Notes under the pieces: generated by a model | What the model was told of the DNA's origin: nothing | What the model saw: only the letters and a program-made list of their open reading frames with translations | The model's database searches: none | Part shown: positions 1 to 40,080 of the stretch, piece by piece | How the letters are laid out: the number at the start of each line of letters is the position of its first letter | Position numbering within the stretch: the first letter of the stretch is position 1 | Source of the DNA: an uncultured Ruminococcus sp. | GTDB taxonomy: Bacteria; Bacillota; Clostridia; Oscillospirales; Acutalibacteraceae | Assembly: GCA_902761345.1 (NCBI GenBank) | Contig: CACWKD010000007.1 | Coordinates: 1-40,080, forward strand | Reading direction: 5' to 3' | DNA length: 40,080 nucleotides | Program-made: the position numbers and the translations under genes

Positions 1-107
1 CCCTGCACCCTGCAAACGCCCGTAGGAAGTACCCTTGGGGTGCCTTTTGAAAAAGGTTTGATCGAAAACTTTATTTGGTGTTTTAATAGCACAACGAGTA
101 AATTTAG

Positions 108-136
108 TTGCATTATCAGAAAGATTATGCTATAAT
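108..136 (+). promoter_or_regulatory. sigma-A promoter of yajC
   Basis: A -35 box TTGCAT (108-113) and a perfect -10 box TATAAT (131-136) are separated by 17 bp, about 35 bp before the yajC start codon. The 107 bases before it hold no gene. Bases 1-60 are relatively GC-rich and may be the tail of a dispersed intergenic repeat. Confidence 0.7.
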
Positions 137-171
137 CAAAATCAGGAAAAGAAACAGAAAGGAAGTTTTTT

Positions 172-501
172 ATGGATCAAAGTACAGGACAAATGATACA
201 GCTTATTGTAACGACAGTTCTTATAGTTGTAGCGTTTTATTTTTTCCTCATCAGACCTCAGTCAAAAAAGCAAAAGGAAGAGGAGGAAATGAGAAGTAAC
301 CTTGAAATAGGCGATGAGATCACAACAATAGGCGGTATTGTAGGCAGAGTTGTAAATATCAACGATGACACCGACACAATGGTTATTGAAACAGGTGCAG
401 ACAGAACTAAGATAAAGTTCAAAAAATGGGCTCTTTCTTCTATCAATAACGAAAAATCAGCTTCTGCCGCAAAAAAGGACAAGGAAGAAAAAAAGAAATA
501 A
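172..501 (+). CDS. yajC: Preprotein translocase subunit YajC
   Basis: YajC is a small accessory subunit of the Sec translocon that associates with SecDF in the cytoplasmic membrane. The 109-residue product has the family layout: a short N-terminus, one membrane helix at about residues 8-28 ending in FFLIRPQ, a basic stretch with KKQK, then the soluble core with the conserved pattern GDEITTIGGIVGRVV and a lysine-rich tail. A GGAAG ribosome site precedes the ATG. It has its own strong promoter and a hairpin directly after the stop, so it is probably monocistronic. No secD, secF or tgt gene is visible beside it. Confidence 0.95.
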   Translation: MDQSTGQMIQLIVTTVLIVVAFYFFLIRPQSKKQKEEEEMRSNLEIGDEITTIGGIVGRVVNINDDTDTMVIETGADRTKIKFKKWALSSINNEKSASAAKKDKEEKKK

Positions 502-508
502 TCATATT

Positions 509-531
509 CCCCGACTTTTTCAAGGTCGGGG
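509..531 (+). terminator. stem-loop after yajC
   Basis: CCCCGAC (509-515) pairs with GTCGGGG (525-531), and further pairs are possible in the loop. It begins 7 bases after the yajC stop. The following sequence is only moderately T-rich, so termination may be incomplete. Confidence 0.6.
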
Positions 532-536
532 GATTG

Positions 537-566
537 TTGTATAAATTTCAAGTTGACAGCTATAAT
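537..566 (+). promoter_or_regulatory. putative promoter of the acyltransferase-regulator operon
   Basis: TTGTAT (537-542) and TATAAT (561-566) are spaced 18 bp, immediately after the yajC hairpin and 65 bp before the acyltransferase start. A TTGACA at 553-558 lies only 2 bp from the same -10 box, so it cannot act as its -35 element. Confidence 0.5.
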
Positions 567-630
567 TGAGTGAGTTTTTACATAGAGTATGATCGACCGA
601 TACTTATACTGTCAATATAGGAGTGTAAAA

Positions 631-1695
631 ATGGATATTTTTGCGTTACTGCCCCTTGCCGCAATACTATGTAATATTAAAAATCATAAAAATAATACCG
701 AAATAAAAGAAAACTATTTTTCCAAAACGCAATGTTTGAGCCTGAAAGGCTTTTTTTCATTAATAATTATCTTTCACCACCTATCGCAATCTATAACCAA
801 AGGATCTGTATTCCCATATTATCAATATTTCGGTGTGCTTGGAACAACAGGCTTCTTTTTTATATCGGGATATGGACTCGCCAAACAGTTAAACACTAAA
901 AAAGAGGATTATATAAAAGGCTTTTTACCAAAAAGGCTTGTGACTTTGCTTATACCTTATTTTTTTATGACTGTTGTTTATTATATTTTTCGTCACAAAA
1001 CAGACGGGTATTTATTTAAACAAATATTCATATCGATGGCAAAAGGAAACCCTGTCGTGTCATATTCCTGGTATATTATCACAATTTTATGTCTGTATAT
1101 TATCTTTTTCATTGCGGGAAAGATCTATTGCACAAAACACAAAACGTATGTTTTTATAGGAACTATCATTCTGCTATTGGCATTATACTATGCAGTCTGC
1201 ATAACGCTTCACTTTGGCGGGTGGTGGTACAATACAGTACATACTTTTTTGATAGGCATTTTATGGGTAACATTTGAAGATAAAATATTTACCCTTATAC
1301 AAAAGAAATATGCTCTTTGGACAGCGATATTCGTCACAACGGTCGTTTTTGCACTGTTAATTAAAATTAATGTTCAAAACAATGTTATCCTGAGCCACTT
1401 CACAACGTTACTTATGACTTCTGCGTTCGCACTGCTTATACCTACAATATGTATAAAATTAGATATGAGCAGATGTAACGTATCAGCATTTATAGGTAAG
1501 ATCTCTCTTGAGCTATATTTAATACACGGACTTGCTGTAAAAATGTATAAATATGTCGGATTAGATAAGGAAAATGAAATTCTGTTTTCTTTGTCGGTAA
1601 TATCATTAAGCATATGTTCCGCTGTGATACTGAATTATTGTTTTAACAATATCAACAAAGTTATTTTTAAATCTAAAATCAAAAAGAACTCATAA
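631..1695 (+). CDS. Acyltransferase 3 family membrane protein
   Basis: This is a 354-residue, highly hydrophobic protein with about ten predicted membrane helices. The first helix carries the pair of histidines in IIIFHHLS that marks the acyltransferase-3 (OafA/NodX-like) family, whose members O-acylate cell-surface sugars or other envelope molecules. LIPYFFMT and the late LELYLIHG segment also fit the family. The ATG at 631 was chosen because AGGAG sits 7 bases upstream. An earlier in-frame ATG at 589 has no ribosome site. It ends 30 bp before the Crp-like gene and is probably co-transcribed with it. The substrate cannot be read from the sequence. Confidence 0.85.
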   Translation: MDIFALLPLAAILCNIKNHKNNTEIKENYFSKTQCLSLKGFFSLIIIFHHLSQSITKGSVFPYYQYFGVLGTTGFFFISGYGLAKQLNTKKEDYIKGFLPKRLVTLLIPYFFMTVVYYIFRHKTDGYLFKQIFISMAKGNPVVSYSWYIITILCLYIIFFIAGKIYCTKHKTYVFIGTIILLLALYYAVCITLHFGGWWYNTVHTFLIGILWVTFEDKIFTLIQKKYALWTAIFVTTVVFALLIKINVQNNVILSHFTTLLMTSAFALLIPTICIKLDMSRCNVSAFIGKISLELYLIHGLAVKMYKYVGLDKENEILFSLSVISLSICSAVILNYCFNNINKVIFKSKIKKNS

Positions 1696-1725
1696 CTTGA
1701 TTTTGCAAATATATGGAGTTTTAAA

Positions 1726-2319
1726 ATGAACAAAGCATATTTAATTAACCAACTTAATGACCTTGCTGCAAATTTTGATTTAACATTTGACAATGAAGTA
1801 TTAAGCAAGGTAATAGATTTCTCACAGTTTAAAGTTTTTCCAAAAGGAACTACACTTCAAAGTATCGACGACGATGCAGTAATGGTTGGTATCGTTCTTG
1901 ACGGACTTGTACGCTGTTATTATATAGACAGCAACGGGAACGATATTACAAGAGGTTTTATCGGTGCGGGTAAAATGTGTATGGACGAGAGTATAATCGG
2001 ATACAGCAAGTATATATGTATGTGGGAAACGCTTGAAGAATCCACTTTAATGCTCTGCGAAGCCTCAAAACTGCGTGAATTGATATTAGGCAGCGAAAAA
2101 TTGAAAACTATCTGGATAGAGCTGCTTGAAAGCGCATTACGGTATAAACTGTACAGAGAAAATCAGTTTCTTACGGAAAACGCTTCCGAAAGATATTTGC
2201 ACTTTAAAAAAATGTATTCTCATCTAAGCAAAAGCATTTCACAGAAACACATTGCTACATATTTGGGGATAACACCGGAATCGCTGAGCAGAATAAAACG
2301 TACTATAAAAGACGACTAA
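1726..2319 (+). CDS. Crp/Fnr family transcriptional regulator
   Basis: The 197-residue protein has an N-terminal cyclic-nucleotide-binding-like beta-barrel (about residues 20-125) and a C-terminal winged helix-turn-helix. The recognition segment reads HIATYLGITPESLSRIKR, the classic Crp-type helix near residues 175-192. The conserved glycines of a cAMP pocket are not clearly present and no cysteine cluster of an FNR iron-sulfur type is evident, so the effector is unknown. A GGAG site precedes the ATG. It follows the acyltransferase gene in the same direction and may regulate that operon. A bidirectional terminator follows. Confidence 0.85.
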   Translation: MNKAYLINQLNDLAANFDLTFDNEVLSKVIDFSQFKVFPKGTTLQSIDDDAVMVGIVLDGLVRCYYIDSNGNDITRGFIGAGKMCMDESIIGYSKYICMWETLEESTLMLCEASKLRELILGSEKLKTIWIELLESALRYKLYRENQFLTENASERYLHFKKMYSHLSKSISQKHIATYLGITPESLSRIKRTIKDD

Positions 2320-2324
2320 ACAAA

Positions 2325-2367
2325 AATACCGCTGAGATAGTACAAACTATCAAAGCGGTATTTTTTT
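2325..2367. terminator. bidirectional rho-independent terminator
   Basis: AATACCGCT (2325-2333) pairs with AGCGGTATT (2354-2362), with an inner GATAG/CTATC stem. A T7 run follows on the plus strand, and an A-run at 2322-2326 provides a T-run for the minus strand. It separates the convergent Crp gene and the minus-strand genes. Confidence 0.85.
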
Positions 2368-2368
2368 A

Positions 2369-2689
2369 TTATTTATAGTAATAGTACCAGTTACCTTTAT
2401 AATCCCTGTCGCACTCCTCCTGAGATGCAAACACACATTCCCTTATCCCCTCTTCGGGATATCCGTATTCACGCATTTTCTCTATATGATAATTCTCTAT
2501 CTCTTCCAAAAGACCGCTTTTCTCGGCGTCTTTAAGCTCCTTTTCCGTCTTAAAAATATACGATACAAAATAATTTTCAGGCTCTATATATGCTCCGAAT
2601 TCGAGAGAGCTAAGTATTTGCGGATAAGTTTCCGTAACCTCGTCTTTTACTTTGTGCACAATATTTTTCCAGTTTTTGTTTTCTTCCAT
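2369..2689 (-). CDS. Hypothetical protein downstream of the V-ATPase operon
   Basis: This is a 106-residue acidic, soluble protein with no membrane helix and no family I recognise. It is rich in glutamate, lysine and tyrosine and ends in a run of four tyrosines and a lysine. The ATG at 2689 is preceded by GGAGGTG at good spacing. An upstream in-frame ATG at 2722 would fall inside the hairpin after atpD and lacks a ribosome site. It is the last gene before the shared terminator and lies 70 bp after atpD. It may be read through from the ATPase operon, but a functional link is not shown. Confidence 0.65.
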   Translation of the reverse strand: MEENKNWKNIVHKVKDEVTETYPQILSSLEFGAYIEPENYFVSYIFKTEKELKDAEKSGLLEEIENYHIEKMREYGYPEEGIRECVFASQEECDRDYKGNWYYYYK

Positions 2690-2715
2690 TTTTTCACCTC
2701 CGCTAAATCTATGCA

Positions 2716-2755
2716 TAAGCACCGCCTATATTGTTATGCTTATAAACGGTGCTTA
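2716..2755 (-). terminator. stem-loop after the V-ATPase operon
   Basis: TAAGCACCG (2716-2724) and CGGTGCTTA (2747-2755) form a 9-bp stem starting 3 bases after the atpD stop codon. There is no T-run on the minus strand, so it may be a weak terminator or an mRNA 3' stabiliser. Confidence 0.5.
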
Positions 2756-2758
2756 TTA

Positions 2759-3388
2759 TTATTCGCTCTCGGCTGCTGCCTGTTTTTGACGTTTGATTAC
2801 TTTAAGACGCGAGAACTCCTCTCTGTCCTTTTCGTCAAGCGCGTCTGTAATGTACTTTACTGTACCCTCAAAGCGTGGTATCATAATATTCTTTAGTGCA
2901 TTGGCACGACGCTGAGTTGTACTTATTGCAGTTGCAAGTCTATACACGCTGTTTTCTATCTCTGCAAGCTGTGCAGTAAGATATTTTACCTCCATAAATT
3001 TCTGCTGCGCACTGTCAAGAATAGAGTTGGTTGTGTATAAGCCATACTGCAAATCCAGTCCGTCTTTCTCCTCGATAGCAACTATCGGTATCTCAACTCC
3101 CATTACGCTTCTGTATGACAGCGTGAGTGAGTCCTCCTCCTCTATCGAACGTGATATCTCGTCACAAAAGCCTAAGGTAATATTCGCTGTTTCAAGCGCA
3201 AGATATGCTTCTTCATAAGCCTTATCTATCTTGCTCTGTATTGATTTTGACTTATCTATAAGCGACATCAGCTCTCTGATAAGAATATTTCTTTTCTTGT
3301 CGAGAAGTTCATAACCCAGTCGGGATAATTCCAATGACTTTTTGGAATTCATCAGATTACCTTTGGTAGGTACTGCCTGTACTGCCAT
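2759..3388 (-). CDS. atpD: V/A-type ATPase subunit D (central stalk)
   Basis: Subunit D forms the coiled-coil rotor shaft that turns inside the A3B3 head. The 209-residue product has the family N-terminus with TKGNLM and LLDKKRNILIRELM, then long charged helices and RRANALKNIMIPRFE near residues 160-175, the D-subunit signature. The ATG follows GAGGTGATA. It is the last structural gene of the operon, 15 bp after atpB. Length is normal for the family (about 200-215). Confidence 0.95.
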   Translation of the reverse strand: MAVQAVPTKGNLMNSKKSLELSRLGYELLDKKRNILIRELMSLIDKSKSIQSKIDKAYEEAYLALETANITLGFCDEISRSIEEEDSLTLSYRSVMGVEIPIVAIEEKDGLDLQYGLYTTNSILDSAQQKFMEVKYLTAQLAEIENSVYRLATAISTTQRRANALKNIMIPRFEGTVKYITDALDEKDREEFSRLKVIKRQKQAAAESE

Positions 3389-3403
3389 TATATCACCTCA
3401 CGA

Positions 3404-4786
3404 TTATTCCTCAGCAGACTTATAATACTTATCAAGTATCTTATCATCAACACGATCAAGCTCACCTCTCGGGAGAAGTCCTAAAAGCTCCCAGCCCAGA
3501 TCAAGACTTTGTTCAATAGTACGGTTCTCCGTAAATTTCTGACTTACAAACCTTGACTCAAACTGTTCACCGAACACAAGATACTTTTTATCTATCGGAG
3601 AAAGCTCCTCAGCGCCTATTACAGATGCCAGACTTCTTGCGTCTATAACCTTTGCATACGATGAGAAAAGCTGGTTTGCAAGCGCCTGATGATCTGCTCT
3701 TGTATAGCCCTCGCCTATTCCGTCTTTCATAAGACGTGACAGTGACGGCAGAATATCTATTGGCGGATAAATCCCCTGTCCCTGTAATCCTCTGTCAAGA
3801 ACTATCTGTCCTTCGGTAATGTATCCCGTAAGATCCGGTACAGGGTGGGTAATGTCGTCATTAGGCATTGTGAGTATCGGAATTTGCGTTACGCTGCCCT
3901 TACTTCCCTTTATCATTCCCGCACGCTCATACAATGACGCAAGGTCTGAATACAAATAACCCGGATAACCTTTTCTGCCCGGAATTTCTCCCTTTGATGA
4001 ACTAAACTCTCTGAGCGCTTCCGCATAAGACGTCATATCAGTCATAATTACAAGAACGTGCATATCAAGCTCAAATGCAAGATACTCCGCAACTGTCAAC
4101 GCACACTTTGGTGTAAGTATTCTTTCGATTATAGGGTCGTTTGCAAGATTTAAAAGCATTACAACCTTATTCATAACGCCAAACTCTTCAAAGCTCCTCT
4201 TAAAATAATCCGCAACGTCATTCTTTACACCCATCGCTGCAAATACTACGCAAAAGCCTTTTCCGTCATCGTCCGCAATTTTTGCCTGACGAACTATCTG
4301 TACAGCAAGCTCGTTGTGTTTCATACCTGAGCCTGAAAATATCGGCAGCTTCTGTCCTCTGATAAGCGTGATAAGAGTATCTATCGTTGAAATACCTGTA
4401 TTTATATAGTTTTTCGGATATACTCTCGATACAGGATTCAGAGGTGTTCCGTTAATATTTGCTTTCTTCTCGGGGTAAATATCTCCCAATCCGTCTATCG
4501 GCTTACCCGAACCGTTTAATATTCTGCCGATAATCTCTCTTGACAATGGCATTTCCATCGGTTTGCCTGTAAGTCTTGTTCGTGTATTTTTAAGAGATAT
4601 ATTCCTTGTGCTTTCAAAAACCTGTATTACTACTCTGTCGCCGTCCATCTGTACAATTCTTCCCTGTCGAATTGTACCGTCGTCAAGTCTTATGTCAACA
4701 ATCTCCTCATTGAATGCACCTTGAACTCCTTCAAGAACGATGAGAGAACCGTTTATTTCTTTTACTCCAACATAATCTAAAACCAT
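3404..4786 (-). CDS. atpB: V/A-type ATPase subunit B
   Basis: This is the non-catalytic nucleotide-binding subunit that alternates with A in the V1/A1 head. The 460-residue product shows [16 protein letters not shown] at the N-terminus and [14 protein letters not shown] at the position of the degenerate P-loop. It also has [17 protein letters not shown] and [16 protein letters not shown], all typical of B chains, and the C-terminal domain that contacts the rotor. The P-loop lacks a canonical GKT, as expected. The ATG lies downstream of AAAGGA. It lies 30 bp after atpA. Confidence 0.96.
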
Positions 4787-4816
4787 TCCTTATTCATTCC
4801 TTTCTTCTAAAGTGCA

Positions 4817-6589
4817 TTAATTAAATTCGGCTGTCAATGTTGAGTTGAGAGCCTCGTCTATTTCCTTTTCATAATCCTTGAACATCTCGGGCTTGTCGTT
4901 GGGAATATCATACTTCATCTTTGTAAGCTTATCAAATAATCCAAGTGAAGTTATCCTTGAAATCGGTATATTTCTTGTAATAAGCTCCTGCGCCACCTCG
5001 TGAAGATGAAGTATAGTTTTCATCATAAGCTGCTGCTTTTCAAGCGGTACATATGTATCGTCCTTATGGAAAGCATTCTGCTGTAAAAATCCTACTCGTA
5101 TAACCCTTGCCGTTTCTATTATCAGCTTTTGGTCGTCGGGAAGTACGTCTGCGCCGATAAGCTTTACAATCTCCATAAGCTTATTTTCTTCCTGCAAAAT
5201 CGCATTTATCTTTGAACGGTACTCTATAAACTCACGTCCGAGATTTTTCTCAAACCACGGGTCAAGGTCTGTAAAATACTCGCTGTAGCTGGTCATCCAG
5301 TTTATAGCAGGATAGTGACGCGCGTATGCAAGAGCCTTATCCAACGCCCAGAAACATCTTGTAAATCTCTTTGTGTTCTGTGTTACAGGCTCGGAGAAAT
5401 CTGCTCCCTGCGGCGATACAGCTCCGATTACAGTTACAGAGCCCTCTGTTCCGTTTAAATTCTCTACTCTTGCAGCTCTCTCATAGAACTCGGACAATCT
5501 TGACGGAAGATACGCAGGGAAACCCTCCTCCGCAGGCATTTCTTCAAGTCGTCCCGAAATCTCTCTTAAAGCCTCTGCCCAACGTGATGTTGAGTCTGCC
5601 ATAATTGCGCAGTGATAGCCCATATCTCTGTAATACTCCGCAAGAGTAATTCCTGTGTAAATAGACGCCTCTCTAGCTGCAACAGGCATATTTGAAGTGT
5701 TTGCTATAAGTACCGTTCTGTCTGTCATCGGTCTGCCCGACTTCGGGTCGATAAGCTCGCCAAACTCTTGAAGCACCTGACTCATCTCGTTTCCACGCTC
5801 ACCGCAGCCTACATATACGATAATATCAGCGTCGCACCACTTAGCAAGCTGGTGCTGGGTCATCGTCTTTCCTGCTCCAAATCCTCCCGGAACAGCCGCT
5901 GTACCGCCCTTTGATATAGGCAGCAAAGTATCTATTACTCTCTGTCCCGTAATAAGCGGTACATCGGCAGGCAGCTTTTGTCTGACAGGGCGAGGTGTTC
6001 TGATAGGCCACTTCTGACACAGTGTAAGGTCGTGAGTTTTACCCTCGCTGTCCTTGAGTACAGCTACCGTTTCATTTATGCTGTACTTGCCGTCCTTATT
6101 TACTTTAACTATCTCTCCGCTCAAATTCGGAGGTACCATTACTTTATGTTCGATTATTCTTGTTTCGGGCAAAGTCGCATATATATCTCCGCCCGTAACC
6201 TTATCGCCTTTTTTAACGGTTATATGTACGTCCCACTTTTTATTCTCGTCAAGCGGTGATACTGCCGCTCCTCTTGAAATAAACGCGCCTTTTGTTATTG
6301 CCTCTATTTCCTTTAAAGGACGCTCAATGCCGTCAAAAATATTGTCCATTATTCCGGGGCCTAAGGTTACATTCATCGGCGCTCCTGTTCCTACAACCTC
6401 ATCGCCCGGCTTTAGTCCGGTTGTTTCCTCATAAACCTGTATAGTTGTTGCCTTGTCGGTTATCTTAATTACTTCGCCCACAAGCCTTTCCTTGCCTACA
6501 TAAACCATTTCCATCATAGAAAAAGTACGGCTGTTTTTTACGGTAACGACAGGACCGTTTATTCCGAAAATAACATCTTTATTTTCCAA
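4817..6589 (-). CDS. atpA: V/A-type ATPase catalytic subunit A
   Basis: This is the catalytic subunit that hydrolyses or makes ATP in the head. The 590-residue product has a Walker A loop GGFGAGKT at residues 235-242, the A-chain-specific non-homologous insert at roughly 115-190, and the catalytic-site segments YVGCGERGNEM and MADSTSRWAEALRE. The usual loop reads GPFGSGKT, so this is a mild variant that keeps the key glycines, lysine and threonine. It starts with TTG, chosen because GGGAGC lies 8 bases upstream and the N-terminus matches the family. It lies between atpE and atpB. Confidence 0.96.
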   Translation of the reverse strand: MENKDVIFGINGPVVTVKNSRTFSMMEMVYVGKERLVGEVIKITDKATTIQVYEETTGLKPGDEVVGTGAPMNVTLGPGIMDNIFDGIERPLKEIEAITKGAFISRGAAVSPLDENKKWDVHITVKKGDKVTGGDIYATLPETRIIEHKVMVPPNLSGEIVKVNKDGKYSINETVAVLKDSEGKTHDLTLCQKWPIRTPRPVRQKLPADVPLITGQRVIDTLLPISKGGTAAVPGGFGAGKTMTQHQLAKWCDADIIVYVGCGERGNEMSQVLQEFGELIDPKSGRPMTDRTVLIANTSNMPVAAREASIYTGITLAEYYRDMGYHCAIMADSTSRWAEALREISGRLEEMPAEEGFPAYLPSRLSEFYERAARVENLNGTEGSVTVIGAVSPQGADFSEPVTQNTKRFTRCFWALDKALAYARHYPAINWMTSYSEYFTDLDPWFEKNLGREFIEYRSKINAILQEENKLMEIVKLIGADVLPDDQKLIIETARVIRVGFLQQNAFHKDDTYVPLEKQQLMMKTILHLHEVAQELITRNIPISRITSLGLFDKLTKMKYDIPNDKPEMFKDYEKEIDEALNSTLTAEFN

Positions 6590-6625
6590 TCGTTTCAGCT
6601 CCCTTATTACATTTCCGCAGTGCGG

Positions 6626-7219
6626 TTACTCTACCGTAAAGCCCGACTCTGCAACAAATCTCTTTTTCTGTATCTCAAGCTTAGTATCTAATGTTTCGTC
6701 AAGCATAATTGACATTTCGGCACAATTCGCTTTAATACCGCCAAGACGTATAGTATCATCTGGCTGTACCGTACAGTTCTTTATATATTTTTTAACAACG
6801 GGTGTATAGCTTACATCTCTGCTGCTCAAATATACGACTGTTTCCGCATCTCCTACATAAGCTCCGATAGCTTTGGCGGATTCCTCGATATATCCCTTAT
6901 ATTTATTGCTTTTTACAAAATTGCAGATTTTTTTCTCCGCCTCTGCAAAAAGCGATTCAACCATCTTGTTCCTCTTGCCAAAAAGCTCACGTTTTACGGC
7001 TGTTTCCTTTTGTGACTTCTCCTTTGCAAGAGCTGCCGTAAAGCTTGCTTTCTCTGTCTGTATAAATGCAAAGGCTGCTGCCGTACCCTCTTCGTTGGCA
7101 CGGGCGAGCTGTTCCTCACGGAAAGCCTCAACCTCTGCTCTCATTGCATTTTTCTGCTCCTCGGCGTATTTTTCTATCGCCTGCAAAAAGCTGTTTGTTT
7201 TACTGTTAGCATCTATCAT
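6626..7219 (-). CDS. atpE: V/A-type ATPase subunit E (peripheral stalk)
   Basis: Subunit E pairs with the G/H-type subunit to form the peripheral stalk that holds the head against the membrane stator. The 197-residue product starts with a long charged alanine/glutamate-rich helix (about residues 10-100). It ends in a globular domain that contains GGIKANCAEMSIMLDETLDT, typical of E subunits. The ATG at 7219 is preceded by GGGAGG. A TTG at 7243 in the same frame overlaps the end of atpF and is less likely. The gene follows atpF by 16 bp. Confidence 0.9.
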   Translation of the reverse strand: MIDANSKTNSFLQAIEKYAEEQKNAMRAEVEAFREEQLARANEEGTAAAFAFIQTEKASFTAALAKEKSQKETAVKRELFGKRNKMVESLFAEAEKKICNFVKSNKYKGYIEESAKAIGAYVGDAETVVYLSSRDVSYTPVVKKYIKNCTVQPDDTIRLGGIKANCAEMSIMLDETLDTKLEIQKKRFVAESGFTVE

Positions 7220-7235
7220 AGATATACGCCTCCCG

Positions 7236-7547
7236 TCAGTCAATCTTTATTCCGATAGCGTCATGAACATACTTTGTGATCGATTCACCCGTACGTCCGT
7301 TTCCGTGTCGGTCGGGAATTTCAACTATCAGCGGCTGCCTTGAATTAAGCTTATAGTCCATGATCAATTCGGGACATAACGCTACAAGCGTTGCAGTCAT
7401 CAATACTACCGCAACATCTTGCCGCTGCATAGTTTCTTTCAGAGTTTCCCTGACCTCTTCCTCGGTATGTATTACAACTCCGTCAATTCCCGACAGTCTC
7501 ATACCCATAAGCGTATCAACATTATCGCTTATCAAGAAAAATTTCAT
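7236..7547 (-). CDS. atpF: V/A-type ATPase subunit F
   Basis: This small central-stalk subunit is thought to modulate rotation. The 103-residue protein has the family's Rossmann-like form: an N-terminal strand MKFFLISDNVDTLMGMRLSG, a middle strand with VAVVLMTATLV, and the strand QPLIVEIPDR before the C-terminal helix. Those motifs and its place between K and E identify it. GGGAG precedes the ATG. This is subunit F (called NtpG in Enterococcus), not the peripheral-stalk NtpF. Confidence 0.92.
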   Translation of the reverse strand: MKFFLISDNVDTLMGMRLSGIDGVVIHTEEEVRETLKETMQRQDVAVVLMTATLVALCPELIMDYKLNSRQPLIVEIPDRHGNGRTGESITKYVHDAIGIKID

Positions 7548-7574
7548 ACCGTGTCACTCCCTGTAAAAGCCTTA

Positions 7575-8000
7575 TTAACCGAGCTTCGAGAGAATAAGAA
7601 TAGATACGAGCATTCCGTAAAGCGCAACGCCTTCACCGAGAGCAACGAAAATAAGCGATTTACCGAAGTTTTTGCTGTCCTCGCTTGTAGCGCCGATAGC
7701 GGCAGGAGCAGCGTATCCAACAGCAATACCGCCGCCGATACATGAAAGACCTGTTGCAATTGCAGCGCCGATATAACCCATACCCATGGAGCTTGCTGCT
7801 GCCTCTGTTACAGCCTCTGTATCACCTGCGGCGCTTGCTATCATCGGGCAAAGAAAGCAAGCTATAAATACTGTGCAGAATGAAGCTATCTGCATATACA
7901 CAGCCTTTTTTCTTTTGCAGCCTCTCTGTACTGCTCTGTTTGAAAGATAAACCGATACTATACCAAAAATCACAGGGATCGAAAGAAAAATGAAATCCAT
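7575..8000 (-). CDS. atpK: V/A-type ATPase membrane rotor subunit K (c-ring)
   Basis: This proteolipid forms the ion-carrying ring. The 141-residue product has four hydrophobic segments. The last two form the typical c-type hairpin: glycine-rich GLSCIGGGIAVGYAAP, a loop, then LIFVALGEGVALYGM with the ion-binding glutamate in GEG. The first two helices (FIFLSIPVIFGIV, IASFCTVFIACFLC) are an N-terminal extension common in clostridial homologues. I see no glutamine in the inner helix like those that coordinate sodium in Enterococcus NtpK, which slightly favours proton coupling. This is uncertain. AGGAGG precedes the ATG. Confidence 0.9.
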   Translation of the reverse strand: MDFIFLSIPVIFGIVSVYLSNRAVQRGCKRKKAVYMQIASFCTVFIACFLCPMIASAAGDTEAVTEAAASSMGMGYIGAAIATGLSCIGGGIAVGYAAPAAIGATSEDSKNFGKSLIFVALGEGVALYGMLVSILILSKLG

Positions 8001-8033
8001 AATAAAAACCTCCTAATATATTGACAAACTTAA

Positions 8034-9965
8034 TTATTGTTCCGACAGCGATGTAACGGGCTTAAACTCTCTGCCGTTACCGCTGTAAAATCTTCCGAAC
8101 ATCTCGTAGAACTCCAGTCTTAATACCTGTATGCAGACAAGGAGCGCTTCGAGTGCCATTACAAATATATTTCCTATTACAACTATTGCCACATAGCCTA
8201 CACCGCTTGCCATATTTGCAAGTGTGAATACAACCTCCATCATTCCCGCATGAACAAGTACAAACGCGCCTACACGCAGAAAAGACATCGTATTGGTTAC
8301 ATAGCTTAAAAGAACCTCGAAAAGCTCAAAGAAGTTCTGTACGCAGTAGCCGCCCCAACTTTCGGGCTGCCAGTTTTTCTTGCCCTCGCACAGTCTGCCC
8401 AAAGGCTCTTTGAGGAATACCATAGCAAGGGGAATTACTGCAAGACAAATAATATAAACAGGGTTTGCAATATTTATGCCAAACATCATATTGCTGATAA
8501 GCGCAGCAACTACCGATACATAGAACAGCAAACCGCACAAGCCGTTGTTTCCGAAAACACCATTTTCAATATCGTGCTTTCTGAGAGATACTACTATATT
8601 CAAAATCATAGCAACCGTAACAAGCACCATACCTATTCCTACTGCAATATATATTATATTGTTAGTCGTTGCAGGCTCCATGACGCTTATCGGCTTCTCC
8701 TCAAAACCGAACAGCTTATTGTAAAGCGGGTCAAGAACATGCTCATATCCGAATACAGAACCGTAAACCAGACCAAATACCGCTCCCGATATTCCGCATG
8801 GTATTAATATTCTTCCGAGCGGATTTTTCTTCTTTTTCATAAAAAATCCGAAGAGCATTACCATTAGTCCGTGTCCTACATCACCGAACATTATACCGAA
8901 CAGAAGCGTATATGTGAGCGCTACAAATCCCGTTGGGTCAAGCTCGCTGTATCCCGGCAAGCCGTACATTTCCGTATAATACTCGAAACCCTTTGTAAAG
9001 AAATTATTCTTTAGCTTTACGGGCGGAGAATGTTTCAGCTCGCTTTTTCCGTTTGTAAGAGTACATTCTACCGTATCTATTGATTGAAGCTCTTTACAAA
9101 GGTCATCGGATTTATCTGCCGTTACCCAGCCTACTATTACAAAGCTCTTGTTGTAAGTAACAGCCTTAGACAGTACAAGCTGCTTTCTCTCAATATCGGT
9201 AAAATAACTGTGATAAAGGTCTATTTTATCTCTGTTGTCGGCGACATACTCCTTAAGGTCTTTGTTTAGCTGCCCGAGTTCCTCTTCAAGCTGCGGCAGT
9301 CGTTTTCTCTGTTCCTCGCAAAATTCCTCCGGAGTTCCGTTCAGATCAAGCACACCGCTGCTTTCAAAATACAGGCTAGAGAAAATTCTGTCAACATCAT
9401 CGCTGTCGGATATCGGCGCAAGATACAGTCCCCAGTAGTAATTATCATCGTGCGAGGTAGGAAAAAACATCACAAACGGGTTGTCGCTGTAATGCTGCAT
9501 TCTGTCAAAGCTTTCTTTAGGCAGCTTACCGAAATTAGCCTTGATGTACCTGCACTCGTTTATCTTTTCCATAGGAAAATCAAGTCCTGTGAAGTGGCTT
9601 ATCTGTTCGATAGTATGTTTACACTTCTCTATCTCTGCGGAAAGCTTATACTTCCTGTCGGAAAAATCCTGCAGCTTATCGGTAAGCTTTACTATCTCTG
9701 CTGCAATTTCGTCTGTAAGTCCGCTCATAGGAACAGTTGTGAGATTGCATTTAATATTCTCTGAATCGATAACGCTGTAAAACCTTTCCATAATATCCCC
9801 ATAGGCGTTGGTTGCCTGCACGAGAATAAACATTTTTATGTCCGAGTGGAAACTCAGCGGATCATCAGGCTGGAAGCACTGCGACTCAACAAGCGTTTCC
9901 GCAGTTTCGCCAAGCTTATCGGCTGTACCGATTATTCTCAGACATTTTATCTTTTCTATTGCCAA
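8034..9965 (-). CDS. atpI: V/A-type ATPase subunit I (a-subunit, membrane stator)
   Basis: This large subunit provides the ion half-channels and anchors the peripheral stalks. The 643-residue protein has a cytoplasmic N-terminal half with long helices and a membrane C-terminal half of about seven to eight helices. Key segments are PTGFVALTYTLLFGIMFGDVG, SFLRVGAFVLVHAG and LEALLVCIQVLRLEFYEMF, which carry the conserved arginine/histidine and glutamate region of a-type subunits. It begins with TTG at 9965, giving MAIEKIKCLRIIG as in relatives, with AAAGGGG about 9 bases upstream. A TTG at 9995 overlaps atpC and is less likely. It lies 16 bp after the atpC stop. Confidence 0.93.
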   Translation of the reverse strand: MAIEKIKCLRIIGTADKLGETAETLVESQCFQPDDPLSFHSDIKMFILVQATNAYGDIMERFYSVIDSENIKCNLTTVPMSGLTDEIAAEIVKLTDKLQDFSDRKYKLSAEIEKCKHTIEQISHFTGLDFPMEKINECRYIKANFGKLPKESFDRMQHYSDNPFVMFFPTSHDDNYYWGLYLAPISDSDDVDRIFSSLYFESSGVLDLNGTPEEFCEEQRKRLPQLEEELGQLNKDLKEYVADNRDKIDLYHSYFTDIERKQLVLSKAVTYNKSFVIVGWVTADKSDDLCKELQSIDTVECTLTNGKSELKHSPPVKLKNNFFTKGFEYYTEMYGLPGYSELDPTGFVALTYTLLFGIMFGDVGHGLMVMLFGFFMKKKKNPLGRILIPCGISGAVFGLVYGSVFGYEHVLDPLYNKLFGFEEKPISVMEPATTNNIIYIAVGIGMVLVTVAMILNIVVSLRKHDIENGVFGNNGLCGLLFYVSVVAALISNMMFGINIANPVYIICLAVIPLAMVFLKEPLGRLCEGKKNWQPESWGGYCVQNFFELFEVLLSYVTNTMSFLRVGAFVLVHAGMMEVVFTLANMASGVGYVAIVVIGNIFVMALEALLVCIQVLRLEFYEMFGRFYSGNGREFKPVTSLSEQ

Positions 9966-9981
9966 TACTATCACCCCTTTG

Positions 9982-11019
9982 TCAATTGATGACAATCTGT
10001 TTTATTTTGTCAGAATCAACATTGTAACGCACACCCTCTATTATGCTTACGATATTGTCGTATTCCGTTTTCATCACGAAATAATAAGACATCATAACCA
10101 CAAGCGGATACGTTGAAAAATGAATGTTTTTTCTTGTGACTCTGTACAAGCCTAAGTTATCTATCTGCCCGGCATATACATAAGTGAGCTTTGCAAGCTC
10201 CCTGCCGAAAGATGTTCCCTTTACCGCTGCGAAAACTTCGTCGCCTGTTTCTGCGCGACACATATTTTCAATAACCTTTGCAGGTATCGAACCATAAGGG
10301 AAAGCATACTCCTTTGCTGTTTCATACGGCGCATGATAATAACGCTTTAGTCGATAGATCCTTACAAAATTCATATAGTTCATTATCGAATCAAACATTT
10401 CTATCAAAGCCTTCTGCTCTTTGCCCGACGAATATTTTTCTATATCCTCATAGAGAATACGATAGCTGTATCTGTAAAGTACATTCTCTATCTTCGATAT
10501 ATTCACAGCCGCTCCTTTTGCGGGGCGTAAAGGCGCAAGTATCTTTCCGTACGGAGTTACCGCAAGCACATCGAAAAGCTCGTCATAAGTATGCGCCTGA
10601 GCCAATCTTGTGAAATCTATTGCTGTAATTTCAAGAAAGTACTGAGGGAATGTAAAGACTGCGTCTGTCTTATGCTTTGAAGTAAGAGTTGTCAGAAAAT
10701 GTATTATCTGCTCGATCTCGCTTTGACGAAGTATAAACTCCGAAAAATGTTCGCTCGTACCCTTAGCATAGATACACAGCGATGAAAAATCCTCCGCAAG
10801 CTTTTGTTTAAGTATAAGCTCCAATCTGCCTCTGTGAACTTCTCGTTCGTTTACTTTTTTCAGAACCTCTTTGTAGCTTGTGTTGTTTTTCAGATACATT
10901 ACAACCTCGGCAACGCTTTTGCAGGAGAGCAGACTTGCATAATCTTTATCGGTCAAACGCTTTCCGTATTTGGCACGGGTTTTTGCAAGAACCGCATTAG
11001 CAGATTTTGATGAACTCAT
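9982..11019 (-). CDS. atpC: V/A-type ATPase subunit C
   Basis: Subunit C is the funnel-shaped linker between the central stalk and the c-ring (the V-ATPase d equivalent). The 345-residue, mostly helical, soluble protein begins with ANAVLAKTRAKYGKRL, the typical C start. It contains LRPAKGAAVNISKIENVLYR and MNFVRIYRLKRYY, family landmarks, and has the usual length. GGAGGCGG lies just before the ATG. Its stop lies 16 bp before the atpI start. Confidence 0.92.
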   Translation of the reverse strand: MSSSKSANAVLAKTRAKYGKRLTDKDYASLLSCKSVAEVVMYLKNNTSYKEVLKKVNEREVHRGRLELILKQKLAEDFSSLCIYAKGTSEHFSEFILRQSEIEQIIHFLTTLTSKHKTDAVFTFPQYFLEITAIDFTRLAQAHTYDELFDVLAVTPYGKILAPLRPAKGAAVNISKIENVLYRYSYRILYEDIEKYSSGKEQKALIEMFDSIMNYMNFVRIYRLKRYYHAPYETAKEYAFPYGSIPAKVIENMCRAETGDEVFAAVKGTSFGRELAKLTYVYAGQIDNLGLYRVTRKNIHFSTYPLVVMMSYYFVMKTEYDNIVSIIEGVRYNVDSDKIKQIVIN

Positions 11020-11045
11020 CTCTTCCGCCTCCGTTTCTGATAGAG

Positions 11046-11357
11046 TTATCTTTTGAGAACGGAGCTGACAATCTCATCAACCCATTTCTCTTTGTTTGCT
11101 TTAAATGTTTCTTCCATTTTCCGAGAAACCGAATCATAATGCTTCTTTGTAGTTTCCCATTCCTCTTCGCTTGCCTTGACAGCAGATTTTTTGTACTGCT
11201 CAACGTGCGCTTTTGCGCTTTCAAGATATTCGTCATAAACCTCCTGACGTTTTTTCTTTACTTCTTCTCGTGAAGCAATTTTCTCTGCCTGTGCCTCCTC
11301 GTCTATTTTTCGGGCGGTTTCGTCCATTTGCAGAATTTTACTGATTAAATCGTCCAT
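11046..11357 (-). CDS. V/A-type ATPase G/H-like peripheral stalk subunit
   Basis: The 103-residue, almost entirely charged helical protein is predicted to be one long coiled coil. It is rich in KK, EE and AK heptads, with EEVKKKRQEVYDEYLESAK in the middle. As first gene of the operon, and given its size, it is the expected partner of subunit E in the peripheral stalk (NtpF / subunit H / G type). Assignment rests on composition and position, because sequence conservation in this family is low. The ATG at 11357 is preceded by GGGAGG. An in-frame upstream ATG at 11381 has no ribosome site. Confidence 0.8.
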   Translation of the reverse strand: MDDLISKILQMDETARKIDEEAQAEKIASREEVKKKRQEVYDEYLESAKAHVEQYKKSAVKASEEEWETTKKHYDSVSRKMEETFKANKEKWVDEIVSSVLKR

Positions 11358-11417
11358 TTGCTTATCGCCTCCCTCGGACATTTGTTATACATAAACCCAT
11401 TTTTATCCCATATATCT

Positions 11418-11447
11418 ATAATAAGGATTTTATCCCCAAAAGTACAA
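11418..11447 (-). promoter_or_regulatory. putative promoter of the V-ATPase operon
   Basis: On the minus strand TTGTAC (11447-11442) and TATTAT (11423-11418) are spaced 18 bp, about 60 bp before the first ATPase gene. It overlaps the stem-loop at 11434-11461. Confidence 0.4.
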
Positions 11448-11461
11448 ATATACTTTCGGGG
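11434..11461 (-). terminator. stem-loop between the PFL gene and the V-ATPase operon
   Basis: CCCCAAAAGTA (11434-11444) pairs with TACTTTCGGGG (11451-11461), an 11-bp stem with one wobble and a 6-base loop, 20 bases after the PFL stop codon. There is no clear T-run downstream, so termination is plausible but unproven. Confidence 0.5.
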
Positions 11462-11481
11462 AATGGTCTTACGATCAGTAT

Positions 11482-12840
11482 TTAGTTTTTAAGGCTCTGT
11501 ATAGGCGCAGGAATACGTCCGCCTCTTGCGATAAACTTCGCAGGAGAAGCCGTATTTACCTCCATTACCGGACCGCCTCCGAGAAGTCCGCCAAAATTAA
11601 GAGTATCTCCTGCCTTTTTACCTATTGCAGGAATAAGTCTTACGGCGGTAGTTTTGGAGTTGATCATACCGATAGCAGCCTCGTCTGCGATAATTCCCGA
11701 AATCACCTCGGGGGTAGTATCACCGGGAATATTTATCATATCAAGACCTACCGAGCATACAGATGTCATCGCTTCAAGCTTAGTAAGCGTAAGACAGCCT
11801 TTTTCCGCCGCAGCTATCATACCTGCGTCCTCTGTTACAGGAATAAATGCGCCCGACAAACCTCCGACATGAGAGCTTGCCATAACTCCGCCCTTCTTTA
11901 CAGCGTCGTTGAGCAAAGCAAGACACGCAGTTGTACCGTGAGCGCCGCAAGTTTCAAGTCCCATTTCTTCGAGTATATGCGCTACGGAATCGCCTATTGC
12001 GGGAGTTGGTGCGAGTGAGAGATCGACTATACCAAACGGTACGCATAATCTCTTGGAAGCCTCCTGAGCCACAAGCTGACCCACTCTCGTGATCTTAAAC
12101 GCAGTCTTTTTTACTATATCCGCAACGCCGGTAATATCGCAATCGGGGGCTTTTGCAAGAGCAGCTCGTACTACGCCCGGACCCGATACGCCTACATTAA
12201 TAACGCAGTCGGGTTCGCCTGTTCCGTGAAACGCGCCTGCCATAAACGGATTATCCTCGGGTGCATTACAGAAAACAACCAGCTTTGCAGCGCCTATACA
12301 TTCTCTGTCTGCTGTAAGCTCTGCTGTCTGCTTTATTATTCTGCCCATTTTGGCAACAGCGTCCATATTTATGCCTGCTTTTGTCGAACCGATATTTACA
12401 GATGAACAAACTCTGTCCGTTACCGAAAGCGCCTCGGGAATGCTTTCTATAAGCGCGTAATCGCCTGCCGAAAATCCCTTGTGACAAAGCGCTGAGTATC
12501 CTCCCAAAAAGTTTACTCCTACTTCCTTTGCGGCACGATCAAGCGTTTTTGCAAATTTAACCGTCTTCTGCGCCTGACACGCTGACGCTATCATAGCGAT
12601 AGGCGTTACGCTTATTCTCTTGTGTATTATAGGAATACCGTAATCAATACTTATATCCTCGCCTGTTTTTACAAGATCTTTTGCGTATCTGCATATCTTG
12701 TCATACACCTTATCGCAGGCTTTGTCTATATTATCATCTATACAATCGAGAAGTGAAATACCCATAGTGATAGTTCTCACATCGAAATTCTCGTTCTCGA
12801 TCATATTTATGGTTTCAAGAATGTCGTTTGTATTTATCAT
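11482..12840 (-). CDS. PFL family protein (UPF0210 / DUF711)
   Basis: This is a 452-residue protein of the UPF0210 family, related in fold to pyruvate formate-lyase. The reaction is not established. Characteristic segments are [12 protein letters not shown] near the N-terminus, [15 protein letters not shown] in the middle, [20 protein letters not shown], and [14 protein letters not shown] with [14 protein letters not shown] at the C-terminus. Length is typical (about 450). It is encoded 18 bp after an ACT-domain gene, an arrangement conserved in Firmicutes that suggests the ACT protein binds or regulates this enzyme. Confidence 0.93.
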
Positions 12841-12858
12841 ACTGAATTTCCTCTCAAA

Positions 12859-13128
12859 TTATACTCTGTACATCGTGTTAAAAAGCTCCTCGTGAGTGAC
12901 GTGTACTTTCACTCCGAATTTTTCTCCTATATGGTTCAGCTTCTCTGCAAGCTCTTTGAACGGTACAGTGCATGAGGTTATATCTACCATCATTATCATA
13001 GCAAACATATCCTGCATTACAGACTGGGTTACCTCGATAACATTTGCTCCGTGTTCTGCGCATACGCCCGCAACACCTGCAAGAATACCAACTGTATCTT
13101 TGCCTATAACTGTAATTACAGCTTTCAT
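12859..13128 (-). CDS. ACT domain-containing protein (UPF0237)
   Basis: This is an 89-residue stand-alone ACT domain. ACT folds usually bind amino acids and regulate a partner. The N-terminus MKAVITVIGKDTVGILAGVA carries the GxxGI turn typical of the ligand site, followed by a helix with CAEHGANVIEVTQSVMQ and a hydrophobic strand MFAMIMMVDI. GGAGGATTGTTTT precedes the ATG. It is first gene of a two-gene operon with the PFL-family protein and has a good promoter upstream. Confidence 0.93.
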   Translation of the reverse strand: MKAVITVIGKDTVGILAGVAGVCAEHGANVIEVTQSVMQDMFAMIMMVDITSCTVPFKELAEKLNHIGEKFGVKVHVTHEELFNTMYRV

Positions 13129-13164
13129 AAAACAATCCTCCGCATTATCAATATATCTTATTAC

Positions 13165-13193
13165 ATTTTAATCGTTTTAGGTCAAAAAGTCAA
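13165..13193 (-). promoter_or_regulatory. promoter of the ACT-PFL operon
   Basis: On the minus strand TTGACT (13193-13188) and TAAAAT (13170-13165) are separated by 17 bp, about 37 bp before the ACT start codon. Confidence 0.6.
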
Positions 13194-13501
13194 TCTAAAT
13201 CTATAACTTGTGGCTTTAAATAGATAAATTGTTACTTTTAATTCAGATAAATAAATTTAACCTGTTGTACTATTAAAATCTGTTCTTAAGTTGAGTGTTC
13301 CACATCTTTTTTAGTTACCCTATTATGAGAAGAAATCTATATCATAGTTTGCATTTAGGGGCATTTTGCGTGACCATGCCCCTAATTACTATTTTGTACT
13401 TATCATTTTTTTATTGCTGCAATTTTGCAAAATAGTATTAGCAATCGAATTCAGAAAACTCAAAACTCCTAAGTTGTGGATAGTGCTTTCGAATAAAAAA
13501 A

Positions 13502-13635
13502 TAGGGAAAAAGGGAAAATGCCCCCCTGCTTTTACAACTTTCTTTTTTATATATAAATTTTTGAAATTTCTATATACATACAAAAGAAAAATAGAAAAGT
13601 TGTAAAAACACCCCCTAAAATTCCCTATTTCCCTA
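13502..13635. repeat. nested imperfect palindrome
   Basis: The outer arms are TAGGGAAAAAGGGAA (13502-13516) and TTCCCTATTTCCCTA (13621-13635), 14 of 15 complementary. The inner arms TTTTACAACTT (13530-13540) and AAGTTGTAAAA (13597-13607) match perfectly. Between outer and inner arms both sides carry a C-tract on the same strand, which cannot pair. Confidence 0.7.
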
Positions 13636-13710
13636 AAATTCTCTGATTTTATAGCAGACGTCATTGAAAAATCCCTATTGTGTGATAGTGATCAGTGTGC
13701 TGTATCTTAA

Positions 13711-13733
13711 AGCTCAAAGTTCAAAGTTCATAG
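13711..13733 (+). repeat. intergenic repeat copy (AGCTCAAAGTT type)
   Basis: AGCTCAAAGTTCAAAGTTCA occurs here. A closely related arrangement appears in inverse orientation at 23235-23267. It is probably a short dispersed intergenic repeat. Confidence 0.45.
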
Positions 13734-13870
13734 TAACATTTATCTATAAAACTATAAATCCGCCGCAGGCTTTCCGATATTATTCACTATTCATTAATCC
13801 GACTCTACCAAATTATACATCAGGTCAAGAATTATGTCGTCCGCTATAAAATCAATAAAGTAAAACATAC

Positions 13871-13908
13871 AAAAACAGCCGTCCCCCATTTTAAGAAAGT
13901 ACGGCTGT
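13871..13908 (-). terminator. terminator of the zinc-finger/DUF2628 gene
   Basis: Read on the minus strand, ACAGCCGT (13908-13901) pairs with ACGGCTGT (13882-13875), followed by TTTTTG. It begins 15 bases after the stop of the DUF2628 gene. Confidence 0.8.
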
Positions 13909-13922
13909 GTATTTTTAAATAT

Positions 13923-14990
13923 TTAGTTTAACAGCATAAATAGATATATTATTATAAGTATTCCTGCTACAAGCGCATTTACTCCTCCTGAATAATTTAA
14001 AAGCTGCGCTGTTTCGGCTTTGTTTAAATTCTCTTCTGCGGCGACGTCTTTAAGAAGTCTTATCTTATTTACACAATGCTTATAGTACAATTTATTCGCA
14101 AAAACTCCCAAAATTATCATACCCACAATTTGTGTAAAGAAAAGTATGCTCGGAAGCATTGCAACAAGCTGCTGTTCCATCGGAAGCTTCTGCATTTCAA
14201 CAGACATCTTCATGTACTGTTCCATCGTAAATGACGACGTATTATCAAGGCTTAGTCCAAGCTTATCAAGAACACTGTTAATTACCTTTACACTGTAAGT
14301 AACAGAAATATAGTATCTCAGCACATACAGCAGAGTTTCCAGCGAGAACACAAGCGCCCCGACTTTATACTGCTTGCGGTACAGAAACCATACTCCCGAA
14401 AATATTGCTGCGGAAAAATTAAATTTATTGACCTTTCTCTTTACTGCGTCAAACGCTTTTATGTAGTAGGGTGTATTTACCCCAACATAACAAGCCATAT
14501 CGGCAGCCGTTACGTCTTCTTCAAACTTTACCTGCGCAGGTATTCCGCCAAGCGGATCGGGCATACCGGGAGGCAGCTTAAACTCGCCGTATTCCGCAAA
14601 ATCAAAGCTTTCTTGTTTTTCTTCCTTTATCAATCGAGAGCCGCAGCGATTACAGAAATTTGCCTGAGGATTATTTTCCAAACCGCATACCGTACATACT
14701 TTACCGCTTTTATCGGTTGGTTGGAGTTTTATTAATACTCGCTTTTCTTCTGTATCGTTATCCTTTTCCTCTTCCTTTGTTACACCCTGCGCAGACTTTT
14801 TTATCTGTTCAAATCCGTCATACACGAATTTTTCGGAATGTTTGTCCGAATTCGGGCATTTACCCTCGTTTTTCCAGCACTCTCTATGCGCCGGAGTACC
14901 GCATTCGGGGCATACCACAACATCATCATCGGACTTAAAATCCTTGCCGCAAAATCCGCATTTTAAACCTGTGTAGTCTATTTTAATCAC
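13923..14990 (-). CDS. Zinc-finger / DUF2628 membrane protein
   Basis: This is a 355-residue protein of unknown role. The N-terminus carries a RING-like cysteine/histidine cluster, with CGFCGKDF then CPECGTPAHRECW. A linker and a classic zinc ribbon CTVCGLENNPQANFCNRCG follow. The C-terminal half has about four to five membrane helices, beginning with FSGVWFLYRKQYKVGAL, typical of DUF2628. The frame stays open upstream to 15068, but a near-consensus promoter (15040-15068) lies inside that extension. The start is therefore downstream. I choose GTG at 14990, which overlaps AGGA. An ATA nine bases later is an alternative. It is divergent from prfB. Confidence 0.8.
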   Translation of the reverse strand: MIKIDYTGLKCGFCGKDFKSDDDVVVCPECGTPAHRECWKNEGKCPNSDKHSEKFVYDGFEQIKKSAQGVTKEEEKDNDTEEKRVLIKLQPTDKSGKVCTVCGLENNPQANFCNRCGSRLIKEEKQESFDFAEYGEFKLPPGMPDPLGGIPAQVKFEEDVTAADMACYVGVNTPYYIKAFDAVKRKVNKFNFSAAIFSGVWFLYRKQYKVGALVFSLETLLYVLRYYISVTYSVKVINSVLDKLGLSLDNTSSFTMEQYMKMSVEMQKLPMEQQLVAMLPSILFFTQIVGMIILGVFANKLYYKHCVNKIRLLKDVAAEENLNKAETAQLLNYSGGVNALVAGILIIIYLFMLLN

Positions 14991-15039
14991 TTCCTGTTCA
15001 TATACCGCACATATAACTCTATAAATATCGGTCATAAGT

Positions 15040-15068
15040 ATTATATCAAAACAGTAACAGAAATACAA
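15040..15068 (-). promoter_or_regulatory. promoter of the DUF2628 gene
   Basis: On the minus strand TTGTAT (15068-15063) and a perfect TATAAT (15045-15040) are spaced exactly 17 bp. Transcription would begin near 15033, which rules out translation starts upstream of it. Confidence 0.75.
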
Positions 15069-15205
15069 CTATTTTTTATTCGGATTTGGAATTTTATTCA
15101 AAAATTTTCAATACATCTAAACAACAACTTTTTACAAAGCTAAAATTTATATAGTATAAATATGAATTATTCAAAATCTGAAAAAAATACTGCCTAATTT
15201 GATAC

Positions 15206-15234
15206 TTTACATTTTTCCGAAAAAAGACTATAAT
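15206..15234 (+). promoter_or_regulatory. promoter of prfB
   Basis: TTTACA (15206-15211), a 17-bp spacer and TATAAT (15229-15234) lie 45 bp before the prfB start. Confidence 0.75.
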
Positions 15235-15279
15235 ATATATTTGGAATATAATGATTAATTGTATGAGAGGAATATTGAC

Positions 15280-16404
15280 ATGGTACAATTTGAAGAATTA
15301 AAAATTGCTGTCGAGGAGCTAAAACCTGAAATAGACGATCTTGCAGATGCGCTGGGACTTAAAGCCTGTGAATCAGAGATCGAGCAGCTTGAGTACAAAG
15401 CAACCGAGCCGGGTTTCTGGGACGATATGGAAAACTCACAGAAAATACTCCAGAGAACAGGATTGCTGAAAAATAAAGTGAACGGCTACAATGACCTTGT
15501 CAGCCGTTATGAAGATACTCTTGCGCTTATCGAAATGGGCGACGAAGAAGAGGATCTGTCTATTCTTGAAGAGGCGCAGACAGAATACGAAAAGATAAAG
15601 GCAGATCTCGAAACACAAAGGCTCTCTACCCTGCTTACAGGCGAGTACGACAAAAACAACGCTATCCTTACATTCCACGCAGGAAGCGGCGGAACAGAGG
15701 CGCAGGATTGGGCAGAAATGCTTTTCAGAATGTACGGACGCTGGGCTGAAAGACACGATTTCAAGGTAAAAACTCTCGACTACCTTGACGGTGATACGGC
15801 AGGACTTAAAAGCGCTGTAATGCTCGTTGAGGGTGAAAACGCATACGGTTACTTAAAGAGTGAAGCGGGCGTACACCGTCTTGTCAGAATTTCTCCTTTT
15901 GACGCCTCCGGCAGACGTCAGACTTCTTTCGCTTCACTTGAGGTTATGCCCGAAATTGAAAAGAACGTAAACATTGTAATTCCTCCCGAGGATATCAAAA
16001 TGGACGTTTACCGTTCAAGTGGCGCAGGCGGTCAGAAGGTAAACAAAACCTCCTCCGCAGTACGTCTTACTCATATTCCTACGGGAATTGTAACCTCCTG
16101 TCAGGTTGAGCGTAACCAGTTCCAGAACAGAGAAATGGCTATGCAGATGCTTATTTCAAAGCTTGTTGAGATAAAAGAAAAGGAACACCTTGACAAAATT
16201 GAAGATATTAAGGGTGTACAGAAAGAAATCACTTGGGGCAGTCAGATACGCTCCTATGTTTTCATGCCGTACACGCTTGCAAAAGACCACAGAACAAAGT
16301 TTGAGTCCGCAAACATCAACGCTGTTATGGACGGTGAGATCGACGGATTTATTAACGCATACCTTAAAGCAGAAAGCCAGGGTACACTCTCGGACGGTGA
16401 GTAA
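15280..16404 (+). CDS. prfB: Peptide chain release factor 2
   Basis: RF2 recognises UGA and UAA stop codons and triggers release of the finished protein. The 374-residue product has the stop-codon recognition tripeptide SPF at residues 205-207 and the catalytic GGQ at 250-252, the same position as in E. coli. ATG at 15280 is chosen because GAGAGG lies 9 bases upstream. An ATG at 15259 has no site. The gene is one continuous frame: around residue 27 the codons run CTT AAA GCC, and the CTT TGA programmed +1 frameshift found in most bacteria is absent. It has its own promoter, and nrdR follows after a hairpin. Confidence 0.96.
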   Translation: MVQFEELKIAVEELKPEIDDLADALGLKACESEIEQLEYKATEPGFWDDMENSQKILQRTGLLKNKVNGYNDLVSRYEDTLALIEMGDEEEDLSILEEAQTEYEKIKADLETQRLSTLLTGEYDKNNAILTFHAGSGGTEAQDWAEMLFRMYGRWAERHDFKVKTLDYLDGDTAGLKSAVMLVEGENAYGYLKSEAGVHRLVRISPFDASGRRQTSFASLEVMPEIEKNVNIVIPPEDIKMDVYRSSGAGGQKVNKTSSAVRLTHIPTGIVTSCQVERNQFQNREMAMQMLISKLVEIKEKEHLDKIEDIKGVQKEITWGSQIRSYVFMPYTLAKDHRTKFESANINAVMDGEIDGFINAYLKAESQGTLSDGE

Positions 16405-16423
16405 TATCTTTTAATAAAACTGA

Positions 16424-16455
16424 AAACAGCCGATTTTCCGTAAAGTCGGCTGTTT
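16424..16455 (+). terminator. stem-loop between prfB and nrdR
   Basis: AAACAGCCGA (16424-16433) pairs with TCGGCTGTTT (16446-16455). Only a short T-run follows, so it may attenuate rather than end transcription into nrdR. Confidence 0.65.
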
Positions 16456-16482
16456 GTGTAAATATCTTTTGGGGGCAAAAAT

Positions 16483-16938
16483 ATGAGATGTCCGTATTGT
16501 TCGTATGCAGAAAGCAAAGTAACCGACACTCGCACAGTTGACGACGGAGAAAAAATACGCCGTAGACGAGAATGCATTAAGTGCGGAAGAAGATTTACAA
16601 CTCACGAGTCGGTTGAAATAATTCCTATCATTGTTGTAAAGCGAGATAGATCACGAGAACCCTTTGACAGAAACAAGCTTTTATCGGGACTTCTTCGCGC
16701 CTGTGAAAAACGTCCCGTACCGCTTGAAACAGTCGAGGGGATCGTTGATACCATAGAAAACAAACTGCAAAGCTCTCTTGACCATGAAGTAAAAGCTTCA
16801 GTCATAGGCGAGCTTGCCATGGCTGCGCTGAAACGAGTTGACGAGGTATCTTATGTTCGATTTGCCTCTGTTTACAGACAGTTTAAAGATATAAACTCAT
16901 TTATAGAAGAGCTTAACAATCTTCTGCATGAGCAGTAA
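16483..16938 (+). CDS. nrdR: Transcriptional repressor NrdR
   Basis: NrdR represses ribonucleotide reductase genes in response to ATP/dATP. The 151-residue product has an N-terminal zinc ribbon with C3, C6, C31 and C34 (MRCPYC and ECIKCGRRF). An ATP-cone domain follows from about residue 46 onward (VVKRDRSREPFDRNKLLSGL). Length is standard. A GGGGG ribosome site lies 8 bases before the ATG. No ribonucleotide reductase gene is in the window. Confidence 0.97.
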   Translation: MRCPYCSYAESKVTDTRTVDDGEKIRRRRECIKCGRRFTTHESVEIIPIIVVKRDRSREPFDRNKLLSGLLRACEKRPVPLETVEGIVDTIENKLQSSLDHEVKASVIGELAMAALKRVDEVSYVRFASVYRQFKDINSFIEELNNLLHEQ

Positions 16939-16996
16939 GGATAATTTTCTTTACATACATGTATTAAAATAGTTATTAAGCGAAATCGAATTAAAA

Positions 16997-17039
16997 AAAA
17001 TGCTCGAAAGCGGTTATGATAATCACTTTCGAGCATTTT
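16997..17039. terminator. bidirectional terminator between nrdR and the hydrolase
   Basis: A perfect 14-bp inverted repeat, AAAATGCTCGAAAG (16997-17010) and CTTTCGAGCATTTT (17026-17039), has T-rich flanks on both strands and sits between convergent genes. Confidence 0.85.
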
Positions 17040-17115
17040 ATATTTCAACATTAACATTTAATAACTCTTGTTATTCTTGCGAAATTATTTCCGATATGAT
17101 TTTTATAGCTTCGTT

Positions 17116-17821
17116 CTACTGTTCTTCAGCAGAAATTTCCGCTTTGAGATCTCCGCTTTGTTCGCCGTAATTACCGAACTGAGCGTGATTTCCTCCCTCT
17201 ATTACAAATTCAGTTGCATTATCTGTCTGAAATTGTCTGCCCTCAGCTAACTTATCCATATTAAGAACAGTATCATTCGAGCCGTACAAAGTTATCTCTG
17301 TAAGATTACTATTTAACTTCTTTGTTGGATATGCTGCAAACAATATAACTCCCCGAAGCTTATCACCATTATTGGAAGCATATACAGCAGCCATAGCTCC
17401 GCCCAACGAATGACCGCCTACACAATAGTTTTTATAATCCGTATTTTCAATAATATTATCAGCCTTATTAATTCCAAATATGGCAAAACGAAACGGCATT
17501 TTTACAAGATAAACGTCTGTTCCATTATCGGCAAGCCTGTGCAAAAGCGGAGCGTATGCTTCCTCCTCCACTTTAGCTCCTGCATAAAATATCAACAAAT
17601 CATCAACGGATTTTCCATCGAAAATCCAGCCGCTCTCTGTTTGTGTTACCGTAACGCTGTCATCAGACTTCAAGGCATTAAAGGCTGTTTCCTCAGCATG
17701 GTAATAATTTAAAAAATAAACGAAAAATACTGTCGCTGTCAAAACAACGAATACACCAAGTATCGATAGAACTATAACAAGTTTATTAAGTTTTTTTACA
17801 GTTTTCTCTGTATTTTTTCAT
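17116..17821 (-). CDS. Membrane-anchored alpha/beta hydrolase, apparent 5' frameshift
   Basis: The product is an alpha/beta-hydrolase (Abhydrolase_5-like) with the nucleophile elbow GHSLGG, an acidic residue in LYGSNDTVLN and a catalytic histidine in EGGNHAQFG. An N-terminal helix LVIVLSILGVFVVL would anchor it outside the membrane. The expected ATG at 17821 overlaps the carbonic anhydrase stop as TAATGA. After it comes an A6 run (17818-17813). With five As the frame would read MKNTEKTVKKLNKL straight into the hydrolase, giving 234 residues. With six As the ATG frame stops after 11 codons. No good alternative start exists: a TTG at 17742 lacks a ribosome site and would truncate the helix. It is either a recent frameshift, slippage or a sequencing error. 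Confidence 0.75.
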
Positions 17822-18390
17822 TAAACATTAAACTCAACAACACCCTTACCTAACCTGTATAATGCGCCAATCACTTTAAGACCATGTTCTTCCTCCCGCT
17901 TGATCTCAAAGCTCTCTTCGATAATACTCACACTTCTTCGTACATTCAAACAACAAGCTTTGTAATCGTCTTTTTCATCACCTATTGCAAAGCGTATCTC
18001 GTCTGTTATAAATTTAACGTATCCATCCGGATCATGATTTACAGCAGCGTCAACTGCGCCGCAATGATCGTGCCCCAAAACAACCACAAGCTTTATTCCG
18101 AGATGTGATACTGCATACTCTATCGAACCAAGCTGGTGGTCATCTATAACATTTCCTGCTACTCTGATAACAAATAAATCCCCTACCCCTGCATTAAAAA
18201 CAACTTCGGGTATTACTCTTGAATCCGAACATGATACTATTACAGCAAACGGTTTCTGTCCGTTGTCAAGCGTTTCTCTCCTTTTCTGTTCGGATATATC
18301 ACCTGTATTTCTGTTTTCTTTAACATAAAACTCGTTTCCTTTTTGTAATCTTTTCAATGCTTCTTGAGCTGTAATATTACTATGTTTCAT
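17821..18390 (-). CDS. Beta-class carbonic anhydrase
   Basis: It interconverts carbon dioxide and bicarbonate using zinc. The 189-residue product has the ligand set of the beta class: C54 with the CSDSR motif (D56 and R58 form the catalytic dyad) and H107/C110 in GHDHCG. VFNAGVGDLFVIRVAGN is also typical. The ATG at 18390 follows GGAGGAGATATA. An in-frame ATG at 18429 lies in the promoter region and is rejected. It has its own promoter. Its stop codon overlaps the start of the hydrolase gene, suggesting coupled translation. Confidence 0.94.
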   Translation of the reverse strand: MKHSNITAQEALKRLQKGNEFYVKENRNTGDISEQKRRETLDNGQKPFAVIVSCSDSRVIPEVVFNAGVGDLFVIRVAGNVIDDHQLGSIEYAVSHLGIKLVVVLGHDHCGAVDAAVNHDPDGYVKFITDEIRFAIGDEKDDYKACCLNVRRSVSIIEESFEIKREEEHGLKVIGALYRLGKGVVEFNV

Positions 18391-18420
18391 TATATCTCCT
18401 CCGAAAAAAGTCTTTATTTC

Positions 18421-18449
18421 ATTATACAATTAATCCAATAAAATGGCAA
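18421..18449 (-). promoter_or_regulatory. promoter of the carbonic anhydrase operon
   Basis: On the minus strand TTGCCA (18449-18444) and TATAAT (18426-18421) are spaced 17 bp, about 30 bp before the start codon. Confidence 0.7.
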
Positions 18450-18462
18450 CAATAAATTTAAC

Positions 18463-18490
18463 GGGAGAAGCAGTGTGTTTTGCTTCTCCC
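18463..18490. terminator. stem-loop after the anti-sigma-like gene
   Basis: A perfect 10-bp stem, GGGAGAAGCA (18463-18472) and TGCTTCTCCC (18481-18490), lies 7 bases after the stop codon of the minus-strand gene. The T-run is better on the plus strand, so minus-strand termination may rely mainly on the stem. Confidence 0.65.
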
Positions 18491-18497
18491 ATTTTGT

Positions 18498-19544
18498 TTA
18501 ATCAAATATTGTAACATTATTTACCTGAATTATAGGCGGATATACTGAAAGAACATATTCTTGATGAGTGATTATAAGTCTGCTTCCCAATGTAATATTT
18601 TGTAAAATCTCATCATCGTTACAGCGAAAATCCGCACAATCAAAATACGGATACTGCGGACAGCTTATTCTTATCGAACCGCCGTCATGTATTTCGGCAA
18701 CTATACCCTCAAAAGTTAAGCTCTCCGTATCGTAATACAAGCTTTCTATAGGTATGGCTTCATCATAAAGCTGATGACCGTTCTTTGAAATAACATCATC
18801 GGGACTATCGTAAAATAAGCATAGAAGTCTTTCTCCCTCATCGCTTGCAATTCTGTATTGTGCAAATCCGTCGTTTGCCAAAAGCGTGTCAGGCTCGCCG
18901 AGAAGCTCCAATACTTCACTATACGTCATATCATCGGTAACTGACAAAAGTCTTTCAGCTCCCGTATAGCCTAATTCGTAAGCTATATCTATCATATCAC
19001 TGTCGGAGGTTAGTTCTGTATTAATATCTTCTTCCGTGTTCTTATCTTCATCTGTATTATCTTTTTCAGAGCTGTCAATTATTTCTTCGCTGTCGCTGCC
19101 TGTAACATCTGTATCGGTGTTTATCTCGACACTGTTACTAACCCCCGATACAACTGCACTTTGCGTACTGCTTATACTCTCCGCCTTGGGGATATCGGGG
19201 GTAGGCGCTTGTATCTCAATATCCTTCTGCGTTACGGGTACATTCGGTTTAACTGCGTGCAGCGTATAAGCAACTGCTGTTCCTACGATTATCAAACACA
19301 CAAAGCAAGCTGCAATTTTCCATATAGGCTTGCTCTCTCGCTGTATTTCGGAAAGCTTCACTGTATCATATTCTTTTACAGCGTTTGTACTTCCGTTTCT
19401 CCTCTGTTCAAGCTTTTGTTCGCTTTTTGCAAGAATACTTTTCTTCTGTTTCTCTGTCAACGGTGTAAATGTTTGTGAAAGTGTTTCTGTAAGCTTATCG
19501 TCTGCATTTTCAAGACGGCTGAAAATATCATTATTCCTTTTCAT
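18498..19544 (-). CDS. Membrane anti-sigma-like protein with extracellular domain
   Basis: This 348-residue protein has a cytoplasmic N-terminal segment (about residues 1-72), one membrane helix (about 74-96, IAACFVCLIIVGTAVAYTL) and an outside part. The outside part starts with a low-complexity Ser/Thr/Asp/Glu linker and ends in a folded domain with DDMTYSEVLELLGEPDTL, resembling SmpA/OmlA-type repeats in bacterial lipoproteins. The gene starts 6 bases after the ECF sigma stop, and its ribosome site GGGAG lies within the last sigma codons. That coupling and topology suggest it restrains the sigma factor. No zinc-type anti-sigma motif (HxxxCxxC) is visible, so the mechanism is unclear. Confidence 0.7.
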   Translation of the reverse strand: MKRNNDIFSRLENADDKLTETLSQTFTPLTEKQKKSILAKSEQKLEQRRNGSTNAVKEYDTVKLSEIQRESKPIWKIAACFVCLIIVGTAVAYTLHAVKPNVPVTQKDIEIQAPTPDIPKAESISSTQSAVVSGVSNSVEINTDTDVTGSDSEEIIDSSEKDNTDEDKNTEEDINTELTSDSDMIDIAYELGYTGAERLLSVTDDMTYSEVLELLGEPDTLLANDGFAQYRIASDEGERLLCLFYDSPDDVISKNGHQLYDEAIPIESLYYDTESLTFEGIVAEIHDGGSIRISCPQYPYFDCADFRCNDDEILQNITLGSRLIITHQEYVLSVYPPIIQVNNVTIFD

Positions 19545-19550
19545 AAAATC

Positions 19551-20114
19551 TCACTCCCTTAAAATCTCTGCAAGACTTTCTTTCAGACGCTTTAACGCTC
19601 TGCTTGCCCTCATTCGAACGGCAGACGATTTCATTGACAGCAATTCTGCTGTTTCAACCGAGCTTTTGTTATAGTAGAATTTGTAAATAATTATCAAGCT
19701 GTCGGGTTCTCCGAGGGAACGTATCTTGTCAAGAATGATCTGCTGAGTTTCTCCCTCAATTACCTCACTCTCTACATTAAAATCAGAGGTAAGTCCGTTC
19801 AGACTGTCGTCATCAATTGAGATTTGAGTAATCTTTCTGCTTTTATGTCTGCGATAATAATCTATCGCCCTGCGTTTGGCTACTGTTCCTATATACCCTT
19901 TAAGATCTCCGTCGTGCTGTGACTTTTCGTCTAATCCGAGAAAAACATCTGCAAAGACATCGCTCACGCATTCCTCTATATCCTCGTGTCTTGCCGTACT
20001 TCTGAGCTTGTTGTATACTATCGTATAAACATAATTGCTGTACTCGTCTATTAAAGCCTTGTGCGCATTATGCGGAGATGACCGCATTAGCTCTGTGTAA
20101 TATTTCCTTGTCAT
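19551..20114 (-). CDS. ECF-like RNA polymerase sigma factor
   Basis: This is a 187-residue sigma-70 family factor of the ECF type. It redirects RNA polymerase to a small set of promoters in response to a signal. Region 2 lies near residues 20-95, with EECVSDVFADVFLGL and LKGYIGTVAKRRAIDYYRRH. Region 4 is near 130-185, with ETAELLSMKSSAVRMRASRALKRLKE as helix-turn-helix. GAGGCG precedes the ATG. It is encoded ahead of its likely anti-sigma partner. Its targets and inducing signal cannot be read from the window. Confidence 0.88.
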   Translation of the reverse strand: MTRKYYTELMRSSPHNAHKALIDEYSNYVYTIVYNKLRSTARHEDIEECVSDVFADVFLGLDEKSQHDGDLKGYIGTVAKRRAIDYYRRHKSRKITQISIDDDSLNGLTSDFNVESEVIEGETQQIILDKIRSLGEPDSLIIIYKFYYNKSSVETAELLSMKSSAVRMRASRALKRLKESLAEILRE

Positions 20115-20185
20115 AATGAATCGCCTCGCTTATAAGCTTTCACTATATACATTCGCTGAATTTAACTTTACTGTCACAATAATTC

Positions 20186-20222
20186 AATAAGCCTACTGCA
20201 TTTATTTTGCAATAGGCTTATT
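20186..20222 (-). terminator. terminator of the HSP90-like/TPR operon
   Basis: AATAAGCCTA (20186-20195) and TAGGCTTATT (20213-20222) pair perfectly, with an additional TGCA/TGCA inner stem. It starts 3 bases after the TPR gene's stop. Confidence 0.75.
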
Positions 20223-20224
20223 AT

Positions 20225-21337
20225 TTACTCCTGCGCCGTATATGATACAGACAATCTGTCGTTAAACAAAGTATTACCGTTTCTCTCGTCAAATTTATCC
20301 GATAAGAATTTCAGTTTGTCGTATGCGTATTCCTTTATCTGTACCGTTGTATATCTGTTCTCGTCATTGATAAAATCTGCGTTTCTGTCGGGGAATACTA
20401 TTTTCACATACTGTTTGTCTGCAAACTCTCTCTGCTTCATCAGATGATAAACACCATAATAATACTTCCACAGCATTTTTCCGTTTTTTACATTGTAACA
20501 CAAAGGAAAAGACTTCTTAAACACGGCAAGTCCCTTTCTGATGTCGCTGTAAGCATAAGACAGAAGTATATCTCCCACATATTCGGCAAGGCTTACAATT
20601 TGCGCATTATCTCTGTACAGCAGACGCCACGCTCTGTCTGCGTAGTTTTCCGCTTCCGTAAAATCACCCTTTGTCAGATAGTAATGCGAAAAGTTTACAT
20701 AAGTAATATGCGGCACCTCCGTACAGTGCATAGCGCCCGTCAAAAGCGGTCTGGCAAGCGAAAGGGCACGTTCTATATCATCGTGATAAAACAACACATA
20801 CTTTATTTTTGTATCAAGCTCACAGGCGCGGCAGTCGCTTAATTCATCTCTCTCCATACGGTTAAGATGAGCATAACTCTGCTCAAAGGTAACTCCGTTT
20901 ACTTCCCCGTCCATTCCCTCTGCGAAAAGAATACCGCATATATTCTTGTAGTACGTTTTCTTGTTGCAGTTGAACCTGTCGCAAAAGCTGCCGTAATTTT
21001 CAAGCAGACTGTCTATCTGCTCCTTTGAGATCTGATAAAACTCATGACAATTTCCCGAGATCCACTTATACACCCACAACAGTTCATGGTACGCTTTATC
21101 CCAATACTCGGGGTGCTTTTCAAACAACGCTGTGTATTCGGGGAAAGCCAGAATCGCTTCGTAAGAATCATCATAAATAACAGATTCCGTAAAATACTCA
21201 TAGAATAAGCGAAGCGCATTCTGTACATCATCTTCTTCGAGCGCAAGATCTATCGCCTTTCTGATACCTTTTGCTTTTTCGGCGCCTCGGGGAAGATCGT
21301 AAAAAAACTTAAATTCATATTCAAGATAGTTTCTCAT
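20225..21337 (-). CDS. TPR-like helical repeat protein paired with the HSP90-like gene
   Basis: This is a 370-residue soluble, helical protein with no catalytic motif that I can see. Helix-turn-helix pairs recur, for example ITYVNFSHYYLTKGDFTEAE followed by NYADRAWRLLYR, which has the spacing and small-residue pattern of tetratricopeptide repeats. ATG at 21337 has AAAGGACGG upstream and starts 14 bases after the stop of the HSP90-like gene. An in-frame ATG at 21373 overlaps that gene and is rejected. Because TPR domains are common HSP90 partners, it may be a co-chaperone or client adaptor. That is inference from context. Confidence 0.65.
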   Translation of the reverse strand: MRNYLEYEFKFFYDLPRGAEKAKGIRKAIDLALEEDDVQNALRLFYEYFTESVIYDDSYEAILAFPEYTALFEKHPEYWDKAYHELLWVYKWISGNCHEFYQISKEQIDSLLENYGSFCDRFNCNKKTYYKNICGILFAEGMDGEVNGVTFEQSYAHLNRMERDELSDCRACELDTKIKYVLFYHDDIERALSLARPLLTGAMHCTEVPHITYVNFSHYYLTKGDFTEAENYADRAWRLLYRDNAQIVSLAEYVGDILLSYAYSDIRKGLAVFKKSFPLCYNVKNGKMLWKYYYGVYHLMKQREFADKQYVKIVFPDRNADFINDENRYTTVQIKEYAYDKLKFLSDKFDERNGNTLFNDRLSVSYTAQE

Positions 21338-21351
21338 TATATCACCGTCCT

Positions 21352-23142
21352 TTAAAATTCCATTAGTTTGCAAAGATTTTCGTTGAGTATCTGCATTTCG
21401 TTATGCAGTAAAGGGAAATGTCCCGACAAAAGCGACTGTACATAGAGTATTTCTATATAACAGGTAAGCTTTGTTTCGTCATTCATAGCAAGCATTTTTC
21501 TGACTATCAGATTATTTGTATTAAGATACAGACAAGCAGACGCCTGGGACGCAAGCTCACTGCGAAATCCCGACAGCATACCCTTAAAAAGATCGTTTGC
21601 GCTCTCCATTGATCGCTGAATACGGCGGCTTTCCTGCGCCTTTTCGTTAATGGTATAAAGCGCAGGTATCTCGTAAGGCTCAAACTCCTTTAGTGACGCG
21701 TTACAGTCATACTTTTTAAGAATACGCTTAGCAAAACGGCACAGCTTTTCAGCCTCTAAATCACCTTCAAACTCCGACTCGTCAAGCATATTATCTATAT
21801 CTGTATCGGTTATTTTGTCTATCGAGGTACTCTCTGAAATTGATGACAGCTTCATCATAATAGAGCCTTCGTATACATAGCCTGCGTTGATAAGAAGATA
21901 ATTTCTCTGAGTATAGAGCGGAGATAACTGCTTAAACTGATTTACATCGGTCGTATAATAAGCATTACCTCCAAAATCGCATATCTCCCTGCCTGTCATC
22001 GTACCCAATGACGTTTCAAAAATAATATATGGCAGGAGTACCTCGTCGAGTGTGTCTGTCGATGAGATAACGGATTTTACAGCAAGATTATGTATGCTTA
22101 CTATCTCACGCAAAAGATCTTTGTTTGTGTCGTTTAGCGTTTCGAGATAATCCGCTATACATTCCGCTATCTCGTCTTGTGCCTGTACAAGAGTTTCGTC
22201 CTCGTAGAAATCCTCTCTTGATGACGTTGGTTTAAGCTTGTTTGTATTTATGATACACTTGATAAAAAACGACCATTCGGGCATAAGCTTATCGCCGTTT
22301 TCAGTCAAAAGCATATTTTTCAGATATATCCTGTGCATATTGTGTACATTTGCGGAAACGGGGTACGGGATTACATAGGCTATTCCCTCAAACAGTCCGC
22401 TTTCCGATTTAAGTGTAAAGCAATCAAGGAAATTCTCTCCAAGAAGAATATTTCCTGCTTTCAAACAAGCCTGCTTGTTATTTTCTGCGTCAAATGTAAA
22501 TCTGCTGTTGAGTTTACGGCTTTTCTCCCCGTCCTTTAAATATATAGGATACTGCAAAAACAACCCATAATAATACACAAGGTTTTCGATAGTGTCGGCT
22601 GTAAAGTATGCGTCTATCTGCTCGTCACGTTCTGCTTTATTGTTCCTGATAAGAATTTCTGTACCAATAGGCATTTCATAGCTGATCTTTTCAATAGTAT
22701 AAGTACCGTCTGCAAATCCGTTCCATTCAAGTACAGTATCGGGAGTTTTATATGAACGTGTACGAACGCATATAGAATCTGTAACCATAAAGCATGACAA
22801 AAGACCTATACCAAATCTGCCGATATAATCTCCGTTTTCTCTGCTGTTTTGTATATCGTACTTTGACGACTGCCCAATCACTGCAAGAAACCTGTGTATC
22901 TCGTCCTCTGTAAGACCTGTTCCGCTGTCACGAAATATTATCTGACTGCCGTTTTCGGCTTCTATTTCTACCTGTGAGTAAATCTTGTCAAACGTGCTGT
23001 CATTTGCAATTCTCGCACTGATTGCGTCAACACAGTTTTGCAAAAGCTCACGCACAAAAACATTGGGCGAGCTGTACAAATGGTTTGACAGAATATCTAT
23101 CATTCCGCCTAAGTTTACTTTGAACTTAAAATTTTCTTCCAT
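21352..23142 (-). CDS. HSP90-family (HtpG-like) ATPase
   Basis: This is a 596-residue divergent HSP90/GHKL ATPase, likely a chaperone. The ATP site shows the N-box ELLQNCVDA (E32, N36), DSGTGLT (D72) and GRFGIG (108-113). The middle domain has a conserved-looking TSSRED (arginine near 309) that corresponds to the catalytic arginine of HSP90. The C-terminal region is short and variable, unlike full HtpG (about 620-640 residues and better conserved). AAGGAG precedes the ATG at 23142. An upstream in-frame ATG at 23199 has no site. It is co-directional and tightly spaced with the TPR-like gene. Confidence 0.85.
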   Translation of the reverse strand: MEENFKFKVNLGGMIDILSNHLYSSPNVFVRELLQNCVDAISARIANDSTFDKIYSQVEIEAENGSQIIFRDSGTGLTEDEIHRFLAVIGQSSKYDIQNSRENGDYIGRFGIGLLSCFMVTDSICVRTRSYKTPDTVLEWNGFADGTYTIEKISYEMPIGTEILIRNNKAERDEQIDAYFTADTIENLVYYYGLFLQYPIYLKDGEKSRKLNSRFTFDAENNKQACLKAGNILLGENFLDCFTLKSESGLFEGIAYVIPYPVSANVHNMHRIYLKNMLLTENGDKLMPEWSFFIKCIINTNKLKPTSSREDFYEDETLVQAQDEIAECIADYLETLNDTNKDLLREIVSIHNLAVKSVISSTDTLDEVLLPYIIFETSLGTMTGREICDFGGNAYYTTDVNQFKQLSPLYTQRNYLLINAGYVYEGSIMMKLSSISESTSIDKITDTDIDNMLDESEFEGDLEAEKLCRFAKRILKKYDCNASLKEFEPYEIPALYTINEKAQESRRIQRSMESANDLFKGMLSGFRSELASQASACLYLNTNNLIVRKMLAMNDETKLTCYIEILYVQSLLSGHFPLLHNEMQILNENLCKLMEF

Positions 23143-23234
23143 GTTATTCTCCTTATCTATAAATGAGCAAAAAAGTAAAAATGCTGTTTCATACGCCATC
23201 TGTCGGAATCAATGAATGATGAAGGTTATCGGTG

Positions 23235-23267
23235 AGTTTTGAACTTTGAACTATAAACTTTGAGCTA
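23235..23267 (-). repeat. intergenic repeat copy (AGCTCAAAGTT type)
   Basis: The minus strand reads AGCTCAAAGTT, then TATAGTTCAAAGTTCAAAAC, sharing two blocks with 13711-13733. It sits in the 192-bp gap between parC and the HSP90-like gene. The rest of that gap (to 23334) is a cytosine/adenine-rich stretch with repeated CCACACT words. Confidence 0.45.
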
Positions 23268-23334
23268 ACAAACAACTCCACTCTCCACACTCCAAAATCC
23301 ACACTTGAAACAGCTCCCCATTCAACCCAAACCG

Positions 23335-25578
23335 TTACTCCGATAATGTAAGTTTTAGCTGCTCTGCTTCCTCGCCCGATGGCATTGCTCCCATTGTCGG
23401 CAGTGTTTTTGAACGATACCTCTTCGGGTCTTTAAATCGTCCGTCCTCGTATTTTTCAAGCTTCATTACAATATGACCCTTTTTAAGCTTCATAGCTGCA
23501 ACACCCTGTGTACTTCTTGTGGTTTTGAGCGGAATTGCCCCCGAATGAAGCAGCAGCATTCTGCCCGATGTTGATGTAAGAAGAACATCGCAGTCCTCTG
23601 TAACAAACAACAGTCCCGCAAGCGGTGATTTATCGCTGTACGCATTTGCAAGCTTTTTTCTGTTTGTCTTTGTTTCATAAACATTCAAAGGAACTTTCGC
23701 AAGCTTGCCGTTCTCAAATGCAAACAGCATAAATCCCTCGTAGTCCTTTGTTACTATCATATCAACGGGCATTTCGTCCTCGTCCATACCAAGCTTTGCG
23801 GCAACATAATCGCCCAATACGCTCGCCTTTGTATCGGCAAAATCATACGCCTTAGTTTTATACACCTGACATTTGTTTGTAAAGAAAAGCAGCTCCGCGG
23901 TGTTCGTAGATTCATAAGAACGATATATACTGTCGCCCTCCTTAAACTTCTGCTCTCCTCCCATTCTAAGCGATAACGGGGTGATCTTTTTGAAGTAACC
24001 CTCTTTTGTAAAATAGAGATTTACAGGGTAGTCGGGGATTTCGGGTGTAATGTCAACGTCCTTTATATCCTGCGGGTCTATAAGAGTTGTAACTCTGTCC
24101 TTGCCGTATTTTTTTGCAACCTCTTTAAGCTCGGCTACTATAATATTCTTAACCTTTGTTTTACTTGCAAGTATGCCCTCTAATTCCTTTATATCCCTTT
24201 CAAGCTCCTCTATCTCTTTTGTGCGTCTTAAAATATACTCTCTGTTAAGGTGACGCAGCTTTATCTCAGCAACATACTCAGCCTGAGTTTCGTCTATTCC
24301 AAAACCTATCATAAGGTTCGGAACAACTTCGCTTTCCTCCTCGGTTTCTCGAACTATTCTTATCGCCTTATCTATATCAAGCAGTATCTGTTCAAGACCT
24401 TTGAGCAAATGCAGCTTACTGCGTTTTTTCTCCAAATCAAACGCTGTCCTTCTGCGTACACACTCTACCCTGAATGCCGTCCACTCTTCAAGCAAAGCAC
24501 GCACTCCCAATACTCTCGGTGTGCCTGCAATAAGTACATTAAAATTACAGGGAAACGAATCCTCCAGCGGCGTCATCTTGTAAAGCTTCTGCATAAGCGT
24601 ATCGGGGTCGGTATTTCTCTTTAAGTCGATAGTTATTTTAAGACCGTCTATACCCGTTTCATCTCGGACGTCCGATATCTCCTTTAGCTTGCCTGTTTTT
24701 GCAAGGTCGATTATCTTCTCTATTATCGCCTCACTCGTTGCAGTCGGCGGAATACTCGTAACATCTATACAATTCGCCTTGCTGTCGTAGGTGTACACCG
24801 CTCTAACTTTGAAGCTTCCTCTGCCTGTTTCATAGATAGACTTTATTGTGGGTACATCGTATACTATCTGTCCTCCTCCGATAAAATCGGGAGCAGGCAA
24901 AGTTGAGATAATATCGTGGTCTTTATCCTTTATCAATGCTATTGTAGTTTCGCATAATTCTCTTAGATTAAAAGAACATATATTGCTCGCCATACCTACG
25001 GCTATACCTGTATTTGCATTTACAAGAACAGACGGAAAAGTCGCAGGCAGCAAAGTCGGCTCTTTTAATGTGTTATCATAGTTATCTACAAAATCCACCG
25101 TATCTTTATCTATATCCTTAAACAACTCGTTACATATAGCGTCAAGCTTTGCCTCTGTATAACGGGACGCAGCCCACGCCATATCACGGCTATAAAACTT
25201 ACCGAAGTTTCCCTTGCTGTCAACGTAGGGGTGCAAAAGCGCCTCGTATCCTCGGCTAAGTCTTACCATAGTATCGTATATCGCCGTATCGCCGTGAGGG
25301 TTAAGCTTCATCGTCTGTCCGACAATGTTTGCGGATTTCGTTCTTGTCGCACCTAAAAGCCCCATTTTATACATCGTAAACAAAAGCTTTCTGTGCGAGG
25401 GCTTAAAGCCGTCTATCTCGGGAATTGCTCTCGACATAATAACGCTCATAGCATAGGGCATATAGTTTTCTTCGATCGTGGTAACTATCTTCTGATCAAC
25501 AACATCGCCCGCACCTCTTATCACACCCTTTATTTTCGGCTGATAGGATTTAGGCTCTGTCTTTTTCTTTCTTGCCAT
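23335..25578 (-). CDS. parC: DNA topoisomerase IV subunit A (ParC-like)
   Basis: This is the DNA-cleaving subunit of a type IIA topoisomerase. The 747-residue product has the catalytic tyrosine Y140 preceded by R139 in AASRYTEAKL. Its quinolone-determining region is LNPHGDTAIYDTMVR, with threonine (T98) at the GyrA Ser83 position and aspartate D102 at the Asp87 position. A coiled-coil gate follows, then a short C-terminal domain. No clear GyrA box (QRRGGKG) is seen, and the length fits ParC rather than GyrA. It starts 17 bp after parE. Gyrase versus topo IV cannot be settled without a phylogeny. Confidence 0.85.
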   Translation of the reverse strand: MARKKKTEPKSYQPKIKGVIRGAGDVVDQKIVTTIEENYMPYAMSVIMSRAIPEIDGFKPSHRKLLFTMYKMGLLGATRTKSANIVGQTMKLNPHGDTAIYDTMVRLSRGYEALLHPYVDSKGNFGKFYSRDMAWAASRYTEAKLDAICNELFKDIDKDTVDFVDNYDNTLKEPTLLPATFPSVLVNANTGIAVGMASNICSFNLRELCETTIALIKDKDHDIISTLPAPDFIGGGQIVYDVPTIKSIYETGRGSFKVRAVYTYDSKANCIDVTSIPPTATSEAIIEKIIDLAKTGKLKEISDVRDETGIDGLKITIDLKRNTDPDTLMQKLYKMTPLEDSFPCNFNVLIAGTPRVLGVRALLEEWTAFRVECVRRRTAFDLEKKRSKLHLLKGLEQILLDIDKAIRIVRETEEESEVVPNLMIGFGIDETQAEYVAEIKLRHLNREYILRRTKEIEELERDIKELEGILASKTKVKNIIVAELKEVAKKYGKDRVTTLIDPQDIKDVDITPEIPDYPVNLYFTKEGYFKKITPLSLRMGGEQKFKEGDSIYRSYESTNTAELLFFTNKCQVYKTKAYDFADTKASVLGDYVAAKLGMDEDEMPVDMIVTKDYEGFMLFAFENGKLAKVPLNVYETKTNRKKLANAYSDKSPLAGLLFVTEDCDVLLTSTSGRMLLLHSGAIPLKTTRSTQGVAAMKLKKGHIVMKLEKYEDGRFKDPKRYRSKTLPTMGAMPSGEEAEQLKLTLSE

Positions 25579-25595
25579 TATTACTCTCTCCCCTC

Positions 25596-27581
25596 TCAGC
25601 TTATATCAAGATTATCTATATAATCGGCGCCGTACTTTACAATATAATCCTTACGTCCCGTAAGATTATCACCCAGAAGTATGTCAAATATTTCTGCTGT
25701 TTTCTCTGCGTCATCGGGCATTATCTTTATTAATCTGCGTGTATCGGGGTTCATTGTTGTTAAGTTCATCATATCGGGTTCGTTTTCACCAAGTCCTTTA
25801 GAACGCTGTATTGTAAACTTTTCCTTCCCTATCTCGCTTATAAACATTTCCTTTTCCTGTTCGGTATAGGCAAAATATATCTGATTTTTTGTTGTAATTT
25901 CATACAAAGGCGATTCTGCAATAAACACCTTTCCCTCACGAATAAGTGTTGGGGTAAGTCTATATATCATAGTGAGCAGGAGCGTTCTTATCTGAAATCC
26001 GTCAACATCTGCATCGGTACAGATAATTACCTTACTCCACCTGAGCATATTCAAATCAAAGAGCGATAGATTTTTATTAGATTTTGCAGTAGTTTCGACT
26101 CCGCAGCCTAAAACCTTTAAAAGGTCTGTTATTATCTCGCTTTTAAAAATCTTGTCGTAATCTGCTTTCAGACAGTTGAGTATTTTTCCTCTTATCGGCA
26201 TTATCGCCTGAAAATCGGGGTTTCTCGCCTGCTTACAAGCTCCCAAAGCTGAATCTCCCTCCACGATAAACAGCTCTCTTTGTGAAGTATCTTTACTTCG
26301 GCAATCAACAAATTTTGCAACACGGCTTGTCATATCCATATTGCTGGAAAGAGTTTTCTTTATATCAAGACGAGCTTTTTCGGCTTTTTCACGGCTTCTC
26401 TTATTTATAAGCACCTGTCCTGCAATTCTGTCCGCTTCCAGTGGATTTTCTATAAAGTATATTTCAAGCTGATGACGCAGCACCTCGACAAGAGCGTCCT
26501 GAATACCCTTATTGTTAATCGCCTTTTTCGTCTGATTTTCGTATGATGTCACGCTCGAAAACGACGATATAACTACAACAAGGCACTCCTCTACATCGTT
26601 AAACTTTATCTTACTTTCGCTTTTGTTATACTTTCCGTTCTGTTTTAAGTATGCGTCTATCTGATAAACAAAAGCATTCTTAACCGCTGCCTCGTGCGCT
26701 CCTCCGTGTTCAAGCCAGCTTGAATTATGATAAAACTCCTGTGCTTTAACCTTATTTGAAAAAGCAAGAGCTATATTCATCTTTGCCTTGTACTCGGGTT
26801 TATCAGCGCGATCTCTTACCATACGCTCAGCCTGCCAAGACTGTACAGATGTTAAAGCGTCCTCGCCCACTATCTCCTTAACGTGGTCTGTTATTCCGTC
26901 GTTATAGATGAACTCTGTTGTATCAAAGCTCTTGCCGTTCTGTATTCTCAGAATAAATTTTATTCCTGCGTTTACTATCGCTTGTCGTCTGATAATATCG
27001 TGAAAATATTCGGGAGGTATATCTATATCGGTGAAAACCTCCAGATCGGGGCGCCAACGTATTTTTGTACCTGTGTCACGCTTTGAATATTTTTCCTTTT
27101 TCAGTCCTCCTACATTTTCGCCCTTTTTAAAGGAAAGAGTATAGCGTGTGTCGTCACGTCTGATGTCAACGCTCATATATTCGGAGGAATACTGTGTAGA
27201 GCAGAGTCCAAGACCGTTTAAGCCTAAAGAATACTCGTAATTTTCGCCCTCGCTGTTATTATACTTTCCTCCTGCATACAATTCGCAGAACACAAGCTCC
27301 CAGTTATATTTTTCCTCATTTTTATTATAATCTACGGGAATACCTCTGCCGTGATCTTCGACCTCGATAGATTTATCCTTGTAGTAAGTAACCGTTATTT
27401 CTCGTCCGTAGCCCTCTCTTGCCTCGTCTATGGAGTTTGAGAGTATCTCAAAGAACGAATGCTCGCAGCCCTCAAGTCCGTCCGAACCGAATATTACGGC
27501 AGGACGCTTTCTTACTCTGTCTGCTCCTTTTAATGAAACGATACTTTCGTTATCGTATTCGGGTGTTTTTTTTCTTGCCAT
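25596..27581 (-). CDS. parE: DNA topoisomerase IV subunit B (ParE-like)
   Basis: This is the ATPase subunit of the type IIA topoisomerase. The 661-residue product has the GHKL ATP site (E45 and N49 in EILSNSIDEA, D76 in EDHGRGIP, glycine loop GLNGLG near 120-125) and the QTK loop (350-352). Its Toprim motifs are EGDSALG (441-447) and DADVDG (523-528). The first Toprim motif departs from the usual EGDSAGG, and DADVDGFQIRTLLLT replaces the usual DADVDGAHIRTLLLT. All acidic metal ligands are kept, so it is probably active. AAAGGA lies before the ATG. It follows a small membrane gene by 59 bp. Confidence 0.87.
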   Translation of the reverse strand: MARKKTPEYDNESIVSLKGADRVRKRPAVIFGSDGLEGCEHSFFEILSNSIDEAREGYGREITVTYYKDKSIEVEDHGRGIPVDYNKNEEKYNWELVFCELYAGGKYNNSEGENYEYSLGLNGLGLCSTQYSSEYMSVDIRRDDTRYTLSFKKGENVGGLKKEKYSKRDTGTKIRWRPDLEVFTDIDIPPEYFHDIIRRQAIVNAGIKFILRIQNGKSFDTTEFIYNDGITDHVKEIVGEDALTSVQSWQAERMVRDRADKPEYKAKMNIALAFSNKVKAQEFYHNSSWLEHGGAHEAAVKNAFVYQIDAYLKQNGKYNKSESKIKFNDVEECLVVVISSFSSVTSYENQTKKAINNKGIQDALVEVLRHQLEIYFIENPLEADRIAGQVLINKRSREKAEKARLDIKKTLSSNMDMTSRVAKFVDCRSKDTSQRELFIVEGDSALGACKQARNPDFQAIMPIRGKILNCLKADYDKIFKSEIITDLLKVLGCGVETTAKSNKNLSLFDLNMLRWSKVIICTDADVDGFQIRTLLLTMIYRLTPTLIREGKVFIAESPLYEITTKNQIYFAYTEQEKEMFISEIGKEKFTIQRSKGLGENEPDMMNLTTMNPDTRRLIKIMPDDAEKTAEIFDILLGDNLTGRKDYIVKYGADYIDNLDIS

Positions 27582-27640
27582 TTATTTATTTCCTTTTCTT
27601 ATTATTTCATTTATTTTTGGAATTGCGGTATATCTTCAAA

Positions 27641-27841
27641 TCATAGGTTATCAAATATAATGAACGCTGCACAAAGTATTAATATAATTACACATCCTGT
27701 AATAGAAACAATATTTAACTTCATTAACTTCTTATATACTTCGTCATAATTTTTCTTTAATCTTTTTTTATTGCGTTTGTATTCGGATAAAAACAATGCT
27801 GCCATAACCGCAGAAACCAAAAGTGTTACCCAATATCTCAT
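27641..27841 (-). CDS. Small two-helix membrane protein
   Basis: This 66-residue protein has a helix at about residues 4-19 (WVTLLVSAVMAALFL), a strongly basic cytoplasmic loop KRNKKRLKKNYDEVYKKLMK, and a second helix near 45-63. Start ATG at 27841 is separated by one base from the upstream stop (TAAAATG), with GAGG further upstream. Translation is therefore probably coupled to the preceding gene. No known family is recognised. Confidence 0.65.
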   Translation of the reverse strand: MRYWVTLLVSAVMAALFLSEYKRNKKRLKKNYDEVYKKLMKLNIVSITGCVIILILCAAFIIFDNL

Positions 27842-27842
27842 T

Positions 27843-28205
27843 TTAATTTGCCTCTTTTCCGTCAAACCGGACATCAATTTGCGGATCATACAGCGGGCAG
27901 CCAAATTCAAGCAATATATCAATTATCTGATTTAATTCTTCCGGCGGCAAGCTCCAACTGCAATTAAACACAACACTTTTCTCATTTAAATTTACAACAA
28001 AATCACCTGCTTCACCGATATATACACTCTCGTCAGGCTTATCGTAATCACCAAAAACCTCATCTATCCTTCTTTTTATCTCGCTTATCGGAAGGTCGGA
28101 AAGTCCTTTAAGTATCTCCCCCTCGCAGCAAACCTTTTCATAGACCTTTTGATTATCAAGATACACACCTGTATCATATTTCCAGAAAGCCAAATCCCTA
28201 CTCAT
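27843..28205 (-). CDS. Hypothetical protein between the microproteins and parE
   Basis: The 120-residue soluble acidic protein begins MSRDLAFWKYDTGVYLDNQ and ends with a FGCPLYDPQIDVRFDG segment. The general look (short, tryptophan-rich, stand-alone, alpha/beta) recalls small immunity-like or uncharacterised families, but I cannot name one and no toxin gene is adjacent. AGGAGGATATTGAA precedes the ATG. Its stop is one base away from the next gene's start. Confidence 0.7.
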   Translation of the reverse strand: MSRDLAFWKYDTGVYLDNQKVYEKVCCEGEILKGLSDLPISEIKRRIDEVFGDYDKPDESVYIGEAGDFVVNLNEKSVVFNCSWSLPPEELNQIIDILLEFGCPLYDPQIDVRFDGKEAN

Positions 28206-28256
28206 TTCAATATCCTCCTATGTATCAAACGATATATTTATCTGAAAATTTAAAAC

Positions 28257-28358
28257 TTAATCATCATGATCTTTTTCTTTCATAGCGACATAAACCGCTC
28301 CGACAATAAGTATTCCGAGAACAGCTCCCGCTAAAAGTATGATCTCAACTAATGTCAT
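28257..28358 (-). CDS. 33-residue single-helix microprotein (copy 1)
   Basis: The peptide is MTLVEIILLAGAVLGILIVG followed by a short tail ending KEKDHDD: one membrane helix and a charged C-terminus. Its ATG overlaps the stop of copy 2 as TAATG, and a GGGGCGATGAG stretch upstream can serve as ribosome site. The helix pattern AGxxLGxLIVGxV resembles copy 2, so the two are paralogues. Function is unknown. The size and layout are similar to small single-helix membrane peptides, including type I toxins, but no antisense RNA evidence is available. Confidence 0.6.
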   Translation of the reverse strand: MTLVEIILLAGAVLGILIVGAVYVAMKEKDHDD

Positions 28359-28453
28359 TACTCATCGCCCCTGTCATTCTTATTTATCAAAGCACAAACC
28401 ACTCCGACAATCACCATTCCTATAACCAACCCTGCTATAAGTACGATCCCCAT
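28358..28453 (-). CDS. 31-residue single-helix microprotein (copy 2)
   Basis: The peptide begins MGIVLIAGLVIGMVIVGVVC and ends ALINKNDRGDE: one helix plus a charged tail. GAGGTGATAAGTA precedes the ATG, which itself overlaps the stop of the broken copy 3 (TAATG). It is the best-preserved member, with a strong ribosome site. Confidence 0.6.
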   Translation of the reverse strand: MGIVLIAGLVIGMVIVGVVCALINKNDRGDE

Positions 28454-28550
28454 TACTTATCACCTCGGTCATTCTTATTTATCAAAGAATAAACTATTCC
28501 GAATATCAACATTACTATAACTAACCCTGCTGCCTGTTTGATCTAATCAT
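28453..28550 (-). pseudogene. Decayed third microprotein copy overlapping the uvrB stop
   Basis: The frame reads AGLVIVMLIFGIVYSLINKN plus DRGDK, a clear paralogue of copy 2, but it has no start. The only ATG at the expected place (28550, overlapping the uvrB TGA) is out of frame by two bases compared with copy 2 and stops after nine codons. An internal ATG at 28512 would give a 19-residue remnant. Confidence 0.55.
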
Positions 28551-30514
28551 TTCTTGCCTTTAAGCTTATTTATCTTATCTCTGAGGAACGCTGCGTGTTC
28601 AAATTCAAGCAACTGTGCAGCAGCTTTCATCTCTTTTGTAAGCTGCTCAATAAGCTTTTGCTTTTCCTCGGGAGTGTAATGCTTCTTAGGCTTCTTGTCA
28701 TCGTCTGCGTGAGTTGAAATCTCCAAAATCTCGCTTACCTTTTTGACTATCGTCTTTGGTACAATTCCGTGTTCCTTATTGTACCTCATTTGTATCTCAC
28801 GGCGGCGCGCAGTTTCGGTCAATGCCTTTTCCATTGACGGTGTAACGCTGTCCGCATACATTATTACCGTACCCTCGCTGTTTCGCGCAGCTCTTCCGAC
28901 TATCTGTATAAGACTTCTTTCACTTCTCAAAAATCCCTCTTTATCGGCGTCAAGTATCGCAACCAACGCAACCTCGGGTATATCAAGACCCTCTCTGAGA
29001 AGATTTATTCCTACCAAAACATCAAACTCGCCCAAGCGTAAATCTCTGATAATCTCCATACGCTCGACTGTATCTATATCATGGTGCATATAACGCACCT
29101 TAATACCCATATCCTCAAAATATGCTGTGAGATCCTCAGCCATTTTCTTTGTAAGGGTGGTAACAAGCGTACGAAAACCTTTTTTCGTTCTCTCGTTTAT
29201 CTCGGATATAAGATCGTCTATCTGCCCCTCGGTAGGACGTACCGATATTTCAGGGTCAAGCAATCCTGTCGGACGGATAACCTGCTCGGCAGTTATTCCA
29301 CTTTTTTCAAGTTCAAAATCTCCCGGAGTTGCCGAAACAAATACCGCTTGATTTATTTTACTGTAAAATTCATCAAAATTCAAGGGTCTGTTATCAAATG
29401 CCGACGGAAGTCTGAAACCGTAATCTATAAGATTTTGTTTTCTTGCGTGATCTCCTGCATACATTCCCCTAACCTGCGGCAGAGTTACGTGCGACTCATC
29501 TACAAATAAGATAAAATCCTCGGGAAAATAGTCAAGCAGAGTATAAGGCATACTTCCGGGTTCTCTTCCCGACAGCACACGGGAGTAGTTTTCAATACCG
29601 GGGCAAAATCCAATTTCAAGCAGCGACTCCATATCATAACGTGTACGCTGTTCTATTCGCTGAGCTTCAAGCAGCTTACCCTGTGACTGAAAATATGCAA
29701 GTCTGTCCTCAAGCTCGCACTCTATCTCCTTTAATGCCATAACCATTTTATCCTGCGGTACTATATAGTGCGAAGCGGGATATATAGCTGCGTGCTTTAG
29801 ATCTGCAACTATCTCTCCTGTTAAAGGATTTACCTCGCAAAGCCTGTCTATCTCATCACCAAAAAACTCAACTCTGATAACATTATCTCCACTCGCCGCC
29901 GGAAATATCTCCACAACATCTCCTCGTACACGGAATTTATTTCTCACAAAGTTTATGTCATTTCGTTCGTACTGCAATTCAACAAGCTTTTTTAGAAGTT
30001 CATCTCTCGGTTTCTCCATACCGGGACGAAGTGAAATTACCATTGTACGGTAATCGATAGGGTTACCCAAGCTGTAAATACAAGATACACTTGCAACTAT
30101 AATAACATCTCTTCTCTCCGACAATGCAAGCGTTGCGCTGTGGCGGAGTTTATCTATCTCGTCATTAATAGATGAGTCCTTTTCTATATACGTATCAGTC
30201 TGCGCAATATACGCTTCCGGCTGGTAATAATCATAATACGATACAAAATACTCCACCGCATTATCAGGAAAAAACTCCTTGAACTCGCTGCAAAGCTGTG
30301 CGGCAAGAGTTTTGTTATGTGCAAGAACTAACGTAGGACGATTAAGCCTTGCTATTACATTCGCCATGGTAAAGGTCTTTCCCGAACCTGTTACGCCCAA
30401 AAGCGTCTGCTCCTTTTTACCGCTCTCTATGCTCTTAACAATAGCGTCTATCGCCTGCGGCTGATCTCCTGTTGGCTTGTAATCCGATTTTAAGATAAAA
30501 CGATCTTCACGCAA
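28547..30514 (-). CDS. uvrB: Excinuclease ABC subunit B
   Basis: UvrB is the helicase-like damage-verification subunit of nucleotide excision repair. The 655-residue product has Walker A GVTGSGKT, the beta-hairpin region [11 protein letters not shown], helicase motifs DESHV and QIVGRAARN, and a C-terminal UVR domain ([14 protein letters not shown]) that binds UvrC. It starts with TTG at 30514, with GGAGAGG just upstream, giving [19 protein letters not shown] as in relatives. The longer frame to 30583 runs through the promoter and is rejected. A promoter with a possible LexA box lies upstream. Small membrane-protein genes follow immediately. Confidence 0.97.
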
Positions 30515-30554
30515 TAGTTCCCTCTCCTTTATTTTATAATCAGCGTCATAGATT

Positions 30555-30583
30555 ATTTTATAACAAACTTTCGTATATGTCAA
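30555..30583 (-). promoter_or_regulatory. uvrB promoter with overlapping LexA-like box
   Basis: On the minus strand TTGACA (30583-30578) and TAAAAT (30560-30555) are spaced 17 bp. The spacer and -10 edge contain CGAAAGTTTGTTAT (30573-30560), which keeps CGAA and GTT at the positions of the Gram-positive SOS box CGAACNNNNGTTCG but differs at three symmetric positions. SOS control is plausible, not shown. Confidence 0.55.
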
Positions 30584-30584
30584 T

Positions 30585-30619
30585 CAGCCCCAATCCTGTA
30601 TTACTCGGATTTGGGGCTG
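30585..30619 (-). terminator. terminator of the kinase-phosphatase cassette
   Basis: CAGCCCCAATCC (30585-30596) pairs with GGATTTGGGGCTG (30607-30619) with one bulged base. It lies 28 bases after the stop of the large fusion gene, just upstream of the uvrB promoter. The T-run is weak on the minus strand. Confidence 0.65.
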
Positions 30620-30647
30620 GTATTATTTATCAGTTATTATTGCATTG

Positions 30648-33600
30648 TTAATTGTTCAGTATGTCCAAAACCTTATTGCAGACATTCGTTATCTCTCTTC
30701 CCGAAATAGTGATAATATTGAAATCTTCACCATGTTCTATAAGCTGCTCGTTCTCCTCGTTGTCTATACAATCCGCTATAATAACTGCCGTCATATTTAT
30801 TCCAAACGTATTAGACAATGCAAATAGCTTTGTATAATAGTCTAAGCTTAATTCTCCCGTTGCCTTGCACTCGATAAATACCGTAGAAAATCCCTTTGTT
30901 ACTATACAATCGAACTCGTTCTTTGAAAAGTTATTTTCCCAGTTTATCTCAAAACTGCTCCTTATATCATCAAAATAACCGCATTTCTTTAGCTTGTGGT
31001 ATACATAAACTTCGAGTATTCTTCCCTCAAGCGTAAGCAGATCCTTTATCTGAGCTGTTGAATATGTAAAGCTGATACTTTTCCTATCGTCACTTACGCT
31101 GTAATTTCTGATATAACCGTTCCTGCTAAGGAAACTCAGTATACCGTATCCTGCCTCATTGATCTCTCGATCTCTGTCATTCTTTACAGGACAGTTCACA
31201 ACTCTTAAATCATCAAAAATCACTTTGATTATATTGTGCTTGGGATTAATATCAATCTTAATAAAGTCGTCATCTCTGAGGAATATCTCGTTATCAAAAA
31301 GCTTTTTGAACTTATCTTCCCACTGATAGCTGCACTCAACAGTAACCAGACAAGACCCTGTGTTAAGAATTTTAACATTGCTGTTCCCGCTTATCATATT
31401 TCGTTGTTTAAGCGCTTCAATTATTCTTGCGGCAGCTCTGCGGCAGGAGTTGGAGAGTCTGTACTTATATATGTTAGGTTTGGATAGTAAAGTATCGTTA
31501 TCCGTTGCTTCGAATTTTACATATGTATCATGATTTGCAGCATAATTTTTAAGAATGCCGCATATGAACTTCCATGCACATTTATTCATATTGCTGCAGG
31601 AATACTTATTCCAAAGCTCTCCGTAGCTTTCGTAAAACTCAGGCTTGTCCCCTGATACATTTGTAGATTTGTGAAGCGCAAATACATCAGATACAGTTAT
31701 AAATGTATCCCTTTTCACATATCTGAATACATCTGCTCCGCTTATTTCATCAAAAATCATCTTTGACGAATCAAAATGGTAGCTTGCTATGCTGCTGTAC
31801 ATTCTTGATATTGTATCCGATGTAGATATAGTACCCGTTGATACAGGCGAGCTGTTTTTCTCCAAATAAAACCATGGTGTTTTCTTCGCCCTGTCATTCA
31901 ACTTCTTTTCAAGGTCGGGTATGAATTCATCTAACGTTTTACCCTTTACAAACCTAACCCTCTCAACCTTACAGTCGCTTTCATCACGGAACTTCTGTAT
32001 CATCTCATCGGAATCAAAATCATCTTTGCCCATTTTTGTTCCAATGATAAACTCGATCTTTGAACGAAACTGCTTTCTGTCCATATACTGTGATATGTAC
32101 TTCAATGTATCTGTTATTTTCTGTATTTCCTTAGTATCCTTACAATATGCCGTATATATTATCCTCTCGGGATTAACTATTGTCGGCACTGCAACATTAG
32201 AAAACAGCTCGGTTCTGTCACCCATTTTTTTACCTGCAATAAACGGTATTGCAAGACACATATCAGCCGAATAAGTAAGTATAAACGGTATTCCGTCTAC
32301 AAGTGCAATGTCATCGTCCTTGTAATTATGGTACTGTCTGCTTAACTGTACGATCTTAAACTGTTTATCCAATGCCTCTATGCTGTCCTTTAGCCATTTT
32401 CTGTCGGGAACGCTTATGTCCTCATCGTTCTTAATAAAATAAAGACAAGACTTAACAAGACCTGCATAACGACTACACTGATCCGTTTCATTGTTCCAGA
32501 TATCTTTCATACAGGTTATGAGTTCATGGAATACGGAGAGAGCTGTTCTGTGTCCGCTGAGTCTTTCTCTGATACCGCTGATAATATGGCTGTTAAACAA
32601 AGTTTCCACTCCAAGCTTGTTAGCCTCCTCCATGTACACACAATGCAGATCAACCGAAACTTTCTCCAGCTCGTCAAGCTTTTCATACTCGGTAGGTTCG
32701 TCTTCGGAAACTTGATAATCTCCGCCGTTATCCCACAGTTTCTTGTTTATCTTTCCGTTTTGGGCTACCCATTTTCCCGTTGAAAGCGCGTCAAACGGAC
32801 TGCTCCTCACAAGACAAACATGCTCTTTTTTCGTCTTTGTTTTACCGTCCGCGCACTCATAAACATCTCGGTTCGTATATCCTGTACAAAGCTTCTCTAC
32901 TACCCACCTGCGATGCTCCATATAAACAAGAGCGTTTCTATCCTCTGCATTTTCGCTTATATACTTTGAATAGTCATTGGCAGCCTTTGAAAGATTATGA
33001 ATATCCATATCTATTCCTATGCTGTAAAGCTTATATTTTGCAGCAATAACAAAAGATACGCAGGAATGGTGATTATAGTCCTTTTTAAAATCGTTGCGGA
33101 CATCGCCGAACTTTATGTTGAGATTTTTATTCCAGATCAGATGTACATTGAGTGCCATTCTCTCAATTTCTGCATACTCGGGTGTTGTCTTTATGTCATC
33201 TGATACATATACGGGAATTAGTCCCTGTAACTCTCTGTCGTGGAAATGACTTCCTTTCCACACAAAGCACGTTTGACACGGAAGCGCAAAAGACTTTACT
33301 ATCGCAAGAGTATCTGCGTCTTTGCCTGCCGCTACAAAAACATAATCGGGCTTTTCGCTGTCATCGGAGAATAGCTCGTTTATATAACTTTGGTTGTCGC
33401 TGATAGTATCTACCGAAAAAGTATGAGTAATGAAGTGTATGCTGCCGTACACCTCATCTCTTGACGTTTCTTCATTAATATCAAAGAATACTTCAAGGTC
33501 CGGTCTGTCTTTCAGATACTTTTCTATCTCTTTTTCTGATTTAGAGATAACGGTTACTTTGATAGTTTTACCGGGGATCTGCATTATTTGCAGAGTTGTA

Positions 33601-34808
33601 TCAAGAAATTGTGTTCCGGCTGTGCTTAATCCTATCAAAAGGATATTTACGGTATTTTTCTTTCGGTCAATATCCTCATAGATAGGATTGGTAAACAAAT
33701 GTCGCTGAATTGCCGCAAGCGATCTTTTCTCTGCCTGTTTCTTTAATACTGAGTTTTCTCCCGTAAGCGTCCACTCGTTATCCACACCTGCTCCCGCAGC
33801 AACTCCGCCCGGCGCTGCAAAATACAAAGCATTCTTTATATCCGCAAGCAGTTCCTCACAGCTTGTATAACGATCCCCTCTTGTACATAAGGTCTTCTGT
33901 AAAATTCCGAGAAGCGTACTCTTCAGCTTTTCGTTTGAATTACGCTGCGAGCATTTTATCAGCTCGGAGGTTTCAAGCAGCGTTCTGAGTTTGTCATAAG
34001 ACTCATAATCATAGCGATAGTCTGTATATTTTAAACCGTCGTTTATAATTATCGAATAAAACAACACTGCGCCTATTGAAAATATATCAGACAGATTACA
34101 GGAATAATCATTTCCTGCCTCGGGTTCAACAAAGCCGTAAGCGCCTACTGCGTAAGGCGGTACGTTGAATACTGAACAAGCGGTATTTACATCAAACATA
34201 GATAATGTCTGAGGAAGTATTTCATCACCCGAAACTTTAAAACCAAAATTATCGGGCTTTATATCTCTGTGCAAAAGGTTTGCCTTATGAAATGCGCAAA
34301 TACATTTCGTTAAGGTTTCAATTGACAGCAGTATGTCATAAAGCTTTTTTTCGGGATCGATAGTCGGGTGCTCGTGTATATCTTTACAAAAATCACTGTA
34401 TATCTTAAGCTGTGGATCGGGCGTCCATATATATGATGTTCCCGTTATATTACAGTCCTCGTCACAGCCGTAATATATTTCAAACGCAGGTACAAATGCA
34501 GCAAGTTCGGGGTTGCTGCGTTCAAAGATCATCATTTTATACGGCTCAAGGTACTCTTTTTGAAGCCTTAAAAACTCCTCTTTTTCCTCTCTGCACCCCT
34601 CGGGAATTACAACCTGTCCGTTCTCATCTCTTGTAAGCGATTTTATAGCTCGTGGGTAAAACTCTTTTAATACGCCCGAACCCGTGTTCATATTATGTGC
34701 GTTATAACACACGGCAGACGCGCCGCTCGGCTCTATTTTGCTGTCGATAATAAACCTGCGTTTAAACTTTTCGCCGTCCGCCATTCCGCATAGCAAAACA
34801 CTATCCAT
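30648..34808 (-). CDS. Kinase-like / Rossmann-RyR-like / PD-(D/E)XK nuclease fusion protein
   Basis: This is a 1386-residue multidomain protein. Residues ~15-330 form a Ser/Thr kinase-like domain, with lysine 48 in GVLKEFYP, HRDIKPDN at 180-187, and DVN at 206-208 where DFG is usual. The glycine loop is only EPSGASAV. Residues ~387-545 begin NILLIGLSTAGTQFL, a Rossmann/TrkA-N-like fold. Residues ~625-675 contain MEHRRWVVEKLCTGY, resembling RyR domains. Residues ~835-975 look like a further Rossmann-type sensor (NPERIIYTAYCKDTKEIQKI). Residues ~1262-1375 form a nuclease: LEGRILEVYVY (E1266), NEFDCIV (D1300), FIECKATG (E1313, K1315), as in Card1/Can2 (DUF1887). ATG at 34808 follows GGAGG. It is third in an operon with a PP2C phosphatase. 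Confidence 0.8.
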   Translation of the reverse strand: MDSVLLCGMADGEKFKRRFIIDSKIEPSGASAVCYNAHNMNTGSGVLKEFYPRAIKSLTRDENGQVVIPEGCREEKEEFLRLQKEYLEPYKMMIFERSNPELAAFVPAFEIYYGCDEDCNITGTSYIWTPDPQLKIYSDFCKDIHEHPTIDPEKKLYDILLSIETLTKCICAFHKANLLHRDIKPDNFGFKVSGDEILPQTLSMFDVNTACSVFNVPPYAVGAYGFVEPEAGNDYSCNLSDIFSIGAVLFYSIIINDGLKYTDYRYDYESYDKLRTLLETSELIKCSQRNSNEKLKSTLLGILQKTLCTRGDRYTSCEELLADIKNALYFAAPGGVAAGAGVDNEWTLTGENSVLKKQAEKRSLAAIQRHLFTNPIYEDIDRKKNTVNILLIGLSTAGTQFLDTTLQIMQIPGKTIKVTVISKSEKEIEKYLKDRPDLEVFFDINEETSRDEVYGSIHFITHTFSVDTISDNQSYINELFSDDSEKPDYVFVAAGKDADTLAIVKSFALPCQTCFVWKGSHFHDRELQGLIPVYVSDDIKTTPEYAEIERMALNVHLIWNKNLNIKFGDVRNDFKKDYNHHSCVSFVIAAKYKLYSIGIDMDIHNLSKAANDYSKYISENAEDRNALVYMEHRRWVVEKLCTGYTNRDVYECADGKTKTKKEHVCLVRSSPFDALSTGKWVAQNGKINKKLWDNGGDYQVSEDEPTEYEKLDELEKVSVDLHCVYMEEANKLGVETLFNSHIISGIRERLSGHRTALSVFHELITCMKDIWNNETDQCSRYAGLVKSCLYFIKNDEDISVPDRKWLKDSIEALDKQFKIVQLSRQYHNYKDDDIALVDGIPFILTYSADMCLAIPFIAGKKMGDRTELFSNVAVPTIVNPERIIYTAYCKDTKEIQKITDTLKYISQYMDRKQFRSKIEFIIGTKMGKDDFDSDEMIQKFRDESDCKVERVRFVKGKTLDEFIPDLEKKLNDRAKKTPWFYLEKNSSPVSTGTISTSDTISRMYSSIASYHFDSSKMIFDEISGADVFRYVKRDTFITVSDVFALHKSTNVSGDKPEFYESYGELWNKYSCSNMNKCAWKFICGILKNYAANHDTYVKFEATDNDTLLSKPNIYKYRLSNSCRRAAARIIEALKQRNMISGNSNVKILNTGSCLVTVECSYQWEDKFKKLFDNEIFLRDDDFIKIDINPKHNIIKVIFDDLRVVNCPVKNDRDREINEAGYGILSFLSRNGYIRNYSVSDDRKSISFTYSTAQIKDLLTLEGRILEVYVYHKLKKCGYFDDIRSSFEINWENNFSKNEFDCIVTKGFSTVFIECKATGELSLDYYTKLFALSNTFGINMTAVIIADCIDNEENEQLIEHGEDFNIITISGREITNVCNKVLDILNN

Positions 34809-34831
34809 ACAGTTTTCCTCCATTTTTTATA

Positions 34832-35533
34832 TCAGCTTTTAAAAGAGCTGCCAACCAGATCCATAGAAATAATACTGCAATCGTCAACTCTTTCTTTGTC
34901 TGTTAAAAGTTTAAACAGACTATTATAATCCTGCTTTATCAAAACCTCTCTTACGGCAGGATCTATTTTGTTCCTGTTATACATCAAATGCCATGCACCG
35001 TCCGAGCAGATCACAACCGAGTTAATGTCATCTGTACTTATAACGCCCGAGTTTGAGTGCATATATCCGTTTAATGTAGTTGTAACGCAACAGCCCTCAC
35101 GACTGTCGGACGGCATTGACAGCACGGTAAAGCTTTCATTGCCCGAAACTATAATAAGACTGTCGCCAAGACTGAAATAGTATATCTCGTTTCTGTTATA
35201 GTCGATCACGGCAAATGCTATCGTACTTGCATACTCGTCAATATCAGCTTTCCTTTTTTCTGCCTCGCATTTCAAAGCAACATTAATATCCGAAAGCAAA
35301 CTTCCTGCGATCTCATAAGAATTGCGGTCAAAAATTGTTTCTCCCGTTGCTTTTAAAAACTCCTTTGTTATATCGCAGGCTATTCTTGCCCCGTCGGCAG
35401 AATATTTGCCCGAGGAAACACCGTCTGCCAAAATAATATAGGACGTGTTATTATTTTTCTCGTATAACACATAGTCCTGATTTTGAGCGTTGTCATAGCT
35501 ATGGTGCTTCCCTGCTTCACTCATGTAGTTCAT
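34832..35533 (-). CDS. PP2C-family Ser/Thr protein phosphatase
   Basis: This is a 233-residue stand-alone PP2C phosphatase. It has the metal-binding pattern: QD near residue 20, LADGVSSG with D37-G38, FSLGDSLIIV, VVICSDGAW and the late DDCSIISMD. It would remove phosphate from Ser/Thr, most likely opposing the kinase domain of the next gene 23 bp downstream. No membrane helix is seen, so it is cytoplasmic. The ATG at 35533 has GGAAGGGG upstream. Earlier in-frame starts overlap the preceding gene and have no ribosome site. Confidence 0.9.
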   Translation of the reverse strand: MNYMSEAGKHHSYDNAQNQDYVLYEKNNNTSYIILADGVSSGKYSADGARIACDITKEFLKATGETIFDRNSYEIAGSLLSDINVALKCEAEKRKADIDEYASTIAFAVIDYNRNEIYYFSLGDSLIIVSGNESFTVLSMPSDSREGCCVTTTLNGYMHSNSGVISTDDINSVVICSDGAWHLMYNRNKIDPAVREVLIKQDYNSLFKLLTDKERVDDCSIISMDLVGSSFKS

Positions 35534-35564
35534 ATAATTTTCCCCTTCCAAATCTAAACACTTT

Positions 35565-37355
35565 TCATATATGGCTCGCCGCATAAGACGAGAATATTAC
35601 AGCTATATCAAATATATTTTTATCGTTTACAGGCTGATAATGCGCCATTTCAAGATATGCGTTCAAACCGCTCATAGGGTTTGTGTAATCGTTATACACA
35701 TCTACCAGACTTTTGTATCGGTTTTCATTTTCGATCTTCGCATTATAGTAATAATAATACGCTGTAATAAGAGCTGTTCTCGTCATGAACTGAGGACTTT
35801 GTATATTCATAGTAGAAACAGGTCTTGATGAAACCTCACGATGTTCCTCGTTTACCGTTTGTTTATTCTCCTGTTCTATAAACACATTACCGAGATAGCT
35901 GTTAATTGCAAAGAGCAGCTTTACAAATTTATCAAGCTTCTCGGGATCTTTTCTGCGCGCGTTCTCAAAAAACTCTCCGTTCATTCCCTTTTTCAATCCC
36001 GAAACATCTGCAAACCATAGTCCGTAATTGCAGTTTTCTCTCTTTACAGACAAATCGAAATGTTCCATATCTCGAATTAGCTTATTATAAAGTCTGAAAG
36101 CAGTATAAGACGATGACTGCGTTTGCATACTGCTTTTTGCACGCTGTTTCTGTTCTCCCTTGCTGTCAACGTAATCCTCCAATTCAAGACTGCAATCGTA
36201 ATTCTCTGCGATATACCTCTCAAAATCATCTTCCGACAGGTCAAACACCTCCTGTGTCATCTTGGAAGTAAAATAACGTGTTGCCATATTCCTTGATACA
36301 TTAAGAGTATTCTTGTTCGTTAAAGATGACAGTCTCTTTATCATTTCCTCTGCGTTCTTTATTTTCATACTCCTTTTCATATCCTTTGACAGATAATATA
36401 CATATACCATTTCGGCAAAGTTCTTATAATTTATTCCCTGTCCCGAGGGGTCTATTTCATATGCCGTAATGTTTCCCGAATATGCGTTTGTTAAATACCT
36501 CATAAGGTTATTGGAATAATAATCCTCGAAAAGGTTTTTCTGTATATCGGTTTCGTAATCAAGTATCTGCTCCATATTTCCGTTTTCACAGTAAAAAGAC
36601 ATATTGTATACTATTGCAAAAAGGTACAGATCTCTCTTTATCGAACCTCCTGCTTTAAACCTTCCGCAGGCAAGATCATCGCAAAGACGCAGTAAACCGT
36701 ATTTTCCCTCAGGCTGTTTCTGTGCTTTTGTTGCCGTTTCAAGCACAGCAAAAATATCGTCATCAATATTGTTGATCACGTCATCATTAGAATTTGCGTC
36801 AGCACCCTTTTTCCCCTCTGCATATTCTACGATATACTTTTGACCGTTATAGATACATACCTTTGACTGCTTCGGCTTGCCGTTCTTTTTTAATACTATA
36901 TTACCGTCATTATCATAAACATCTGCCGTATAAGTAAGATAATTTCCATACTTAATAAACTGCTTTAATATTCTGAGCCTTAACGTACCGTCTTGCCAGT
37001 TGTCGCTTTTATCACACACTCTGTCAACTATTCTGAGCATTGACTGTTCGGGGGTGGGATAATCGTCAAAGTTTGCAAAAAGAGTTTCGAGTATTTTTGT
37101 TTCTATATCATCAAACGAGGGCAGTACAGTTGTATCAACAAGTTCCTCAAAATACTCGTCTTCTCTCATGGAGTCGCAGGGTATCTTCAGACAAGCAAAC
37201 ATTCTCATAAGTTCTGCTCTTATACTCGGCTTTGCAGACGGAGCTGCTTCCTTTAACTGCTCAAGCTTCATCTCAAAATCTTCTCCTGTGAGCATTGAAG
37301 CGAGCATATTCTCACGCTTATCTTTCATCTTTACAGTTAGTCTTTCGTTCACCAT
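35565..37355 (-). CDS. Unrecognised 596-residue protein, first gene of the kinase cassette
   Basis: This is a soluble, mostly helical protein with no family I recognise. The N-terminal part (to ~140) has basic/acidic helices. A short insert near 145-200 reads like two beta strands and a low-complexity asparagine/aspartate loop. The best-conserved-looking stretch (about 220-255) is LLRLCDDLACGRFKAGGSIK followed by RDLYLFAIVYNMSFY. The C-terminal third is rich in tyrosine. No ATPase or nuclease motif was seen. ATG at 37355 follows GAGGTGG. A GTG nine bases upstream overlaps that site. It lies 31 bp before the PP2C gene and is likely its operon partner, possibly a sensor, scaffold or phosphorylation target. 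Confidence 0.75.
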   Translation of the reverse strand: MVNERLTVKMKDKRENMLASMLTGEDFEMKLEQLKEAAPSAKPSIRAELMRMFACLKIPCDSMREDEYFEELVDTTVLPSFDDIETKILETLFANFDDYPTPEQSMLRIVDRVCDKSDNWQDGTLRLRILKQFIKYGNYLTYTADVYDNDGNIVLKKNGKPKQSKVCIYNGQKYIVEYAEGKKGADANSNDDVINNIDDDIFAVLETATKAQKQPEGKYGLLRLCDDLACGRFKAGGSIKRDLYLFAIVYNMSFYCENGNMEQILDYETDIQKNLFEDYYSNNLMRYLTNAYSGNITAYEIDPSGQGINYKNFAEMVYVYYLSKDMKRSMKIKNAEEMIKRLSSLTNKNTLNVSRNMATRYFTSKMTQEVFDLSEDDFERYIAENYDCSLELEDYVDSKGEQKQRAKSSMQTQSSSYTAFRLYNKLIRDMEHFDLSVKRENCNYGLWFADVSGLKKGMNGEFFENARRKDPEKLDKFVKLLFAINSYLGNVFIEQENKQTVNEEHREVSSRPVSTMNIQSPQFMTRTALITAYYYYYNAKIENENRYKSLVDVYNDYTNPMSGLNAYLEMAHYQPVNDKNIFDIAVIFSSYAASHI

Positions 37356-37371
37356 AAAAACCACCTCTGAT

Positions 37372-37436
37372 CTTAAATATTTAAGTATCTCCTGTTCTGC
37401 CTAAATTATACACGATAAAAAAACTGCTAAATTATA
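37372..37436 (-). promoter_or_regulatory. leader of the kinase cassette: -10-like direct repeats and a palindrome
   Basis: On the minus strand TATAATTTAGCAG (37436-37424) and TATAATTTAGGCAG (37410-37397) are near-identical direct repeats 27 bp apart, each with a perfect -10-like hexamer. A 14-base perfect palindrome, CTTAAATATTTAAG (37372-37385), lies just upstream of the ribosome site. Clear -35 boxes are missing, as expected if activated or operator-controlled. The remaining bases up to 37595 are AT-rich and hold nothing else I can name. Confidence 0.45.
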
Positions 37437-37595
37437 GGGGCAGAAATCAAAAAACACACATTAATGCATAAAAAATATAATATCATAGCTATTAAATTAT
37501 ACCATATTACCGTTATTAATACATTATTATTTCGTTTTTGTAATCTTTTTTTGTGACAAAATTCTACATAATCAATTTGTTTATTTTCACCAAAG

Positions 37596-37630
37596 AAAAA
37601 CTCTTCCCTACTTTGCCTGCGGGGAAGAGT
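37596..37630 (-). terminator. terminator of the glycosyltransferase operon
   Basis: ACTCTTCCC (37600-37608) and GGGAAGAGT (37622-37630) form a perfect 9-bp stem, followed by TTTTT on the minus strand. It starts 10 bases after the glycosyltransferase stop. Confidence 0.85.
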
Positions 37631-37640
37631 AATATTTATA

Positions 37641-39224
37641 TTATTTTTTCATACCGAGCATTACATAAACCATTGCGGAAAATAAACAGAATGCGGAAAC
37701 CAACGCTATTGTTGTGTAATTTACAACTTTTACAGCTGTACTGTCTTTTTTGCTGTTATCCTCGATCTGCTTCGGGAATAATCCTGTAAATAACGCTCCC
37801 GTTATCATTGTTGGAAGTATATAGCGGAAATCCATTGAACAGTTATGAGGATAGTTAAATGCGAATACAATAAAGTTTACAAACAAAAGCAGATGATACG
37901 ATACAATAAACAGCTTCATATCTCTATCAAGATACTTGCTTTTAGTAACACAGCAGTATATCATGGCTATTATTGACAATGCGATAAGCACCATATTCAA
38001 AATAAGCAGAACTCTGCAAACCGCAGTCGGAACATTCTCATATTTATACTCTCCGAAAAGCGATGTTTTAATTATCGACACAAACGGATTATACTCGAAG
38101 TATTCCGCTCCTGTATGAACTCTGTTCAGGAACACATTTTCAAAAGGATCATACGATAAATCAAAAAGTCTTTCGTACGCAGTGTGAAAACCGATATACT
38201 GATCCGATGTATCGGCAAGTCTTGGAACGTAAGTAAATTCAACCTTGTATTTTATGAAATTCCTTACAGAAAACCACAATCCAAGCGGCAGACATACACA
38301 ACCGAATATACAGAACTGTCCTATATTATCGGTCAATCTCTTTTTATCCTTTATCAGCTTTATAAGGAAAAGCAATGCAATAGGCAGAGCAACAAGCGCT
38401 GCGGACAGCTTTGCAGACATACCTGCGCCTATTGAAAGAGCAATAAGCAGAATATTTTTTATTGTCGGGTCTTTATACCACCTTATAGCAGTATAAATCG
38501 AGAGCATCATAAACAAAAATGCCAAACCGTCATTATTGATACTTCCTGCTATCAGCATTGTACTGGGGTGGAACGCAATTATCGCCAGAGCAATTATTTT
38601 TGGTTTTTTGATTATATTCAAAGCGTCAAGTATTCTTTCACTCACAACCATTACACAACACGAATAAAAGAGTGTTAAAAACTGAATACTTCCGATCGCT
38701 CTTTCATATGACGCGCCAAATGTTGTGAGCAATCTCATCCACAATGCGGCAAGGAAATGGTGCAAAGGCGGATGATAAAATTGCGCTCTTGTTGTCGGGT
38801 CAAAATCGGGGAGCTTAAACCCATTATTATAGAAAAACTCAATATAACCTGCATGACCCTTTTCAGAGCCGAAATCATACACATCGTGCTGTCGATGACG
38901 TGTAGTTGAACTCACCACAGTATACAGACAATAATTAAGCCTTAATATAAAACCTGCCGCAAAAAGAAGCAGTATAATATTTCGTGAACTAAGCTTATTA
39001 TTGATCTTGAGATAAATCGCCGCTCCGCCCAAAACAAGCATAGCCGTTATTACAAGAGGAGTGCCGTTATAAGCCTGCGTTTTATCAAATACAATTGTAC
39101 ATAGTACGCATAATATCGCAAATGCCGCAAAGCATTTCTTTGCCAAACTCTGGTCAAAATCAGTTTCACGCTTTAATACATTTTGTGTCTTAGCGTTTCT
39201 GAAATTTGCGGAAACTTTACTCAT
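37641..39224 (-). CDS. GT-C membrane glycosyltransferase (PMT/ArnT-like)
   Basis: This is a 527-residue membrane protein with about 11-12 helices. The first large outer loop holds HRQHDVYDFG and RAQFYHPPLHHFLAALWMR, matching the loop-1 acidic/histidine pattern of GT-C (PMT/ArnT-like) enzymes that use lipid-linked sugars. AGSINNDGLAFLFM in the next loop is also typical. It would transfer a sugar onto a lipid or protein on the outer face of the membrane. The substrate is unknown. AAGGAATG precedes the ATG. It begins 6 bases after the stop of the FAD oxidoreductase, so the two form an operon, perhaps for surface glycans. Confidence 0.8.
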   Translation of the reverse strand: MSKVSANFRNAKTQNVLKRETDFDQSLAKKCFAAFAILCVLCTIVFDKTQAYNGTPLVITAMLVLGGAAIYLKINNKLSSRNIILLLFAAGFILRLNYCLYTVVSSTTRHRQHDVYDFGSEKGHAGYIEFFYNNGFKLPDFDPTTRAQFYHPPLHHFLAALWMRLLTTFGASYERAIGSIQFLTLFYSCCVMVVSERILDALNIIKKPKIIALAIIAFHPSTMLIAGSINNDGLAFLFMMLSIYTAIRWYKDPTIKNILLIALSIGAGMSAKLSAALVALPIALLFLIKLIKDKKRLTDNIGQFCIFGCVCLPLGLWFSVRNFIKYKVEFTYVPRLADTSDQYIGFHTAYERLFDLSYDPFENVFLNRVHTGAEYFEYNPFVSIIKTSLFGEYKYENVPTAVCRVLLILNMVLIALSIIAMIYCCVTKSKYLDRDMKLFIVSYHLLLFVNFIVFAFNYPHNCSMDFRYILPTMITGALFTGLFPKQIEDNSKKDSTAVKVVNYTTIALVSAFCLFSAMVYVMLGMKK

Positions 39225-39230
39225 ATAGAA

Positions 39231-40080
39231 TCATTCCTTATTTTCGTCTTTTGTTTCGTGATATGATTTTTCTGTATTAACATTCCATATCGCACTCTTG
39301 TCTGTCGAACCCGACTTTATCGCCTCGGCAGTTCTGAAACCTGTAGCCATAGAATGATCCATATTGTTATATCTATGCTGACCGTTTCTTCCGATACAAT
39401 AAAGATTTTGATACATATTGAGCTGTTCGATAAGCTTATCCATTTGCGCATAAGTATCGAAGTATGCAGGATACGCTTTTTTGATACGCTCACGGTGCGC
39501 GTCAATAACTTGGTTAGTTGTGATAACTCCCATAGTTTCGAGTTCCTTTGCGGCAAACTTAATGCACTCGTCGTCTGTCATATTCCAGAAGCTGTCGCCC
39601 TCCTCGCAAAAATACTCCAGTCCTATCCATACGTATTTTTCGGGATCTGTAACAAGGTACGGACTCCAGTTGTTAAAGATCTGAATACGTCCGAGCTTGA
39701 CGTTAGTATCCTGAACGTATATCCAGCAGTCAGGTACGATATTGCCAAGCGTCTTTATATCTGTTTCATTCTTAAGATTAAGCTTATCCACAAGCAAACC
39801 TACCGTAACAAAATCTCTGTAAGGAAGTCCCTTCGCAATAGCGACTATATCATCACTCGGTTTATCGCCTGTCATACCTATAACAAGATCTTTTACAGGC
39901 ATAGATGATATAAATATATCTCCCTCTACCGTAATGCTGCCATTATCTGTTTCACATACAACTTGTGTAACTTTATTCTTATTGATCACAATATTTTTTA
40001 CAGAGTAACCTTTTCTGATAGTACCGCCGAGTTTCTCGATTTCCGACGCAACTGTTTCCCAAAGCTGACCCGGACCGTAC
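39231..40080 (-). CDS. FAD-dependent oxidoreductase (UDP-galactopyranose mutase-like), partial
   Basis: This is the C-terminal 282 residues of a FAD/NAD(P)-binding amine-oxidase-type protein. The frame runs off the window at 40080. Visible features are a central region DIFISSMPVKDLVIGM and the family's end motif IGRNGQHRYNNMDHSMATG, which contacts the flavin, followed by GFRTAEAI. YGPGQLWETVASEIEKLGG at the cut end matches the substrate-domain helix found in UDP-galactopyranose mutase and phytoene-desaturase relatives. The coupled glycosyltransferase gene suggests a role in glycan precursor chemistry. The N-terminal dinucleotide motif is outside the window. Confidence 0.78.
   Translation of the reverse strand, partial: YGPGQLWETVASEIEKLGGTIRKGYSVKNIVINKNKVTQVVCETDNGSITVEGDIFISSMPVKDLVIGMTGDKPSDDIVAIAKGLPYRDFVTVGLLVDKLNLKNETDIKTLGNIVPDCWIYVQDTNVKLGRIQIFNNWSPYLVTDPEKYVWIGLEYFCEEGDSFWNMTDDECIKFAAKELETMGVITTNQVIDAHRERIKKAYPAYFDTYAQMDKLIEQLNMYQNLYCIGRNGQHRYNNMDHSMATGFRTAEAIKSGSTDKSAIWNVNTEKSYHETKDENKE

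What the first reader, a model, noticed from the sequence alone, without database searches (positions are those of the whole stretch)
30648..37355. Three-gene kinase / PP2C / nuclease cassette, candidate undescribed stress or anti-phage system
Seen: three co-directional, tightly spaced genes (gaps 31 and 23 bp) encode a 596-residue unknown, a PP2C phosphatase with its metal residues, and a 1386-residue kinase-Rossmann-RyR-like-nuclease fusion, with their own leader and terminator. Known: RyR and TrkA-N-like domains and DUF1887 nucleases occur in prokaryotic conflict and nucleotide-signalling systems. PP2C/kinase pairs act as reversible switches. Inferred: phosphorylation state gates the nuclease after ligand binding, for abortive defence or stress arrest. 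I know of no named system with this exact set, but could not search.
Basis: partly seen in the sequence, partly recalled or inferred. Interest (0 to 1): 0.9.

Follow-up and report, generated by a model that had tools for sequence, protein, structure and literature searches.

The report
Kinase-controlled RyR/CARF-like nuclease cassette
A gut-type bacterium carries a conserved gene set in which one giant protein joins a protein kinase, a domain related to the nucleotide-sensing part of animal calcium-release channels and a CRISPR-type nuclease; it looks like an immune or stress switch, and I found no description of it.

Summary
The three genes are real, open and under purifying selection. Gene C is a kinase, a Rossmann domain, a RyR-like domain, and a C-terminal half with the fold of the nucleases Card1/Can2/VC1899 (CARF-like plus PD-(D/E)xK). 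Kinase-bearing C and gene A form one module: A lies upstream in 31 of 33 testable loci, beside 0 of 9 kinase-less C genes, and both occur in the same 6 of 300 family genomes. PP2C is optional (23 of 36). RyR-like residues are invariant; phosphatase and most kinase residues are kept. The Card1-type ligand loop is lost (0 of 34), and 30 of 39 carrier genomes tested have no Cas10 match above cut-off, so this is hardly a type III CRISPR effector. Unexpectedly, TIR genes lie within 3 kb of 5 of 8 kinase-less and 9 of 35 kinase-bearing loci, in five loci behind a small PF02026 RyR gene. In a 2026 preprint phage RyR proteins bind or cleave cADPR immune signals through residues that C keeps. Best reading: a Thoeris-like ADPR-signal nuclease effector with a fused kinase/A/PP2C input. 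Protein A matches no solved fold. PADLOC families are not enriched nearby, the window has no TIR gene, and function is untested.

The parts
35565..37355 (-). gene A, 596 aa, mostly helical protein of unknown fold; near-constant partner of the kinase-type C
   Evidence: ORF; no Pfam, PADLOC or NCBIfam hit at the limits used; AF2 pLDDT 83, pTM 0.82; no PDB or viral fold match at E<=1e-3; dN/dS 0.075
34832..35533 (-). PP2C-type protein phosphatase, 233 aa; D20, D37-G38, D178-G179, D217 present
   Evidence: PF13672 E 1.4e-27; D20, D37, G38, G179 and D217 in 20 of 20 rows, D178 in 19 of 20
30648..34823 (-). gene C, 1391 aa (or 1386 aa from the ATG at 34808, which has GGAGG before it): kinase - Rossmann - RyR-like - helical - CARF-like - linker - PD-(D/E)xK nuclease
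33729..34823 (-). protein kinase domain (C residues 1-365; K53, D187, K189, N192, D211)
   Evidence: Pkinase 1.9e-6, sub-cut-off; D187 in 32 of 32, K53 30, K189 28, N192 31, D211 31 of 32 rows; all five in 24 of 32
33183..33728 (-). Rossmann domain (C 366-547) with a GxGxxG-type loop in most of the family
   Evidence: AF2 model; G398 in 33 of 34, G at 400 in 27 of 34 (window S) and at 403 in 21 of 34; PF03435-type Rossmann matches weak, best 0.013
32613..33182 (-). RyR-like domain (C 548-737); E636-H637-x-R639-W640 and H668 invariant
   Evidence: 34 of 34, and L024, L026, L030 too; profile finds ryanodine receptors in PDB, best E 0.002; hhalign to small PF02026 RyR genes 85% probability, E 5.7e-6
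31734..32273 (-). CARF-like domain (about C 851-1030); TGG-type ligand loop absent
   Evidence: Card1/Can2/VC1899 fold matches; hhalign 99.8%, E 3.9e-30 to free-standing Card1-like proteins; [ND]x[TS]G[GA] 0 of 34 in this region against 5 of 5
30651..31118 (-). PD-(D/E)xK nuclease domain (C 1236-1391; D1305, E1318, K1320)
   Evidence: PF09002; E1271, E1303, D1305, E1318 and K1320 all intact in 28 of 34 rows, 29 of 37 with L024, L026, L030
30585..30619 (-). hairpin after C and before uvrB; not a canonical intrinsic terminator on this strand
   Evidence: fold -22.9 kcal/mol for the 91-nt stretch, z -3.8; absent from the terminator scan

Best explanation
The cassette is a nucleotide-signal-responsive nuclease effector with a built-in phosphorylation switch. 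Shown by sequence and predicted fold: C joins a kinase, a Rossmann domain, a RyR-like domain and a Card1/Can2-type CARF-like/PD-(D/E)xK half; the kinase and protein A appear and disappear together; PP2C is an optional third part; TIR genes lie close to C in 14 of 43 relatives, most often where the kinase is missing (5 of 8). Inferred: the RyR-like domain (possibly with the Rossmann domain) binds an ADP-ribose-type signal through H637, W640 and H668; protein A is the sensor or regulator of the kinase; kinase action on C or A sets the threshold or arms the effector; PP2C resets it; the armed CARF-like/nuclease half cleaves nucleic acid and causes dormancy or abortive defence. In relatives with a TIR gene the TIR protein would make the signal, and the small RyR protein, where present, would bind or destroy it. 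In the window's variant the kinase/A input replaces or adds to the TIR input.
For: Fold: C 366-1391 model pLDDT 87.7; all nine PDB matches at E<=1e-3 are VC1899, Can2, Cdn1 or Card1, target TM 0.39-0.72; sequence-profile match E 3.9e-30. Module: gene A upstream of 31 of 33 kinase-type C genes with enough upstream sequence, and belonging to 0 of 9 kinase-less ones; in the family survey A and kinase-type C in the same 6 of 300 genomes; A/PP2C/kinase/C distance matrices correlate at r 0.91-0.93, 0 of 2000 permutations as high; kinase state changes 6 times on the tree, at least 4 forced by starred branches, e.g. kinase-less L064 among kinase-type rows. Residues. Signal: RyR matches; RyDEP H75/W78/H100/D117 contact cADPR-type ligand (PMC13232231, abstract and passages); C has H, W and H in 34 of 34 and D in 30 or E in 4 of 34 at the fourth place (fourth place matched by eye). 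TIR_2 is the commonest Pfam family among immediate neighbours, 22 of 134 scanned; a TIR profile finds TIR within 3 kb of 14 of 43 loci and none in seven control stretches of 124 kb.
Against: The window has no TIR gene, and its genome has TIR matches only on other contigs and no PF02026 match. PADLOC families are not enriched around the cassette (41 and 52 families in 69 and 65 neighbours against 112 in 65 control proteins). TIR loci are partly close relatives (L059, L066, L070), L071's match is doubtful, and counted by stretch 14 of 43 against 0 of 7 is only suggestive. The small RyR gene is present in 2 of 9 kinase-less rows only. Eight of 37 C rows have lost nuclease residues and 8 of 32 kinase rows change one of five residues. 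The window has E, not D, at the place of RyDEP's catalytic D117, and the RyR likeness is weak stretch by stretch. Nothing shows that the kinase acts on C, A or PP2C. The sign test for kinase/A coupling on independent pairs has only 4 pairs (p 0.125).
Confidence: 0.4

Rival explanations
1. A chromosomal stress or dormancy regulator: the kinase/PP2C pair reads an internal cue through A and the nuclease slows growth by RNA or DNA cleavage; phage defence is not its job.
For: No enrichment of PADLOC families around it; no relative in one scan of IMG/VR viral contigs; no TIR in the window.
Against: Patchy distribution (cassette DNA matched in 3 of 22 genomes of the genus; one genome besides the window's own among 398 of the phylum with a full-length match), Synergistota rows nested among Bacillota and TIR/RyR linkage fit conflict systems better.
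Confidence: 0.25
2. The effector is the kinase, not the nuclease: phosphorylation of host or phage proteins by C stops growth, and the C-terminal half is a sensor that sometimes loses its nuclease activity.
For: All five kinase-type rows with a broken nuclease site in the 34-row alignment (L040, L054, L068, L074, first L077 copy) keep K53, D187, K189, N192 and D211; in L076 C ends after the RyR-like domain.
Against: Nuclease site intact in 29 of 37 rows; kinase-less forms keep the nuclease; 8 of 32 kinase rows change one of the five residues.
Confidence: 0.2
3. A toxin-antitoxin-like set in which PP2C is the antitoxin that keeps C off.
For: Tight gene order, PP2C metal residues nearly invariant.
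Against: No PP2C found with 13 of 36 rows (some at contig edges); of the 8 such rows in the nuclease alignment 7 keep the nuclease site (L041, L043, L046, L048, L050, L056, L065; not L068).
Confidence: 0.08
4. A type III CRISPR accessory nuclease (Card1/Can2 member) activated by cA4, with extra domains.
For: Same fold and nuclease site. Nine of 39 carrier genomes tested have a Cas10 match above cut-off.
Against: TGG-type loop in 0 of 34; Csm1 above cut-off in 6 of 39 and Cmr2 in 3 of 39 carrier genomes, neither in the window's genome; some sub-cut-off matches, e.g. in G320 and G326, could be divergent Cas10. The best fold match, VC1899, is itself reported not to be activated by cA4 (PMC7969007 passages).
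Confidence: 0.05

Closest known systems
Card1/Can2/Cdn1 and VC1899 CARF-PD-(D/E)xK nucleases
   Same: C-terminal half of C has the same two-domain fold and, in most rows, the nuclease residues.
   Different: About 850 extra N-terminal residues (kinase, Rossmann, RyR-like, helical), no TGG-type ligand loop (0 of 34), no Cas10 above cut-off in 30 of 39 carrier genomes tested.
Thoeris (TIR signal plus effector) and phage RyDEP RyR proteins (PMC13232231)
   Same: TIR genes near C in 14 of 43 relatives, RyR-like domain with the ligand-contacting H-x-x-W...H pattern, small PF02026 RyR gene between C and TIR in five loci.
   Different: Effector is a RyR/CARF-like nuclease; 26 of 35 kinase-bearing loci, and the window, have no TIR gene within 3 kb; no signal has been shown.
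Kinase + PP2C + vWA cassettes of actinobacterial GAP1-N2 conflict systems (PMC7159879, passage)
   Same: Kinase gene linked to a PP2C gene in a predicted conflict system.
   Different: Third partner is a helical protein of unknown fold, not matched to vWA; the kinase is fused to a nuclease.
PD-T4-6 kinase models (PADLOC)
   Same: Kinase domain matches weakly (3.2e-7).
   Different: The match covers the kinase part alone; partners and the rest of C differ.

Membership tests
Card1/Can2 (type III CRISPR nuclease) | CARF plus PD-(D/E)xK fold | tested here: met
Card1/Can2 (type III CRISPR nuclease) | TGG-type CARF ligand loop (feature recalled, and seen in the free-standing relatives here) | tested here: not met
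   [ND]x[TS]G[GA]: 0 of 34 in the CARF-like region against 5 of 5 free-standing relatives; with strict GG 0 of 34 against 4 of 5
Card1/Can2 (type III CRISPR nuclease) | genome encodes a Cas10 | tested here: not met
   Csm1 above cut-off in 6 and Cmr2 in 3 of 39 carrier genomes; none in G000, which is 89% complete. Carriers L057, L065, L069, L071, L073, L076 were not tested
Card1/Can2 (type III CRISPR nuclease) | nuclease activated by cA4 | not testable with these tools
   bench test needed
Thoeris | TIR gene in the same locus | tested here: not met
   window: none in 40 kb. Relatives: within 3 kb in 5 of 8 kinase-less and 9 of 35 kinase-bearing loci
Thoeris | effector that binds a cADPR-type signal | not testable with these tools
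   only residue conservation
RyR domain (PF02026) | sequence match to RyR | tested here: inconclusive
   no PF02026 among Pfam families listed for nine C proteins, but profile search of the PDB ranks ryanodine receptors first, E 0.002, and hhalign 85%
RyR domain (PF02026) | ligand residues H, W, H and D of RyDEP | tested here: met
   H637, W640, H668 in 34 of 34; fourth place D in 30, E in 4 of 34, the window having E (fourth place matched by eye)
Kinase/PP2C phospho-switch | catalytic residues on both enzymes | tested here: met
   window intact on both; 24 of 32 kinase rows and 19 of 20 PP2C rows fully intact at the places checked
Known anti-phage system in PADLOC | full-length model match for A, PP2C and C | tested here: not met
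   only domain-level matches for C and weak ones for PP2C, none for A

The most novel reading that the evidence does not exclude
A new immune system class in which the input of an ADP-ribose-signalled (Thoeris-like) nuclease has been rewired from a TIR enzyme to a protein-kinase/helical-sensor/phosphatase module fused onto the effector; the small RyR gene encoded behind C in 15 of 45 loci is the host's own off-switch that degrades or binds the signal, a counterpart of CRISPR ring nucleases.
Probability: 0.25. Interest if true: 0.92.

Novelty: new variant of a known kind. Interest (0 to 1): 0.75.

Why it matters
If right, it links three things usually studied apart: protein phosphorylation, CARF-type nucleases outside CRISPR, and RyR domains as readers of ADP-ribose immune signals. 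It gives a bacterial RyR-domain effector on which the question whether RyR domains sense cADPR can be tested, and a natural experiment (kinase-less and kinase-bearing forms of one effector) for how immune inputs are swapped. Protein A is a conserved family without a match among solved folds.

Tried and rejected
Type III CRISPR membership: rejected. Enrichment of PADLOC families: tested with a control of 65 proteins from seven other stretches and not found (41 and 52 families against 112 in the control, which held restriction and helicase genes; family lists were capped at 25 shown). Virus origin: one scan of viral contigs found no relative. Protein A by fold: no PDB match (best E 2.1) and no viral match (best E 0.049). 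An empty insertion site: not definable, because in the genus uvrB and the PMT gene lie on different contigs where both are matched; in G196 gene A adjoins the PMT gene, while uvrB and PP2C-C sit on contigs that end there. Phylum sample: of 7 of 398 genomes with a match, G000 and G591 match over the whole profile; the other five match only the nuclease end, in frames of 390-417 aa. An earlier comparison of the TGG loop used a stricter pattern for C than for the relatives; repeated with one pattern, same result.

Rows dropped: 3 of 137 neighbours were left out of the scans for size (one each in L026, L045, L049; the L045 one has a TIR match); 11 of 76 control proteins were left out likewise. Neighbours were ORFs of at least 150 aa from 42 loci, those with cassette-profile hits skipped. 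The 34-row C alignment leaves out L024, L026, L030 and incomplete C genes.

Literature: ten paper searches listed no paper that describes this gene set; most subscription papers are not in the library. The 2015 survey of nucleotide-centric systems that I recalled is not held, so a mention there cannot be excluded. Seen: PMC13232231 abstract, outline and passages; PMC7969007, PMC9704534, PMC11229360, PMC7159879, PMC13092281, PMC7016017 passages only; all others as listings.

Recalled, from no call: DUF1887 as the older name of PF09002, the CARF topology used to place the ligand loop, ring nucleases as a comparison.
Full report
WHAT IS THERE. The window (contig C7 of an unnamed 2.09-Mb, 89%-complete genome) holds, on the minus strand between uvrB and a PMT-type gene, three tight genes: A (596 aa), PP2C (233 aa) and C (1391 aa, or 1386 aa from the ATG preceded by GGAGG). 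PP2C matches PF13672 at 1.4e-27. C matches Pkinase at 163-326 below cut-off and PF09002 (Card1-like endonuclease) at 1265-1338 at cut-off; A matches nothing in Pfam, PADLOC or NCBIfam at the limits used. The hairpin after C is strong but has no T-run on C's strand.

FAMILY. A protein search of 300 genomes of the family found a match in 17, the window's own among them; several are only kinase or only nuclease matches. A scan of the 84,980-species collection with a six-row alignment gave 40 loci, L038-L077, some of them the same contigs as. Organisms named are mostly gut and rumen Bacillota, plus two Synergistota and one planctomycete MAG. I tabulated 45 C genes: the window, L024, L026, L030 and L038-L077, with L077 holding two. 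Thirty-six have the kinase. Gene A lies upstream of 30 of these 36 by HMM; L068 has a tblastn match too (E 1e-36), where my ORF caller had chosen the other strand. L038, L044 and L057 run off the contig (641, 862 and 3 bases held upstream); L043 and L073 lack it. That makes 31 of 33. PP2C is found with 23 of 36. None of the 9 kinase-less C genes has its own A or PP2C; the second copy in L077 lies 5 kb from the first copy's A, and L055 has only 1.5 kb of upstream sequence. In the 300-genome survey an A profile hit 6 genomes (G000, G196, G026, G225, G289, G292), the same six in which one search shows a kinase-type C.

EVOLUTION. Distance matrices of A, PP2C, kinase and the rest of C correlate at 0.91-0.93 (18-27 shared loci; 0 of 2000 permutations as high); shared species history may contribute. 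On the tree of 37 rows the two Synergistota rows lie inside a nine-row set with 99% SH-aLRT whose other rows are Bacillota. The kinase state changes 6 times, at least 4 forced by starred branches; the shuffle test does not show clustering of the label (58 of 500 as low). L064 (Anaeromassilibacillus), kinase-less, lies in that nine-row set and has no trace of A, PP2C or kinase in the stretch before it. The independent-pair sign test is too small to be significant (4 pairs, p 0.125; L068 was scored there as lacking A). Window against the congener G196 (C and PP2C from L038, A from L101): dN/dS 0.075 (A), 0.101 (PP2C, 196 codons), 0.081 (C, first 867 codons). In the genus, cassette DNA is matched in 3 of 22 genomes (G000, G196, G315).

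ANATOMY OF C. The model of residues 366-1391 (34-row alignment) has pLDDT 87.7 and pTM 0.85. All nine PDB matches with E up to 1e-3 are Card1, Can2, Cdn1 or VC1899 (best 1xmx: E 4.9e-9, TM 0.72 on the target; lowest target TM 0.39). hhalign to five free-standing ~400-aa Card1-like proteins gives 99.8% and E 3.9e-30, template columns 45-412 of 435. So the C-terminal half is a CARF-like plus nuclease unit. The [ND]x[TS]G[GA] loop that all five free-standing relatives keep is absent from the CARF-like region in 34 of 34 C rows. Nuclease residues E1271, E1303, D1305, E1318 and K1320 are all intact in 28 of 34; L040, L054, L068, L074 and both L077 copies deviate. Of three rows outside that set L030 is intact, L024 and L026 are not: 29 of 37. 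Kinase residues K53, D187, K189, N192, D211 are all intact in 24 of 32 rows, D187 in 32.

RYR AND TIR. The RyR-like domain has E-H-x-R-W and a distal H in 34 of 34 rows and in the three further rows. Its profile, run against 177,635 PDB sequences, finds ryanodine receptors at the top (23 hits to E 1, 22 named ryanodine receptor, best whole-sequence E 0.002, single stretches weak). A search of 150 family genomes for PF02026 found a match in 12; small stand-alone RyR genes in G106 and G026 lie directly behind C. Reading the loci showed such a gene within 60 nt of the end of C in 15 of the 45 rows (13 of 36 kinase-type, 2 of 9 kinase-less). This small protein is a canonical RyR domain (best PDB E 1.7e-84). 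The window and its genome have none. A 2026 preprint (PMC13232231; abstract and passages read) reports that phage PF02026 proteins bind or cleave 2'/3'cADPR through H75, W78, H100 and D117. The C domain has H637, W640 and H668 in the same order and the same H-x-x-W spacing; the fourth place, matched by eye, is D in 30 and E in 4 of 34, the window having E. In the 15 small genes after C the H100 place is T, while H-x-x-W and Y-D-R are kept.

TIR_2 is the commonest Pfam family among the two neighbours on each side of C: 5 of 69 and 17 of 65 proteins scanned (134 of 137 selected). The control of 65 proteins shows no TIR family among the 25 families listed of 100, and a local TIR profile found none in the seven control stretches (123,749 bp) or in the window. 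Within 3 kb, TIR lies by 5 of 8 kinase-less and 9 of 35 kinase-bearing loci (217,484 bp of flank; window and second L077 copy not counted; L071's match is doubtful). Eleven genomes searched for TIR_2 had 52 matches in about 26 Mb, some of them beside C, so a chance expectation for the flanks is below one; the loci are not all independent. The order C - small RyR - TIR is seen in L059, L061, L062, L064 and L073. The window's genome has three TIR matches, on contigs C29 and C79.

PROTEIN A. Mostly helical model, pLDDT 83, pTM 0.82; no PDB match (best E 2.1) or viral match (best E 0.049) at E<=1e-3.

MECHANISM. Shown by sequence: catalytic residues of kinase, PP2C and nuclease in the window and most relatives; close A-kinase coupling; optional PP2C. 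Inferred: A senses or restrains; the kinase arms C; PP2C resets; an ADPR-type ligand is read by the RyR-like domain; the nuclease acts. PP2C is unlikely to be the essential restraint, because of 8 PP2C-less kinase-type rows in the alignment 7 keep the full nuclease site. The kinase may itself be an output: the five kinase-type rows of the alignment with a broken nuclease keep all five kinase residues.

AGAINST. No PADLOC enrichment around the cassette compared with a control, no TIR in the window, weak RyR scores stretch by stretch, and no functional data. Many loci are MAG contigs, so absences at contig ends are uncertain and were set aside where stated.

VERDICT. The finding is real and richer than first thought in structure, though its anti-phage role is still inference. 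I file it as a new variant: a CARF-like/RyR nuclease effector, probably of the ADPR-signal kind, rewired to a phosphorylation module, with one protein family of no known fold.

Noticed in passing
L059 9974-14858; L061 8918-15867; L064 9983-15032; L062 8930-15132; L073 6464-9471: Gene order C - small PF02026 RyR gene - TIR gene; looks like effector, signal remover or binder, and signal maker in one operon.
   Followed up: partly
L087 48-1776; L091 1492-3250; L089 1495-3186: Kinase-less, nuclease-less proteins of 452-491 aa (Rossmann and RyR-like matches in L087 and L091, RyR-like alone in L089) next to the same small RyR gene: the Rossmann-RyR unit seems to be a module of its own.
   Followed up: no
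L032 6633-11941; L033 6015-9806: Proteins of about 1270 aa with a C-like kinase; in L032 it is fused to NB-ARC and TPR repeats and preceded by a 476-aa protein with weak similarity to part of gene A (1.4e-6). L033 was not scanned with Pfam.
   Followed up: partly
L051 1418-6903: Kinase-less C preceded, with overlapping ends, by a 921-aa protein with TPR and a weak DUF4062 match: a third kind of possible input partner.
   Followed up: partly
L024 555-5960: Upstream of a kinase-type cassette: a 421-aa Card1-like protein, a 604-aa protein with a Rossmann match and a weak RyR match near its end, and a 715-aa protein without Pfam match.
   Followed up: partly
L058 8894-13086; L073 4162-7930; L057 3-3809: C split near the border between the RyR-like and CARF-like parts into two ORFs; a natural split or a broken gene.
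   Followed up: no
L076 2315-11792: C ends after the RyR-like domain (874 aa) and is followed by a ChW-repeat protein: a form without the nuclease half; a TIR protein lies directly before gene A.
   Followed up: no
window 20225-27581: gyrA/gyrB-like pair (below the GyrA and GyrB cut-offs) followed by an HSP90-family gene (PRK14083, above cut-off); the gyrB-like gene and uvrB stay near each other in many congeners.
   Followed up: no
window 30555-30619: Strong hairpin between C and uvrB without a T-run on the coding strand; a promoter-like TTGACA-17-TAAAAT site (11 of 12) starts right behind it and overlaps the mechanical TTG start of the uvrB ORF.
   Followed up: partly
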